The notes beneath the pieces are model-generated. The model was not told the DNA's origin. It made no database searches and was given only the letters and a program-made list of their open reading frames with translations. From NCBI GenBank assembly GCA_027002265.1, contig JAMOTM010000052.1, forward strand, positions 1 through 64,000: DNA of 64,000 bases, written 5' to 3'. The stretch comes from Aquificota bacterium. GTDB lineage: Bacteria; Aquificota; Aquificia; Desulfurobacteriales; DQVG01. Positions 1-64,000 of the stretch are shown one piece after another. The position numbers and the translations under genes were made by a program. Positions within the stretch are counted from its first letter, which is position 1, and every line of letters starts with the position of its first letter.

Positions 1-117
1 CCTGGTGGCCATAGCGGAGGGGAAACGCCCGTTCCCATTCCGAACACGGAAGCTAAGCCCTCCAGCGCCGATGGTACTGCTCGCGAGAGCGGGCGGGAGA
101 GTAGGTCGCTGCCAGGG
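1..117 (+). rRNA. rrf: 5S ribosomal RNA (5' end may lie at or just before the window start)
   Basis: Characteristic 5S sequence (gttcccattccgaacacggaagctaagccctccagcgccgatggtact...) with CCTGG/CCAGG terminal pairing, followed by a T tract. Confidence 0.95.
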
Positions 118-124
118 CTTTTTT

Positions 125-985
125 TTATTTTTGTATTTCCAAAATGCATCCTTCCCAATTATTCTTAGATATTTTTTCTAAAATTTTAAATTTGCTATAC
201 TTTTCTATTTCATTAAAAACTTTGCTAAGTTCTCCCTTTAAAAGTCCAGATAAAATTAAATATTTTTTTGTACGTTTCACTAAATATTTTAAAATTGGAA
301 ACATATGTTGTAATTCTATATTACAAACTACAAAATCAAATTTTTCTTCTATGTCCTTAGCTGATCCTATAAAAAGTTTTATATCTTCTTTTTTTAAACC
401 ATTTAAAATTAAATTTTCGTAAAAATTTTCTTTAATACTTTCATCTATATCACAGGCCACTACTTGTGCGCCTATTTTTTTTGCCAAGATGGATAATATT
501 CCACTTCCGGTTCCTACATCTAAAAAAGTTTGATTAGGAAGTAAATATTTATAAATAAGTTTCATAGCTATTTGAGTACTTTCATGAGTTCCGGTTCCAA
601 AGGCTAAGGCCGGATTTATATATATTTTTAAGCCAGGTCTTTTTGTTTTTTTCCAAGGAGGAAGAACATAAAGTCCTTCACAAATTTTTGTTATCTTAAA
701 AAATTTTTTCCAATTTTCATTCCAATTTTGATGAAAAAAAAATTCAAAGGAAAATTTAATTCCCTCTTGCTTTAATAAGTTAAAAACTTTCTCTTTAATA
801 TCTTCTTCATATGGAAAGTAAATCCATAAGGTTTTTTCAAAAGATTTAAATCCTAAAGGAGAAAAATTTAAAAATTTTGCTATTAAATCTTCTTCCTCTA
901 TTTCATTTTTAAAAGGCACACTTATACAAAAGTACTTTTTAGGAGTGTTCGTGATGGCCATGACCCTCCTCACATATATCTTCAA
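125..985 (-). CDS. prmA: ribosomal protein L11 methyltransferase
   Basis: INPALAFGTGTHESTQIAMKLI...FLDVGTGSGILSILAKKIGA motif I. Confidence 0.9.
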   Translation of the reverse strand: MKIYVRRVMAITNTPKKYFCISVPFKNEIEEEDLIAKFLNFSPLGFKSFEKTLWIYFPYEEDIKEKVFNLLKQEGIKFSFEFFFHQNWNENWKKFFKITKICEGLYVLPPWKKTKRPGLKIYINPALAFGTGTHESTQIAMKLIYKYLLPNQTFLDVGTGSGILSILAKKIGAQVVACDIDESIKENFYENLILNGLKKEDIKLFIGSAKDIEEKFDFVVCNIELQHMFPILKYLVKRTKKYLILSGLLKGELSKVFNEIEKYSKFKILEKISKNNWEGCILEIQK

Positions 986-1328
986 AACTTAACTCTTTTA
1001 ATTTTCCTTCTAAAAACGCACTTAATGCATCCTCAAAAAATTTAATATTTTCTGGAACTTTATAAATCTTAACGCCCGAGCTTCTTAAAGCCTCAAATGC
1101 TCCAGGTCCTAAATTTTTTACTAAAACTACATCTATTCCTAAATTATGTACTAAAGATACAAAAAATCTACCTTTTCCTCTTTCTGGAAGTTCAGTATCT
1201 AAAAGATATATTTCATCTTTTTCTGAATCATAAATAGCAAAATTTTCCGCTCTTCCAAAATGAGGAGATACAATAAGTTTTTGTTTTCCTTCAATATTAG
1301 CTAGAACTACAGGTGCCGCTATCTTCAT
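939..1328 (-). CDS. NifX/NifB-type dinitrogenase iron-molybdenum cofactor biosynthesis domain protein
   Basis: SPHFGRAENFAIYD...; VLVKNLGPGAFEALRSSGVKIYKV. Confidence 0.8.
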   Translation of the reverse strand: MKIAAPVVLANIEGKQKLIVSPHFGRAENFAIYDSEKDEIYLLDTELPERGKGRFFVSLVHNLGIDVVLVKNLGPGAFEALRSSGVKIYKVPENIKFFEDALSAFLEGKLKELSFEDICEEGHGHHEHS

Positions 1329-1368
1329 AATTTCTCCTCCAAATTAAGTTAGAATTATCTAACAGTTA

Positions 1369-2316
1369 TTATATACCTATTTTTTTATCTGTCAAAAATT
1401 TAGAAACATTTGAGAAATGAAGTTTAGCTATATACTTTAATTTATCTTTTTCAAAAGAGGATAAAATTTCTTTTATTTTTTTGTGAGAACTCCCAAGGGG
1501 AAGAAAAGAAAGTTTAAATTCTTTTTTTAATTTTTCAATTTCCACTAAAAAGGCACCTTTTGCAAGAACAGAAGCTAAGGCTACTTCCAAATATTTTTCG
1601 GCTTTTGGAATAGCCCTAAAAGTTATATTTATCTTATATTTTTTTTCTATTTTTTCAAAAAAAGGTATAAATATTTCTTTTAACTTTTTTGGGAGTCTGT
1701 AAGCATCTAAAGTAACTAAAACTTTTTTACTTTCAAAAAGTTTTTTATATTTTTCAAAAAAATCCATAAAAAGCGTTTTATAAAGATTATCTAAAATTAT
1801 CAAAGAATTCTTTTGTTTTTCAAAAAAAGAATTATATAAAAAAGGATTTAGATATTTTATTTTATATGGGAAGTTTATATATTTTATTTTTTTTAAAATT
1901 TCAAAAATATTCTTTTTTTTCAGAAGCTTACTATCCGAAATAGATAAGCTTAAAAAGCTTAGAAAAATATCTTTATTTAAAGCTGCACAAGCAACAACCA
2001 AGCCCCCAAAGGTATCACCTTTTCCAGCTTCATCAGCTCCTATAGCATAGTCGTACTTTTTGTAATAATCAGGAATTAGTAAGTCTTTTAAATTTTCTAA
2101 AATCTTTTCAAATATTTTTTCGTCCTTTAGTTCAAATAAAACCTTTTTTGTTTTATAGAAAATAACTTTTCCTTTATCACCTTTTAAAATAAATAAGACA
2201 TAGCTTTCCTTTTTATTCTCTTCCTGAGGAAAAAATCTTTTTAGATTTTCCTTAAAAATATTTAAAAAACTCTCATCTATTTCTAAATAAGATAAGTTTA
2301 ACACTTTAACTATCAT
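1369..2316 (-). CDS. rnhC: ribonuclease HIII
   Basis: YAIGADEAGKGDTFGGLVVACAAL motif of RNase HII/HIII. Confidence 0.85.
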   Translation of the reverse strand: MIVKVLNLSYLEIDESFLNIFKENLKRFFPQEENKKESYVLFILKGDKGKVIFYKTKKVLFELKDEKIFEKILENLKDLLIPDYYKKYDYAIGADEAGKGDTFGGLVVACAALNKDIFLSFLSLSISDSKLLKKKNIFEILKKIKYINFPYKIKYLNPFLYNSFFEKQKNSLIILDNLYKTLFMDFFEKYKKLFESKKVLVTLDAYRLPKKLKEIFIPFFEKIEKKYKINITFRAIPKAEKYLEVALASVLAKGAFLVEIEKLKKEFKLSFLPLGSSHKKIKEILSSFEKDKLKYIAKLHFSNVSKFLTDKKIGI

Positions 2317-3665
2317 TTAAATCCTCTAAAAAGCATTTTAAACATATTTTTCATTTTCTTTTGTTGTTTCTTTTGCTCTTTTTCTTGAAGTGCTTTATAT
2401 CTTTTTGCTTGAAACTTTAGTTGAGCATAAGTTTTTAAAAGCTCTTTTACTTCTTTTTCTGAAGTACCACTTCCTTTAGCTACTCTTTTTATACGTGAAG
2501 TATTTTTAAAAAGAGTATGATTTTTTCTTTCTTTATCCGTCATAGAATTTATTATAGCTATCCAATGTTTAATTTTTTTTTCATCAAATTTGGAAGTAAG
2601 TTGAAAAATAGGTAAATTTATATAGTAAAAAATTAGATTTGGATCTATACTAAGTCTTAAAATAAGTTCATCTTTAAGGTCATATAAAGTATATTCTCCT
2701 TCCAAAAGTTTATTATAAAGGGTAAAAAGATAATTGGGATCTAGTTTAAAAAGTTCATTTAAGGATTTTTCTAAATCTATACCTTCTAAAATTCTTTGGG
2801 TCCAAATATCTGCATTAAATTCTCTTAAGGTATCTATTTTTTCACCTTCCGAGACAAAATAAATAGGAGCATTTAAAATATATTTTGCAGATAAAATAGA
2901 AGCTCCTTTTGTATCTGAATCAGCTTTCGTTAGAACAAGTCCTGTAATAGGAATATACTTTTTAAAAGCTTTTGAAAGTTCCAAAGCTTCTTGACCCATT
3001 AAACTATCTATAACTAGCAAACTTTCTTCAGGCTTTAACTTTTCGTATATAAAGGAAATTTCTTTTAAAAGATCTTCATCCACATAGGAACGCCCAGCCG
3101 TATCCACTAAAATAATGTCATAGTCTTTTTTCTTTTCATTAATAAGCTTTAAAATATTTTCTAAATTTTCCTTTTTTCCTAAAAATAAGAAATCTATATT
3201 TTTTATATCTTTCTCAAGAATACCTTTTTCTATATATGTTTTTAATTGTTCAAAGGCAGCCGGCCTTCTATAATCTAAAGATACTACTAAAACTTTTTTT
3301 CCTTTTTTTAAAAAATACTTTGCAAGTTTCCCGGTAAAAGTGGTTTTACCACTTCCTTGAAGTCCTAAAATTAAAAAAATTCCTTTATCTTTTATAATTT
3401 TTTTGCTTTCTAGAAATTTTTTTATTTTTTCATAAAGAAGATAATAAAGATAACTAACTCCCGAAAATCCTGGAGGAATATTTTTTAGATCATTTTTCAA
3501 AGCTTCAAAAAGTTTTTCTATAACTTCATAAGGAACATCAACATCTATTAAATATCCTTTTAAAGATTCAAAAGCTTTTTCCAAATTTTCTTTGTCTACT
3601 CTTCCTTGCTTGACAAAGAAAGATAAAAAATTTTTAAAACCTTTTGTAATTTCCATCTTAATCAA
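2313..3665 (-). CDS. ffh: signal recognition particle protein Ffh
   Basis: GLQGSGKTTFTGKLAKYF, LVDTAGRSYVDEDL, M-domain SRIKRVAKGSGTSEKEVKELLK. Confidence 0.9.
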   Translation of the reverse strand: MIKMEITKGFKNFLSFFVKQGRVDKENLEKAFESLKGYLIDVDVPYEVIEKLFEALKNDLKNIPPGFSGVSYLYYLLYEKIKKFLESKKIIKDKGIFLILGLQGSGKTTFTGKLAKYFLKKGKKVLVVSLDYRRPAAFEQLKTYIEKGILEKDIKNIDFLFLGKKENLENILKLINEKKKDYDIILVDTAGRSYVDEDLLKEISFIYEKLKPEESLLVIDSLMGQEALELSKAFKKYIPITGLVLTKADSDTKGASILSAKYILNAPIYFVSEGEKIDTLREFNADIWTQRILEGIDLEKSLNELFKLDPNYLFTLYNKLLEGEYTLYDLKDELILRLSIDPNLIFYYINLPIFQLTSKFDEKKIKHWIAIINSMTDKERKNHTLFKNTSRIKRVAKGSGTSEKEVKELLKTYAQLKFQAKRYKALQEKEQKKQQKKMKNMFKMLFRGFK

Positions 3666-3687
3666 ACTCCTGTAAAAATTTTTAACT

Positions 3688-4428
3688 TTAAGGTCCCGAA
3701 TTTACATTTGGTAAATTTATAAGAGGTTTATTAGATTTATTTTTAAACATATTTGGAAAGTCTAAGTTTATATAAAGTTCAACTCTAGAATTTCTTTGTT
3801 TTAAAATAACGTTTCTTCCCTTATAAAGAGGATTTAACGAATCTAAGCCTACCGCAGCAAGTTTTTTCCCGGGAACTCCCAAAAACTGAAGATATTTAAC
3901 TACGCTACATGCTCTTCTTACAGACAGATCCCAGCTATCTCTTATAGCTGGGGTTGGATTGTCTGGTTCATCTTTATCTGCATAACCTACTACCATAATC
4001 ATATAATTTTTTAACTTCATTTCCTTTAAAACATCCACAACTTTTGTAAGAGCTTTTTGGAATTCTGGCAGCAGTGTATAATCATTTCTTTTAAACGTAA
4101 TAGGTTTAAAAAATCTTATAAGAACGTATTTTTTTGAAGCTACGATTTGATATCTACCTGGAATAAGAATTCTTTGAAGTTTTTCCTGCATCTTTTGAGC
4201 AACTTGATCATAAATTGGTAAAACTATAGGAGGAATAAAGGAAATTTTCTTTGGATAGTTGTATTTCATACCTTTAAAATAAGAAATCCATTGTATAAAT
4301 TTTTTAACATCTATAGTACTCATGGAAAAAAGTAAAATAAAAAAAGTTAATAAAAGAGACATTAAATCTCCAAATGATGTTAGCCACGCTGGAAATCCTT
4401 TGCACTCTTCTTGTTTTTTCTTCGGCAT
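3688..4428 (-). CDS. MotB-family stator protein with OmpA-like domain (paralog 2)
   Basis: SFGDLMSLLLTFFILLFSMS TM/plug segment; C-terminal OmpA-like region. Confidence 0.85.
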   Translation of the reverse strand: MPKKKQEECKGFPAWLTSFGDLMSLLLTFFILLFSMSTIDVKKFIQWISYFKGMKYNYPKKISFIPPIVLPIYDQVAQKMQEKLQRILIPGRYQIVASKKYVLIRFFKPITFKRNDYTLLPEFQKALTKVVDVLKEMKLKNYMIMVVGYADKDEPDNPTPAIRDSWDLSVRRACSVVKYLQFLGVPGKKLAAVGLDSLNPLYKGRNVILKQRNSRVELYINLDFPNMFKNKSNKPLINLPNVNSGP

Positions 4429-4447
4429 ATTAAAGTCCTCTTATAAG

Positions 4448-5146
4448 CTATTTAAAACGAATAGTAAATTCTACTCTTCTATTTAATTTTCTATGCTCTG
4501 GAGTATCATTTGGGGCTATTGGATGATAAGGACCAAAACCTGCTGCAGAAAGTTTATCTAATGGATATCCCCATTTTAAAAAGAGTCTTAGAACACTTAC
4601 AGCTCTTGCTGCAGAAAGCTCCCAATTAGTTGGATAAAGAAAAGCACATGTTTTTGGTTTAGAGTTATCTGTGTGCCCTGAGATTAATAAAGGAACATTA
4701 TACTTTTTAAGTTTTTCCTCTAAATATTTTATAGCTGGTATTACTTTTGATTTTACTTCAACAGAACATGGATCAAACATATCGTCTGCTAAAATTCTTA
4801 TAGTAATATAGTCTCCGCCATCTACAACTTGAGCTTTAAGTCCAGATTTTTTTAAAAATTTCTTTACTTCATTTAAAACCTTTTTTATTTCTTTTTTCTT
4901 AAATTTCGGGTAAGCTTTTGGAAAAGGACTAAATTTCATACCTTCAGGTAACGTACCACTTCTAAGAACTGAAGGTCCTTTGAAAACTGTAAGTAAACTT
5001 TTTAAAACTAAAACAAATTTTTGAATGTTTATAGTACTCATAGAGAAAAGCAAAATAAAAAAAGTTAAAAGTAAAGACATTAAATCCCCAAATGATGTTA
5101 ACCACGCGGGGAAACCTTTACATTCTTCCTTTTTCTTCTTTGGCAT
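4448..5146 (-). CDS. motB: flagellar motor protein MotB (OmpA/MotB)
   Basis: Same N-terminal segment; SGHTDN...NWELSAARAVSVLR...NRRVEFTI. Confidence 0.88.
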   Translation of the reverse strand: MPKKKKEECKGFPAWLTSFGDLMSLLLTFFILLFSMSTINIQKFVLVLKSLLTVFKGPSVLRSGTLPEGMKFSPFPKAYPKFKKKEIKKVLNEVKKFLKKSGLKAQVVDGGDYITIRILADDMFDPCSVEVKSKVIPAIKYLEEKLKKYNVPLLISGHTDNSKPKTCAFLYPTNWELSAARAVSVLRLFLKWGYPLDKLSAAGFGPYHPIAPNDTPEHRKLNRRVEFTIRFK

Positions 5147-5180
5147 CTTTAAATTCCAATTTTTAAATTATAAAATTTTA

Positions 5181-5954
5181 TTATTCTGGCTTAGCATTTA
5201 AAATAGTATCTTCAAGGTAAGAACGTAAAATTTGTTCAATAACTTTTGGATTTTCTCCTTTTGCAATAAATTGCACACCGGTATATATAATTTCCTTATT
5301 TCTTAAATCTTTATTTTTAAAAATTTTTAACTTTTTAGCAATAGGACCTGCAAAAACGTTTGCTAAAACTGCTCCATACAAAGTTGTTAGTAACGCTACT
5401 GCCATACCAGGACCAATAGCAGATGGATCATTTAAGTTATTAAGCATTTGGACAAGTCCAATTAAAGTACCAATCATACCAAACGCTGGGAAATAATCAG
5501 TTGCGTGTTCCCAAACTCTAACTTCGGTTTCTAAATATTCATCTAGAACTGTATACATATTATCCATAACAAGTTTTATAGTATCTAGCTCAACTCCGTC
5601 TATAAGCATACGCATAGCTATTCCAAGGTAAGGATCTATAGCATAATATTTATCTATATCTGCTTCTAAAGCTAAAATACCTTCTTTTCTTGCTCGAGTT
5701 GCAATTTCTACCATAACTTGGATAATTTCTTCAGGATCTTTTACGGGGGGATTAAAGGCTTTTACAGCAGCTTTTAAACCCCTTACAAAATCTGGGAGGG
5801 GATTGGATGCAAGGGTAGCCATAAGTCCTCCACCGACCGTAATTAAAATAGATGGGACATCAATAAATGCACCAAAACTCCCTCCCATTGCAATTGAACC
5901 AACAATTAAACCAAAAGCACCTAGAAGACCAACAACTGTTCCTATTTCAGCCAT
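5181..5954 (-). CDS. motA: flagellar motor protein MotA/PomA
   Basis: MAEIGTVVGLLGAFGLIVGSIAMGG...FPAFGMIGTLIGLVQML. Confidence 0.9.
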   Translation of the reverse strand: MAEIGTVVGLLGAFGLIVGSIAMGGSFGAFIDVPSILITVGGGLMATLASNPLPDFVRGLKAAVKAFNPPVKDPEEIIQVMVEIATRARKEGILALEADIDKYYAIDPYLGIAMRMLIDGVELDTIKLVMDNMYTVLDEYLETEVRVWEHATDYFPAFGMIGTLIGLVQMLNNLNDPSAIGPGMAVALLTTLYGAVLANVFAGPIAKKLKIFKNKDLRNKEIIYTGVQFIAKGENPKVIEQILRSYLEDTILNAKPE

Positions 5955-6021
5955 GAGTAAAACCCCAATTTAAAATGTTAAAATTTTTTCTTAATTGTAT
6001 CAAAGCTTTAAAGGGGAAATT

Positions 6022-7185
6022 ATGGAATCACTTTTTGTTTATTTATTTTTTATTTTTATCGGTTTTGTTTTAGGTTTTATAATAGCTTTTATAGGATATA
6101 AAAGAAAATTTAATTATTATTTAGAAAAATTTAAAACTTCTTTAAAAAGAATTGGAGAGGATTTTCGAAAAAATCAAGAGGGAATTTTCAAAGCTTTAGA
6201 TTATATTAAAGAAGGTATTATATTTTTAGATAAAAAAAATCATCTTATATATGTAAATCAGGAAGCTAAAAAACTTTTAAGTATTCCGGAAAATTATAAA
6301 GGAAAACCCGCGTATGAAGTTATAAGTAATTTTGATATTCTTTGTGCTTTAAATAGACATGCAGATAATCAGGAAAAAATTTTTGAAATAAATAATAAAC
6401 GTTTTTTAATTACATTTTTAAATTTTCCAAAAAATAAATGTTTAATTTTTCATAATTTGTCTTTGGAAAAATCTTTAAAAGAATTAAAAAAAGATTTTAT
6501 ATCTAATATTTCCCATGAATTTAAAACTCCTCTTGCTACTTTAAAAGTTATTTTAGAAACTATAAAAGATGAGTACAAAAAAGATGATCATTTAAATTAT
6601 TTTATAAATAAAGCTTTAAGACAAATTAAAAATATGGAGAATTTAGTTAGAGATATTTTAACTTTGGCTGAACTTGAAGATGAAAATTTTGAAGTAAAGA
6701 AGGTTAATTTTAGTTTAAAGGATATGATAGAAAGCATTTTAAATGAACTTGAAGTAGAGATTTTGAGAAAAAATATTAAAGTAAATATAAATGTTCCAGA
6801 TATTACAATTAAAACAAGCGACCGACTTATGTATTATGCTTTAAAAAATTTAATAGATAATGCTATCAAATATAATAAGAAAAATGGAAAAATTGATATT
6901 AATTTAAAACTTTTAGATGATTTTATACTTCTTGAAATAAAGGATACGGGAATAGGTATTCCAAAAAGAGCTTTGCCCTTTATATTTGAAAGATTCTATA
7001 GAGTAGAAAAATCTCGATCTCGTGAGCTTGGGGGTACAGGTCTAGGTTTATCTATAGTAAAATTAGCTATTGACAAAATTAATGGAAATATAGAGGTAGA
7101 AAGTGAGCAAAATAAAGGGACTAGTTTTTCTATTTATCTGCCTAAATCTATCCTTTGCTCAAAATTTAAAAATAGTAGGCACTAA
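6022..7185 (+). CDS. PAS-containing sensor histidine kinase (PhoR-like); start probably ATG 6022
   Basis: NISHEFKTPLATLK H-box, DNAIKYN N-box, DTGIGIPKRALPFIFERFYR, GGTGLGLSIVK. Confidence 0.88.
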   Translation: MESLFVYLFFIFIGFVLGFIIAFIGYKRKFNYYLEKFKTSLKRIGEDFRKNQEGIFKALDYIKEGIIFLDKKNHLIYVNQEAKKLLSIPENYKGKPAYEVISNFDILCALNRHADNQEKIFEINNKRFLITFLNFPKNKCLIFHNLSLEKSLKELKKDFISNISHEFKTPLATLKVILETIKDEYKKDDHLNYFINKALRQIKNMENLVRDILTLAELEDENFEVKKVNFSLKDMIESILNELEVEILRKNIKVNINVPDITIKTSDRLMYYALKNLIDNAIKYNKKNGKIDINLKLLDDFILLEIKDTGIGIPKRALPFIFERFYRVEKSRSRELGGTGLGLSIVKLAIDKINGNIEVESEQNKGTSFSIYLPKSILCSKFKNSRH

Positions 7186-9289
7186 AACTATAGATAATGA
7201 AACTATAAAAAGTATTTTTTCTTTAAAGGATTTTGATACTTCTATAAAAAATCTTTTTAAATTAAAGGCATTTGCAAAGATAGAACTTATAAAAAATGAT
7301 AAAGATAATTTCACATTAAGTTTACTTGAATATCCAAAAATCACAGGAATAAAAATAGAAGGAAATAAAAATGTTTCAAAAGATAGCATTTTAGAATTTA
7401 TTTTTCCAAATTACAAATCCTCTCAAGATATAGAATCCTTGGAAGAAGATAAATTTCCAAAAGCCTTTTATCTATCTCTTTCTAAAGCAAAGGAGATAAA
7501 AGAAAAAATTAAAGAGCTTTATAAAAAGGAAGGTTTTCCAAATCCGAAAATTGAATTTTTTTTAATTTCTAAAAGGGATAAAACTTATACTCTTTTAATA
7601 AAAATAAAAGAAGGGAAAAAATTTTGGATTAAAAACATATTCATTAAGGGAAATAAAGCTTTAAGTGAGCGAGATATAAAAAAAGTTTTAGTAAGTAAAG
7701 ATCAGGCTATACTTCTTTTTCGTTTTCATCCCCCTTTAATTAGGGAAAATTTAAAAAAAGATATTCAAAATATTGTAAAACTTTATAAATCAAAAGGTTA
7801 TTTAGAAGTAAAGGTTAAAGATAAACCTATTTTAAACTGCTCTAAAGATGGAGCTTGTAATATTACATATGTAATAGAAAAAGAAGGGCCTCAATATAAA
7901 TTTGGAAAGATTGAAATTATAGGAGCAAAATATTTTATTCCAAAAGAAATTTTAAAAAAGGTAAAAGCTTTAAGAGAGGGAAAACCTTTCAATGCTGAAG
8001 CTTTAGAAGAAATAAAATATCATATTACTAAATTTTATTATGAAAAAGGCTTTTATAATGCAAAAGTTATTATAAAAACAGATGTAGATAAAAAGAAAAA
8101 ACTTGTAAATGTAAAAATAATATGTAATCCCGGAAAAAGGTATTTTATTAATAGAATAAAAATAAAGGGAAATTATGAAACTAGAGATTGGACCTTAAGA
8201 AGAGAACTTGACTTAAAAGAAAAAGACATATTTGTTCCAGAATCTCTTTCAAGAAGCATAAGAAGACTCTATGCATTAGGATTTATAGCTCGGGTTAATC
8301 CGGATATAAAACCTGTGGACAACTCAACTTTAAATATAACTTTGAAGGTAAAAGAAAGAGCTTTTGGAAATTTAAGAATAGGAGCTGCTTGGAATTCCTT
8401 AAATGGAATTTTTGCCAGAGCAAGTGTAAGCAGAGCCAATTTAAAAGGAACAGGAGATACAGTTAATTTTTCTGTAGAAGTTGGTAAAAATATTTTATGT
8501 TTTGATGTCAAATATAAGCATTACTATCTTTTTGATAAACCCATAAATGCAATTTTTAATGTATATCACACAAAAGATGTATATACAGATTACACTTCTA
8601 TAAAAACGGGAGGTTCTGTATCTTTTGAAGAAAGATATAAAAAGGACTTTTATTTTACTCAAAAATTTACTTTAACAAGAAATAAAATAAAAGATTCCAC
8701 AGATCCGGATATTGAAAATAGTACAAATACATATTTTATTTTCACCCCTGGAGGAAAATACAATACCTTAGATAATCCATTTTTACCTCATAGAGGTAGT
8801 TTTATAAAAAGCTACTTAAATATTGGATATGACTTTTCGAATTCTACTTCACCTTGGTTTTCTAGTTTTAATTTTGAATTTATTAAATATTTTAATTTAA
8901 ATGATTATACTTATAACCTGGATTTACCTATAACGTTTTTAGAAAAATTCTTAGCTGGAATATGTACAAGTAATACGCCTGTAGATTACAAATATCATCT
9001 TGGAGGTGATTACACAATAAGGGGATACGACTACGAGGAAATTGGAATTTATAACAAAATGTGGGTAAATACTTTTGAGGTAGGTTACGATTTTGCAAAA
9101 AGTTTTAGGGCAGCTTTATTTTTGGATTTAGGAGGATATAATTTAAAAACTATATATGGTGGATATGGATTTGGATTTAGAATGCTTTCTCCTTTAGGTC
9201 CCATTCGTTTTGATTTTGCTTGGAAATTAAAGCCTATTGAAGGAAAAAGCAACTTTAATTTTCATTTTGGGGTAAGTTCATATTTTTAA
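7103..9289 (+). CDS. bamA: outer membrane protein assembly factor BamA (POTRA + beta barrel)
   Basis: Signal peptide MSKIKGLVFLFICLNLSFAQ, repeated POTRA domains, C-terminal barrel ...GPIRFDFAWKL. Confidence 0.9.
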   Translation: MSKIKGLVFLFICLNLSFAQNLKIVGTKTIDNETIKSIFSLKDFDTSIKNLFKLKAFAKIELIKNDKDNFTLSLLEYPKITGIKIEGNKNVSKDSILEFIFPNYKSSQDIESLEEDKFPKAFYLSLSKAKEIKEKIKELYKKEGFPNPKIEFFLISKRDKTYTLLIKIKEGKKFWIKNIFIKGNKALSERDIKKVLVSKDQAILLFRFHPPLIRENLKKDIQNIVKLYKSKGYLEVKVKDKPILNCSKDGACNITYVIEKEGPQYKFGKIEIIGAKYFIPKEILKKVKALREGKPFNAEALEEIKYHITKFYYEKGFYNAKVIIKTDVDKKKKLVNVKIICNPGKRYFINRIKIKGNYETRDWTLRRELDLKEKDIFVPESLSRSIRRLYALGFIARVNPDIKPVDNSTLNITLKVKERAFGNLRIGAAWNSLNGIFARASVSRANLKGTGDTVNFSVEVGKNILCFDVKYKHYYLFDKPINAIFNVYHTKDVYTDYTSIKTGGSVSFEERYKKDFYFTQKFTLTRNKIKDSTDPDIENSTNTYFIFTPGGKYNTLDNPFLPHRGSFIKSYLNIGYDFSNSTSPWFSSFNFEFIKYFNLNDYTYNLDLPITFLEKFLAGICTSNTPVDYKYHLGGDYTIRGYDYEEIGIYNKMWVNTFEVGYDFAKSFRAALFLDLGGYNLKTIYGGYGFGFRMLSPLGPIRFDFAWKLKPIEGKSNFNFHFGVSSYF

Positions 9290-9300
9290 AAACTTAAAAT

Positions 9301-10308
9301 ATGAGGAAAAATATGTTAAATATAGAAACATTGACAAAAGAATTAAACCTAAAATATATAGGAAAAAACAGGAAAGTAGAAAAATTTTTGCCTTTAGAAG
9401 AGGCAACGGAAAAGGATATTTCTCTTTTAATAGATGAAAAATATCTAAAAGATTTTAAAAATACAAAAGCAAAATCTTTTTTTATTTTAAAAAAAATTTA
9501 TGAAAATCTTGATGACAATTTAAAACAGGATAAAACTTTTGTTTTTTTAGAAAATAAACTTCAGCTTATAGATATTCTTTCTTACTTTTATAGAAAAAAA
9601 CTTGAAAGCGTAAAAAATAAACCTTCTCGAATTTCAAAAACAGCTAAAATCGGAGAAAATGTTTATATCGGAAAGGGAGTTATTATAGAGGATAATGTAC
9701 ATATTTATCCTAATGTTTATATTGGAGATGGAGTTTACATTGATAAAAATACCGTTATTTATCCAAATGTGTTTATTGGAAACTTTACAAAAATTGGAAA
9801 AAATGTAACTGTTCATGCTGGAAGTGTTATAGGAAAGGAAGGTTTTGGATTTCTAGAAAATAAAGTAAAGCTTCCTCATATTGGAGAAGTTATCATAAAA
9901 AATAATGTTCATATTGGAGCAAATGTTTGTATAGATAGAGGAACTTTAGGGTATACTTTGATTGAAGAAAATGTAAAAATAGATAATTTGGTTCAAATTG
10001 CCCATAATGTAAAAATAGGAAAAAATACTATAATTGTTTCTCAAGTGGGAATTGCAGGTAGTAGTAAAATAGGTAAAAACTGCATTTTTGCGGGTCAAGT
10101 AGGAATAGCTGGACACTTAAAAATAGTAGATAATGTAATTATTGGAGCAAAAAGTGGAGTTTCCGGAAATATCCGAAAACCTGGGGTTTATGCTTCCGGT
10201 ATTCCAGTATTTCCTATAAATAAATATCATAAGGTTATAGCTTTTTTAAGAAATATAGAAGAAGTTATAAAAATCTTAAGAAAAATAAAAAAGTATCTAG
10301 GAGGTTAA
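9301..10308 (+). CDS. lpxD: UDP-3-O-acylglucosamine N-acyltransferase
   Basis: Hexapeptide repeats; [46 protein letters not shown]. Confidence 0.9.
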
Positions 10309-10311
10309 ATA

Positions 10312-10932
10312 ATGAAAAATATTTTAAAAATATTTTTGGGAATATATTTTCTTTTATTTTCTTTTGCATCTGCGGCTTCTAAAGTAGAAAAAATATATAA
10401 AGGAGTATTAGAAGATGATATTATTTCTTTTGATCCTCTAAGCATGTTTTTCGGCGATTTTCATATAAATGGAAATTTTGCTTTAAAAGGTGTTTCAGAT
10501 AATTTAGCTATAGAAACAGATTTCCTATATCATATAAAAAGTGATCAAACATCTAAATCCCCCTTATATAACAACACTTCCATAACTTGGACTACAAAAG
10601 GTGGTTTTATAAGTTTTGCTATAAATTTTTATCCAAATACAGCACCTTTTAAAGAATTTTTTGGTATATTTGCGGGATATTTTGTTGAAAAATATTCTGA
10701 TCCTAAGGTGGCACCTGGAAGTAACATTACGCTTAAAACTACAGATGTAAAAAGAAAAAATACAGCATTTGGCATACAAGCTGGATATAATTATATTTTC
10801 TCAAATAATATGGTAATTAGTTTAAAGGTTATGTATCCTATTTTAGTATTTGGAGACGATCCTGTTTCTGTTCCTCCAGTAGATAATTTAAATCATCCAC
10901 GTGGATATATATATATAGGATATAAATTTTAA
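10312..10932 (+). CDS. predicted outer-membrane beta-barrel protein
   Basis: Signal peptide, OmpW-like strands, C-terminal YIYIGYKF. Confidence 0.55.
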   Translation: MKNILKIFLGIYFLLFSFASAASKVEKIYKGVLEDDIISFDPLSMFFGDFHINGNFALKGVSDNLAIETDFLYHIKSDQTSKSPLYNNTSITWTTKGGFISFAINFYPNTAPFKEFFGIFAGYFVEKYSDPKVAPGSNITLKTTDVKRKNTAFGIQAGYNYIFSNNMVISLKVMYPILVFGDDPVSVPPVDNLNHPRGYIYIGYKF

Positions 10933-10950
10933 TTTAAAAGATAAAATAAA

Positions 10951-11913
10951 ATGATAGTTTTAACCTTAGGAGAACCATCTGGCATTTCATACGAAATATT
11001 TTTAAAAACATTTCCTTTTTTAGAAAAAACTTTCAGCAAAGAAAGGAAAATCTATATAGGTTCAAAAATTTTTTTAAAGTTCCTTTTAAGGGGAAAATAT
11101 TCAAAAAAAATATCTTTATACAAACGCTTAAAAATTGATAAAAAATTTAAAAATATAAAGCTTTTTCCAAAATATATTTTTGGGAAAAATATAAAAATAA
11201 ATGGTTATATTACCTATTTAACTTTAAAAGAAGCTTTGAAAGTTTTAAAATTTAGAAAGAAAAGCTCTAAAAATATCTTTATAGAAAACATATTAAAAAA
11301 ACGTTATGTTCTTATTACTCTTCCTTTAAATAAAAAAAATATTCCAAAAAAAGATTTTATAGGTCATACTGAATTTTTAGGAAAATTTTTTAAAAGTAGA
11401 CCTACTATGCTTATGGGAAATAAGTATTATACTTTTGCTTTTTTTACCACTCACCTTCCTTTGAGAGAGGCGATAAAAAAAATAAAGAAAAAAAATATAA
11501 AAAGTCTTATTGAAAATTTAAAAAAAGAATTTCCACATATAAAAAGAATTGGGGTCTTTTCTCTAAATCCCCACGGGGGAGAAGAAGGAAAACTTGGAGA
11601 AGAAGAAATAAAAGAAATTATTCCTGCTATAGAGGAAATAAAAAAGGAATATAAAGATATTTATATTTTTTGCAAGCCTTCAGATACCATTTTATTTGAA
11701 AAAGCAGACGTTTACATAGCTCTCTTTCATGATCAAGCTCTGATACCTTTAAAATTAACAGATAAAAAAGGAATTTATAATATAACCTTAGGATTACCTA
11801 TATTTAGGATTTCTCCCGGACATGGAACCGCCTATGACATAGCTGGAAAAGGCATTTGTAAGGAAGACAGCTTTTTAGAAATTATAAAAAAAATAAAAAG
11901 AGAGATCCGCTAA
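10951..11913 (+). CDS. pdxA: 4-hydroxythreonine-4-phosphate dehydrogenase
   Basis: GEPSGISYEI, GHTEFL, HDQALIPLKL...GLPIFRISPGHGTAYDIAGKG. Confidence 0.88.
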   Translation: MIVLTLGEPSGISYEIFLKTFPFLEKTFSKERKIYIGSKIFLKFLLRGKYSKKISLYKRLKIDKKFKNIKLFPKYIFGKNIKINGYITYLTLKEALKVLKFRKKSSKNIFIENILKKRYVLITLPLNKKNIPKKDFIGHTEFLGKFFKSRPTMLMGNKYYTFAFFTTHLPLREAIKKIKKKNIKSLIENLKKEFPHIKRIGVFSLNPHGGEEGKLGEEEIKEIIPAIEEIKKEYKDIYIFCKPSDTILFEKADVYIALFHDQALIPLKLTDKKGIYNITLGLPIFRISPGHGTAYDIAGKGICKEDSFLEIIKKIKREIR

Positions 11914-11924
11914 CGCGTGATCTC
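11902..11924 (-). terminator. Hairpin GAGATC/GATCTC with inner CGC-TAAC-GCG; on the minus strand followed by TCTTTTTATTTTTTT
   Basis: Sequence inspection. Confidence 0.6.
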
Positions 11925-12053
11925 CCCGGTGGTATATTTAAAGCAACTTGTTTTTGGTTTTAAAGCTCCAAGTAACCAGCTTTCTGTTTTAGGAGGTAAG
12001 CCTACCTTTTCTACTAGCTTTTCTCTTGTGAGTCTTCTTACTATTTCTCTCAT
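11910..12053 (-). CDS. unannotated 47-aa protein MREIVRRLTREKLVEKVGLPPKTESWLLGALKPKTSCFKYTTGEITR
   Basis: AGGAGGTAAGCC-ATG on minus strand, conserved in copy 2; stop lies within the hairpin; absent from the ORF track (below size cutoff). Confidence 0.65.
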   Translation of the reverse strand: MREIVRRLTREKLVEKVGLPPKTESWLLGALKPKTSCFKYTTGEITR

Positions 12054-12243
12054 GGCTTACCTCCTAATGCTTAATTTTTCTTTATCTCTATTATTAAATT
12101 TATGAATTACCTAAAATTTTTCAAGTTTTTTTTACAAATTTTTTACAGTTTAAATATTTTTGTAAGGAATAAAAATGAAGTCTTGAAAACTATTTACTTT
12201 TTTTTAAATTATCCTAAGAGTGAAAAAAACTTAATCTTATAAG

Positions 12244-12576
12244 ATGGAAATATCAGAGATCATGACTTTAATAGCGGTATCAATTAATGGAATAAAAATA
12301 AGAATAACAAAAGAAAGATTAAAACATATTTTAGAAAATCATCCTGAAATTAAGGGTATGGAACATTTAATATTAGAAACCATAGAAAATCCAGATTTAA
12401 TTTTAGAAGGAGATTATGAGGAATATTTGGCGGTTAAAAAGTATTTAAAAACACCTGTGTCGGAAAATAAATATTTGGTTGTAGTTTATAGAGAATTTGA
12501 GAATGATGGTTTTGTTATAACGGCATATTTCACAAGAAGATATTCTAAAAGGAGGAAAATTATATGGAAGCCTTAA
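12244..12576 (+). CDS. small nuclease-like (BECR/RelE-superfamily-type) hypothetical protein, putative toxin
   Basis: ITKERLKHILENHPE...ETIENPDLILEGDYEEYLAVK...YLVVVYRE..FVITAYFTRR; overlaps a DUF2283 gene. Confidence 0.45.
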   Translation: MEISEIMTLIAVSINGIKIRITKERLKHILENHPEIKGMEHLILETIENPDLILEGDYEEYLAVKKYLKTPVSENKYLVVVYREFENDGFVITAYFTRRYSKRRKIIWKP

Positions 12577-12779
12577 AGTCTCTAAATAATAAGATAGATT
12601 CTATTTATTATGATAAACTCGGAGATGTACTGTATATATCTATAAAAAATACAAAAAAAGCTGAGGGAATTGATGTAGGTAATGGTGTCATTCTTAGAGT
12701 TGATCCTAATAGCAAGGAGCTAGTGGGTATAACTATTTTAAATTATAAGAAAATAATAAAAGAGTATTTTAAAGATTAG
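12564..12779 (+). CDS. DUF2283 domain protein, putative antitoxin partner
   Basis: IDSIYYDKLGDVLYISI...EGIDVGNGVILRVDPNSKELVGITILN. Confidence 0.75.
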   Translation: MEALKSLNNKIDSIYYDKLGDVLYISIKNTKKAEGIDVGNGVILRVDPNSKELVGITILNYKKIIKEYFKD

Positions 12780-13060
12780 GTACTCATTATCTACTAAAGT
12801 ATATTAACCTAAGTTGCTAGTTATAAATTTGTGTGTACGAAAATAAAATAAGTTATGTCTGATTTTTGAAAGTTAAAAAAACTTTATTAATATCTAATTA
12901 CTTGAAAATAAAAACTTTAGCTAATTTTGTCTTCAAATGGCAACTTGAGTTATATTAACAGGCATTTTAATAAAAAAAATGGAGAATGAGCCAACTTAAA
13001 GATGGATTTATTTGTACAAATAAAAAAAGTTATAACTCAAATAGATGGGTAATTAGAAGG

Positions 13061-13320
13061 GAGATCCGCTAACGCGTGATCTCCCCGGTGGTATATTTAA
13101 AGCAACTTGTTTTTGGTTTTGAAAACTCAAGTAACCAGCTTTCTGCTTTAGGAGGTAAGCCTACCTTTTCTACTAGCTTTTCTCTTGTGATTCTTCTTAC
13201 TATTTCTCTCATGGCTTACCTCCCAATGCTTAATTTTTCTTTATCTCTATTATTAAATTTATAAATTACCTAAAATTTTTCAAGTTTTTTTACAAATTTT
13301 TTACAATTTGAATATTTTTG
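13061..13320. repeat. ~260-bp direct repeat, copy 2
   Basis: Direct alignment to 11902-12162. Confidence 0.95.
13069..13212 (-). CDS. unannotated 47-aa paralog MREIVRRITREKLVEKVGLPPKAESWLLEFSKPKTSCFKYTTGEITR
   Basis: Strong RBS (GGGAGGTAAGCC-ATG) on minus strand; frame intact despite nucleotide differences from copy 1. Confidence 0.65.
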   Translation of the reverse strand: MREIVRRITREKLVEKVGLPPKAESWLLEFSKPKTSCFKYTTGEITR

Positions 13321-13405
13321 GAATATTTTCAAAATTTTTCGTTAAAATATATATTTAACTTTTTAAGCAATATAAAAGACTACATATTTATAGGGAGGAA
13401 AAACT

Positions 13406-14881
13406 ATGCTTGGAAAAGTAGTGTTTCTATTTGAAAAAAATAAAAAATCTAATTTATATAAAGATTTAAATAAAAATAATGTTTTAGATAAGTATTTGGA
13501 AGCAAATAATTTTAAGTGGAAAAGCGGAGAGATTGCTGTAATTCCATATTATGACTTTGAAAAAGAACACTTTGCAGACGGATTTGGATTTGTAGTAGTA
13601 GCTTGTGTAAAGGAAAAATTTGAGCCTGAAGAAATCCGCTCAGTTATCGCAAAAGCAGCAAAGACCTTAAAAAATAAAGTGGAAACTTTAGAGGTAGAAA
13701 GGTTTTCAGATTCTAAAGATTTTATAGAACCAGCTTTTGAAGGTTTTTATATTGGAACGTATGAGTTTGATAAATTCAAAGAAAAAAAGGAAGAAAATAA
13801 AATTAAGCTTACTCATATAGATCTTATAAAGACTGAAGGTCCAAAACAAGTTTTATTTGAGGCTCCAAAAATTGTAAAAGCTGTGTCTCTAGGGCAAGTT
13901 TATACAAGAGATCTAGTAAATATGCCTCCAAATGAATTTATTCCAGAAAGTTTTATAAAAGAAGCTGAAAAACTTGCAAAGGAATATGGCTTTGATATTA
14001 AAGTTTTAAAGGGAGAAGAGTTAAAAAAAGAGGGGTTTATAGGAATATACTCGGTAGGAAAAGGTTCTAAAAATCCTCCGGTATTTATTCATTTAGTATA
14101 TCGTGGGAAAAATCCAAAGAAAAAGGTAGCTTTAGTCGGAAAAGGTTTAACTTTTGATGCTGGAGGTTTGGATATAAAACCTCCTAACTTTATGAGAAAT
14201 ATGAAAATGGATAAAGCTGGAGCCTGCACAGTTTTAGGAATTATGAAGGCTATTGGAGAATATAAACCAGAAGATTTAGAGATTCATGCTTTTATTGGAG
14301 GAGCGGAGAATTTACCTTCTGCAAATGCTTATAAACCCGATGATATTTTAAAGTATAAAAATGGAAAAAGCGTAGAAATAGATAACACCGATGCAGAAGG
14401 TAGACTTGTTCTTGCGGATCTTTTAATTGAAGCAAGTAATGTAAATCCAGATTTAATTATCAATATGGCAACTTTAACTGGGGCTTGCATGGTTGCTCTA
14501 GGAAGAAGTACTTTTGGGGTATTTGCAAATAATGAAAAAATTCAAGAAGAATTTTTAAAAGTAACTAAATGGTGTGGAGAGAAAGCCTGGCCTTTACCTT
14601 TAGATGAGGATTTAAAAGAAGACTTAAAATCTGAAGTTGCAGATATGAAAAACTGCGGAAGCAGATACGGTGGAGCAATAACAGCAGCTCTCTTTTTAAA
14701 GGAATTTGTAGATTTTGAAAAGGTAAAATATTTTGTGCATCTTGATATTGCAGGACCTGCCTTTTTTGAAAAACCATTTAAGTATTATTCTTATGGAGCT
14801 AGTGGTATACCTGTAAGAAGTGTCTTTAGATATATTGTAGAAAACTTTGAAAAGGAAGAAGAGGAGGAATATATTGATTAA
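13406..14881 (+). CDS. pepA: leucyl aminopeptidase (M17)
   Basis: NTDAEGRLVLADLL; VGKGLTFDAGGLDIKP. Confidence 0.92.
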   Translation: MLGKVVFLFEKNKKSNLYKDLNKNNVLDKYLEANNFKWKSGEIAVIPYYDFEKEHFADGFGFVVVACVKEKFEPEEIRSVIAKAAKTLKNKVETLEVERFSDSKDFIEPAFEGFYIGTYEFDKFKEKKEENKIKLTHIDLIKTEGPKQVLFEAPKIVKAVSLGQVYTRDLVNMPPNEFIPESFIKEAEKLAKEYGFDIKVLKGEELKKEGFIGIYSVGKGSKNPPVFIHLVYRGKNPKKKVALVGKGLTFDAGGLDIKPPNFMRNMKMDKAGACTVLGIMKAIGEYKPEDLEIHAFIGGAENLPSANAYKPDDILKYKNGKSVEIDNTDAEGRLVLADLLIEASNVNPDLIINMATLTGACMVALGRSTFGVFANNEKIQEEFLKVTKWCGEKAWPLPLDEDLKEDLKSEVADMKNCGSRYGGAITAALFLKEFVDFEKVKYFVHLDIAGPAFFEKPFKYYSYGASGIPVRSVFRYIVENFEKEEEEEYID

Positions 14882-14979
14882 TTATTAAATATTAATATAT
14901 TGTTACTCTATAGATAATTTTAAATAATCTAAAAAGAAAAAGAACAAGTTAAGAAGTTAAAAGAAGGGGGAAATTTAAT

Positions 14980-16728
14980 ATGCCTAAAATGAGTGGAGCT
15001 GAAATATTTGTAAGAGCTCTTGAGCTTGAGGGAGTAAAACATATTTTTGGATATCCGGGAGGAGCAGTTTTAGATATATACGATAAACTTAAGTTTTCAG
15101 ATATAGACCATATTTTAGTCAGACATGAACAAGCTGCAGCTATGGCTGCAGATGCTTATGCACGGGTTACTGGGAAAGTTGGTGTCTGCCTTGCAACTTC
15201 TGGACCCGGAGCTACAAACTTAGTTACAGGTTTAGCGGTTGCTCATATGGATTCTATTCCTGTAGTTGCTTTTACAGGTCAGGTTCCAACTTATATGATA
15301 GGAAATGATGCTTTTCAAGAAGTTGATACAACGGGTATTACAAGACCTATAAGTAAATATAATTTTTTAGTAAAAAAAATAGATGAACTTGCAGATACTA
15401 TAAAGAAAGCTTTTTATCTTGCAAGAAGTGGAAGGCCAGGTGTAGTAGTTGTAGATCTTCCTAAAGATGTAATTAGAGAAATTACTGAGTTTTTTGATAA
15501 AGAATATAAAAACAAAAAGGTAGAGATAAGAGGATACAAACCAAATTTAAAAGGTCATATTGGTCAAATTAAAAAAGCCGCAAAAGAACTTGTCCTTTCT
15601 GCAAAACCTGTTTTATATGTAGGTGGAGGAGTAATAGCTTCTGAAGCTTGGGATGAAGTAAGAGAGCTTTCTGAACTTTTAAATATTCCGGTAACTACTA
15701 CTTTAATGGCGCTGGGAGCTATTCCATATGATCATCCAAATTATCTTTACATGCTTGGGATGCATGGCTCTTATGCTGCAAATATGGCAATAACTGAGTG
15801 CGATTTACTTTTCGCTGTAGGTGCAAGATTTGATGACAGAGTAACTGGAAAACTAGAAGAATTTGCTCCTTATGCAACTGTAGTTCATATAGATGTGGAT
15901 CCAGCAGAAATTGGGAAAAATAAGAAAGTAGATATTCCTATTGTTGGAGATGCAAAACTTGTTTTAAGGGAGCTTATAAAAGAGGTCAAAAAACTTTTAA
16001 AAAAATATCCTGAAACTCAGGAAATTAGAAAAAAATGGCTTAAAGCCACTCAAAGATGGAAAGAAATGTATCCATTTTACTATGAACCTTCAGATAGAGT
16101 TATAAAACCTCAATATGTTGTTGAAAAGCTTTCTGAGCTTACAAATGGAGAGGCTATCATTACAACGGAAGTAGGACAAAATCAAATGTGGGCAGCTCAA
16201 TTTTACAGACTAAAAAAACCAAGACACTTTTTATCCTCTGGTGGACTCGGGGCTATGGGATATGGATTTCCAGCTGCCATTGGAGCTCAGGTTGCAAAAC
16301 CTGAGGCTACAGTAATAGATATAGCTGGAGACGGTTCTATTCAAATGAATATTCAGGAGCTGGCTACAGCCGTTCAATATAACTTGCCTGTAAAAATTGC
16401 GATATTAAATAATGGCTTTCTAGGTATGGTTAGACAATGGCAAGGAATGTTTTATGATAAAAATTATTCAAACGTATGTTTAAGTGTTCAACCAGATTTT
16501 GTAAAACTTGCAGAAAGTTATGGAGCTGTCGGTCTTAGAGCCGAAAAACCTGAGGAAGTAGAGGAAGTAATTAAAGAAGCTCTTTCTATAAAGGATAAAC
16601 CTGTAGTTATGGACTTTATATGTGATAGAGAGGAAGATGTTTTACCTTTTGTGCCTCCAGGTATGGCTTTAAAAGACATGGTTTTACCAAAATATAAAAA
16701 GAAAAAAGCTATTAAAAAGGTAGTTTAA
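14980..16728 (+). CDS. ilvB: acetolactate synthase large subunit
   Basis: IFGYPGGAVLDIYD...; GDGSIQMNIQELATA. Confidence 0.95.
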   Translation: MPKMSGAEIFVRALELEGVKHIFGYPGGAVLDIYDKLKFSDIDHILVRHEQAAAMAADAYARVTGKVGVCLATSGPGATNLVTGLAVAHMDSIPVVAFTGQVPTYMIGNDAFQEVDTTGITRPISKYNFLVKKIDELADTIKKAFYLARSGRPGVVVVDLPKDVIREITEFFDKEYKNKKVEIRGYKPNLKGHIGQIKKAAKELVLSAKPVLYVGGGVIASEAWDEVRELSELLNIPVTTTLMALGAIPYDHPNYLYMLGMHGSYAANMAITECDLLFAVGARFDDRVTGKLEEFAPYATVVHIDVDPAEIGKNKKVDIPIVGDAKLVLRELIKEVKKLLKKYPETQEIRKKWLKATQRWKEMYPFYYEPSDRVIKPQYVVEKLSELTNGEAIITTEVGQNQMWAAQFYRLKKPRHFLSSGGLGAMGYGFPAAIGAQVAKPEATVIDIAGDGSIQMNIQELATAVQYNLPVKIAILNNGFLGMVRQWQGMFYDKNYSNVCLSVQPDFVKLAESYGAVGLRAEKPEEVEEVIKEALSIKDKPVVMDFICDREEDVLPFVPPGMALKDMVLPKYKKKKAIKKVV

Positions 16729-16741
16729 TTGGGGGAAAAAC

Positions 16742-17257
16742 ATGGAAAAGGCTTGTTATAAAAAACATATAATTACAGTTCTTGTTGAAAACAAACCTGG
16801 AGCTCTTGCAAGAATCGTAGAGCTTTTTACAGCAAGAGGATACAATATTGAAAGTTTAAATGTAGGAGAAACTGAGGATAAAACTTTATCACGTTTAACT
16901 TTAGTAGTTTGTGGAGATGAAAAAGTTATAGAGCAAATTGTAAAGCAACTTAGAAAACTTATAGATGTTGTAAAGGTAAGGGATTTAACTGGAAAACCCT
17001 GCTTAGATAGAGAACTTTTAATTGTAAGAGTAAATGTAGATACCAAAGATAAAAAAGATGAAGCTAAAAGACTTTCTGAAATTTTTGGAGCTCAAATTGT
17101 AGATGTTTCTCACGATGAATATACCTTAGAGCTTACAGGTGATGAAGCCCAACTGGATGCCTTTATTGAGCTTATAAAACCTCTTGGTATAGTTGAAATG
17201 GCAAGAACCGGAAGAGTAGCTATGCTTAGAAGTCTTTATGGAAAAACTTTTGATTAA
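16742..17257 (+). CDS. ilvN: acetolactate synthase small subunit
   Basis: VLVENKPGALARIVELFTARGYNIESLNVG. Confidence 0.95.
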   Translation: MEKACYKKHIITVLVENKPGALARIVELFTARGYNIESLNVGETEDKTLSRLTLVVCGDEKVIEQIVKQLRKLIDVVKVRDLTGKPCLDRELLIVRVNVDTKDKKDEAKRLSEIFGAQIVDVSHDEYTLELTGDEAQLDAFIELIKPLGIVEMARTGRVAMLRSLYGKTFD

Positions 17258-17268
17258 AGGGAAAGAAA

Positions 17269-18129
17269 ATGATAAGTAAAACAGAAAAAGATATTTTTAA
17301 TCTAGAAGATTTTGATAAGGAAAAAGTAAAAAATATTTTAATATCTTTCATACAAAATGAAATAGAAAAATTTGGTTTTAAAAAAGTAGTTGTAGGGCTC
17401 TCAGGCGGTATAGATAGTGCTCTTTCTTGTACGCTTGCTACTTTAGCTTTAGGAAAGGATAATGTAATTCCCGTGTTTATGCCTTATAAAACTTCTTCAA
17501 AAGAAAGTTATAAGCATGCAAAGCTTCTTTGTGAAAAATTGGATTTAAAATTAAATATAATAGATATAACTCCACAAATAGATATGTACTTTGAGAAAGT
17601 AGAAAAGATCTTTCCTACCGAGAAATTAAAACTTAGAAAGGCAAATAAAATGGCCAGAGAAAGAATGTCGATTTTATATGATATTGCTTATGAAAATAAT
17701 GCTTTAGTTTTAGGAACTTCAAATAAAAGTGAAATTTTATTAGGTTACTTTACTCGTTGGGGAGATCAAGCTAATGATTTAAATCCAATTGGGGATCTTT
17801 ATAAAACTCAAGTTTGGGAGCTTTCAAAATATTTAAATATTCCAGAAGAAATCATAAAAAAACCGCCTTCTGCCGATCTTTGGGTAGGTCAAACTGATGA
17901 AAAGGAAATAGGAGTACCTTATAAAGTTCTAGATAAAATACTTTATGGATATGTAGATTTAAGAATATCAAAAGAAAAGCTTTATAACTATTTTGAAAGA
18001 AATATTGTAAATAAAATAATTTCAAAGGTTAATTTTTCTCAATATAAACGTCTTTTGCCTATAATATGTAAGATATCTGGACGATGTATAGATAAGGAGT
18101 TTTTATATGCTCGAGATATTTTTCATTAG
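17269..18129 (+). CDS. nadE: NAD+ synthetase
   Basis: VVGLSGGIDSALS; GTSNKSEILLGYFTRWGD. Confidence 0.92.
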   Translation: MISKTEKDIFNLEDFDKEKVKNILISFIQNEIEKFGFKKVVVGLSGGIDSALSCTLATLALGKDNVIPVFMPYKTSSKESYKHAKLLCEKLDLKLNIIDITPQIDMYFEKVEKIFPTEKLKLRKANKMARERMSILYDIAYENNALVLGTSNKSEILLGYFTRWGDQANDLNPIGDLYKTQVWELSKYLNIPEEIIKKPPSADLWVGQTDEKEIGVPYKVLDKILYGYVDLRISKEKLYNYFERNIVNKIISKVNFSQYKRLLPIICKISGRCIDKEFLYARDIFH

Positions 18130-18197
18130 AATTTAAATATATTTTAGATATTTTGTTTATAACTTTTGATTGAAATTTGACAAAAGGGGAAATTAAG

Positions 18198-20906
18198 ATG
18201 AAAGCTATAAAAAATATAAAAAACAGCTTAATTCTAATTGTTCTTTTACCTATTTTCTGCGTATCCCCAATCTTAATAAAAGATGTAAAACATACTTATG
18301 ATTTTTATAGTAAAGTTAAGTTCACAAAGGAAAATATAAAAATAATCAAAGAAGTTTCAGATTTAATTCATTTAATGGAAGTTGAAAGAGGACTTTCTAC
18401 AGTTTTTATTTCATCTGGTGGAGATAAAAGTCTTCCAGTTTATAAAAAGGTTCTTGCTCAACGTCAAAAAGTAGATAAAGTGTTTTTAAAATTAAATAAA
18501 GATATTCAAAGTCTGCAAGATAATGAAGCAATTAAAATAGTAAAGGAAATGGCAATAAAACTTCAAAATTTAAGAAAAAAAGTAGATAGTACGGATATAT
18601 ATTATCTTGATGTTTTAAAAGAATACACCAAAATTATAGAAAATTTAGCTCGTATTATTGTAAAATTTTATGCGGAGATAGAAGGGACTTCCTTATATCC
18701 TTATCTTGTTCCTTATTATCCATTTATTATCTATAAGGATCAATATGGAATTGAAAGGGCACTTGCTTCAAGTACAACTGCTTGGTGGCATAGATTTAAG
18801 GATCCAAAGAAAATTCCAAGAGATTTACTTGATTATTATCTCATTGTAAATATTAAAGAGAAAGACTATAAAAATCTTTTAGTTTCTATATCTAAAAAAG
18901 ATTTTAGAAAAGACTTTCTAAAGCTTGAGAAAACTCCAGAGTATAAAAATATAGAAAAAATAAAAACTATTATTTTAAATAAAGAATTTAGAGCTCTAAA
19001 TTCTTATAGACCACTTCAAGTTTTCCAAATATATACAAACTTTCTAAAAGTTCTTAAAAAATTCCAAGATAAAACTTTAAATAGATTCCAAAATATTATT
19101 CAGAAAGATTATGTAAATATTTGGAAGGAAATTATTATAAGAATTATTGCTCTTTTAACTTTAATACTTTCTCTTCTTTATGCTTGGATTCTAAGAAATA
19201 AAATAGTGGAAGCTATCTTAGAAATTAAGGAAACTATTAAAAATATTGAAAATGGAAACTTAAATGTAAAAATCAATATTAAAGGCGAGGATGAATTTGC
19301 AGAAATTGCAAGGAATATAAATAATCTTATTAATGTTTTTAAAAATGTTATAAATGAAATAGCAAAAATTTCCAAAGAAATTTCTAATGGAAACTTAAAT
19401 GTAAGTATTCGCTCAGATATTTTTGTAGGAGATTTTAAAGTTATAAAAAATAATCTAGAAAATATTATTAGTAACCTTTATAACTTAATTTCTGAAATAA
19501 AAAAGGTATCTACAAGCTTATCTGAAGGTAGATTAAAAGTTAATATTGATCCAAGAGCCTTTAAAGGTAGTTTAACAGAGATTTATGATAATCTTTTAAA
19601 TATTACAAAAAACTTTGAAAAAACTATACAAATTATTAACCGAATAACTAATGATTTGAAAAATGCAGAGTTTAAGACATATGACGAGAATCTTTTACCT
19701 GGAGATTTAAAAGTTATTATTCAAAATATTAATGAAGCAAACAAAACTATTCGTAAAACTTTTGATCTTCTCGTGGAAATTTTAGAAAAAGCTGATATTA
19801 ATCAAGAGATTAATGTTGAAGCTTTAAGTGGAGAGTTAAAAAGAATAGCCCAAGCTATAAATACTTTTGCAGAATCTATCAAAGAATTTTTAAAAGAAGT
19901 AGAAAATTTTGTTTCTACCTTAAAAGAAGGTTATTTAAACGCAAATCTAGATTTATCAAAAGTTCCCGAAGGCCTTAGAGAAATTGGAAACGCACTTATA
20001 GAAATTCAAAGAGCATTTATTATGCTTAAAGAAAATATGCTTTTTGTAGCTAAAAAGCTTGCAAAAGGAGATTTAAGAGTTGTTTTAGATGAAAGTGCAT
20101 TTAAGGGGGACTTAAGAGAAATAGCAACATCTTTAAATAAAGGTATAAAAGCTTTAAGAAGTTCTATAGAAAAAACCTTGTCTACTTTACATGAAACTTT
20201 AAGAGCTCTTGAGGATAAAGTAGATGAGCTTATGCTTATAGTGGAAAAAATAAAGGTTCAAACTGATGAAACTCAAAAATCTTCTGAAAAAATAGATTTA
20301 ATTGCTAAAGATGTTGAAAACCTAGCAAATGAAATTTTAATGGTAAATGAGCTTTCGGAAAATACTTTAAAAACTATAAATAATACTCAAGAACTTATTC
20401 AAACTATTAAGGAAAAATTAAAAAAGAGAACAAAAGAACTTACAAATATTATTGAGTTAATTTTACAAATAGCAGAGCAAACTAATATGTTATCTTTAAA
20501 TGCGGCAATTGAAGCTGCAAGAGCAGGAGAACATGGAAGAGGTTTTGCCGTAGTAGCAGATGAAGTTAGAAAGCTTGCTCAAAAGGTGGTTTCAGCGACA
20601 GATCAGATTAGAAATACAATTTCTTCTTTAAATCAAGATATGGAAAAAGAGGTAATAGAAAATATAACTAAAGCTTTTGAAGAAATTCAAAATGCTACTC
20701 AAAAACTTCAGAATATTATTTCTCAAACTGCTAAAAAAGCTAAAAGTGAATCTGAAAAAATGAGAGAACTTGAAGAAACTATAAATGAGCTTTCACAAAT
20801 GGCAGTTGAAAATTTATCCCAATTAAATGAAGTAATTACTTCCATAAGAAGAATTTCTGAAAAGATTAAATATATCTATGATAGGCTCAATGAATTTAAA
20901 ATTTAA
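18198..20906 (+). CDS. methyl-accepting chemotaxis protein with NIT-like sensor domain and repeated HAMP-like segments; start probably ATG 18198
   Basis: [46 protein letters not shown]. Confidence 0.88.
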
Positions 20907-20940
20907 TAGGTTAAATAAATAAAAAAAAGAGGAATTAAAA

Positions 20941-21717
20941 GTGAAAAGCAAATTTGTATTTGGTGTTTTATTAATTTTAGGAGGAACTTTAAGTTCCTGT
21001 AAATTTTTACCTAAAAAAGATAAAATAGTTACTTCTTTTTATCCTTATACTTTTGCAGCAAAGTATTTGGGTAGAACGGATTATGATTACATCACAGTAT
21101 ATAGAGATGTTTTTTCAAAATCTTTGAATATGGAAAAATCTAAGTTGGAAAATATAAAAGCGAAGCTTTTGGTGATAAATGGAAATAAGGTTGATGATAA
21201 TTTAAAAAATGAAATTAGCTATAAAGATATTTTAATTGCTTCCAAATATTCAAAATATGAAAAACCAAATTATTTAGTTTATTTAAATCCTGATAAAATG
21301 GAAGATATTTTTTTTGCTTTATCTCAAAGATTTTGTGAATATGATAAAAAAAAATGTAAATATTTTTCCAAAAGATGTGGGGACTATGTAGCTTTAATTG
21401 AAGAAGTTAAAGAAAAATTAAAAAATTTAGCTCAAGAAATAAAGAAAAAAAATGTAAAAATATTTTTGTCCTCTAATATTTTGCTTCCTCTATTTGACTT
21501 TATGAAAGTAAAAACTCATAATTTAAATAAGGAAAATATAGAAAAATTAAAAGGGAAAAAAATAATTATTTTTGCTTCTAACAAAGAAAAAAGGCGGTAT
21601 GAAAATTTACTAAAAAGATATAATTTAAAGTATATTATTTTTGATCCAAATTTAAAAGAGGATTATGCAAAAGCTTTTATAGCCTTTTATAAAAAAATGG
21701 AGGAAATTTTAAAATAA
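20941..21717 (+). CDS. ZnuA/TroA-like metal-binding lipoprotein, divergent
   Basis: Lipobox-like LSSC; KIVTSFYPYTFAAKYLGRTDYDY. Confidence 0.6.
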   Translation: MKSKFVFGVLLILGGTLSSCKFLPKKDKIVTSFYPYTFAAKYLGRTDYDYITVYRDVFSKSLNMEKSKLENIKAKLLVINGNKVDDNLKNEISYKDILIASKYSKYEKPNYLVYLNPDKMEDIFFALSQRFCEYDKKKCKYFSKRCGDYVALIEEVKEKLKNLAQEIKKKNVKIFLSSNILLPLFDFMKVKTHNLNKENIEKLKGKKIIIFASNKEKRRYENLLKRYNLKYIIFDPNLKEDYAKAFIAFYKKMEEILK

Positions 21718-22442
21718 AGGGAACTTTTTTTATTTTTTTTGATATAGGGAATACTCGAAGTAAATTTTTAATAAATAATAAAGTTTATATTGTTAAAACA
21801 AAATTTTTAGAAAAAGAGGAAAATTTAAAAAAAATTTTTTTTAAAAAAAACGCTATATATTTTGGAAGTTGCGTTAATTTAAATTTAAAAAAAACATTGA
21901 AAACTTTTAAACATATATATTTCTTAAAAGATTTTAAACATTTTATAAAAACTAAATATGATTTTAATAAAATCGGAGAAGATCGTTTAGCTTCATTATT
22001 TTTTCCAAAAAATAAAGATTTTTTAACTCTTCAACTTGGAACTTTATATACTTTAGATATAGTAAAAAACAATCTCCATTTAGGTGGTTATTTATTCCCT
22101 TCTATTAAGACAATAAAGGTAGGTATAGAAAACTCAACTTTTATAATTTTGCCTTCTCAAAGTAGGCTTTTAGAAAAAATTTATCAAACAGAGCTATATA
22201 AAAAAGATATTCCTAGAAATACTTTAGATGCTATATTAAAATCTTATCTTTTATCTTTCTTTTTATTCCTAAAAAAAATTTTAAATAAATACCCCTACCC
22301 CTTGTACGTTTCTGGAGGGGACTATAAATTTTTAAAGGTTCACTTTAAATATTTTGGTATAAAATTTGTATATGAACCTTTTATAGTACTTAAGGGCTTA
22401 AAAAATTTTTTTTATAGGTTTAAAATTTATAAAAATATATAG
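21714..22442 (+). CDS. coaX: type III pantothenate kinase; apparent non-AUG start (AUA 21714 or AUU 21732)
   Basis: In-frame FFIFFDIGNTRSKF upstream of the tracked ORF; GEDRLAS; GTLYTLDIVKNNLHLGGYLFPS. Confidence 0.75.
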   Translation: MKGTFFIFFDIGNTRSKFLINNKVYIVKTKFLEKEENLKKIFFKKNAIYFGSCVNLNLKKTLKTFKHIYFLKDFKHFIKTKYDFNKIGEDRLASLFFPKNKDFLTLQLGTLYTLDIVKNNLHLGGYLFPSIKTIKVGIENSTFIILPSQSRLLEKIYQTELYKKDIPRNTLDAILKSYLLSFFLFLKKILNKYPYPLYVSGGDYKFLKVHFKYFGIKFVYEPFIVLKGLKNFFYRFKIYKNI

Positions 22443-22463
22443 AAAGTTAAGAAGGGTGTAGCT

Positions 22464-22844
22464 ATGGATATGTTCGGAAAACTTAATATTATTAATGACT
22501 TTTTAGATTATCGATATCAAAGGGCTAAAGTAATTTCAAGTAATATTGCAAATGCAGATACACCAGGTTATAAGCCACGGGAATTGCTTTTTGAAAAATA
22601 TCTAAAAGAGGAAATTCCTCCCTTACCTTTAAAAAAAACAGATCCACGACATATAGATCCATATTATCCTCCTCCAAAATTTAAAGAGATAGTAGTAGAA
22701 AATCCTCCGGGATATGATAAAAATAAAGTAAATTTAGATGAGGAGCTTGCAAAACTTACAGATAACAATTTAGCTTATCAAGTTTTATCTCAAATGCTTA
22801 TGAAAAATATCGAAGAGATGAAAACATCTATTAAAGGTAGATAG
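22464..22844 (+). CDS. flgB: flagellar basal-body rod protein FlgB
   Basis: YQRAKVISSNIANADTPGYKPRELLFE. Confidence 0.92.
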   Translation: MDMFGKLNIINDFLDYRYQRAKVISSNIANADTPGYKPRELLFEKYLKEEIPPLPLKKTDPRHIDPYYPPPKFKEIVVENPPGYDKNKVNLDEELAKLTDNNLAYQVLSQMLMKNIEEMKTSIKGR

Positions 22845-22871
22845 ATAAAGCTAATTTGGAGGTAAAAAGGT

Positions 22872-23300
22872 ATGGTTTTTAAATCTTTAGAAATCTCTCT
22901 TTCCGCTTTAATAGCAGAAAGAGAAAGAATGAATATTATTTCTTCAAATTTAGCAAATATAAATTCTACAAAAGAAGGGAAACATAATCCTTACATTCGT
23001 AGAAGAGTAACTTTCAAAACAGTTTTGGAAAACGTTGTTGACGAGCTATCTGGAGATAAAATAGAAGTTGCGAAAGTAAAGGTAGATAGAATAATTAAAG
23101 ATGCGGTACCTTATCGTTTAGTTTATGATCCAACTCACCCGGATGCTGATAAAAATGGATATGTAAAATATCCTAATGTAAATCCCGTAAGAGAAATAGT
23201 TGATATGATAGATGCCATGCGTGTTTATCAAGCAAACTTGACGGCTTTTAATAATAATAAAGCTATGATTCAAAAAGCCTTAGAAATAGGAAAAGCATAA
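22872..23300 (+). CDS. flgC: flagellar basal-body rod protein FlgC
   Basis: NIISSNLANINSTKEG...YVKYPNVNPVREIVDMIDAMRVYQANLTAFN. Confidence 0.92.
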   Translation: MVFKSLEISLSALIAERERMNIISSNLANINSTKEGKHNPYIRRRVTFKTVLENVVDELSGDKIEVAKVKVDRIIKDAVPYRLVYDPTHPDADKNGYVKYPNVNPVREIVDMIDAMRVYQANLTAFNNNKAMIQKALEIGKA

Positions 23301-23317
23301 TTTAGGAGGTTTTTATT

Positions 23318-23608
23318 ATGAAAATAAATGAAATAAAAGCTAATATTTTTAATATAGATATTGAGGAAAAACTCCAAAAAGGTCAAACAATAAGTTTTGA
23401 AGATGTTTTAAAAGAGTATATTAATGATGTAAACACAAGTGAAAAACAGGCAACGTATGCAGAGAAACTTTTTATGGAAGGAAAAACAGATAATGTTGCA
23501 GAAGTTATGTATTATCTTCAAAAAGCTTCTTTATCTTTAAGTTTAATGGTTGAAATTAGAAATCGCCTAGAAAATGCTTATCAGGAAATTATGAGAATGC
23601 AGGTATAA
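23318..23608 (+). CDS. fliE: flagellar hook-basal body protein FliE
   Basis: Position after flgBC; YLQKASLSLSLMVEIRNRLENAYQEIMRMQV. Confidence 0.88.
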   Translation: MKINEIKANIFNIDIEEKLQKGQTISFEDVLKEYINDVNTSEKQATYAEKLFMEGKTDNVAEVMYYLQKASLSLSLMVEIRNRLENAYQEIMRMQV

Positions 23609-23612
23609 TTAA

Positions 23613-24212
23613 ATGCCTAGAAAAAAGCTTTGTAAAAATTTAGAAAATAAAATTTTAAGTGTGGCCGAAAAACTTTTTCTTGAAAAAGGATATAACAAAA
23701 CGGGAATTCGAGATATTGCAAAAGAATGCGGGATTTCAATAGGACTTATTTATAAAATTTTTGAAAGTAAAGAAGATATTTTTATAAGAATATTAAAAAA
23801 ACATATAAAAATTGCTCTTAAGGAAATAAATGAAGCTTTATCTCAAGCCACTTCTTTTGAAGATAAGCTAAATAAATTTTTAGAAAATTTCATTAAACAG
23901 TTTAGAAAAAAAGAAAAGTTTTTTTATATATTTTTAACGTCTTTAGGAACAAATTTTCTTATAGATAAAAAACGTTTTCAACTTCAAGATATAGCTCAAA
24001 AAATTTCTCAAATTTTTCAAAACATCTTAGAAGAAGGTAAACAAAAAGGTTTTATAGATAAAAATATAGATACATTTTTTTTATCTAAATATATTTTAGG
24101 TGGAATAATAAACAATATATATGGCTACGTAATTGAAAAAAATGAGAAGCTTCCGGAAAATTTCTTAGATATGACAAAAAATATTATAAAAAAATTTCTA
24201 AATAAAAAATAA
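23613..24212 (+). CDS. TetR/AcrR family transcriptional regulator
   Basis: LSVAEKLFLEKGYNKTGIRDIAKECGISIGLIYKIFESKEDIF. Confidence 0.9.
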   Translation: MPRKKLCKNLENKILSVAEKLFLEKGYNKTGIRDIAKECGISIGLIYKIFESKEDIFIRILKKHIKIALKEINEALSQATSFEDKLNKFLENFIKQFRKKEKFFYIFLTSLGTNFLIDKKRFQLQDIAQKISQIFQNILEEGKQKGFIDKNIDTFFLSKYILGGIINNIYGYVIEKNEKLPENFLDMTKNIIKKFLNKK

Positions 24213-24222
24213 AGGTAAAGTT

Positions 24223-24534
24223 ATGTTCTGGGGTCTGATCTTAATTTTTATAGGTTTTTTCTTAATATTTCATAAAGCAATTTATGCTCTTATTATAACT
24301 TTTTTAGTATATCTTTTTTTTTCTTTTCAAAATAGAAATCCAAATTTAGTTTTAAAGTACTTAATATTTTTTGTTCTTTTAATACTTTTGATTAAATTTT
24401 CTATTTTTCTTGCACCCTTAATATTTATTGGACTTGGAATTTATCTTTTAACTTCTTCCCAAGGCATGCCTTGGAGGGGATTTGGAAGAAGAGGTATGAG
24501 AAAAGTATGGAAAAGAAATTTTTGGAGGTGGTAA
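24223..24534 (+). CDS. small membrane protein, unknown
   Basis: Hydrophobic segments; RBS-linked to pdxJ. Confidence 0.5.
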
Positions 24535-24535
24535 G

Positions 24536-25267
24536 ATGAGAAAAATTAGACTTGGAGTTAACATAGATCATGTTGCAACTATTCGAGAAGCGAGAAAAAC
24601 TTATGAACCCTCTCCGGTTCACGCTGCGGTTTTGGCTCAACTTGCTGGAGCAGATCAAATTACTTTACATGTAAGGGAAGATAGAAGACACGTAAATGAA
24701 AAAGATCTAGAGCTTATTTGCAAAGTGGTAAATATCCCAGTAAATTTGGAAATGGCTCCTACAAAAGAAATGCAAGAAATAGCTTTGAAAAATAAACCTT
24801 ATCAAATTACCCTCGTTCCGGAAAAGAGACAAGAAATTACAACCGAAGGTGGCTTAGATGTTATTTCTCTAAAGGAGCATTTAAAAGATTATTTAAAACC
24901 CTTTAAAAAGGCTGGTATAAAAATAAATATTTTTATAGACCCAGATAAAGAGCAAATAAAAGCTGCAAAAGAAGTAGGAGCAGATGCTATCGAAATTCAT
25001 ACAGGGCATTATGCTAATGCTAAAACCGAAGAAGAAAAAGAAAAAGAGCTAAACAAAATAAAAGACGCAGCAAAATTTGCTAAAAGTATAGGTCTAAAAG
25101 TTTACGCTGGACATGGACTTACTTACCAAAATGTTCAAAAAATAGCAGAAATTCCTGAAATAGAAGAGCTTAATATAGGACACTCTATAGTTGCAAATGC
25201 AGTTCTTTTAGGTTTTCAGGAAGCTGTAAAGAAAATGAAAGAACTAATTGAAAAGGCTTCTAAATAG
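24536..25267 (+). CDS. pdxJ: pyridoxine 5'-phosphate synthase
   Basis: [26 protein letters not shown]. Confidence 0.95.
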
Positions 25268-25337
25268 GACTTTTTAGTAATTTTTATTTCTTTCCCTTAT
25301 AATAACCTTTAAAAAACTGAAGAAAGGGGGAATATTT

Positions 25338-26303
25338 ATGTTAAAAACATCTTTAAGAGAAGCTTATGCAAAAGCTTTAATAGAACTTGGAGAAAAAGAT
25401 AAAGATATAGTTGTTTTGGATGCGGATTTATCTTCCTCAACTCAAACTGCAAAATTTAAAGCTAGATTTCCAGAAAGATTTTTTAATATAGGAATTGCGG
25501 AAACTACTATGGTTAATGTTGCAGCTGGGCTTGCAACTACAGGGAAAAAACCTTTTGTTTCTACTTTTGCTATGTTTGGAACTGGAAGAGCTTGGGAAGC
25601 TTTAAGACAAAGTGTTTGCTATCCGAATCTTCCAGTAAAACTTGTTTGCACTCATGGAGGAATTACTGTTGGAGAAGATGGAGCTACTCATCAAGCTTGT
25701 GAAGATCTTGCCATAACAAGAGCTCTTCCTAATATGACTGTTATCGTTCCTTGTGATGATATAGAAACTGAGGAAGTTATAAAAAAAATATATAAACTTA
25801 AAACTCCAGTATATGTAAGATTAACCCGAGAAAAGTTCCCTAGAGTTTTTGGAAAAGATGGTCTTTTAAAAGAGCTTTTTAATATAGATTATGATTATTC
25901 TTTTGAAATTGGAAAGGCATATAAATTAAAAGAAGGGAAAGACATTAATCTTATTACTTGTGGACTTACAACTTCTCAGGCTTTACTAGCTGCAAAAGAA
26001 CTTGAAGAAGAAGGTATCTCGGCTTCTGTTATTCATCTTCCTACTATAAAGCCTATAAATAAAGAAAGTCTGCTTAAAGCTCTGGACCCTTCGAAAATAA
26101 TTTTAACAATTGAAGAGCATTCTATAATAGGTGGTTTAGGAGATGCTGTGTTACATGCTTTAAGTGATCAAGATTTTAAAATATACAAACACGGAATAAA
26201 GGATGAATTTACTATTTCTGGAAAAGCATGGGAACTTGTAAAGTACTTTAAATTAGATAAAGATGGAATTAAGGAAAAGGTAAAGAAAATTTTAAAAAAA
26301 TAA
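25338..26303 (+). CDS. transketolase C-terminal subunit
   Basis: [29 protein letters not shown]...[21 protein letters not shown]. Confidence 0.88.
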
Positions 26304-26334
26304 AAACAAAAAAACAAGAAAAAAGAGGGGAAAA

Positions 26335-27192
26335 ATGTATTTTCAAGATATAATAAAAACTTTAAATGAGTACTGGGCATCAAAAGGTTGTGCTATCTTA
26401 AATCCTTATGATGTAGAACAAGGGGCGGCAACTATGGCCCCTTATACTTTTATAAAAATTTTGGAAGCAGAAAAAGAAAATAAACCTTATAATGTAGCTT
26501 ACGTTCAGGGATGTAGAAGACCTACCGATGGTAGATATGCGCAAAATCCAAATAGACTTTCCCACTATTTTCAATATCAAGTAATTTTAATGCCAGCTCC
26601 AGAAAATACACATGAGCTTTATTTAGATAGTTTAAAAGCTCTTGGTTTAGATCCCAAAAAGCATGATATTCGTTTTGTGGAAGATGATTGGGAAAGTCCT
26701 TCTTTAGGAGCGTCTGGACTTGGATGGGAAGTTTGGCTTGATGGTATGGAAATTACTCAATTTACTTACTTTCAACAATGTGGTGGATTTGAATTAAAAA
26801 ATATTCCACTAGAGATTACTTATGGACTTGAAAGAATTGCAATGTATTTACAAAATGTAGATAACGTTTTTGATATTAAATGGAATGAACATATGACATA
26901 TGGAGAGCTTTATAAAAAATTTGAATATGAAAATTGTGTGTATAACTTTGATAAAAGCGATCCAGAAGTTTTATTTAAGCTTTTTGAAATTTACGAAAAT
27001 GAAGCAAAAAGACTTATAAAAGAAGGTTTAATATATCCTTCTTATGATTTTGTTTTAAAATGCTCTCATACCTTTAATCTTTTAGATGCCCGAGGCGTAA
27101 TTTCCGTAACTCAAAGAGCAAAATACATAGCAAAGATTAGACACTTAGCTCGAGATATTGCGAAGCTTATTCTAGGGGTGAAAAATGATTAA
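26335..27192 (+). CDS. glyQ: glycyl-tRNA synthetase alpha subunit
   Basis: [45 protein letters not shown]. Confidence 0.95.
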
Positions 27193-29611
27193 TTATCATG
27201 AAGAAGAAAGTTTTTTTAAAAAAATATTTTCTTTCCCTTTTAAAAAGTTTAACAAAAATGCAAGAGCTATATTTTTAGTTCTCTCTATAATACTTACCTT
27301 TTTAACATCTTTTTGGACCAGATATCACTTTATAGATCTTTGGAATGAATTTAAAGATCAATTTTATTTTAATAACAGAGCTATTCTTACCAACTTTGAT
27401 GGATACTACTATGCACGTCTATCTGTAGAATATAGAAAAGGAACTTATGATAAAGTAACAAATTTAACAGAAGAGGAGTTACAAAAATTAAAAAAATATT
27501 ATGGTAAAAATGTCATTTTAGATGATAAAAGATTTGTTCCGGATTTTACTTTAAAACCTAAACCTATTCCCATGCTTTCTTATATTTTTTCTTTTTTTGA
27601 ATATCCCGAAAATGCGTCTTTATGGCTTATTCCTTTACTTGCATCTTTAACTGTAGTACCAGCTTTATTATTTTTCTACGAAATAAATCTTCCTTTTGCA
27701 GGTATAGGAGCCGCAATTTTAGGAGCTATAAGTATTATTTTTGTTATTCGAACTCAAATGGCACGTTTAGATACGGACGCTTTAAATTTATTTTTTCTAT
27801 TTTTAATAGCGTATTTCCTTTTAAAGGCTGTGAAAGCTTATGAAAAGCTTTTAGAGGAAAAAAGAAAAATAGAAAGTATTTTGGAAACTCTTAAAGAAAA
27901 TAAAAAACTTATAATTTATCCAGTTTTAGCCGGAATATCTTTTGATCTTTTTATGTGGTGGTATGGTCATATTGGTTTTTTAGTTCCTTTTTTAGGTTCT
28001 TTTTTTATAAGCTTAGTTTTAACTTATCTTATCTATAGATATAAAGAGGTAAAAGAGACTGGAAATATTAATTTTTCTTTACTTTTGAAAAGTATAAAAG
28101 AAGATAAACGTTTTTATATTTCTTTTGTTTCTCCTTTATCTTTTCTAGTAGTTATTAATCCTATTAATTTAATAGATGCTACAAAAAGCGCTATTACATT
28201 TTTCTCAAAATATGTATTTTTGAAAAAGGAAGTTTCTTATGCCTTTCCTAATATAAAAATTTCTATTGCTGAAATGCAAAAAACAGGAGGATTTTTCAAA
28301 GCTGCAGATATTTGTACTCAAAATCGTATAGTTTCTCTTTTGGGTTTTATTGGCTTTTTAATTGCCTTTATAAGACACTTTAGATATTTAATTTTGCTTT
28401 CTCCTTTCTTTTTACTTGGACTTTCTGCAATAAATGGAGCTACTAGATTTGCAATGTATTTAGCTCCGGTCCTAGGAGCAGGTTTTGGATATTATTTTGA
28501 TCTGCTTTATAGTTATATCTATTATTATGTTGATGGATTATTAAGATATATATCTTTTGTTATTTTAGGAGTGCTTGTTGCATATTTAACTTATCCAAAA
28601 CAAGCTTGGGGACTTGCACCGATTCCAAAGCTTCCAAAAAGACTTTGTGAAGATTTTGCTTACATAGGGAAAAATTACAAAAATGCTTGGATTTGGACCT
28701 GGTGGGATTATGGATATCCTATAGAGCATATAGGAAAGGTTTCTACTTATCATGATGGGGGGTCTCAAAATACTTATAAAACTTATTTTGTAGCAACCAC
28801 TTTTTCCAATCCTAATCAGACTCAAGTTGCAAATACTATAAAAACAATATCCTTAATAGGTCTTTATGGAATAAATAAATTTTTAGAAAAACCAAAGTAT
28901 TATTTTGAAAAGTTAGGAACAGATACTCCGGAGCAAACCAATTTAATAGCAAGAAAGATAAGGGATTATATTTTTGAAGGTAAAATTTTAAAAAATAAAG
29001 AGGTTTTAAAAGAGCTTCTTGCTCCATATTTTAAAGTTAGATTAGCTTCAATAAAAGATGAAAATAATCTTGCAAATAAACTTTTATCTGGGCATCCCAT
29101 TTTATTTGCTTTTACAAATGATGAAATAGGAAAATTTTTCTGGATAAATAGATTTGGAACTTGGAATTTTATTAGAGGCGATGGAGACAAAGAAGGTTTT
29201 ATGACTTTGCCTTGTGGAATAGGAAAGTTAAAAACAGGTTCTCCGGCCTTGGTATGTACTTTAGGACAAAATCAAATTATTGTAGATTTAATTACCGGAG
29301 CTTCCAATTTTCCACAGCTTAAAAAACTTGTAGTTGTAAATAACGGTCATGTTATTTTAGAAAGAAATATAAATTCTCAGGGAAAATTTGTAATAGAGTA
29401 TATTGGAGCTTCAAAAGATTTAAAAGATATTGGAAATGGAATTAAGTTGCCTGTAAAAAATTTAGTAGGTATATATCTAATAACAGATAAAGCCTATAAA
29501 AGTGCTTTTAATCAAATGTATCTCCTTGGAAAATATGATAAAAGGTATTTTGAAGAAGTTTATAATGATTTTCCGTATATGAGAGTATATAAATTAAAAC
29601 TTTCTAATTAA
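27185..29611 (+). CDS. STT3/PglB-type oligosaccharyltransferase
   Basis: [47 protein letters not shown] (WWDxG motif). Confidence 0.88.
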
Positions 29612-29624
29612 AAGGAGGATAATC

Positions 29625-30734
29625 TTGGTAGATACACACGCTCATTTACACTTTCCTCAATTTGATAAAGATAGAGAGGAAATTTTAGAAAAAATAAAAG
29701 AAAAATTTGATTTTGTAGTAAATGTTGGAATTTCTATAAAGGATAGTATTAAGGCTTTAAGTCTAGCTTTAAAGCAAAACAATATATATTCTACATTTGG
29801 AGTTCATCCTCATGAAGCAAAAGACACTGATTTAGAGGAATTTGAAAAGGTATTTAAAAAAGTATATAAAGATTATGGAAGGAAAATAGTAGCTATTGGG
29901 GAAGCTGGGCTAGATTTTTATAGAAATCTGTCTCCAAAGGAAAAGCAATATGAAGTTTTTGAGTTTCAAATTGATCTTGCAAAAGAATATAACTTACCTC
30001 TTGTTATCCACTGTAGAAATGCAGAAAAAGAGCTTAGTGAAATTATAAAAAGGAAGGGCAAAGATATAAAAGGAATAATTCATTGCTTTAATGGAGACAA
30101 GACTCTTTTAAAAACAGCTTTAGATTTAGGATATTTTATTTCTTACTCGGGGATAGTAACTTATCCGAAAAATGAAGCTTTAAGAGAGACTGTAAAATAT
30201 GTTCCTATAGATCAAATTTTAGTAGAAACAGATAGCCCTTATCTTGCTCCTCAACCTGTAAGAGGAAAAAGAAATACACCTTTATATGTTGTTTATGTAA
30301 TTCAAACTTTAGCTGATATTTTAGATATAGATTTTTTAGAATTTAAAAGAATTGTAACTGTAAATGCAAAAAGAGCTTTTAATATTCCTTTGACTATAAA
30401 AGAACTTCGTTTTGACCCAACTATAAAAGTAAAAAATGTTTTGTATGTTTACTTAGATAATCCTTCTCACGAAAAAGACGTTAAATTTTTCTTTGGAAAA
30501 AATGTGTCAAAGCTTCCTTATGAAGATAAACTTTGTGCAGGACATATACTTTATTTAATAAAAAATCCTAAGCTCTATGATAAAATTGTTTTTGTAGTGG
30601 AAAATCCTTCTCAGGAAATAGAGAAGGTAATAAAAGAATGTAAAGAATATCTTGAAAAAAGAAATGTAAAAGTTGAGGTAGAAGATGGCAAACATAGTGA
30701 GATTCGCCGTTTCTTTGGACAGAAAATTATTTAA
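29625..30734 (+). CDS. TatD-family hydrolase with an extra ~110-aa C-terminal region
   Basis: MVDTHAHLHFPQFD; FGVHPHEAKD; GEAGLDFYRN; LVETDSPYLAPQPVRGKRNTP. Confidence 0.88.
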   Translation: MVDTHAHLHFPQFDKDREEILEKIKEKFDFVVNVGISIKDSIKALSLALKQNNIYSTFGVHPHEAKDTDLEEFEKVFKKVYKDYGRKIVAIGEAGLDFYRNLSPKEKQYEVFEFQIDLAKEYNLPLVIHCRNAEKELSEIIKRKGKDIKGIIHCFNGDKTLLKTALDLGYFISYSGIVTYPKNEALRETVKYVPIDQILVETDSPYLAPQPVRGKRNTPLYVVYVIQTLADILDIDFLEFKRIVTVNAKRAFNIPLTIKELRFDPTIKVKNVLYVYLDNPSHEKDVKFFFGKNVSKLPYEDKLCAGHILYLIKNPKLYDKIVFVVENPSQEIEKVIKECKEYLEKRNVKVEVEDGKHSEIRRFFGQKII

Positions 30735-31092
30735 TCGTTTTGAAGAATACTGGAAAGCGAGAGGTTATATATCTCGATCAGAAGCAATAAGAGATTTAAT
30801 TCGAGATGCTTTAGTAGAGGATATTCAGGAAAAAAATAAGGTAGTTTTTGGAACTATAACTTTAATATATGATCATCACGAAAAAGGTATAGGGGAAAAT
30901 TTAACAGATATTCAACACAAATATCTTCACGTAATAATATCCTCCATGCATGTTCATGTAGATGCTCACCACTGTCTTGAAGTTATAGCAGTTAAAGGAA
31001 AATATAACGAAATTAAAGAGCTTGCAGATAAGCTTATAACCTTAAAAGGAGTAAAACATGGAAAACTTGTTATAACGGCAATTACACCTTAA
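30685..31092 (+). CDS. nikR: nickel-responsive regulator
   Basis: MANIVRFAVSLDRKLFNRFE; HVHVDAHHCLEVIAVKG. Confidence 0.9.
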   Translation: MANIVRFAVSLDRKLFNRFEEYWKARGYISRSEAIRDLIRDALVEDIQEKNKVVFGTITLIYDHHEKGIGENLTDIQHKYLHVIISSMHVHVDAHHCLEVIAVKGKYNEIKELADKLITLKGVKHGKLVITAITP

Positions 31093-31103
31093 GGAGAAAA
31101 TTT

Positions 31104-31622
31104 TTGAGATTAAAAATAAATTTGGAAACAAAAAAGAATTCTATTTTAGATTTTAACTATCAATATTACCTAGCATCTTCTTTATATAACATAATAAGAA
31201 ACGTAGATTTAGATTTTGCAAATAAACTTCACGAAAAAAGAACTTTTAAATTTTTTACATTTTCAAAGCTTTTTATAAAAAATAGAGAAATATTAGAAGA
31301 AGGCATAAAAATTTTAGATGGAAAAGTATATCTTTACCTTTCTTCCCCCTTAGAAGAATTTATTAGAAAAATAATATATGCCCTTTTCGAAAGTGGAGAA
31401 ATAAAGATAAAAGACTTAAGTTTTTATGTTCAACAAATATCTCTTTTAGAATCCCCAAAAATAGATAATGAAATTATCTTCAAAACACTTTCTCCCATAT
31501 GTCTTCGAACAAAAAAGGAAATAAATGGAGTATTAAAAGACTATGACCTTCTTCCTTCAGATAAAGACTTTAAAGAAAAACTTATAAAAAATTGGTATTT
31601 TAATCAAGATATGATAAAATAG
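31104..31622 (+). CDS. cas6: CRISPR-associated endoribonuclease Cas6, C-terminally truncated (TTG start)
   Basis: MRLKINLETKK...YQYYLASSLYNIIRNVDLDFANKLHEKRTFKFFTFSKLF; IIFKTLSPICLRTKKEINGVLKDYDLLP; ends before the glycine-rich loop. Confidence 0.7.
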   Translation: MRLKINLETKKNSILDFNYQYYLASSLYNIIRNVDLDFANKLHEKRTFKFFTFSKLFIKNREILEEGIKILDGKVYLYLSSPLEEFIRKIIYALFESGEIKIKDLSFYVQQISLLESPKIDNEIIFKTLSPICLRTKKEINGVLKDYDLLPSDKDFKEKLIKNWYFNQDMIK

Positions 31623-31628
31623 TATATT

Positions 31629-31955
31629 ATGGGAAGAAGAGGAAGACCGAGAAAATATACACGTAAATATAGGTGCCCTGAATGTGGTTCTAACTGGTGC
31701 GTAAAAAATGGAAAATCAAGAGATGGAAAACAAAGATATCTGTGCAAAGAGTGTGGCAGAAATTTCACTATAGGAGCAGAAAGATTAAAGAAACCAGAAT
31801 TTTTAAAAGAGCAAGCTTTAAAAATGATAGCTAAAGGCTCTTCGATTTCCGCTGTATCAAGAATTTTAAATATTTCTCCTTGGACAATTTCCACTTGGAT
31901 TCAAAGAGAGGGAAAACGTTTATTGAAAGAGCACGAAAAAAAGCAAAAACTATAG
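31629..31955 (+). CDS. InsA-like zinc-ribbon/HTH protein (IS1-type transposase N-terminal part; IS remnant or domesticated)
   Basis: RCPECGSNWCVKNGKSRDGKQRYLCKECGRNFT...SISAVSRILNISPWTISTWIQ; no catalytic InsB-like ORF follows. Confidence 0.75.
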   Translation: MGRRGRPRKYTRKYRCPECGSNWCVKNGKSRDGKQRYLCKECGRNFTIGAERLKKPEFLKEQALKMIAKGSSISAVSRILNISPWTISTWIQREGKRLLKEHEKKQKL

Positions 31956-31979
31956 TAAGAGTTTAAACATGTTTATATA

Positions 31980-32046
31980 TTCGTTAGCTATTAGTCTTTA
32001 TTATGGAGGCAAATCTAATGAATTTATCAGATTTTGATAAAATACC
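31980..32046 (+). repeat. 67-bp diverged repeat copy A (inverted relative to 48112-48178)
   Basis: 54/67 identical to the reverse complement of 48112-48178, ungapped. Confidence 0.75.
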
Positions 32047-32056
32047 ATTAATTTAC

Positions 32057-32084
32057 TTGACATAAAAAAATTACTGCATATAAT
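32057..32084 (+). promoter_or_regulatory. sigma70-like promoter TTGACA-N16-TATAAT upstream of the CRISPR repeats
   Basis: Perfect -35 and -10 hexamers, 16-bp spacer. Confidence 0.7.
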
Positions 32085-32154
32085 TAAATTTAAACAACCT
32101 TTGCGGCTATTTTTTATATTATGAATACGTTGGTTCTCAAGATTTTAGCGTGCT

Positions 32155-32250
32155 CTTTAAATAAGACCGTTACGGTATGGAAACTTAATAAAGTACCAAA
32201 GTTTTGTTTTGCAAATATAACTTTAAATAAGACCGTTACGGTATGAAAAT
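32155..32250 (+). CRISPR. Minimal CRISPR array: repeat CTTTAAATAAGACCGTTACGGTATGGAAAC (32155-32184), 36-nt spacer (32185-32220), degenerate terminal repeat (32221-32250, 28/30)
   Basis: 30-nt direct repeat with ACCG-TTA-CGGT dyad and 3' GAAAC, 36-bp unique spacer, 3'-degenerate last repeat; truncated cas6 about 0.5 kb upstream. Confidence 0.78.
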
Positions 32251-32280
32251 GAATTGTAAACAAAATTTTGGAACTATTCT

Positions 32281-32351
32281 GAAAAGTTGTGTAAAAAATT
32301 CAATCAAATGTTGAAAATCAAGAGCTTGTTACATCCTTTACACAATTTTTC
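32281..32351. mobile_element. 71-bp element bounded by 15-bp imperfect inverted repeats (GAAAAGTTGTGTAAA / TTTACACAATTTTTC); possible IS256-type end remnant
   Basis: Arms 32281-32295 and 32337-32351 match 14/15. Confidence 0.4.
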
Positions 32352-32388
32352 GGTATAGAACCGAAGATATATAAAGTGTTTATATTTT

Positions 32389-32898
32389 TTAAGTCTGCTT
32401 TTTTGTTTTTTGTCCTATCCTATTTTCCTCAAGAGCTTTTTTTATGGGAATTAGATCTGGGAAAGCTTTGGATATTACATTTATAAGATGATTTGACATT
32501 TCTTCATCTTCAGGTAAATTTCTTAGTTTCCAAGCCGCATATTCTTTTACATCTTCTTCTACAAGTTTCCAAACAGTAGTAAATACGAAAACATCATCTA
32601 AAAGTCCAACTCCAGGAATAAAATCAGGTATAGCATCTATAGGCATAACAATATATAAAAGGGCTGCTCCTACGGAAACGAAAGTTTTCCAAGGAAGTTG
32701 GGGGTATTCTTTAGTTATATAATCTTTTAGCATACGTATAAGAAGCTCAATTTGATTAATATATCTTATAAGCTTGTCACTTTTAGAAACTTTCTCTAAA
32801 ATTTCGTTGCTTTTTTTTAGAAGTTTTTCTACATCTTGTTCATTTAAACCTTGTTTTAAGTTATCAAAAAAGTTTAAAATTTTATCTTTATTTATCAT
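32389..32898 (-). CDS. DUF1232 (YkvA) family membrane protein
   Basis: YIVMPIDAIPDFIPGVGLLDDVFVFTTVWKLV. Confidence 0.85.
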   Translation of the reverse strand: MINKDKILNFFDNLKQGLNEQDVEKLLKKSNEILEKVSKSDKLIRYINQIELLIRMLKDYITKEYPQLPWKTFVSVGAALLYIVMPIDAIPDFIPGVGLLDDVFVFTTVWKLVEEDVKEYAAWKLRNLPEDEEMSNHLINVISKAFPDLIPIKKALEENRIGQKTKKQT

Positions 32899-33020
32899 TT
32901 TTCCCTCTTTAAAATTTGAAAATTAGTCTTAAAATTATGTTTAAAATTGTTAGGGTGGTTTAATAATTTATTTAGAAAATTATACTAAATTAAAATTTTT
33001 ATCTTAGGGAGGGAGAAAGA

Positions 33021-33578
33021 ATGGAATTTGTTGGTAGACACGTATTTATGGATTGTTTGGTAAATGATACAAAGGCAATTAGATCTATACAATCTGTTTA
33101 TGATTTTATGGAAGAACTTTCTAGAAAAATAGATATGACCTTAGTTTATCCTCCTATTGTAGCAAGATTTCCATTTGCTCAAAGTGAGCTTGAGCAATTT
33201 GTAAGAAAATTAAAGGAAGAAGGAGTAGATTGTAAAACTTTAAAAATAATGGAAGAGCTTTTACATAAAAGATCTACAGAAGATTCTGGAGTTTCCGGAA
33301 TTTCTGTATGGCTTGAAAGTCATTGCTCTATTCATACTTGGCCAGAAGAAAAGTTTTTCTCTTTTGATGCTTACTCTTGTAAAGATTTTGATCCATTTAA
33401 ATGTATTGAACTTGTTATAGATTGGTTTGATGTATCCTATGCATCTATTATTGATACTGAGCGTTATATTGGCCACATGGCAAAAATCCGAGTATTTGAA
33501 TATAAAGACGGCGAGCTTATTGAGAAAGGAAAACTTGGAGAAGAAAAAGTTAGAAAGATTGAAAGAAAAAAACAATAA
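33021..33578 (+). CDS. speD: S-adenosylmethionine decarboxylase proenzyme family
   Basis: WLESHCSIHTWPEEKFFSFDAYSCKDFDP. Confidence 0.85.
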   Translation: MEFVGRHVFMDCLVNDTKAIRSIQSVYDFMEELSRKIDMTLVYPPIVARFPFAQSELEQFVRKLKEEGVDCKTLKIMEELLHKRSTEDSGVSGISVWLESHCSIHTWPEEKFFSFDAYSCKDFDPFKCIELVIDWFDVSYASIIDTERYIGHMAKIRVFEYKDGELIEKGKLGEEKVRKIERKKQ

Positions 33579-33610
33579 TAATAAATTTAATATAAAGATA
33601 GGAATTTTTC

Positions 33611-33630
33611 AGGGGGCTTATTAGCCCCCT
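33611..33630 (+). terminator. 8-bp stem hairpin AGGGGGCT-TATT-AGCCCCCT downstream of speD
   Basis: Perfect inverted repeat in intergenic gap. Confidence 0.7.
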
Positions 33631-33644
33631 TTGGAGGTTTTAAA

Positions 33645-33950
33645 ATGTTTAGAAAAGCACTTTTAATTCAACTTGGACTTGCTTATAAAACATATAAAAC
33701 TTTAGCTGAAAAGATTAAAGAGCTAGAAAACAAAGAGAAATATCTTGAAAAATATGGAGAGGAAGCTTTGAAAGAGCTTGAAAAAAAATTAGATATGGAA
33801 AAGGAAGAAATTTTAAAGGAGATTAAAAATTTAATTAAAGAACTTAATTTAGTAACTCAAGATGAAATTAAAGAGCTCAAAAGAGAACTTGAAATTTTAA
33901 AGGGAGAACTTAAAGAGTTAAAAGAGCTTTTAAAAAATAAGGTAACTTAA
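33645..33950 (+). CDS. small coiled-coil protein (phasin-like)
   Basis: Long charged heptad region; couples to UbiB-family gene. Confidence 0.55.
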   Translation: MFRKALLIQLGLAYKTYKTLAEKIKELENKEKYLEKYGEEALKELEKKLDMEKEEILKEIKNLIKELNLVTQDEIKELKRELEILKGELKELKELLKNKVT

Positions 33951-33951
33951 T

Positions 33952-35292
33952 TTGAAATTTCTAAAAAGAACCTTAGAGATATATATTTGCTTTCTAGCTC
34001 TTTTTTGGGACTATTTTAAAAAAAGACCTCTTTATAAATTTTTTTTCTTTCCTTCTTATTTAGCTTTTAAAAATAAAATAGAGCCTTACCTAAAATATCC
34101 TCCCTCAAAACGCTTTAGAAAAATATTAGAAGATTTAGGTCCTACTTTTATAAAACTTGGCCAAATTTTATCCTTAAGACTAGATTTCCTTCCCCCAGAT
34201 TTCATAGAAGAGCTTTCTCATCTTCAAGATAAAGGACCTAAAGTTTCTTTCTCAGTTTTACAGAAACTACTTGGTTCAAAAATATATGCCTTTGAATATA
34301 TTGAAGAAAAGCCTATTGGAGTAGGTTCTATAGCTCAGGTTCATAAAGGAGTTTTAAAAACGGGAGAAAAAGTAGCTATAAAATTTATTAAGCCGGAAGC
34401 TAAAGAACAAATAAAAGTAGATTTAGAAGTTTTAAAAGTTTTTTTAAATTTTCTTTATACCCTACCTTTTTTAAAAACGAAACTTAAGCGTTTTAATTTA
34501 AAAAATATATTTGAAGAAATAGAAGATATATTAAAAGATGAACTTAATTTAGAAAACGAATCCTCTTATCTTACGCTATTTAGAGAAAACTTAAATTTAG
34601 ACTTCTGTTATATTCCAAAGGTTTATTGGGATTTATCTAATAAAGATATTTTAGTTATGGAATATGTAGAGGGTGAAAAAATAACGGAGTTTGTAAAAAA
34701 ACATAATCTTTCTTATAAAGAAATTGAGGATTTAATAATTAAATTTTTAAAAATAGCCTTTAGACAACTTTTTGAGCTTTCTTATTTCCATGCAGATTTA
34801 CATCCAGGAAATATAGTAGTAACAAAAGATAGAAAAATATGCCTTTTAGATTTTGGAATTGTGGGAAGAATCCCAAGGAAATTAAAATTAGCTCATTCTT
34901 TATTTATATATGGGATAATAAGAAAGGATGAAAATATAATTCTTTATGCCTTAAAACTTGCAGGATTAATAAAAAAAGATACTAACGTAGAAAAACTAAA
35001 AAGGCATATTCTAAAAAATATAGATAAATATTTAGGTCGCCCTTTAAAAAGAATATCTTTAAAAGATTATATTTATGAAGAAATAGAAAATGCAAAAAAA
35101 TTTAACATACATTTTTCAGAAGATTTAGTTTTACTTTTAAAAACTATTATTCATATAGAAAGCTTAGTTAGATACTTATATCCAGATTTTGTTTCACTCA
35201 ATTTTTTAAAAGATTACACTAAAAAAATTTTGCCAAACCTAATTTTGGATTTTACTAAATATAAACTTGAAAAATTTTTATTTAAAGATTGA
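33952..35292 (+). CDS. ABC1/AarF/UbiB family atypical kinase
   Basis: LEDLGPTFIKLGQILSLRLDFLPPDFIEELSHLQD; HADLHPGNIVV; LDFGIVGR. Confidence 0.9.
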   Translation: MKFLKRTLEIYICFLALFWDYFKKRPLYKFFFFPSYLAFKNKIEPYLKYPPSKRFRKILEDLGPTFIKLGQILSLRLDFLPPDFIEELSHLQDKGPKVSFSVLQKLLGSKIYAFEYIEEKPIGVGSIAQVHKGVLKTGEKVAIKFIKPEAKEQIKVDLEVLKVFLNFLYTLPFLKTKLKRFNLKNIFEEIEDILKDELNLENESSYLTLFRENLNLDFCYIPKVYWDLSNKDILVMEYVEGEKITEFVKKHNLSYKEIEDLIIKFLKIAFRQLFELSYFHADLHPGNIVVTKDRKICLLDFGIVGRIPRKLKLAHSLFIYGIIRKDENIILYALKLAGLIKKDTNVEKLKRHILKNIDKYLGRPLKRISLKDYIYEEIENAKKFNIHFSEDLVLLLKTIIHIESLVRYLYPDFVSLNFLKDYTKKILPNLILDFTKYKLEKFLFKD

Positions 35293-35355
35293 AAATATTA
35301 CTTTTGCTATAATTAGGAAAATTTATTCTTACAAAGCCTTGGAAGGGCAGCAAAA

Positions 35356-36015
35356 ATGAATATCTATATATTAGATTATGGAATGGGAAATATTAGAAGC
35401 GTATCTAAAGCCTTTGAATATGTAAATAATCAAGAAAACTTAAAGTTTAAAATTCTAGTTGTAAACTCTCCAAAAGAAATTATTAAACCGTCTTTAATTG
35501 TAATTCCCGGAGTAGGAGCTTTTAAAGATGCTGTTAAAAATTTAAAAAAATTAAATTTATGGGAAAAGATAATAGAAGAAAAGGAAAAGGGAACTTTTAT
35601 TTTTGGAATATGTTTAGGTTATCATCTTCTATTTGAAAAAAGCTATGAATTTGGACAGGAAAAAGGATTTGGATTTATAAAAGGGAAAATAGTAAAATTT
35701 CGCCTTCCTAAAGCTTACAAAGTTCCTCATATGGGTTGGAACCAAATATATAAAAATGAAAAAAATATAGAAGAAAAGGCTATAGATATCTATAAAGATA
35801 TCCCAAGCGGAGAATATGTATATTTTGTCCATTCTTACTATCCAAAAGATGTAGAAGAAAATGCCATTTTAACTTTAACCGATTATCATATATCTTTTGT
35901 CTCAAGTGTTTTTAAAAGCAATGTCTTTGGAACTCAATTTCATCCAGAAAAAAGTCAAAAAGTCGGTTTGAAAATCCTTGAAAATATTTTGAGGGGGCTT
36001 TTAAATGTTTTTTGA
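35356..36015 (+). CDS. hisH: imidazole glycerol phosphate synthase subunit HisH
   Basis: LDYGMGNIRSVSKAFEYV; GICLGYHLLFEKS; PHMGWNQI; FHPEKSQ. Confidence 0.92.
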   Translation: MNIYILDYGMGNIRSVSKAFEYVNNQENLKFKILVVNSPKEIIKPSLIVIPGVGAFKDAVKNLKKLNLWEKIIEEKEKGTFIFGICLGYHLLFEKSYEFGQEKGFGFIKGKIVKFRLPKAYKVPHMGWNQIYKNEKNIEEKAIDIYKDIPSGEYVYFVHSYYPKDVEENAILTLTDYHISFVSSVFKSNVFGTQFHPEKSQKVGLKILENILRGLLNVF

Positions 36016-37219
36016 TAGAAAAAATGCTTTTGTTCTTTTAGAAGATGGATATATGTTAGAAGGATATAATTTTGGAAAAGAAGGAACTACTTTAGGAGAA
36101 GTTGTATTTACTACTTCTATGACAGGTTATCAGGAGATTTTAACCGATCCCTCCTTTAAAGGTCAAATTGTTACTATGACTTATCCTTTAATAGGAAATG
36201 TAGGAGTAAATGAAGAAGATATAGAAAGTTATCAAGTTCACGCCGCAGGATTTATTATTCTAGAGCTTTCTCCTATATACAGTAATTGGAGAGCAAAAGA
36301 TAGTTTAGAAAATTACCTAAAAAAAGAAAATGTAGTTGGTATTTTTAATGTGGATACTAGGGCTTTAACTAAACATATTCGTGAAAAAGGAGCTATGAGA
36401 GGGGGAATTTTTACTTACGAAGAAACTGAAGATGGATATACTCTAATAATTGATAAAGATAATAAAAAGATATTTGACTCTTTTGAAAATCTTAAAAATT
36501 ATGCTTTAAATATGGTTTTAAATTCTCCAAAGATGGAAGGTTTAAATTTAGTAGATAAAGTTACAACAAAAGAAAAATATGAATGGAACACGGGAACTTG
36601 GACCTTAAAAGGATATAGAAAATATGATGAAAAACACTTTAAATATAAGGTTGGAGTTTTAGATTTTGGTATAAGATATAACATTCTTAGATGTATGGCA
36701 GATCTTGGGATTAAACCTATTGTTTTACCTGCAAATACTAAGGCTGAAGATATTTTAAATATGGATCTAGATGGTCTTTTTATTTCTTGTGGACCTGGAG
36801 ATCCAGCTGCAGTTCCTTATATTGAAACTTTAAAAGTTCTTTTTGAAAAATTTAAAAAACCCATTTTCGGAATTTGTTTAGGTCACCAACTTACAGCTTT
36901 AGCTTTTGGCGGGAAAACTTTTAAACTTAAATTTGGTCATAGAGGAGCTAATCAACCTGTTTTAAACTTAGAAAACAAAAAAGTAGAAATTACCGCTCAA
37001 AATCATGGATTTGCTGTGGATCTAAATAAGCTCCCAAAAGATTTTGAAGTTTCCCATATTTCCCTAAACGATAAAACTTTAGAGGGTATGAAACACAAAA
37101 CTAAACCTATTTTTACGGTTCAGTACCATCCTGAAAGCTCACCTGGACCTCACGATAGTAGGTATTTATTTAAAAGATTTTATGAACTTTTAGAAAAATA
37201 CTCTGAGAAAAATCTTTAA
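36005..37219 (+). CDS. carA: carbamoyl-phosphate synthase small subunit
   Basis: FTTSMTGYQEILTDPSFKGQIVTMTYPLIGN; GICLGHQL; QYHPESSPGPHD. Confidence 0.95.
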   Translation: MFFDRKNAFVLLEDGYMLEGYNFGKEGTTLGEVVFTTSMTGYQEILTDPSFKGQIVTMTYPLIGNVGVNEEDIESYQVHAAGFIILELSPIYSNWRAKDSLENYLKKENVVGIFNVDTRALTKHIREKGAMRGGIFTYEETEDGYTLIIDKDNKKIFDSFENLKNYALNMVLNSPKMEGLNLVDKVTTKEKYEWNTGTWTLKGYRKYDEKHFKYKVGVLDFGIRYNILRCMADLGIKPIVLPANTKAEDILNMDLDGLFISCGPGDPAAVPYIETLKVLFEKFKKPIFGICLGHQLTALAFGGKTFKLKFGHRGANQPVLNLENKKVEITAQNHGFAVDLNKLPKDFEVSHISLNDKTLEGMKHKTKPIFTVQYHPESSPGPHDSRYLFKRFYELLEKYSEKNL

Positions 37220-37261
37220 AAGTATTAAAATTATTAGAAAGGATTTTAGAGGATTTATAAA

Positions 37262-38059
37262 ATGCTTTATATTATAGCTATTATTATGTTTGCATGTGAA
37301 ATATTAAATATCTTTGCATTTCTTTATAAAAATAGCACTTTAAAACAAGTGTCAAAATATTTATTTTTGTTTGGAAGTTTGGGACTTTTTGCTTATATCT
37401 TTAAACTTAAGGCATGTCCTTTAAATACTTTAAAAGGAAGTATATTACTTTTTGCTATATTTTTAGATATTCTAAGCGTATTTTTTGTTTTGAAATATCG
37501 CCTAGATTCAGTTATTTCCATTGTAAGTCCAATTTTAGGTATTATTATAATTTTATCCTTCTTTGTAGATAAATCTGCTTTTTATGTCCCTGTAAAACAT
37601 TATGATTTTTTACTTAGATTTCATATATTTTCTTCATTTTTAGCCTATGCTTCTCTTATTTTCTCTGCTATAGCCTCCATACTTTTTTTAAGAGCGCACC
37701 GCTCCTTAAAGAAAAAGAAAATTTCTGAGGTATTCAAAGAAATACCTTCTTTTCCTTTTTTAGAAAAAGCTATAGATCATGCTACAGCTTTTGGTTTAAT
37801 TTTTACAAGTTTTACAATTCTTACAGGTTTTATCTTACTTGAAATTTATTATCAAACAATTTTCATTTGGGATATAAAAATAATAGGTTTTATTTTGCTT
37901 TATATTCTTTACGTAATATTTTTTATCTTAAGGTTTGTAAAAAATATAAATATTGTTACTTGGGCTAAATATAATATTATTGCAGCTCTTTTCCTTTTTA
38001 CTTTGTTTTTAATAGGAAATACTTTTATTCCTGGGATACATAATTTTAGTTGGAACTAA
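37262..38059 (+). CDS. cytochrome c assembly protein (CcsA/HemX family)
   Basis: Multi-TM CcsA-like protein adjacent to hemA. Confidence 0.75.
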   Translation: MLYIIAIIMFACEILNIFAFLYKNSTLKQVSKYLFLFGSLGLFAYIFKLKACPLNTLKGSILLFAIFLDILSVFFVLKYRLDSVISIVSPILGIIIILSFFVDKSAFYVPVKHYDFLLRFHIFSSFLAYASLIFSAIASILFLRAHRSLKKKKISEVFKEIPSFPFLEKAIDHATAFGLIFTSFTILTGFILLEIYYQTIFIWDIKIIGFILLYILYVIFFILRFVKNINIVTWAKYNIIAALFLFTLFLIGNTFIPGIHNFSWN

Positions 38060-38070
38060 AGAGGGAAAAA

Positions 38071-39339
38071 ATGTTTATAGGTTTAATTGGAACCTCTCAT
38101 AAAACTGCTCCTATAGAAATTCGAGAAAAATTTTCTTTTAAAGAAGAGGAAACAAAAGATTTTTTGCTTAAACTTTTAGAAAATGAAAATATTCTTGAAA
38201 CTTTTTTGCTATCTACTTGCAATAGAACCGAAATTTATTTTGTATCTAATATAGAAAATTTTGAACTAGTTAAAAATTTTTTAAAAAACTATAAAAAATT
38301 AGATTTTGATATAGATAAATATATATACACCCATAAAAATTTAGAAGCTATCTACCATGGATTTAAAGTAGCATCTTCTTTAGATTCTTTAGTTATTGGT
38401 GAACCTCAAATTGTAGGTCAATTTAAAAATGCTTATCTTTTGGCAAAGGAAATTGGTGCTATTGGCCAAATTTTAGATAGATTTTGTCAAACCGCTTTAA
38501 AAGTATCTAAAAAAGTTCGAACTTTAACAAATATTGCCAAGGGTGAAGTTTCTATAGCTTCAGTTGCTGTGGAGCTTGCAAAAAAAATTTTTGGAAGTTT
38601 AAAAGGAAAAAAAGTTGCTTTAATTGGGGCCGGGGAAATGGCCCAAAATGCTATAAAGCATCTTATAAAAGAAGGAGTAAAGGATTTAATAATTGTAAAT
38701 AGAAATCAAGATAAGGCAAAAAATATAGCTGAAAATTTGAAAAAGGAATTTCCTTTTTTAAATATAGAAATTTACCCTTTAAATAAACTTTTGGAAGCTT
38801 TGGAAAAAGTAGATGTAGTAATATCTTCTACAAGTGCACCATCTTTTATCATTACATATGAGGATATAAAAAAAATAATAAATAAAAAAAAGAATTATTT
38901 ATTTTTAATTGATATTGCCCTACCAAGAGATATAGATCCAAAGGTTCAAGAATTTGATAATGTATTTGTTTTTTATATAGATGATCTTGAAAAAATTGTA
39001 AAGGAAAATTTAAAACAAAGGGAACTTGAAGCTATAAAAGCAGAAAAAATTGTGGAGGAGGAAGCTATAAGATTTTACAAATGGCTTAAAGAATATCAAG
39101 TATATCCTATTATTGCAAGTATAAGGGAAAAGGCGGAAAAAATAAGAAAAGAAGAGCTTGAAAAACGTTTAAAAAAGTTAAATTTAGACGAAAAGACAAA
39201 AAAAGAAATAGATTATATGACAAAAGTAATAGTAAATAAAATTCTTCATACTCAAATTGCAAATGCTAAACTTTTAGCGAAGGAAGATGAAGATGGAAGT
39301 ATAGTTAAAGTTTTAAAAAATTTGTTTGATATTTCTTAA
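38071..39339 (+). CDS. hemA: glutamyl-tRNA reductase
   Basis: GTSHKTAPIEIREKFSF; LSTCNRTEIYF; VIGEPQIVGQFKNAY. Confidence 0.93.
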   Translation: MFIGLIGTSHKTAPIEIREKFSFKEEETKDFLLKLLENENILETFLLSTCNRTEIYFVSNIENFELVKNFLKNYKKLDFDIDKYIYTHKNLEAIYHGFKVASSLDSLVIGEPQIVGQFKNAYLLAKEIGAIGQILDRFCQTALKVSKKVRTLTNIAKGEVSIASVAVELAKKIFGSLKGKKVALIGAGEMAQNAIKHLIKEGVKDLIIVNRNQDKAKNIAENLKKEFPFLNIEIYPLNKLLEALEKVDVVISSTSAPSFIITYEDIKKIINKKKNYLFLIDIALPRDIDPKVQEFDNVFVFYIDDLEKIVKENLKQRELEAIKAEKIVEEEAIRFYKWLKEYQVYPIIASIREKAEKIRKEELEKRLKKLNLDEKTKKEIDYMTKVIVNKILHTQIANAKLLAKEDEDGSIVKVLKNLFDIS

Positions 39340-39518
39340 GGTTTTTAGCTTTAAACTTTACTTAAGAGTTTTTAAATTTTTAAAGAACCTTGAAATTAAA
39401 ATTTTTTATTATCTAGTTAAACTCAGTACCCCTCTTTTTTTCTATTGACCCTAACCTGTCCAAATGCTATATTTATCCTTAGATTTAATCTGGGACAAGT
39501 TTCTAAGGAGGAATTTAA

Positions 39519-40703
39519 ATGGAAAGTTTAGCAAAAACAATAGATCTTATATGTAGAGAAAAAGGAATATCCAAAGATGAAGTTATAAAAGCTGTAAAGA
39601 TTGCTATTATTAATGCTGCTAAAAAGGCTGGAATAAAAGGAAATTTAATAGTAAAGATTGGAGAAGATGGAAAGGATTTTGGAGTTTATCAGGAAAAAAA
39701 AGTTGTAGATGAAGTTAGAGATCCCGTATATGAAATTTCTTTAGATGAAGTTTTAAAAATGATTGCGGATGAGAAAGAAAGAGAAAGAATTATTCCTCCT
39801 CCAGGAAAAACTCATGAAGAAATAGAAGTAGGAGATGTTATATTAATCCAAATTAAACCTGAAGAACTTGGGAGAATACCAGCAAGAGTTGCTCAAAGCG
39901 TAATACTAAAAAAAATAAAGGAAGCTGAAAAAAAGCATCTTTATAAAGAATTTAAAGAAAAAGAAGGAGAAATAATTTCTGGAACTATAAAGGATAAAAT
40001 GAAAAATGGAGATCTAATAATAGATTTAGGAAGAATAGTAGGAATTCTGCCTTATGAAGAGCAAATTCCAAAAGAAAGAAATTCGTCTAAATACGACCTT
40101 GGAAAAAGAATTAGAGGCGTAATTTATGATGTTTTATTTAACTATAAATTATATTCTGAAAAGAAATTTAGATACTATAAAGATTATGAACCACCTTATG
40201 TAATTTTATCAAGAACCCATCCAAAATTTTTAAAAAAACTTATGGAGATAGAAATTCCCGAAGTTAGAGATGGACTTGTAGAAGTAAAAGCGGTAGCAAG
40301 GGAACCGGGTATTAGAGCAAAAGTAGCAGTAGATACAAACGTAGATTATATTGATCCGGTGGGAGCATGTATAGGACTTAAAGGAAGTAGAATTCATCCA
40401 ATTTCTCAAGAACTTTCGGGAGAAAAAGTAGAAGTTATAAGATATAGTGATGATTTAGCCGAATTTGTAAAAAGAGCTTTAAGCCCAGCAAGAGTTCTTC
40501 TTGCACGTGTTATAAGAGATGACGAAGAAGAAAGAAGAGTAGAAGTTGTGGTTCCAGATGAAGATGTATCTCTTGCTATTGGAAATAAAGGGATAAATGC
40601 AAAGCTTGCCGCAAAATTAACCGGAGCTTATATAGATATTATTAGAGAAAGTGATTATAAAAAAATGCTTGAACTTCAGAAAAAGGGTGAAGAATGTCAA
40701 TAA
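39519..40703 (+). CDS. nusA: transcription termination/antitermination protein NusA
   Basis: DPVGACIGLKGSRIHPISQELSGEKVEVI; KH domains. Confidence 0.95.
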   Translation: MESLAKTIDLICREKGISKDEVIKAVKIAIINAAKKAGIKGNLIVKIGEDGKDFGVYQEKKVVDEVRDPVYEISLDEVLKMIADEKERERIIPPPGKTHEEIEVGDVILIQIKPEELGRIPARVAQSVILKKIKEAEKKHLYKEFKEKEGEIISGTIKDKMKNGDLIIDLGRIVGILPYEEQIPKERNSSKYDLGKRIRGVIYDVLFNYKLYSEKKFRYYKDYEPPYVILSRTHPKFLKKLMEIEIPEVRDGLVEVKAVAREPGIRAKVAVDTNVDYIDPVGACIGLKGSRIHPISQELSGEKVEVIRYSDDLAEFVKRALSPARVLLARVIRDDEEERRVEVVVPDEDVSLAIGNKGINAKLAAKLTGAYIDIIRESDYKKMLELQKKGEECQ

Positions 40704-41296
40704 GAGCTTGCTTTGCGTGTAAAGAAAGAAAAGAGAAAGAGGATCTTTTAAATTTTAAATTAATTTCTAAAGATTTTTTAAGGGAAGGGGAGATTTCCCT
40801 TCCCGAGACATTTTTAAATATATTTAAAGATGTTTCTAATATCCTTTTTTTAGATCTCTATTCTAAACTTCCCGGAAAGGGGATAAATATTTGTCCTAAA
40901 AAGGAATGTATAAAAGCAGCTCTAAAGAAAATTTATAAAGGAAAAAATATAGATGTAAACTCTTTTATAAACTATCTTTTAGAAACTATAGAAAAAGAGC
41001 TTATTACAAATTTAGTTAGAGCTAAAAAAGCCTCTTTAATAGATATAGGCTTAGACAATATAGACTATAAGGATAAAGATGCTTTTATTATTGTTTCTCA
41101 AAAAGCCTCTTTAAAAGCTCAGGAGAAGCTAAAAAATTTTTATAAAAATCTTCTTGTTTTAGATGAGGAAGATTTATCTAGTTTTGTGGGTTTAGAAAAT
41201 AAAAATATAAAATACCTTTTAATAAAAAATACACCTTTAGGAAAAAAAATATTTCGTCTTTTAAAACTTTATAAAAGTTTAAAAAATGCAATCTAA
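40694..41296 (+). CDS. YlxR (DUF448)/L7Ae-like fusion
   Basis: RACFACKERKEKEDLLNF; downstream L7Ae-like segment; post-nusA position. Confidence 0.75.
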   Translation: MSIRACFACKERKEKEDLLNFKLISKDFLREGEISLPETFLNIFKDVSNILFLDLYSKLPGKGINICPKKECIKAALKKIYKGKNIDVNSFINYLLETIEKELITNLVRAKKASLIDIGLDNIDYKDKDAFIIVSQKASLKAQEKLKNFYKNLLVLDEEDLSSFVGLENKNIKYLLIKNTPLGKKIFRLLKLYKSLKNAI

Positions 41297-43793
41297 GATA
41301 GATAAAACTTTAAAAACTTATGAAGATATATATAGGGAAACTTTAAATTTGCTTTCAGCTTATCAAGAAAAACTTCCACTTTATCGTCCTAAAATTTTAA
41401 TAGATCTTTTAAAAGATTTATTAAAGTACTGGCAAAGCTTAGACGAAAAAAGAAAAATTTTTTTAGAAAAAGCAATAAATTATCTTTATACTTGGGAATT
41501 TTTAGGGGACAAAGCTAAAAAAAATCTTATAGAAAAGCTTACAAATAACATAAAATTTCACTTTTTACCTCAAAAACTTGAAGATATTTTAAAGGAAGAG
41601 AAAGAGAAAATAAAAAAACATTTAAAATATTTAAAAAGAGAAACTCCAAAATTTATCGAAAAAGAAAAGAAATTTGATTTATCTATTTTAAATTATCCAA
41701 TTTCATCCCTAAAAAATTTGGAAAACAAATATAGAAATGTTTTTAAAAAATTATCTTTAAAGTATATAAAAGATATTTTTTACTATTTTCCTAAAAAATA
41801 TGAAGATAGAAAAACAGTATATCCAATAAAATATTTAAATCTTGATGAAGTAGTAAATGTAGTTGGAGAAATAAAGCATATTTCCTATTTAGAAACTAAA
41901 AAAGGTAAGATAGTATTTAAAGCTACTTTAGAAGATGGAACTGGAAAAATTCATTTAGTATATATTTTTTCTAAAAAAAATGAACGTTTTTTTAAATTTT
42001 ATAAAAAGTTTTTTGAGAAGGCTAAAAAATTAAAAATTAAAGTTATTGCAAGAGGAAAAGTAGGTCGTTTCGAAGATAATCTTGCTATTTTTCATCCTGA
42101 GGTAGATTATTTAACTTTTCCTTTAAAAAACTTTGGAAGCTATTTTCCAATTTATCCAGGATATTCAAAAATTTCTTTATCTAGGCTTATAAATGCCTTT
42201 GAAAAAGCTGTATCTACACTTGCCCCTTACCTACCTGAATATTTACCTAAGGAAATTCTTGAAAAATATAGTTTCCCTTCTTATGGAGAAAGTATATTTT
42301 ATATTCATGTTCCAAATACTAATATAGATTTTAAGCTTTACGAAAATTTTGAAACTCCGTATCATAAAAGGCTTTTTTATGATGAAGTTTTTTTAATGCA
42401 ACTTGCCATATTAAAGCAAAAGTTCTCAAGAGAGAAAATAAAGGAAGACTTAAATATAGAAGAAAAAGATTTAGAACCTATCTTAAAAACACTTCCTTTT
42501 GAACTTACAAATGCTCAAAAAAGAGTAATGAAAGAAATTTTAAAAGATTTAAAAGAGGGAAAACTTTTATCCCGTTTAATTCAAGGAGATGTAGGAAGTG
42601 GAAAAACTATCATTGCAATTTTAGCAGCTTATCTTTTTGCAAAAAAAGGTTATCAAGTTGCAGTTATGTGTCCTACAGAAATTTTAGCTTTTCAACACTA
42701 CCAAAAATTTAAAGCTATTTTAGAAAAATTAAATATAAAAGTTGGATATCTAGTAGGATCTTTAAAACCAAGTCAAAAAAAGGAAGTTTATAAACAACTT
42801 GAAAATGGGGAGATAAAGGTAGTTATTGGAACTCACGCTTTATTTCAAAAGGATGTTAAATTTAAAAATTTAAAATTAGTAATTATTGACGAGCAACATC
42901 GTTTTGGAGTTGAGCAAAGATTAAGTTTAAAGGAAAAGGCACATAATCCACATATTTTAGTTATGACCGCAACCCCTATTCCTAGAACCTTAGCTTTAAG
43001 TTTATATGGAGACTTAGATGTTTCTATTATAGATGAGCTTCCAGGAGGTAGAAAAAAAATTATTACAAAAGTTATTTTTGAAAATGAAATAACTTCTATT
43101 TTTCCTCTTTTAAATAAAGAATTAAAAGAAGGTAGAAAAGCATATGTTATCTATCCTTTAATTGAGGAAAATGAAAAACTTGAAGAAATAAAAAGTTTAG
43201 AAAAGATGCAAGAATTTTGGAAAAAACACTTTAAGGATTTTGAAATTTATGTTCTTCACGGGAAGATGAAAGATGAAGAAAAGTATGAAGTTATGAAAAA
43301 ATTTAAAGAAAGTAAAAGGGGTGCAATTTTACTTTCCACGACGGTAGTAGAAGTAGGAGTAGATGTTCCTGAAGCTACCATAATGATTATTGAAAATGCT
43401 GAGCGTTTTGGTCTTTCCCAACTTCACCAACTTAGAGGTAGAGTAGGAAGAGGCCCTTATCAATCCTATTGCTTTTTAGTATGTGGGAAAAAAACTTCTG
43501 AAAAATCTTTAGAAAGACTTTATACTTTAGAAAAATATACAGATGGATTTAAAATTTCGGAAGAAGATTTAAAACTTAGAGGAGCTGGGGAATTTTTTGG
43601 AACTCGTCAATCTGGAAAAAGTGATTTTTTCATTTTTGACTTTGAAAAAGTTTTCTCTCTAAAACTTTTAGAACAGGCAAGAAAAGATGCCTTAGAAATA
43701 TTACAAAAATCTCCGGATTTATCAAAATATCCTCGCTTAAGTAAAATGTTAAAAGTAAAATTTGAGGAAAAAGATACTTATTTAAAGGTTTGA
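41286..43793 (+). CDS. recG: ATP-dependent DNA helicase RecG
   Basis: LIQGDVGSGKTIIAILAAYLFA; IDEQHRFGVEQR; TATPIPRTLALSLYGDLD; QLRGRVGRG. Confidence 0.95.
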   Translation: MQSKIDKTLKTYEDIYRETLNLLSAYQEKLPLYRPKILIDLLKDLLKYWQSLDEKRKIFLEKAINYLYTWEFLGDKAKKNLIEKLTNNIKFHFLPQKLEDILKEEKEKIKKHLKYLKRETPKFIEKEKKFDLSILNYPISSLKNLENKYRNVFKKLSLKYIKDIFYYFPKKYEDRKTVYPIKYLNLDEVVNVVGEIKHISYLETKKGKIVFKATLEDGTGKIHLVYIFSKKNERFFKFYKKFFEKAKKLKIKVIARGKVGRFEDNLAIFHPEVDYLTFPLKNFGSYFPIYPGYSKISLSRLINAFEKAVSTLAPYLPEYLPKEILEKYSFPSYGESIFYIHVPNTNIDFKLYENFETPYHKRLFYDEVFLMQLAILKQKFSREKIKEDLNIEEKDLEPILKTLPFELTNAQKRVMKEILKDLKEGKLLSRLIQGDVGSGKTIIAILAAYLFAKKGYQVAVMCPTEILAFQHYQKFKAILEKLNIKVGYLVGSLKPSQKKEVYKQLENGEIKVVIGTHALFQKDVKFKNLKLVIIDEQHRFGVEQRLSLKEKAHNPHILVMTATPIPRTLALSLYGDLDVSIIDELPGGRKKIITKVIFENEITSIFPLLNKELKEGRKAYVIYPLIEENEKLEEIKSLEKMQEFWKKHFKDFEIYVLHGKMKDEEKYEVMKKFKESKRGAILLSTTVVEVGVDVPEATIMIIENAERFGLSQLHQLRGRVGRGPYQSYCFLVCGKKTSEKSLERLYTLEKYTDGFKISEEDLKLRGAGEFFGTRQSGKSDFFIFDFEKVFSLKLLEQARKDALEILQKSPDLSKYPRLSKMLKVKFEEKDTYLKV

Positions 43794-44251
43794 AAGTGAT
43801 TTTAGAAGCTACGTACTCAGTTTTAATGTGGGGAATTTTTAAAATAGGTAATATAAAAACTGTTAAAACCCCAAGTTATTTTAAATTAGAAGGAAAAGTT
43901 TCTTTATTTTTTAAAAAAGCCTATGTATACTATTATCAAAATCAAACAAACTATATATATTTTGAAAAAAGCGGAAAGAAAAAAAGGCAAAGAAGATGGG
44001 TTTTTTATTTAGGTCAAATTCTTTATCATCAAAATTATAATTCTACTTTAGTCCTAGGAAAATGCATAGGAAAAATTGTAAAAAAAACAAAGAATGGTTT
44101 TATTTGTTATAGATTTTCCAAGGGAGATGTCAAAGAGGCCTGCGTAAAAATTAAAAATATAGGAAACTATACAATTCCTCAGGAAATAAAACTTTATGGA
44201 AATTTCCCTACGATATATATTAAATTGCGAAGTTATAAAATCTTAAATTAA
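43790..44251 (+). CDS. hypothetical protein
   Basis: ORF coupled to recG stop codon. Confidence 0.4.
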   Translation: MKVILEATYSVLMWGIFKIGNIKTVKTPSYFKLEGKVSLFFKKAYVYYYQNQTNYIYFEKSGKKKRQRRWVFYLGQILYHQNYNSTLVLGKCIGKIVKKTKNGFICYRFSKGDVKEACVKIKNIGNYTIPQEIKLYGNFPTIYIKLRSYKILN

Positions 44252-44269
44252 GCCCGCAAACAAGCGGGC
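44252..44269 (-). terminator. GCCCGC-AAACAA-GCGGGC hairpin between convergent genes
   Basis: Perfect 6-bp GC stem in AT-rich gap. Confidence 0.75.
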
Positions 44270-44277
44270 AAAATATA

Positions 44278-44508
44278 TTATTTTTTCTTTTTCTTTTTGC
44301 CTTTAGATGGTAAAAGACCACGTTTTTTAAGAGCTTTAATAAGTCTTTTACGAGCTGCAAGCATTTTTCTTTTTCTTTTTTCAGATGGTTTTTCATAATA
44401 CTCATGTCTTTTGATTTCAGTAAAAATTCCTTCTTTTTCACAAAGCTTTTTAAATCTTTTATATGCTTTTTCAAAAGGCTCTCCTGGAAGAACATAAACA
44501 GTAGCCAA
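44278..44508 (-). CDS. rpsU: 30S ribosomal protein S21
   Basis: [43 protein letters not shown]. Confidence 0.92.
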
Positions 44509-44656
44509 GCTGTATCACCCCCTTTTTATTATTTATTTTCTTGTGTTTGAGAATTATAACAAAAATGGATATCTTTTGATATAATTTTCCATAAGTTTAT
44601 TTTTAATTTAAAAGTAAACTAAGGTTTTTTATTTTAATTTAAAAGGTGAGATTTTC

Positions 44657-45100
44657 ATGTTAACTACAATAATAAAGTATTTTGTTCCTATTGTTGAGAA
44701 ACTAGCTGTTTTATTTTTAACTTTAATAGCTTTAACTTTACTTGTTTTTTCTTTTGGAGTATTTCTTAAGTATATAATTCACATGCCTCATTTAATATCT
44801 CATCTTCAGGATATTCTTATTTCTAATCCAAGCCTTGCTAAAAAAGAAATTCGGGAAATTATTGCAGAGTTTCTTTTATTTGCATTATCGGCCGAAGTTA
44901 TTATTCTTTTAGTAAGACACGAACCTAGAGTTATTTTAGATGTTCTTTTTATTGCTATTTCTCGGGAAGTTATAGTTCAAGTCCATTCTTTTGTAGATAT
45001 GCTTCTTGGAGTTATCTCTATTGCCATTTTATTTTTCATAAGAAAATATCTACGTTTGAAATACAAAAAGGGGTCCAAAACATATGAGGAGGCTATGTAA
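44657..45100 (+). CDS. PsiE-like phosphate-starvation-inducible membrane protein
   Basis: EIIAEFLLFALSAEVIILLVRHEPRVILDVLFIAISREVIV. Confidence 0.65.
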   Translation: MLTTIIKYFVPIVEKLAVLFLTLIALTLLVFSFGVFLKYIIHMPHLISHLQDILISNPSLAKKEIREIIAEFLLFALSAEVIILLVRHEPRVILDVLFIAISREVIVQVHSFVDMLLGVISIAILFFIRKYLRLKYKKGSKTYEEAM

Positions 45101-45906
45101 TGAAAAATTTTTTTGTTTTAAGTTTTACATTTTTTAGTTTAGCAATTGCTCAGGAAATACAGTATGATTATAAAGTAAATGTTTATCCAGTAAAAACTCC
45201 TCAAAAAATTTTAAAAGTAAGAAAGACATATAAAGCTTCAAGTGTTTTATCTTCTCGAAATCAAATATCAAATGAAAGCTTTTCTTCTCAGGATATAGAA
45301 ACTTTAAAATCACAAGTAAATAATATTTCTGATCCGGAAATAAAAGCTTTACTTTTGAAAATATTAAATAAATTGGAGGAAAATGAAAAATTAATAAAAG
45401 GACTCTCTAAATCCAGTTGTAATGAAGAAAGAATAATTAAAAAACTTTCTCGTATTATTCAAGATAAGCTTTATTTAAGTAGAAAATATACATATGCTTA
45501 CATTAAAAAGGTATTAGAAGAATACAAAAAGGAAATAGATAAAATTATCAAAGAAAATAATGAAAATTTAAAAGAAGAATTAAAAAGAGATTTTGAAAGA
45601 AGTTTAGATACAAAAATATTGAAAGCGAAAAATGATTTAGCTTCACTAGTAAGTCAATCTTCCTCGGATGTAAAAAATAATATAGAAGATGTAAAAAATA
45701 ATTTATATCAAATTTCTAATAAATTAGATAGCTTATCTAAAACTCAAAATGAATTAAAGGAAACTTTAGTTTCCAATTTTTCTTTTATTAAATATTTGTT
45801 AATAGGAATATCTGTTATTCTTGTGTTAGGATTTATTATTTTAGGCTTTAAGCTTAATAAAGCTTCCCAAGAAAATATAGAAGAAAAACATGAGGAAGAG
45901 GAATGA
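45100..45906 (+). CDS. secreted/membrane-anchored coiled-coil protein
   Basis: N-terminal signal peptide, coiled coil, C-terminal TM helix. Confidence 0.45.
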   Translation: MKNFFVLSFTFFSLAIAQEIQYDYKVNVYPVKTPQKILKVRKTYKASSVLSSRNQISNESFSSQDIETLKSQVNNISDPEIKALLLKILNKLEENEKLIKGLSKSSCNEERIIKKLSRIIQDKLYLSRKYTYAYIKKVLEEYKKEIDKIIKENNENLKEELKRDFERSLDTKILKAKNDLASLVSQSSSDVKNNIEDVKNNLYQISNKLDSLSKTQNELKETLVSNFSFIKYLLIGISVILVLGFIILGFKLNKASQENIEEKHEEEE

Positions 45907-46565
45907 TTCTTTCTTTTGATTTAAGTTTTGAAACAGGATCTTTTAGTATTTTAAAAGAAAATAAGGTTTTATATATGGAAAGTTACTTAGAAAAAAATCA
46001 TATATCTATATTTCCAAAAAAACTAAAGAAAGCTTTTGAAGATATAAAAAAAACTTTTAAAGATATAAAAAAAGTAATTGTTTGCACAGGGCCTGGTTCT
46101 TTTACAGGAATAAAAATAGCTTTAGCTTTTGCAAAGGGCTTAAAAGAAGCTTCAAATATAGATGCTGTCGGTGTTAGCACCTTAAGAGCATATGCTTACC
46201 CCTATTTTCTTTTTACTCCTACCTTAGTTTTACTAAAAGCTCCTAAAAATGGAGTTTACGCGGCTTGTTTTTATAATTCTTTAACTTTACTAAAAGAAGG
46301 TTTTTACTTTCTTGAGGATATAAAAAACTTTTTAGAAAAAAATAAAGGTCTTACTTTAATTGGAAACTCACCTTTTATTACCGATCTTTCACAAGAATTT
46401 AATATAGAAAATATAGATTATTTAGAAAAACCCCTATCCTTAAACGCTTATTATGTAGCAGATAGGTTTCCATTACCTTTAAAGGCAAATTATTTAAAAG
46501 ACGCAGATGTTAATTTAAAGGGTTTGGAAAAAATAAAAAAAGAATTTGGAATTAGTCTTGAATAA
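45903..46565 (+). CDS. tsaB: tRNA threonylcarbamoyladenosine biosynthesis protein TsaB
   Basis: ILSFDLSFETGSFSIL; GPGSFTGIKIALAFAKGL. Confidence 0.85.
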   Translation: MILSFDLSFETGSFSILKENKVLYMESYLEKNHISIFPKKLKKAFEDIKKTFKDIKKVIVCTGPGSFTGIKIALAFAKGLKEASNIDAVGVSTLRAYAYPYFLFTPTLVLLKAPKNGVYAACFYNSLTLLKEGFYFLEDIKNFLEKNKGLTLIGNSPFITDLSQEFNIENIDYLEKPLSLNAYYVADRFPLPLKANYLKDADVNLKGLEKIKKEFGISLE

Positions 46566-47463
46566 GGAATTTAAAATTATCTCTTTAATAAAAAAAACTT
46601 TCTCCTCAAAATATATTGGGGATGACTGTGCTTACCTAAATCTTTTTGGAAAATATGCTTTTACCTCAGATGCTTTAAATGAAAATACTCATTTTAGGCT
46701 TTGGAATATAAAAAATTTATTTTTTTATCTTGGATATAAAGCTTTATGGATAAATATATCAGATATTTTAGCGTCGGGCAGTATTCCAAAATATTTTCTT
46801 TTAAATTTAAATATAGATTTAGAAAAGTTTAAGATAGAAGAATTTTTGAAAGGTTTAAAATTTGCTTCCCAGCTTTATAACATAGAGCTTATAGGTGGAA
46901 ATACCTCTTACTCTAAAAATATTTCGGTAAATATAACTTTATTTGGTAAAACTATTAAACCTTTTTTAAGAAATCAGGCAAAAGAGGGAGAGTATATTTT
47001 TGTATATAAATACACTGGAGAAGCTGCAACTGGCTTAGAAATTTTAGAAAAAAAGGAAAATTTTAAAAATTTGTCTTTTCTGGAAAAATACTTCATAAAA
47101 AGATTTTTTATGTTCTATATACCTTTAAGTGTTATAAAAACTTTATTTTCTTTAAATATAAAGTGTGCAATAGATTTGAGTGATAGCTTAGCTTTTTCGG
47201 TTAATCTTCTTGCAAAATTGTCTAAAAAATATTTTTTTATTGATTTAAAAAATTTTCCTTTATCTCCAAAGCTTCTTAAATATTATAAAAACAAAAAAAA
47301 AGCTTTAGATAAAGCCCTTTTTGGTGGAGACGATTATACTCTTCTTATAACTGCCCCTCCCAAATATTTTTCTCTTTTAAAAAAACTTGGTTTTCTAAAA
47401 ATTGGAATTGTAAAAAAGGGTATAGGTTCAAACTTAAACCCAAATAGTTTTTACCATTTTTAA
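46546..47463 (+). CDS. thiL: thiamine-monophosphate kinase
   Basis: IGDDCAYLN..TSDALNENTHFRL; LIGGNTSYSKNISVNITLFG; FGGDDYTLLIT. Confidence 0.85.
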   Translation: MELVLNKEFKIISLIKKTFSSKYIGDDCAYLNLFGKYAFTSDALNENTHFRLWNIKNLFFYLGYKALWINISDILASGSIPKYFLLNLNIDLEKFKIEEFLKGLKFASQLYNIELIGGNTSYSKNISVNITLFGKTIKPFLRNQAKEGEYIFVYKYTGEAATGLEILEKKENFKNLSFLEKYFIKRFFMFYIPLSVIKTLFSLNIKCAIDLSDSLAFSVNLLAKLSKKYFFIDLKNFPLSPKLLKYYKNKKKALDKALFGGDDYTLLITAPPKYFSLLKKLGFLKIGIVKKGIGSNLNPNSFYHF

Positions 47464-47714
47464 TAATCTTTTTAGATTTTATCTTAAATCAATTTTTATT
47501 TGTAAATATTATCATATCTCAAAATTGTTAGAAAATCAGATAATTACATAATTATCTATATTTCTTTGTATTTCCAAGCTTTAAATATTAAACTCTTGAT
47601 TTTCTTAAAATTTTATATTAAACTATATATATATTATGAAAATGATTGCTAATTGTAAAAAAAAAAAATGGTAGGAATATTTAGATTATAATATTTTCAA
47701 TTAAGAGGTAGATA

Positions 47715-47873
47715 ATGGTAAGCGTTGTTTTAGCTATAGCTATAGTTTTTACAGTTTTTATATATATCTTTTTTAAAGCTATTTTTATGGAAGCAAAATA
47801 CGATAAAGAAGATCTCGTGTTTGTTCTAATGGGTATAACTATAGCTTTTATTCTTATAAAGGAAAGAGAATAG
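47715..47873 (+). CDS. unannotated 52-aa membrane protein MVSVVLAIAIVFTVFIYIFFKAIFMEAKYDKEDLVFVLMGITIAFILIKERE
   Basis: Two hydrophobic segments; AAGAGG RBS; absent from ORF track (below size cutoff). Confidence 0.5.
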   Translation: MVSVVLAIAIVFTVFIYIFFKAIFMEAKYDKEDLVFVLMGITIAFILIKERE

Positions 47874-48065
47874 ATTTTATTCTAATCTATATATTTCACT
47901 TTCATATTCTCTCTATGATAATATTAACTAGAAATTATCTCAAAAGTAAATAAAATGTTCATTTTCTCCAATATAATTATTTGAGAATTTATCAGTTAAA
48001 AGTGCTTATAAAATTGTTAGGAGCTTGAACATAAAAACTTATTGTGAAGAGATATAAGTTAAAAA

Positions 48066-48089
48066 TTTAAGGAAGAAAACTTCCTTAAA
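48066..48089 (+). terminator. 10-bp perfect hairpin TTTAAGGAAG-AAAA-CTTCCTTAAA followed by atcttttt
   Basis: Sequence inspection. Confidence 0.6.
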
Positions 48090-48111
48090 ATCTTTTTCCA
48101 GTTATGTTGAG

Positions 48112-48178
48112 GGTATTTTAGCGAAATCTGATAAATTCGCTGGTTTTACTTTTATAACAAAGATTAATAGCTAATGAA
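48112..48178 (-). repeat. 67-bp diverged repeat copy B
   Basis: Reverse complement matches 31980-32046 at 54/67. Confidence 0.75.
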
Positions 48179-48309
48179 GGGGCAACTTTTCTTCTTTTCC
48201 TTTTTCTAATTTTAATCCTTTTCTTTAGTCTTACACTTCCAATAATTAAAAAAACCTTTGATTTTTAGCTATAATTTCATACAAAAAATTAAATATTTTG
48301 GGGGAGAAG

Positions 48310-49641
48310 ATGAAAGTTTTAATTTTAGGAAGTGGAGCAAGAGAGCATGCTCTTTCATATAAATTTTCTTTAAGTGAAGATATAAAGAAAGTTTATCTTC
48401 TACCAGGAAATGAACTTGTTAAACGTTTTGAGGATAATGAAAAAATAGAAGTTGTGGATAATATTTCTTTAAAGGATTTTGAAAAGATAAAAAATTTTGT
48501 TAAGGAAAATAAAATTGATTTAACTTTTGTGGGTCCTGAAGCCCCTCTTGTAGAAGGTATAGTTGATGAATTTCAAAAGGAAAACTTAAATATTTTAGGT
48601 CCAGATAAATTTGCGGCTCAACTTGAGGGAAGCAAGGCTTTTGCAAAAAATTTTATGAAAAGATGTGGCATTCCTACGGCAGATTTTTACACATTCAAAA
48701 GCTATGAGGAAGCAAAAAGTTTTTTAGAAAATTACTTTGATAAAGGTCTTTTTGGAAATGAAAAAGTAGAAGACTTTAAAGATATATATAAAAAAGGTTT
48801 TATTGTTATAAAGGCAAGCGGACTTGCTTCCGGAAAGGGAGTTTTAGTAACAAATGATAAAAAGGAAGCTCTAGATTTTCTAAAAAAAATTATGGTGGAT
48901 AAAATATTTGGAAAATCTGGAGAAGAAGTCGTAATTGAAAAATGTTTAGATGGAACTGAGTGTTCTTTTTTTGCTTTATGTGATGGAGAAAATTTTGTGT
49001 CTTTTCCAACTGCGCGAGATTATAAAAGAGCATATGATGAGGATGAAGGTCCAAATACCGGGGGTATGGGAGGATACTCTCCAAATCCAATCGTAGATAA
49101 GGATCTTAAAGAAAAAATAATAGAAAAAATTATAAAACCTACTTTAAAAGGTTTGAAAGAGGAAGGACATCCATATAAAGGTGTTATTTATTTAGGACTT
49201 ATGATAACAAAAGATAAAGAACCTTATGTTCTAGAATATAATGTTAGATTTGGAGACCCAGAATGTCAAATTTTAGTTAGAAGAGTAAAAGATGATTTTG
49301 GAAAGCTTTTTAAACAAGCCTTAAATGGTAATTTACCTGAGAAAATAGAGGAAGATCCTAGAAAAGCCTTTTGTATAGTTTTAGCAAGTGAAGGTTATCC
49401 TTTTGCACCTTGTGAAATAGATTTAAAAGCTTTAGAGGGAAAATTAAAATCCTTAAATGAAAAGGACTTAAAAGATATAAAAATCTTTTTTGCAAATAAG
49501 AAAGGGAGAATTTTAAGTGTAACCTCGTTAGGAGATACTTTCAAGGAAGCTAGAGATAAGGCTTATAAAGTAATGGAAAAAATAGCCTTAGAAAATACCT
49601 TTTATAGAAAAGATATTGGAAAAGATGTTTTAGAAAAATAA
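48310..49641 (+). CDS. purD: phosphoribosylamine-glycine ligase
   Basis: MKVLILGSGAREHALSYK; GPNTGGMGGYSPNP; YNVRFGDPECQ. Confidence 0.95.
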   Translation: MKVLILGSGAREHALSYKFSLSEDIKKVYLLPGNELVKRFEDNEKIEVVDNISLKDFEKIKNFVKENKIDLTFVGPEAPLVEGIVDEFQKENLNILGPDKFAAQLEGSKAFAKNFMKRCGIPTADFYTFKSYEEAKSFLENYFDKGLFGNEKVEDFKDIYKKGFIVIKASGLASGKGVLVTNDKKEALDFLKKIMVDKIFGKSGEEVVIEKCLDGTECSFFALCDGENFVSFPTARDYKRAYDEDEGPNTGGMGGYSPNPIVDKDLKEKIIEKIIKPTLKGLKEEGHPYKGVIYLGLMITKDKEPYVLEYNVRFGDPECQILVRRVKDDFGKLFKQALNGNLPEKIEEDPRKAFCIVLASEGYPFAPCEIDLKALEGKLKSLNEKDLKDIKIFFANKKGRILSVTSLGDTFKEARDKAYKVMEKIALENTFYRKDIGKDVLEK

Positions 49642-49664
49642 GTAAACGTATACCGAGGGCAAAA

Positions 49665-51059
49665 ATGCTAGAAAAGTTTGACCTTTATGAAGATATTTTA
49701 GGGGAAAAGGTAGATTTAGAAAAGCTTGAAACCTGGGATAAAAAGGTAGTTTGGCACCCTTTTACCCAAATGGCGGAGTATGAAAAATATAAACCTTTAA
49801 TAATAGTTAAAGGTGAAGGAAATTATCTAATAGATATAAATGGAAAAAAATATTTAGATGGAGTATGTTCCGTTTGGTGTAATGTTCATGGACACAATGT
49901 AAAAGAACTTAATGAAGCTTTGTATGATCAAGCAAATAAAATAGCTCATTCAACCTTACTTGGAGCAACAAATATTCCAGCTATTTTACTTGCAAGGGCT
50001 CTTTTAAAAATAGCTCCTAAAAATTTAAAACATGTTTTTTATTCGGATGATGGTTCTACAGCTATGGAAGTAGCTTTAAAAATGGCTTATCAATATCATA
50101 AAATGAAAGGGGAAAACAATAGATATTTGTTTGTAAAACTCTCTGGAGCATACCACGGAGATACCATAGGAAGTGTATCTTTAGGAGGAGTAGATTTATT
50201 TCATTCTTTATATAAGGATTTACTTTTTGAAACTATAAAAGTTCCTCCGCCTTTCCCAGAAAATGTTTTTGGGGATAGAAAAGAGGCTTACGAGCGTTCT
50301 TTGGAAGAGATAGAAAAAGTTTTTGAAAAGTATGCAGATAAAATTGTAGCTTTTGTAATGGAACCTTTAGTTCAAATTGCAGCTGGAGTAATCACGCATC
50401 CTAAAGGTTATTTAAAAAAGGTTCGTAAGCTCTGTGATAAATATAATATTTTACTTATCTTAGATGAAGTAGCCACAGGATTTGGAAAAACTGGAAAATA
50501 TTTTGCATGTGAACTTGAAAATGTAAAGCCAGATATCATGGCAATTTCTAAAGGCTTAACCGCAGGTTATATGCCCCTTGCAGCTACTTTATGTACAGAA
50601 GAAATCTATAGAGCTTTTTATGGTGGAGACTACGCTTCTGGTAAAACTTTTTTTCACGGCCACACATATACCGGAAATCCTTTAGGATGTAGAGTAGCCT
50701 TAGAAAATTTACGTCTTTTTAGAAAGAAAGGTTATCCTTATACTTTAAAGGAAAAAATTGAAAAAATAGAAAAGAGACTAAAAGAGGAGCTTTTAGATTT
50801 AAAGCATGTCGGAGATGTAAGAGGAATTGGTTTTATTTGGGGAATTGAACTTGTAAAAGATAAAAAGAGAAAAATTCCATATACTTGGAAAGAGGATGTT
50901 GGAAGAAGAGTTTCAAGAAAAATAATAGAAAAGGGAGTTTTTACACGGCCTTTAGGCCCAATTTTAGTATTTATGCCGCCTTTATCTATTACTTTAGACG
51001 AAATAGACTTCATGGTGAAAGTTTATAAAGAAGCTATTTTAGAGGTTTTAGGATGCTAG
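49665..51059 (+). CDS. bioA: adenosylmethionine-8-amino-7-oxononanoate aminotransferase
   Basis: [59 protein letters not shown]. Confidence 0.93.
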
Positions 51060-51817
51060 CAAAAAGAATAATTCCATGTCTAGATGTTAAAGATGGAAGA
51101 GTAGTTAAAGGAATAAATTTTGTAAATTTAATAGATGCTGGGGATCCAGTAGAACAAGCTGAGGTTTATGATAGAGAAGGAGCAGATGAGCTTGTATTTT
51201 TAGATATCACTGCATCCTATGAAAAACGCTCTATTATGATAGATGTAGTAAAAAAAGCTGCAGAAAGAGTTTTTATGCCTTTAACTGTTGGAGGTGGTAT
51301 TAGAACTATAGAAGATATTAGAAATCTTCTTCTTGCTGGAGCAGATAAGGTTTCTATAAATACAGCTGCCGTAAAAAATCCTTCCTTGATAAAAGAGAGT
51401 GCAAAAATTTTTGGATCTCAATGTATAGTTGTAGCTATTGATGTAAAAAGAACCAAAAAAAATGGAAAGACTTTTTTTGAAGTTTTTATTCACGGAGGGA
51501 GAACTCCTACCGGATTAGATGCTATAGCTTGGGCCAAAAAGGTAGAAGATTTGGGAGCAGGAGAAATTCTTCTAACTTCTATGGATACAGATGGAACTAA
51601 AAGTGGATATGATCTGGAAGTTTTAGAAATTATTGCAAATGAAGTAAAAATTCCAGTAATAGCTTCAGGAGGTGCTGGAAAAAAAGAACATTTTTTAGAA
51701 GCCTTTAAAGCTGGAGCAAGCGCAGCTCTTGCAGCTTCCATTTTTCATTTTAGAGAGCTTTCCATAAAAGAGGTTAAAAAGTATTTAAAAGAAAACAATA
51801 TCCCTGTGCGTTTATAA
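51053..51817 (+). CDS. hisF: imidazole glycerol phosphate synthase subunit HisF
   Basis: [33 protein letters not shown]. Confidence 0.96.
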
Positions 51818-51836
51818 ACGTTTAGAGAGGTTTTTT

Positions 51837-52820
51837 ATGAGAAATATAAAAGCTTTTTTAAAGGACATTAATCAAAAGCCTTTGGATCCATTTATATGTA
51901 TTATAAAATCTCCAAAAGCAAATCATTATAAAAATCAAAGTTTAGCAAAATTTTTTCTAAATAGAAAGAAAATAGTTTTAGAAAAATTTATTCTTTTGAA
52001 AAAACCTCTTCAAAATTTTTTCTCCCGTGTTAAAAAAGCTTTTTTCAAAAATTTAAATTTATGGCCAGAAAGTATTTTTTGTTTTAACTCTATAAAAAAA
52101 GATTTACTTTTAAGGATAAACGTTTCTGTAAACTTTTCAGAAAAGAAACTTTTTGAACTTCAAAAGTTTTTATTAGATTTAGATCCAAAGGTTTGTGGAG
52201 GTTCTATTTTTAAAAATTTTGATAAAGAATTTTGTAAAGTAATGGAGTTTGGACGAAATTTTACCTACGAAAAGGTAGATACTTATCTTTTTAGAGTATC
52301 TTCCGAAAGTACTTTTCCGGAAAATTCCTATATTTTACCAGAAATAATTGCTTATTTAAGAAATTTATTTAAAAAGGAAAATTACAACACTATGGTTCAT
52401 ATAAACGCAAAAATTGGTCTTTTTACAATACCCTTAGCTAGACTTTTTAACAAAGCTTTTGGTTTCGATCCATCTCCTTTTAATATATATGATGCGTTAA
52501 TAAATAAGGATATTGCAAGACTACAAAAAATTTTGTATTTCTTTTCTAAATCTATACTAGAAAGTATTCCAGATGTAATATCCATAAATCCAGATGTACT
52601 TTTGATAGAAAATAAATCTCCTGTAAACCCTAAATTTTTTAGGGAAGTTTTGAAAAATACTTTTATAAAAAAAATAATTTTAATATCGGAAGATCTATTT
52701 AAAAATGATTTTGTTGAGCTTAGAAAATATAATTTTAAACTGGAAAAAATAGCTGTAGCAGAAATATCCCCAAAAGAGAAAAAGTATTTATATATCTCAA
52801 GTTTTGTATTTAAAAAGTAG
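51837..52820 (+). CDS. TrmA/RlmD-like methyltransferase-fold protein, apparently degenerate
   Basis: FRVSSESTFPENSYILPEIIAYLRNLF; weak motif I; DPPR-like and catalytic SC motifs not recognisable. Confidence 0.5.
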   Translation: MRNIKAFLKDINQKPLDPFICIIKSPKANHYKNQSLAKFFLNRKKIVLEKFILLKKPLQNFFSRVKKAFFKNLNLWPESIFCFNSIKKDLLLRINVSVNFSEKKLFELQKFLLDLDPKVCGGSIFKNFDKEFCKVMEFGRNFTYEKVDTYLFRVSSESTFPENSYILPEIIAYLRNLFKKENYNTMVHINAKIGLFTIPLARLFNKAFGFDPSPFNIYDALINKDIARLQKILYFFSKSILESIPDVISINPDVLLIENKSPVNPKFFREVLKNTFIKKIILISEDLFKNDFVELRKYNFKLEKIAVAEISPKEKKYLYISSFVFKK

Positions 52821-52858
52821 AAGCTAGTGTATTGTATCTATTTATATTTGGATTTATA

Positions 52859-52891
52859 TTTAATGTATTAATAACTTAATAATACATTAAA
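52859..52891. promoter_or_regulatory. 12-bp perfect inverted repeat TTTAATGTATTA-N9-TAATACATTAAA upstream of acyl-CoA synthetase gene
   Basis: Perfect dyad 27 bp before the start codon. Confidence 0.5.
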
Positions 52892-52917
52892 AATAGTTAA
52901 AAAAATAGAAGGTAGGT

Positions 52918-54498
52918 ATGAAAAACGAACTTCTAAAAATTTGGAAAGATAATTTTCTAAAGGAAGTTCCAATATACTACCAAAAGAAAAATGGCAAATA
53001 TAAAGAATATCTTTTTAGTGATTTTGGAAGACTTATAACATATTATCAAAGACTTTTAAAAACTCAGGAAGAAGATAGGGTTTTAATTTTTTCTGAAAAT
53101 AGTCCATATTTTATAGGGGCCTATTTTGCAAGTATTTTTAAGGGAAATATTGTAGTTCCAGTAGATCCCTTTTTAGCTTATTTAGAGCTTTTTAATATTC
53201 TAAGGGATTGTCAGCCAAAAGCTATATTTACTTCCAAAAAAAATTTAAATGTAGTAAAAGATGCTATAAAAAACTTAGGATATACCCCTCAAGTTATTGT
53301 CTTAGAAAATATCTCCCTTGCAAATGAAATTGAAATAGAGCTTGTAGATAGAGATTTTGATAAAGTAATGCAAATTCTATACACTTCTGGAACTACAGGA
53401 AATCCAAAGGGAGTAATGCTTACTTTTAAAAATATTTTTTCAAACATATATGGAATTGATGAAACAAAAATTCTAAAGTCAGATGATCGAGTAATTGTAA
53501 TTTTGCCATATTTTCATGCTTATCCGTTAATGACAACTTTGCTTTTACCTTTTACTTTAGGAATTAAAAGTTATCAAATAGAATACTTAACTCCAAAAGA
53601 TATTTTATCTACTTTAAAAGACGCAAAAATAACTATTTTAGTTGGTGTTCCAAAGTTATTTTCCTTATTTTTAAATGGAATTTATAAAAAACTTGAAGAA
53701 AATAAGATAAAAAAAATTTCTTTTTCTTTATTTTCAGGTCTCACAAAAAAACTAGATATAAAACTTTTAAAAAAGCTATTTTTCAAAAAGCTCCATAAGG
53801 AATTTGCTCCTTACATTAGATATTTTATAAGTGGAGGTGCTAAACTTCCAAAAGAAATTGGAGAAACTTTTTATGCCCTTGGTTATACTATTTTAGAAGG
53901 ATACGGATTAACTGAAACTTCTCCTATTGTTAGTTTTAACCGTCCAAATGCTTTGAAGATAGGCTCTGTTGGTCTTCCTATAAAACATTGCAAAGTAAAA
54001 ATATCTAAAGATGGGGAAGTTTTAGTAAAAGGTTTAAATGTAATGAAAGGATATTTTAATAAGCTTGAAGAGACTCGAGAAGTATTTACAGAAGATGGAT
54101 ACTTTAAAACTGGAGATCTTGGAAAAATAGATAAAGATGGATTTTTATATATCACAGGAAGAAAAAAAGAACTCATTGTTTTAGATACTGGAAAAAAAAT
54201 TTTTCCAGAAGATATTGAAAATCGAGTTCTAAAAAGTCCATTTATAGAAGAGTGTGCTCTTTTGTATTTAGATGGAAAGCTTGTTTTAATTGTTAAACCT
54301 TATGAAGAATTTTATGATCATCCAAATTTAGATAAGATTTTAAAAGAGGAAATTCATAAAGCCTTAAAAACACTTCAATTTTGGCAAAAACCAAAAGAAA
54401 TAAGAATAAGTTTTGAAAGTTTACCTCGAACTAGAATAGGGAAATTAAAGAGATTTTTACTTTACGAATTATATAAAGAGCTTTCAAAAAAAATTTAA
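52918..54498 (+). CDS. AMP-forming long-chain acyl-CoA/acyl-ACP synthetase
   Basis: ILYTSGTTGNPKGVMLTFKN; EGYGLTETSPIV; YFKTGDLGKIDKDGFLYITGRKKELIV. Confidence 0.92.
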   Translation: MKNELLKIWKDNFLKEVPIYYQKKNGKYKEYLFSDFGRLITYYQRLLKTQEEDRVLIFSENSPYFIGAYFASIFKGNIVVPVDPFLAYLELFNILRDCQPKAIFTSKKNLNVVKDAIKNLGYTPQVIVLENISLANEIEIELVDRDFDKVMQILYTSGTTGNPKGVMLTFKNIFSNIYGIDETKILKSDDRVIVILPYFHAYPLMTTLLLPFTLGIKSYQIEYLTPKDILSTLKDAKITILVGVPKLFSLFLNGIYKKLEENKIKKISFSLFSGLTKKLDIKLLKKLFFKKLHKEFAPYIRYFISGGAKLPKEIGETFYALGYTILEGYGLTETSPIVSFNRPNALKIGSVGLPIKHCKVKISKDGEVLVKGLNVMKGYFNKLEETREVFTEDGYFKTGDLGKIDKDGFLYITGRKKELIVLDTGKKIFPEDIENRVLKSPFIEECALLYLDGKLVLIVKPYEEFYDHPNLDKILKEEIHKALKTLQFWQKPKEIRISFESLPRTRIGKLKRFLLYELYKELSKKI

Positions 54499-54510
54499 AA
54501 AGGAGATTTT

Positions 54511-55278
54511 ATGGGTTGTCCTTGTAAAGAAAAAAAAATAAAAAAACTTCCAAAGACGGCTTTATCAAGTGTAAAAGTTTCAATTTATCCAGGATGTTGT
54601 AAACAATACGAAGAAGAATTTTCAAACTTAATAGAAGCTTTAAATTTACTTCCTTGCGAATATTATATTTTTGACGAACTTCCTTGTTGTTCTCATAACG
54701 TTTTTGCATTTTTAAGACCTCAGCTTGCTGTAAAAGTGAATATAAATTCTTTAGAGGAAATGAGTAAATATTCAAATGTGGCGCTTACTTCTTGTTCTTC
54801 ATGCTTTTTATGTTTTAAAGAAACCTTAAAAGTAGCTTATGAAGTTTACAGAGAGCATGTAGTAAATCCTTTTTTTAAGCTTTATAACTCTTTTACTTTT
54901 CTTTACAAGTTCTTTTTCAGATACCTTTATACAGCCTTATCTTTTTACCAAAATAAAAAAATTCTTTTTTTAATAGGTATTCATAATATACTGGGGGAAG
55001 ATAGAAAAGATATCTTTTATGATTATCTAATGGAATTTTCTGATCTTAATATAGATATTTTTGAATATAAATATTTTGACTTTAACACCCTAAGAAAGTA
55101 TAAAATATATAAAGAACCTTTTGATTTTTATGTAGAAACTTTAAAAAAAGTGAAAGAAAAATATGACCTTGCAATTTCTTTCTCTTCTCTAAATACTTTC
55201 TTTTTAAAACAAATTTTTAAAGATTTTATAAAAGATATTTGGAAGGAAATTGCAAATTTAAAATACCGCCTCGGTTAA
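54511..55278 (+). CDS. cysteine-rich (CCG-domain-like, HdrB-type) protein
   Basis: IYPGCCKQY; ELPCCSHNVF; LTSCSSCFLCFKE. Confidence 0.55.
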   Translation: MGCPCKEKKIKKLPKTALSSVKVSIYPGCCKQYEEEFSNLIEALNLLPCEYYIFDELPCCSHNVFAFLRPQLAVKVNINSLEEMSKYSNVALTSCSSCFLCFKETLKVAYEVYREHVVNPFFKLYNSFTFLYKFFFRYLYTALSFYQNKKILFLIGIHNILGEDRKDIFYDYLMEFSDLNIDIFEYKYFDFNTLRKYKIYKEPFDFYVETLKKVKEKYDLAISFSSLNTFFLKQIFKDFIKDIWKEIANLKYRLG

Positions 55279-55291
55279 GGAGGTAATAAAA

Positions 55292-55903
55292 GTGAGAGAT
55301 ATATATATAACTTTTTTACTTTGTATTTTAGCATTTTTTGCATCTTCTATCCCTTTTGGGTATATAATTGCAAAATTAAAAGGTATAGATATTAGAAAAT
55401 ATGGTTCAGGGAATATTGGAGCTACAAATGTTACTAGAGTTTTAGGGAAAAAATACGGAGCTTTAGTTTTATTTTTAGATGCTATTAAGGGAGCTATTTT
55501 TGTTTTAATAGGTAAATTTTTTAACTTAAATCTTTTTGAACTTACCTTAATTGCCTTATTTGCAATTTTGGGACATATGTTTTCTCCCTTTCTAAAGGGT
55601 AAAGGTGGAAAAGGGGTTGCAACTGCAGTTGGAACTTTTTTAGTAATTTCACCTTTGACAACCTTATTTGCAATTTTAGATTTTATTTTAGTGTTTTTAG
55701 TAACTCGTATAGTTTCTCTATCTTCTTTATCCGCAGTCTTAATTTTTCTTCTTAGCTTTCCTTTAATAGAAAGAAGAGATCCTTATATGCCTTATGCCCT
55801 TATTATAGTTTTAATTATAGCTACATTAATTTTTTATAAACATAAAGATAACATTTCTCGTCTTTTAAAAGGACAAGAATATAGATTTGGAGAAAAAAGA
55901 TAA
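55292..55903 (+). CDS. plsY: glycerol-3-phosphate acyltransferase PlsY
   Basis: SIPFGYIIAKLKGIDIRKYGSGNIGATNVTRVLGKK; GHMFSPFLKGKGGKGVATAVG. Confidence 0.95.
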   Translation: MRDIYITFLLCILAFFASSIPFGYIIAKLKGIDIRKYGSGNIGATNVTRVLGKKYGALVLFLDAIKGAIFVLIGKFFNLNLFELTLIALFAILGHMFSPFLKGKGGKGVATAVGTFLVISPLTTLFAILDFILVFLVTRIVSLSSLSAVLIFLLSFPLIERRDPYMPYALIIVLIIATLIFYKHKDNISRLLKGQEYRFGEKR

Positions 55904-56634
55904 TGTTTTTTGAAGCTTTAGGTGAATTTTCAATATTTTTATTTAAAGTTCTTTTTACTCCTTTTAGACTTAAACACTTTTTTAGAGATTTTTTTACTTA
56001 TATTATTCAAAGTACACCTTTAATTGTTATGGCTTCCTTATCTGTAGGAGCTGTTTTAGCTTTAGAAGGATATATTTCTTTAAAACCTTTTGGCGCTACG
56101 GATTATATAAGTGCAGGGGTAGCTTTATCTTTATTTAGGGAGCTTTCTCCAGTTATGGTAAATTTTTTACTTGCCGCAAGAAGTACATCTTCGCTTGCAA
56201 GTAAAATTGCAACTTTAAAAGTTACAGAAAGATTAGAAGCTTTAGAAATGCTTGCTATAAATCCGATTTCTTTTTTGGCCACTCCAGCAATGTATGCTTT
56301 TATCTTTGGAAGTATTCTTTTAACTCTTATTGGAGATGCGTTTGGAATTTTAGGGAGTATATTAACTTGTAAATATGCTTTTTCTTTAAATTCTAAGGCT
56401 CAATATAGCTATATATATACTATCATAGAATATAGAGACTTACTTCATGGGCTCATAAAAAGTTTCTTCTTTGGTATTTTTACTTGTGCTTTTGCATGTT
56501 ATTTTGGTTTTAAAGCAGATTTAGGAAGTGAAGGTGTTGGAAAAGCAACTACAAGAGCAGTAACATACTCCTCTATTTTTATATTAATTTCAGATTATTT
56601 TTTAACAAACATCTTACATTCTTTAAAAATTTAA
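55903..56634 (+). CDS. mlaE: MlaE-family ABC transporter permease
   Basis: LSVGAVLALEGYISLKPFGATDYI...LFRELSPVMVNFLLAARSTSSLASKIATLKVTERLEALEMLAINP. Confidence 0.9.
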   Translation: MFFEALGEFSIFLFKVLFTPFRLKHFFRDFFTYIIQSTPLIVMASLSVGAVLALEGYISLKPFGATDYISAGVALSLFRELSPVMVNFLLAARSTSSLASKIATLKVTERLEALEMLAINPISFLATPAMYAFIFGSILLTLIGDAFGILGSILTCKYAFSLNSKAQYSYIYTIIEYRDLLHGLIKSFFFGIFTCAFACYFGFKADLGSEGVGKATTRAVTYSSIFILISDYFLTNILHSLKI

Positions 56635-56637
56635 AAT

Positions 56638-56660
56638 TGGGGAAGAAAAATTCTTCCCCA
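56638..56660. terminator. 10-bp perfect hairpin TGGGGAAGAA-AAA-TTCTTCCCCA between convergent genes
   Basis: Perfect dyad. Confidence 0.8.
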
Positions 56661-56664
56661 TAAA

Positions 56665-56886
56665 TTATTTTTTAAACTCCTTTTTTACTTTTTCCAAAGC
56701 TGCTTGCATTAAATCTTTATAGTGTAAACGAAGTTTTTTTAGCTCTTCAAGTTTAAGTTCCTCTTCCGGAGTTAAATATTCTTTTCTTTCCATTTCATCT
56801 ATTAAATCATCTAATTCTTGATGTTTTTCTTCCCACTCTTTAAATTCTGGAATATTTTTTCGAGCTATCTCTTTTAAGTTTTCCAT
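56665..56886 (-). CDS. DUF465-like small coiled-coil protein
   Basis: FKEWEEKHQELDDLIDEMERKEYLTPEEELKLEELKKLRLHYKD. Confidence 0.65.
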   Translation of the reverse strand: MENLKEIARKNIPEFKEWEEKHQELDDLIDEMERKEYLTPEEELKLEELKKLRLHYKDLMQAALEKVKKEFKK

Positions 56887-56933
56887 AATTTTCCTCCTAA
56901 AGATTTTAATCTACTAATATTTTTATTATAACA

Positions 56934-57758
56934 TCACTTAGTCTCTGCATTTAAAATTTCTATATATAGTTGAAAAATATAATCTGGATCTTTTAAACAC
57001 TTTTCTAATTTAGATTTATAACTTGGATATTTTTTGATCATTTCTTTTATAAGCTTTTTATAAGTTTCTATGTCCCCCTTCCCTTTATAATAAATTGCAT
57101 TTTCAATATCACTTGTTAAATCTAAAAGGGAAGATTTTTGGTTTTCTCCCTCAATTTCGTATATTAAAGTTGTATTTTCTTTATTTTTTGTATTTTTATT
57201 TAAATTTTCCTTTTGTATTTTAGTTTTATTTTCTAAAATGTTGGTAACTTCATTTTCCTTTTTAATGTTTTCTATTTTACTTCTAGTTAAGGTTAAATTT
57301 TCAAAAGTTTTATTAGAACTTCCTTTTTTCTGTAAGTTCACATTTTTTAACTCAAAAGAATCATTTAATCTATAATTAGGAATTAAATTTGATGTGTAAT
57401 TAGAATTTTTTAAAATTTTCTGAAGTTCATTAAATACAGATAAAATTTTTGAAATATTTTGAGTTAAGTTATCGAGTTTTTTATTTAAAATTTTTATTTC
57501 TCTTTTTATTTCATTTTGATTAGTAGTTAAATTATCTATTTTTCTATTAAGTAAAGTAATATTATCTTTTATTACTTTAGTTTCATTTAGAAGTTTCCAA
57601 AGTCTTTTTCTATTTCCCCTTTCTAAAAGATAAGTTCCCCATATAATTCTAAATTCTTTTGGAGAAAGAACCAAGTTATATTTTTTTTGTTTAGTTTTTG
57701 CATATGTAAAGTTAAAACATAAAAGACTTATAAAAAGTAGAAAAAACGATTTTTTCAT
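56934..57758 (-). CDS. secreted coiled-coil hypothetical protein
   Basis: N-terminal signal peptide; coiled-coil N-rich region. Confidence 0.45.
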   Translation of the reverse strand: MKKSFFLLFISLLCFNFTYAKTKQKKYNLVLSPKEFRIIWGTYLLERGNRKRLWKLLNETKVIKDNITLLNRKIDNLTTNQNEIKREIKILNKKLDNLTQNISKILSVFNELQKILKNSNYTSNLIPNYRLNDSFELKNVNLQKKGSSNKTFENLTLTRSKIENIKKENEVTNILENKTKIQKENLNKNTKNKENTTLIYEIEGENQKSSLLDLTSDIENAIYYKGKGDIETYKKLIKEMIKKYPSYKSKLEKCLKDPDYIFQLYIEILNAETK

Positions 57759-58056
57759 TTCTTGCCTCCAAAACTTTTATACTTTTTCTTTGTTTTAATT
57801 TATTATAACTCTCATCTTTTCAATTTCTAAGTGCTTACAATTCAACAATTTATAAATATTGTATTTTCTTTATATTATAACCTTCCTATTTCTTCTATAG
57901 GGTGTTATAATAAAATCATAATGGTTTTGATCATAAATTTTATTTGATTATAAATTTTTTCTAATACCATAGTTTTTTAAAATTATCTACTATTAAATAA
58001 ATTTTTATTTTACATTACCATGAAAATTATTAAAAAATTTAAAGGGAGGATAAAAA

Positions 58057-58212
58057 ATGAAAGAAAAAAAAGTATTATGTGAAGTTTATGCAAGAGTTGT
58101 AGGTTATCACAGACCAACTATGAACTATAACTCTGGAAAGAAACAAGAGTGGGTTGAAAGAAAGCTCATCAAAAACTTAAACTCTCTTTTAGTAAAAAGG
58201 GCAACCGCTTAA
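58057..58212 (+). CDS. 51-aa stand-alone anaerobic ribonucleotide reductase (NrdD) C-terminal glycyl-radical-like segment
   Basis: MKEKKVLCEVYARVVGYHRPTMNYNSGKKQEWVERK... with RVVGY motif; RBS GGGAGGA; upstream of nrdG; absent from ORF track. Confidence 0.75.
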   Translation: MKEKKVLCEVYARVVGYHRPTMNYNSGKKQEWVERKLIKNLNSLLVKRATA

Positions 58213-58214
58213 TT

Positions 58215-58245
58215 TGGGAAGGGCCCTTTTGGCCTTCCCATTTTT
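58215..58245 (+). terminator. Intrinsic terminator/attenuator TGGGAAGG(G)CC-CTTTT-GGCCTTCCCA-TTTTT between NrdD tail gene and nrdG
   Basis: GC stem plus T run. Confidence 0.75.
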
Positions 58246-58258
58246 GTACGAGGAAAAA

Positions 58259-58942
58259 ATGAGATTTGTAGGATTAATAAGATCTTCTTTAATAGAATAT
58301 CCTCCTTATATAGCCCATATAACTTTTGTTCCCGGTTGTATTTTCCGCTGTGATTACTGTTATAACAAAGAAATTGTGGAAGATACTTCTGAGGAAAATT
58401 ATACTGAAAAAGATCTTATAAATATGATTAAATTTGATAACAAATTTTCAAAATTTGTAAAAGCCCTTGTAATATCTGGTGGAGAACCTCTTTTATATCA
58501 AAAAGAATTAAAACCCTTTGTTGAAGAGCTCAAAAATTTAGGTTTATATGTAAGAATAGATACTACTGCGGCTTTAAAAAATGAAGATTTTTTAGAAATT
58601 TTAAATGGGTTATCTATAACTTTAAAACCAATTTCTTACTATAACGCATCTCAAATTAGAAATTTAAAGGAAAATTTAAAAATTTCGCAAGATTTGGATT
58701 ATAACTATAGAGAACTTAGAATAACTTTAACTCAAGAAAATTATAAAGAGGTTTTAAAAACTTTTGATAGCATTAAAAATATTTTAGATTTTGAAAAATG
58801 GGATTTTAAAATTATTAAAGCAAAATTTATAGATGAGAACGTTCATATAGGAAAGTTTACTTTAATTGAAGATAAAATTTTGGAAAACATTTATCAAAGT
58901 TTTAAAAATTATCCTTTTAAATCTATAACCCTTCAAAAGTAA
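58259..58942 (+). CDS. nrdG: anaerobic ribonucleoside-triphosphate reductase activating protein (radical SAM); start ATG 58259
   Basis: FVPGCIFRCDYCYNKEIV; ISGGEPLL. Confidence 0.85.
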   Translation: MRFVGLIRSSLIEYPPYIAHITFVPGCIFRCDYCYNKEIVEDTSEENYTEKDLINMIKFDNKFSKFVKALVISGGEPLLYQKELKPFVEELKNLGLYVRIDTTAALKNEDFLEILNGLSITLKPISYYNASQIRNLKENLKISQDLDYNYRELRITLTQENYKEVLKTFDSIKNILDFEKWDFKIIKAKFIDENVHIGKFTLIEDKILENIYQSFKNYPFKSITLQK

Positions 58943-59042
58943 GTTTTCCTTTCAAATAGTATAATTAGTTTTGCAAAGGAAAATTTTATCTTTATTTGAA
59001 AATCCTATTAAGAATTTACAAAATCATAATAGAGGTAAAAAT

Positions 59043-60752
59043 ATGAAAGTTATTTTTGAAACAAAAATTCCAATTACAATAAATCTAGAAGATGTTTTTG
59101 AAGAGATAGGAATTCCTAAAGATACCTCATATAAAATTTTAAAAAAATCTATAGATGCTCGTTTAAAAACTCCTCATATTTTCTATAGACTTTTATTAGA
59201 TATAGATGATACATTAGCTCAAAAGCTTCTTTCGAAAAATATGGTTTTACCTTATGAAGAGGAGGAAAAACAGCTTTCTATAAAAAAATCTAAAGAAGAA
59301 AGAATTTTAGTTGTAGGAAGTGGACCTTCTTCTCTATTTTGTGCTTATGTTTTAGCTTTATCTGGAAAAAAAGTAGTTATTGTAGAAAGGGGAAGAAGAA
59401 TAGAAGATAGAGTTAAAGACGTTGAAAAATTTTTTGAAAAGCAAGTTTTGGATGAAAACTCAAATATTCAATTTGGGGAAGGGGGGGCTGGAACTTTCTC
59501 AGATGGAAAACTATTTTCTAGAGTTAAAAGCGAATATAAAAAATTTATTTTTGAAACTCTAGTAAAATGTGGGGCTCCCGAGGATATTTTATATCTTTCT
59601 CATCCTCATATTGGAACAGATAAATTAAGATCAACTATTGTTAATTTTAGAAAGCTTCTGGAAAATTTGGGAGTTGAAATTAGGTTCTCTACTTTATTTT
59701 TAGACTTTGAACTTAAGGAAAATAAAATAGTAAAAGTTATTTTAAAAGATTTAGAAAAAAGAGAAATTTATGAAGAATATTTTGACAAAATTATTTTAGG
59801 AATTGGACACTCTGCAAGAGATGTATATTTTACTTTATATAAAAAAAATATTAACTTAATTTATAAAGGTTTTGCGATAGGAGTAAGGGTTCAACATCCT
59901 CAAGAATATATAAATAAACTTTTTTATAAAAAGTTTTATAAACACCCAAAACTTCCTCCTGCAGAATATAATTTAACTTATCAAGTCGGAAACAGAGGAG
60001 TTTTTACATTTTGTATGTGTCCTGGAGGAGTTGTTTTAAATGCAACAAGTGAACTTAACAGCTCTTTAACAAATGGAATGAGCAATTACTATAGAGAAAC
60101 TCCCTATGCAAATAGTGCTGTTGTAACTCAAATTTTTGAAAAGGACATTTATAAATATTTTGCAAAGAAATTACAAGAAAATAAGTTTTTCTTTGAAGAA
60201 ATTTTAGAAAAAATTCCTAAAGATTCTATTTTTTATAAGGTATATGCAGAGCTTTACAAAAATGTAAACTATCTTCTTCCTAAAAAGGAGATTTGGGCTT
60301 TAGCTATTTTATTTCAAAAAGAACTTGAAGTAAAAAGTTTTTATAAAGTAAAAAAGGAATATTATCTTCCAGCTCAAAGAGGAACGGATTTTTTAAAAGG
60401 TATTATTAGAGGTCATCTTCCAGCAACAAATGCACTTCCTGGAGTTTATGAAACACGCTTAGATGAAATTTTACCTTCATTTATTTTAGTTCCTATAAAG
60501 ATAGCTTTAAAAGCTTGGAGTAAAAAATATAAAAATTTTGTATCTGAAAATACTCTTATTATTGGCTCTGAAACAAGAACTTCATCTCCGGTAAGAATAT
60601 TAAGGGAAAAAGACTTTAAGGTTTTAACAAAGGAAAATAAAAAAATAGAAAATCTATATGTTATTGGAGAAGGAAGTGGTTATTCTGGAGGTATAACCTC
60701 AAGCGCTATAGATGGTATTAAATGTGCTTTAAGTATAATAGAGGAAGGTTAA
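59043..60752 (+). CDS. FAD-dependent dehydrogenase (COG2509-like); start probably ATG 59043
   Basis: VVGSGPSSLFCAYVLALSGKKVVIVERG; FGEGGAGTFSDGKLFSRVKS; GEGSGYSGGITSSAIDGIKCA. Confidence 0.88.
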   Translation: MKVIFETKIPITINLEDVFEEIGIPKDTSYKILKKSIDARLKTPHIFYRLLLDIDDTLAQKLLSKNMVLPYEEEEKQLSIKKSKEERILVVGSGPSSLFCAYVLALSGKKVVIVERGRRIEDRVKDVEKFFEKQVLDENSNIQFGEGGAGTFSDGKLFSRVKSEYKKFIFETLVKCGAPEDILYLSHPHIGTDKLRSTIVNFRKLLENLGVEIRFSTLFLDFELKENKIVKVILKDLEKREIYEEYFDKIILGIGHSARDVYFTLYKKNINLIYKGFAIGVRVQHPQEYINKLFYKKFYKHPKLPPAEYNLTYQVGNRGVFTFCMCPGGVVLNATSELNSSLTNGMSNYYRETPYANSAVVTQIFEKDIYKYFAKKLQENKFFFEEILEKIPKDSIFYKVYAELYKNVNYLLPKKEIWALAILFQKELEVKSFYKVKKEYYLPAQRGTDFLKGIIRGHLPATNALPGVYETRLDEILPSFILVPIKIALKAWSKKYKNFVSENTLIIGSETRTSSPVRILREKDFKVLTKENKKIENLYVIGEGSGYSGGITSSAIDGIKCALSIIEEG

Positions 60753-60754
60753 AT

Positions 60755-61417
60755 ATGGATAAAAATAAAGTTTGGAAAGAAATAAAGGGTTGGGCTATTG
60801 CTATAGGTATAGCATTATTTTTAAGGTATTTTATTTTTCAATTTTTCTTTATTCCTAGTGGATCTATGATTCCTACTTTACTAGTTGGGGATTTAGTTTT
60901 AGGGGAAAAGATTTCTTATCGTTTTAAAAAGCCAGAAAGAGGAGATGTTGTTATTTTTTATTATCCTAAAGATAAAAGTGTTTTTTACATAAAAAGGATA
61001 ATTGGTCTTCCAGGGGATAACTTAACTATATATGGAGATTTTATAGAAATAAATGGAAAAAAAGTAAAATATGAATATATCGGAGAAAAATCTTTCATAG
61101 ATAATGGAAAAAAGGTTTTGGGAAAACTTTATATAGAGTATTTGCCAAAAAAGTACTCTTCGGGATATAAAAAGCACTATGTTTTTATAGAAAAAAATAA
61201 TCCTATGGTATTAAATATTCATATTCCAAAAAATAAATATTTTGTTATGGGAGATAATAGAGATAATAGTTATGATAGTAGATATTGGGGTTTTGTTGAT
61301 AAAAAAGATATAAACGCTAGAGGAATTCTAATATTAATATCTCTAGATAAATATCATTATTATCTTCCTCGTTTAAATAGAATTTTAAGACCTATAGATA
61401 AATTGGATATAAAGTAA
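60755..61417 (+). CDS. lepB: signal peptidase I
   Basis: FIPSGSMIPTLLVGDLVL; YIKRIIGLPGDNL; MGDNRDNSYDSRYWGFV. Confidence 0.93.
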   Translation: MDKNKVWKEIKGWAIAIGIALFLRYFIFQFFFIPSGSMIPTLLVGDLVLGEKISYRFKKPERGDVVIFYYPKDKSVFYIKRIIGLPGDNLTIYGDFIEINGKKVKYEYIGEKSFIDNGKKVLGKLYIEYLPKKYSSGYKKHYVFIEKNNPMVLNIHIPKNKYFVMGDNRDNSYDSRYWGFVDKKDINARGILILISLDKYHYYLPRLNRILRPIDKLDIK

Positions 61418-61423
61418 GTTATT

Positions 61424-61522
61424 ATGAAAAAAAAATATAAAACTTGCTTGTTTTGCTACCAGATGTTTTTGGTGTTTAGAAGAAGTCTTTTATAATTTAA
61501 ATGGAGTTATAAAGACTTAAAA
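61424..61522 (+). pseudogene. msrA: msrA (peptide methionine sulfoxide reductase A) 5' relic with frameshift
   Basis: MKKKYKT / (frameshift near 61445) / ACFATRCFWCLEEVFYNLNGVIKT*. Confidence 0.75.
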
Positions 61523-61537
61523 AACTTAGAAAATTTT

Positions 61538-62662
61538 CTAAAAGCAACTTGAATTGAAAGTACAAATTGGAAGTTTCTGCGAATTTAATATATCTAAATT
61601 TATAGCTTCCTCCTGCTTTTTTAAATCATTTTTTTTATTTTTAGATGTATTGTTAATCTCTTTATTTTTTAAATTCTTAGAAAATAACTTAGTCTTTATA
61701 TATGAAATAATATCTTTGTCTCCTTTTGCAAGAATAGTTCCATTACTAGAAAATAGAACTGGAACATAATCTATTTTTTTAGATTTTAGAAAATTTAAAT
61801 TTTCTTCATTATCTACAAAGCAGATTTTAAAGTTTGCTTTTAGCTTATCCTCATTTTCTTTTAAAAACTCTTCTACATGTCTACAATGTTCACATTTCTT
61901 GGATGCAAATAAGTAAAAGGTTTTATGGGATCCTGTATATATAAAATTTTCACAAGGTAAGTTTTTTATATTTAAAGTATATGTTTTAGAAGTTTTTAAA
62001 GAATGAACATAAATCTTTTGATTGTTTAATTTGAGCCAAGAAGTCATAAAGGCTGTCATATAAAATAAAGTTACAAAACCTATAAATCCAAGAGCAAGTT
62101 CTTTATAAGCTTTATTTCTTAAACACCATACTAAAAAGTTTGCAATAACAATATACATAGCACCTATGCAAAATAGACAAATATCTCTTAAGATAAATAC
62201 TTGAGTTGCAAAAAAGAATCCTTCGACAATTGCTGCTAGTAACAAAAATGCGCCTTCTACTTTTTCTAAAAGTTTTATAGGGTTATATTTATTAAAAACT
62301 GGAAGTTTAAAAATAAACTCACGTTTCTGAGCTTCTAATTTTAAAAGTTCTAAAGCTAAAAGAACAAAAAATAATAAATTTCCTAAAATTGTAAGCTTAT
62401 TTTCATCTTTTCCCATCAAATTTTCTACAAGTTTACAGCCAGAAGAATTACACCAAGAGTGGCCAGTTAAAAGCAAAAAAGAAATTTCTAAAAAGAAATA
62501 TAAAAGTGCAAGAAGAACATAAGGCCATTGGCTTAGAAAAATTGAAGTTTCTAAATTTTCTTCTTTTAATTTTTCCAAATTTTTAAGTTCATACTCATCT
62601 ATTAAATTTTTAATATAATTTGCTAAGATAACTAAAGCTATTACAGAAAGGAAAAAATTCAT
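61538..62662 (-). CDS. VKOR-like membrane protein fused to thioredoxin-like domain
   Basis: GHSWCNSSGCKLVEN; ILRDICLFCIGAMY; ASKKCEHCRHVEEFLKE. Confidence 0.75.
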   Translation of the reverse strand: MNFFLSVIALVILANYIKNLIDEYELKNLEKLKEENLETSIFLSQWPYVLLALLYFFLEISFLLLTGHSWCNSSGCKLVENLMGKDENKLTILGNLLFFVLLALELLKLEAQKREFIFKLPVFNKYNPIKLLEKVEGAFLLLAAIVEGFFFATQVFILRDICLFCIGAMYIVIANFLVWCLRNKAYKELALGFIGFVTLFYMTAFMTSWLKLNNQKIYVHSLKTSKTYTLNIKNLPCENFIYTGSHKTFYLFASKKCEHCRHVEEFLKENEDKLKANFKICFVDNEENLNFLKSKKIDYVPVLFSSNGTILAKGDKDIISYIKTKLFSKNLKNKEINNTSKNKKNDLKKQEEAINLDILNSQKLPICTFNSSCF

Positions 62663-62697
62663 AAAAAATCCTCCAAATTAAAACATAGAGCTAAACA

Positions 62698-63453
62698 TTA
62701 ATCTTCTGATATTTTTCTAATAAACCCAGATATTTTTTTTCTTTTTAAATCTTCATAAACACTTTTAGCTTCGGATTTTGTTTTAAATTTTCCTAAAAAA
62801 ACTTTGTAGTAATTATTTTCCTTTCTTATGAAAATTGAGTACTTAGATTTTAACTTTGTTTCTATCTCTTTAGCTAATTTTTTTGCTTGATTATATTTTA
62901 AAAAAGCTCCAAGCTGGATGGTCCAATATAGCTGTTTTTTTTCTTTTACATTATTTTGTTCGCTTTGAGAAGTACGTTGTTTGGATAAAGAAGAACTTCC
63001 CTTATTTTCATCTAAAAGAACTTTTTTTGCAAAGGCTTCATCACTTTCACTATCCATAATAAATATTTTATCTATATTTCCATCTTGAGTTTTCTTTTCT
63101 TTTAAAATTAAATCTTCTTCAGTTTGAGTCAAAGGTAATTTGGAATTAGAATCTCTATTATGGCTTTTATCTTCCGATGGTATTTCTTCAGGTAATTTTT
63201 CTATTACTTCACTAACTTTTTGAGTAAGATTAATAATTTTTTTTGTTTTAACCTCAAGTTGTTTTATTTTCTCTTCTTTTTCTATAATTTTTCTTTTATA
63301 ATTTGCAATTTGTCTTTGATAATTTAATATATCCTGAATTAACTTTTCCTTTTCAACTTTAGCTCCATGATAAAAACCTATTAAATAAGTTCCAGATAAA
63401 ATTATAAATCCACCTACACCTACCAAAAAAACTAAAAATTTTTCCTTATCCAT
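62698..63453 (-). CDS. SPOR-domain protein with N-terminal TM and coiled coil
   Basis: YWTIQLGAFLKYNQAKKLAKEIETKLKSKYSIFIRKENNYYKVFLGKFKTKSEAKSVYEDLK. Confidence 0.8.
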   Translation of the reverse strand: MDKEKFLVFLVGVGGFIILSGTYLIGFYHGAKVEKEKLIQDILNYQRQIANYKRKIIEKEEKIKQLEVKTKKIINLTQKVSEVIEKLPEEIPSEDKSHNRDSNSKLPLTQTEEDLILKEKKTQDGNIDKIFIMDSESDEAFAKKVLLDENKGSSSLSKQRTSQSEQNNVKEKKQLYWTIQLGAFLKYNQAKKLAKEIETKLKSKYSIFIRKENNYYKVFLGKFKTKSEAKSVYEDLKRKKISGFIRKISED

Positions 63454-64000
63454 TACATTTTCTCCGGTGCGTTGACCTTAAGAATATCTAAAAGCTCTTT
63501 CAAAACTTTTTTTATCGCAGATATGAGAATAAGGCGATTTATTGTAAGTTCTTTTTCATTTCCTAATATTTTACAACTTGAATAATATTTATGAAAAGCG
63601 GATGCTAAATCTAAAAGATAGTAAGGAATTAAATGAGGAGCTTGTTTTTGGATAGTTCTTTTTATAATCTCTTTAGCGAAAAATAAATTTTTAAGTAAGT
63701 TTTTCTCTTCTTCATTTAGTATTTCTGGATTGAATCTATCTAAATTCCAATCTAAATCAAATTCATTTTTTGCTTTTCTTAGTATAGAAGCTATACGAGC
63801 ATGAGCATATTTTACGTAATAAACTGGATTTTCATTGGCTTCTTTTTTTGCAAGTTCTATATCAAAATCTAAAGGAGTTTCGTGGCTCTTGGTTAAAAAT
63901 ATAAAGCGAATAGCATCTTTCCCAACTTCATTTAAAAGTTCTCTTAAAGTTACAAAAGTTCCTTTTCTTTTACTCATTTTTACTTCTTGACCATTTCTAA
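63453..64000 (-). CDS. argS: arginyl-tRNA synthetase, C-terminal part (5' end beyond the window)
   Basis: RNGQEVKMSKRKGTFVTLRELLNEVGKDAIRFIFL (reading through to the window edge). Confidence 0.9.
   Translation of the reverse strand, partial: RNGQEVKMSKRKGTFVTLRELLNEVGKDAIRFIFLTKSHETPLDFDIELAKKEANENPVYYVKYAHARIASILRKAKNEFDLDWNLDRFNPEILNEEEKNLLKNLFFAKEIIKRTIQKQAPHLIPYYLLDLASAFHKYYSSCKILGNEKELTINRLILISAIKKVLKELLDILKVNAPEKM

What the first reader, a model, noticed from the sequence alone, without database searches (positions are those of the whole stretch)
31104..32250. Relic CRISPR locus: truncated Cas6, InsA-like gene and a promoter-driven one-spacer array
Seen: a 172-aa ORF with strong Cas6 N-terminal features (LDFANKLHEKRTFKFFTFS, IIFKTLSPICLRTKKEINGV) that stops at ...KLIKNWYFNQDMIK, before where Cas6 normally has its glycine-rich C-terminal loop. 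Six nt later an InsA-like zinc-ribbon/HTH gene begins. About 0.5 kb further is a two-repeat, one-spacer array. No other cas gene is in the window. Family knowledge: Cas6 is about 240 aa, with the catalytic His in the N-terminal half, apparently kept here (LHEKR). Inference: either a decaying locus left by IS-mediated deletion, or a retained minimal crRNA unit using effectors encoded elsewhere. The cas6 frame is intact and coupled to nikR, which is unusual for a dead gene.
Basis: partly seen in the sequence, partly recalled or inferred. Interest (0 to 1): 0.8.

Follow-up and report, generated by a model that had tools for sequence, protein, structure and literature searches.

The report
Broken CRISPR locus with mobile element
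A jumping gene cut the last third off a CRISPR RNA-processing gene (cas6) in a heat-loving vent-type bacterium, and the other immunity genes searched for are missing, leaving only two CRISPR memory arrays; it is an ordinary but unusually readable fossil of a lost immune system.

Summary
The ORF at 31104-31622 is Cas6 (PADLOC 3e-52, TIGR01877 2e-29), but only residues 1-163 are Cas6. Codons 164-172 are read from the left end of an IS1-family element. I map that element to 31594-32046 (453 bp, imperfect terminal inverted repeats, insA kept, insB absent). The IS right end abuts a CRISPR leader with a 12/12 consensus promoter, followed by repeat, 36-nt spacer and degenerate terminal repeat. The repeat is identical to one in a 19-repeat array elsewhere in this genome, and the leaders are homologous. 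A sister species has a 239-aa Cas6 with the glycine-rich loop, followed by type I-B (Tneap) cas8b1 and cas7, and uses nearly the same repeat. In the window's genome no second Cas6 was found, nor Cas1, type I-B Cas7 or Cas3; the Cas10-profile hits look like GGDEF proteins (best one read). Best reading: an IS-mediated deletion removed the cas6 3' end, probably with most of a type I-B operon, leaving a dead cas6 stub and orphan arrays. The 'retained minimal crRNA unit' branch is unlikely but not excluded, because the assembly is 95% complete. Such relics are a known kind; interest is modest.

The parts
30685..31092 (+). nikR (nickel-responsive regulator), upstream neighbour
   Evidence: Pfam NikR_C 1.8e-33 and RHH_1
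31104..31593 (+). cas6 stub: Cas6 residues 1-163 of about 239 plus first base of codon 164; aligned equivalents of P. furiosus Cas6 Y31, H46, K52 (here Y28, H43, K49) present; C-terminal part with G-rich loop lost
   Evidence: PADLOC Cas6 3.2e-52, profile ends at residue 163; 61% identity to full-length Cas6 of L032, also ending at 163-164; 3pkm alignment
31594..32046 (+). IS1-family element, 453 bp, internally deleted (no insB); about 35-bp imperfect terminal inverted repeats
   Evidence: Left end shared with C55:1-199 and C76:1-198 at 96%, with unrelated flanks; right-end fragments at C55:75466-75556 and C52:48112-48178; inverted-repeat alignment
31629..31955 (+). insA-like gene, 108 aa, zinc ribbon plus HTH, without the catalytic insB half
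   Evidence: NCBIfam transpos_IS1 4.6e-21, profile positions 1-90 of 199
31594..31622 (+). IS-encoded tail of the cas6 ORF (WYFNQDMIK and stop)
   Evidence: IS left-end comparison; codon count
32047..32154 (+). CRISPR leader, upstream part cut at the IS junction
   Evidence: 88/112 aligned columns identical to the leader of the C43 array; local score 104 against shuffle maximum 36; homology starts at the first base after the IS
32057..32084 (+). leader promoter TTGACA-16-TATAAT
   Evidence: 12/12 consensus match; both hexamers and the 16-nt spacing kept in the C43 leader
32155..32184 (+). CRISPR repeat CTTTAAATAAGACCGTTACGGTATGGAAAC
   Evidence: identical to 19 repeats on C43
32185..32220 (+). 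single 36-nt spacer; no protospacer found
32221..32250 (+). terminal repeat, degenerate at its 3' end (ATGAAAAT)
32269..32363 (.). MITE-like inverted repeat (about 40-bp arms, TTGTGTAAA/TTTACACAA) just after the array

Best explanation
This is the scar of a lost type I-B CRISPR-Cas locus. An IS1-family element inserted into cas6 after codon 163. A deletion starting at the IS right end (adjacent deletion by the transposase, or recombination between two IS copies) then removed the cas6 3' end and everything up to the CRISPR leader, probably including the cas8b-cas7-cas5-cas3 genes. What remains is a cas6 stub without its C-terminal part, an IS that has lost insB, a leader with an intact promoter and a one-spacer array. 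Shown: the stub, the IS ends, the junctions, the sister operon, and the absence from this assembly of the cas families searched. Inferred: the order and mechanism of the deletion, its content, and loss of activity. The arrays may still be transcribed but should not be cut into crRNAs.
For: Cas6 profiles end at residue 163. The IS left end sits exactly there and recurs at C55 and C76 with other flanks. The two IS ends are inverted repeats. The right end abuts a leader homologous to that of the C43 array. The sister species keeps a 239-aa Cas6 plus Cas8b1 and Cas7 of type I-B/Tneap and a near-identical repeat. In this genome: no other Cas6, no Cas1, no Cas7 with the sister fragment as positive control, only sub-cutoff helicase-like hits for Cas3. 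The best Cas10-profile hit reads as a CBS-GGDEF protein. The lost 76 residues are not in the window or in the other own-genome stretches compared.
Against: In the sister species cas6 follows glnE, but here glnE is followed by a transporter gene and the cas6 stub follows nikR, so the intact locus at this exact site was not seen. The stub frame has no stop or frameshift. The genome is 95.1% complete in 81 contigs, some broken at this IS, so a cas locus could be missing. Cas5, Cas8, Cas2 and Cas4 were not searched for separately.
Confidence: 0.85

Rival explanations
1. Retained minimal crRNA unit: the truncated Cas6 still cuts repeats, or another Cas6 does so, and effectors elsewhere in the genome use the crRNAs.
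For: Frame intact, equivalents of the catalytic residues present; leader promoter perfect; repeat conserved.
Against: The C-terminal part with the G-rich loop is missing. No second Cas6 and no Cas7, Cas3, Cas1 or credible Cas10 in the assembly.
Confidence: 0.05
2. The cas6-IS-leader join is an assembly chimera at a multicopy IS.
For: The IS is multicopy and other contigs end inside it.
Against: The window copy is 4% diverged from the other two in their shared 199 bases and lies inside a 68-kb contig, so an assembler should not have confused them.
Confidence: 0.03
3. A simpler history: IS-mediated loss of only the cas6 3' end in a short cas6-plus-array locus that never had other cas genes beside it.
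For: Only cas6, IS and array are visible; the cas6 position differs between the two species.
Against: In the sister species cas6 heads a cas operon; the 3' end of cas6 is absent beyond the IS and there is no target-site duplication, so a deletion of unknown size did occur.
Confidence: 0.07

Closest known systems
Cas6 endoribonuclease of type I-B (Tneap) systems; solved relatives 5yi6, 3qjj/3qjp, 3pkm
   Same: Residues 1-163 align end to end; Y/H/K equivalents of the P. furiosus triad present
   Different: Residues 164-239, with the GFGEKNSMGFG loop, are missing
Cas6 operon of Desulfurobacteriaceae bacterium SZUA-1507 (DQVG01000110.1, L032)
   Same: 61% Cas6 identity, same start, near-identical CRISPR repeat in that genome
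   Different: Intact 239-aa Cas6 followed by Cas8b1 and Cas7; placed after glnE rather than nikR
Isolated or orphan CRISPR arrays (Zhang and Ye 2017, PMC5294841; Aquificales examples in PMC4227106)
   Same: Arrays without companion cas genes, seen as remnants or as served by remote loci
   Different: Here the truncated cas6 and the IS that mark the break are still in place
IS1 family
   Same: InsA-like zinc ribbon/HTH protein, paired terminal inverted repeats
   Different: No insB; 453 bp; no target-site duplication at this copy

Membership tests
Functional Cas6 | Significant Cas6 profile match | tested here: met
   3.2e-52 PADLOC, 2.4e-29 TIGR01877
Functional Cas6 | Complete C-terminal domain with glycine-rich loop | tested here: not met
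   Profile stops at 162 of 235; the loop is present only in the sister protein
Functional Cas6 | Catalytic residues | tested here: met
   Y28, H43, K49 align with the P. furiosus Y31, H46, K52 triad (alignment; triad from general knowledge)
Functional Cas6 | Repeat cleavage | not testable with these tools
   needs biochemistry
CRISPR array | Identical repeats, unique spacers, leader | tested here: met
   Repeat shared with a 19-repeat array holding 16 distinct spacers, homologous leaders
Type I-B CRISPR-Cas system in this genome | cas3, cas7, cas1 present | tested here: not met
   (95%-complete assembly)
Type I-B CRISPR-Cas system in this genome | cas5, cas8, cas2, cas4 present | not tested
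IS1 family | InsA N-terminal half matching the IS1 transposase profile | tested here: met
   transpos_IS1 4.6e-21 over positions 1-90 of 199; 75.7 bits, below the whole-protein cut-off of 100, as expected with half missing
IS1 family | Terminal inverted repeats | tested here: met
IS1 family | insB/DDE half | tested here: not met
   only 91 bases lie between the insA stop and the right end

The most novel reading that the evidence does not exclude
The 163-residue Cas6 stub still binds or cuts the repeat, and the two promoter-led arrays supply small RNAs for a non-immune role, or for an effector missed here, in a genome otherwise without cas genes.
Probability: 0.04. Interest if true: 0.75.

Novelty: new member of a known kind. 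Interest (0 to 1): 0.25.

Why it matters
It is a clean, base-level record of how a CRISPR-Cas system was lost in a thermophile: the IS end inside cas6, the IS end against the leader, and an intact sister operon for comparison. It also shows that arrays with intact promoters outlive their cas genes, so an array alone should not be counted as immunity.

Tried and rejected
Protospacer search: the window spacer gives no exact match in IMG/VR; the C43 array gives no match in phage records; spacers against the fetched stretches give only short partial matches. Repeat core in viral contigs: one match, inside a coding ORF of a GC-rich virus, judged chance. DevR PF01905 search missed even the sister fragment, so it was replaced by PDLC01455. 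Cas10 palm-profile hits: the best one reads as a CBS-GGDEF protein; the others were not read, but they match mainly the C-terminal part of the palm profile, as GGDEF domains do. The glnE neighbourhood holds no cas remnant. A structure prediction of the stub was not run, as it would not decide activity.

Full report
What is there. The ORF at 31104-31622 (172 aa, TTG start, 11 nt after the nikR stop) is Cas6: Pfam Cas6_I-A 8.5e-28 and Cas6_C 5.2e-9, TIGR01877 2.4e-29, PADLOC Cas6 3.2e-52 with the match ending at residue 163 and profile position 162 of 235. Against solved Cas6 structures the alignment also stops at 160-163. The C-terminal third is absent.

Why it stops. The sequence from 31594, GGTATTTTAATCAAGATATGATAAAATA, is the left end of a multicopy element. 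Contigs C55 and C76 begin with the same 198-199 bases at 96% identity to the window, preceded by unrelated flanks. A matching inverted right end, GGTATTTTATCAAAATCTGATAAA when reverse-complemented, ends at 32046. Fragments resembling this right end occur at C55:75466-75556 and at window 48112-48178. The element is 453 bp and carries a 108-aa InsA-like protein that matches the first half of the IS1 transposase profile, but no insB. Codon 164 of the ORF is one cas6 base plus the first two IS bases, so the tail WYFNQDMIK is not Cas6. No target-site duplication is visible: the flanks are TAAAAAATT on the left and ATTAATTTA on the right.

The array. Immediately after the IS right end comes a leader homologous to that of a 19-repeat array on contig C43: 88 of 112 aligned columns identical, score 104 against a maximum of 36 in 2000 mononucleotide shuffles. 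The homology begins at the first base after the IS. It holds a perfect TTGACA-16-TATAAT promoter at 32057-32084. The 30-nt repeat is identical to the C43 repeats. The second repeat is degenerate at its 3' end (ATGAAAAT), as expected at the far end of an array, so this looks like a complete one-spacer array rather than a random pair of repeats. The C43 array has 18 spacers, one of them present three times, so 16 distinct spacers, and no cas gene is evident among the ORFs read in C43:25000-60000.

Related loci. The only same-genus relative held, apparently the same contig as the public Desulfurobacteriaceae bacterium SZUA-1507 record (DQVG01000110.1, L032), encodes a 239-aa Cas6 61% identical over residues 1-163. 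It ends in GFGEKNSMGFG plus a few residues and is followed by Cas8b1/Cst1 (PADLOC Cas8b 1.9e-74) and a Cas7 start of type I-B/Tneap. That genome carries the repeat TTCAAATAAGACCGTTACGGTATTGAAAC, two mismatches from the one here. Over the 162 codons compared after the start, dN is about 0.28 and dS about 1.39, so selection acted on the gene for most of the divergence; this does not show that it acts now.

The rest of the genome. In the 1.39-Mb, 95.1%-complete assembly the stub is the only Cas6. There is no Cas1, no Cas7 while the same search finds the sister's 51-aa fragment, and no Cas3 above cut-off. Cas10-palm hits occur; the best one reads as a CBS-GGDEF protein and the remaining ones were not read individually. 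Cas5, Cas8, Cas2 and Cas4 were not searched for separately.

Interpretation. An IS inserted in cas6, and a deletion bounded by its right end brought the leader next to it. IS1-type elements are known to make adjacent deletions (general knowledge); recombination between two IS copies would leave the same scar. The deleted DNA must have included the cas6 3' end and probably the operon behind it. The nikR context differs from the glnE context of the sister species, so the intact ancestor of this very site has not been seen; this is the main gap. The stub lacks most of the C-terminal domain and its G-rich loop and is most likely inactive (inference). Transcripts of the arrays may be made but should remain uncut.

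Novelty. Isolated arrays and isolated cas genes are well documented (PMC5294841), and CRISPR clusters without detected cas genes are reported in Aquificales (PMC4227106). This is a new, unusually legible member of a known kind.

Noticed in passing
window 32269-32363: Inverted repeat of about 40-bp arms (GGTTCTATACCGAAAAATTGTGTAAA...) directly after the array; looks like a small MITE or an IS256-like remnant (family from memory, not tested).
   Followed up: partly
window 48112-48178: Solo right-end fragment of the same IS1-like element (81% over 67 bp), just upstream of a gene that looks like purD.
   Followed up: partly
L009 16590-17828 (C43:41589-42827): Orphan 19-repeat array; one 38-nt spacer occurs three times, pointing to internal duplication or recombination.
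   Followed up: partly
window 29625-30734 and 30685-31092: tatD and nikR ORFs overlap by 50 nt in different frames.
   Followed up: no
window 1-117: 5S rRNA gene at the window start (Rfam).
   Followed up: no
L033 and L037 (sister genome G001): Sister-species arrays mostly carry the canonical ATTGAAAC repeat end, whereas all intact repeats here read ATGGAAAC; the change is uniform over both arrays of this genome, suggesting spacer acquisition continued after the repeat changed.
   Followed up: no
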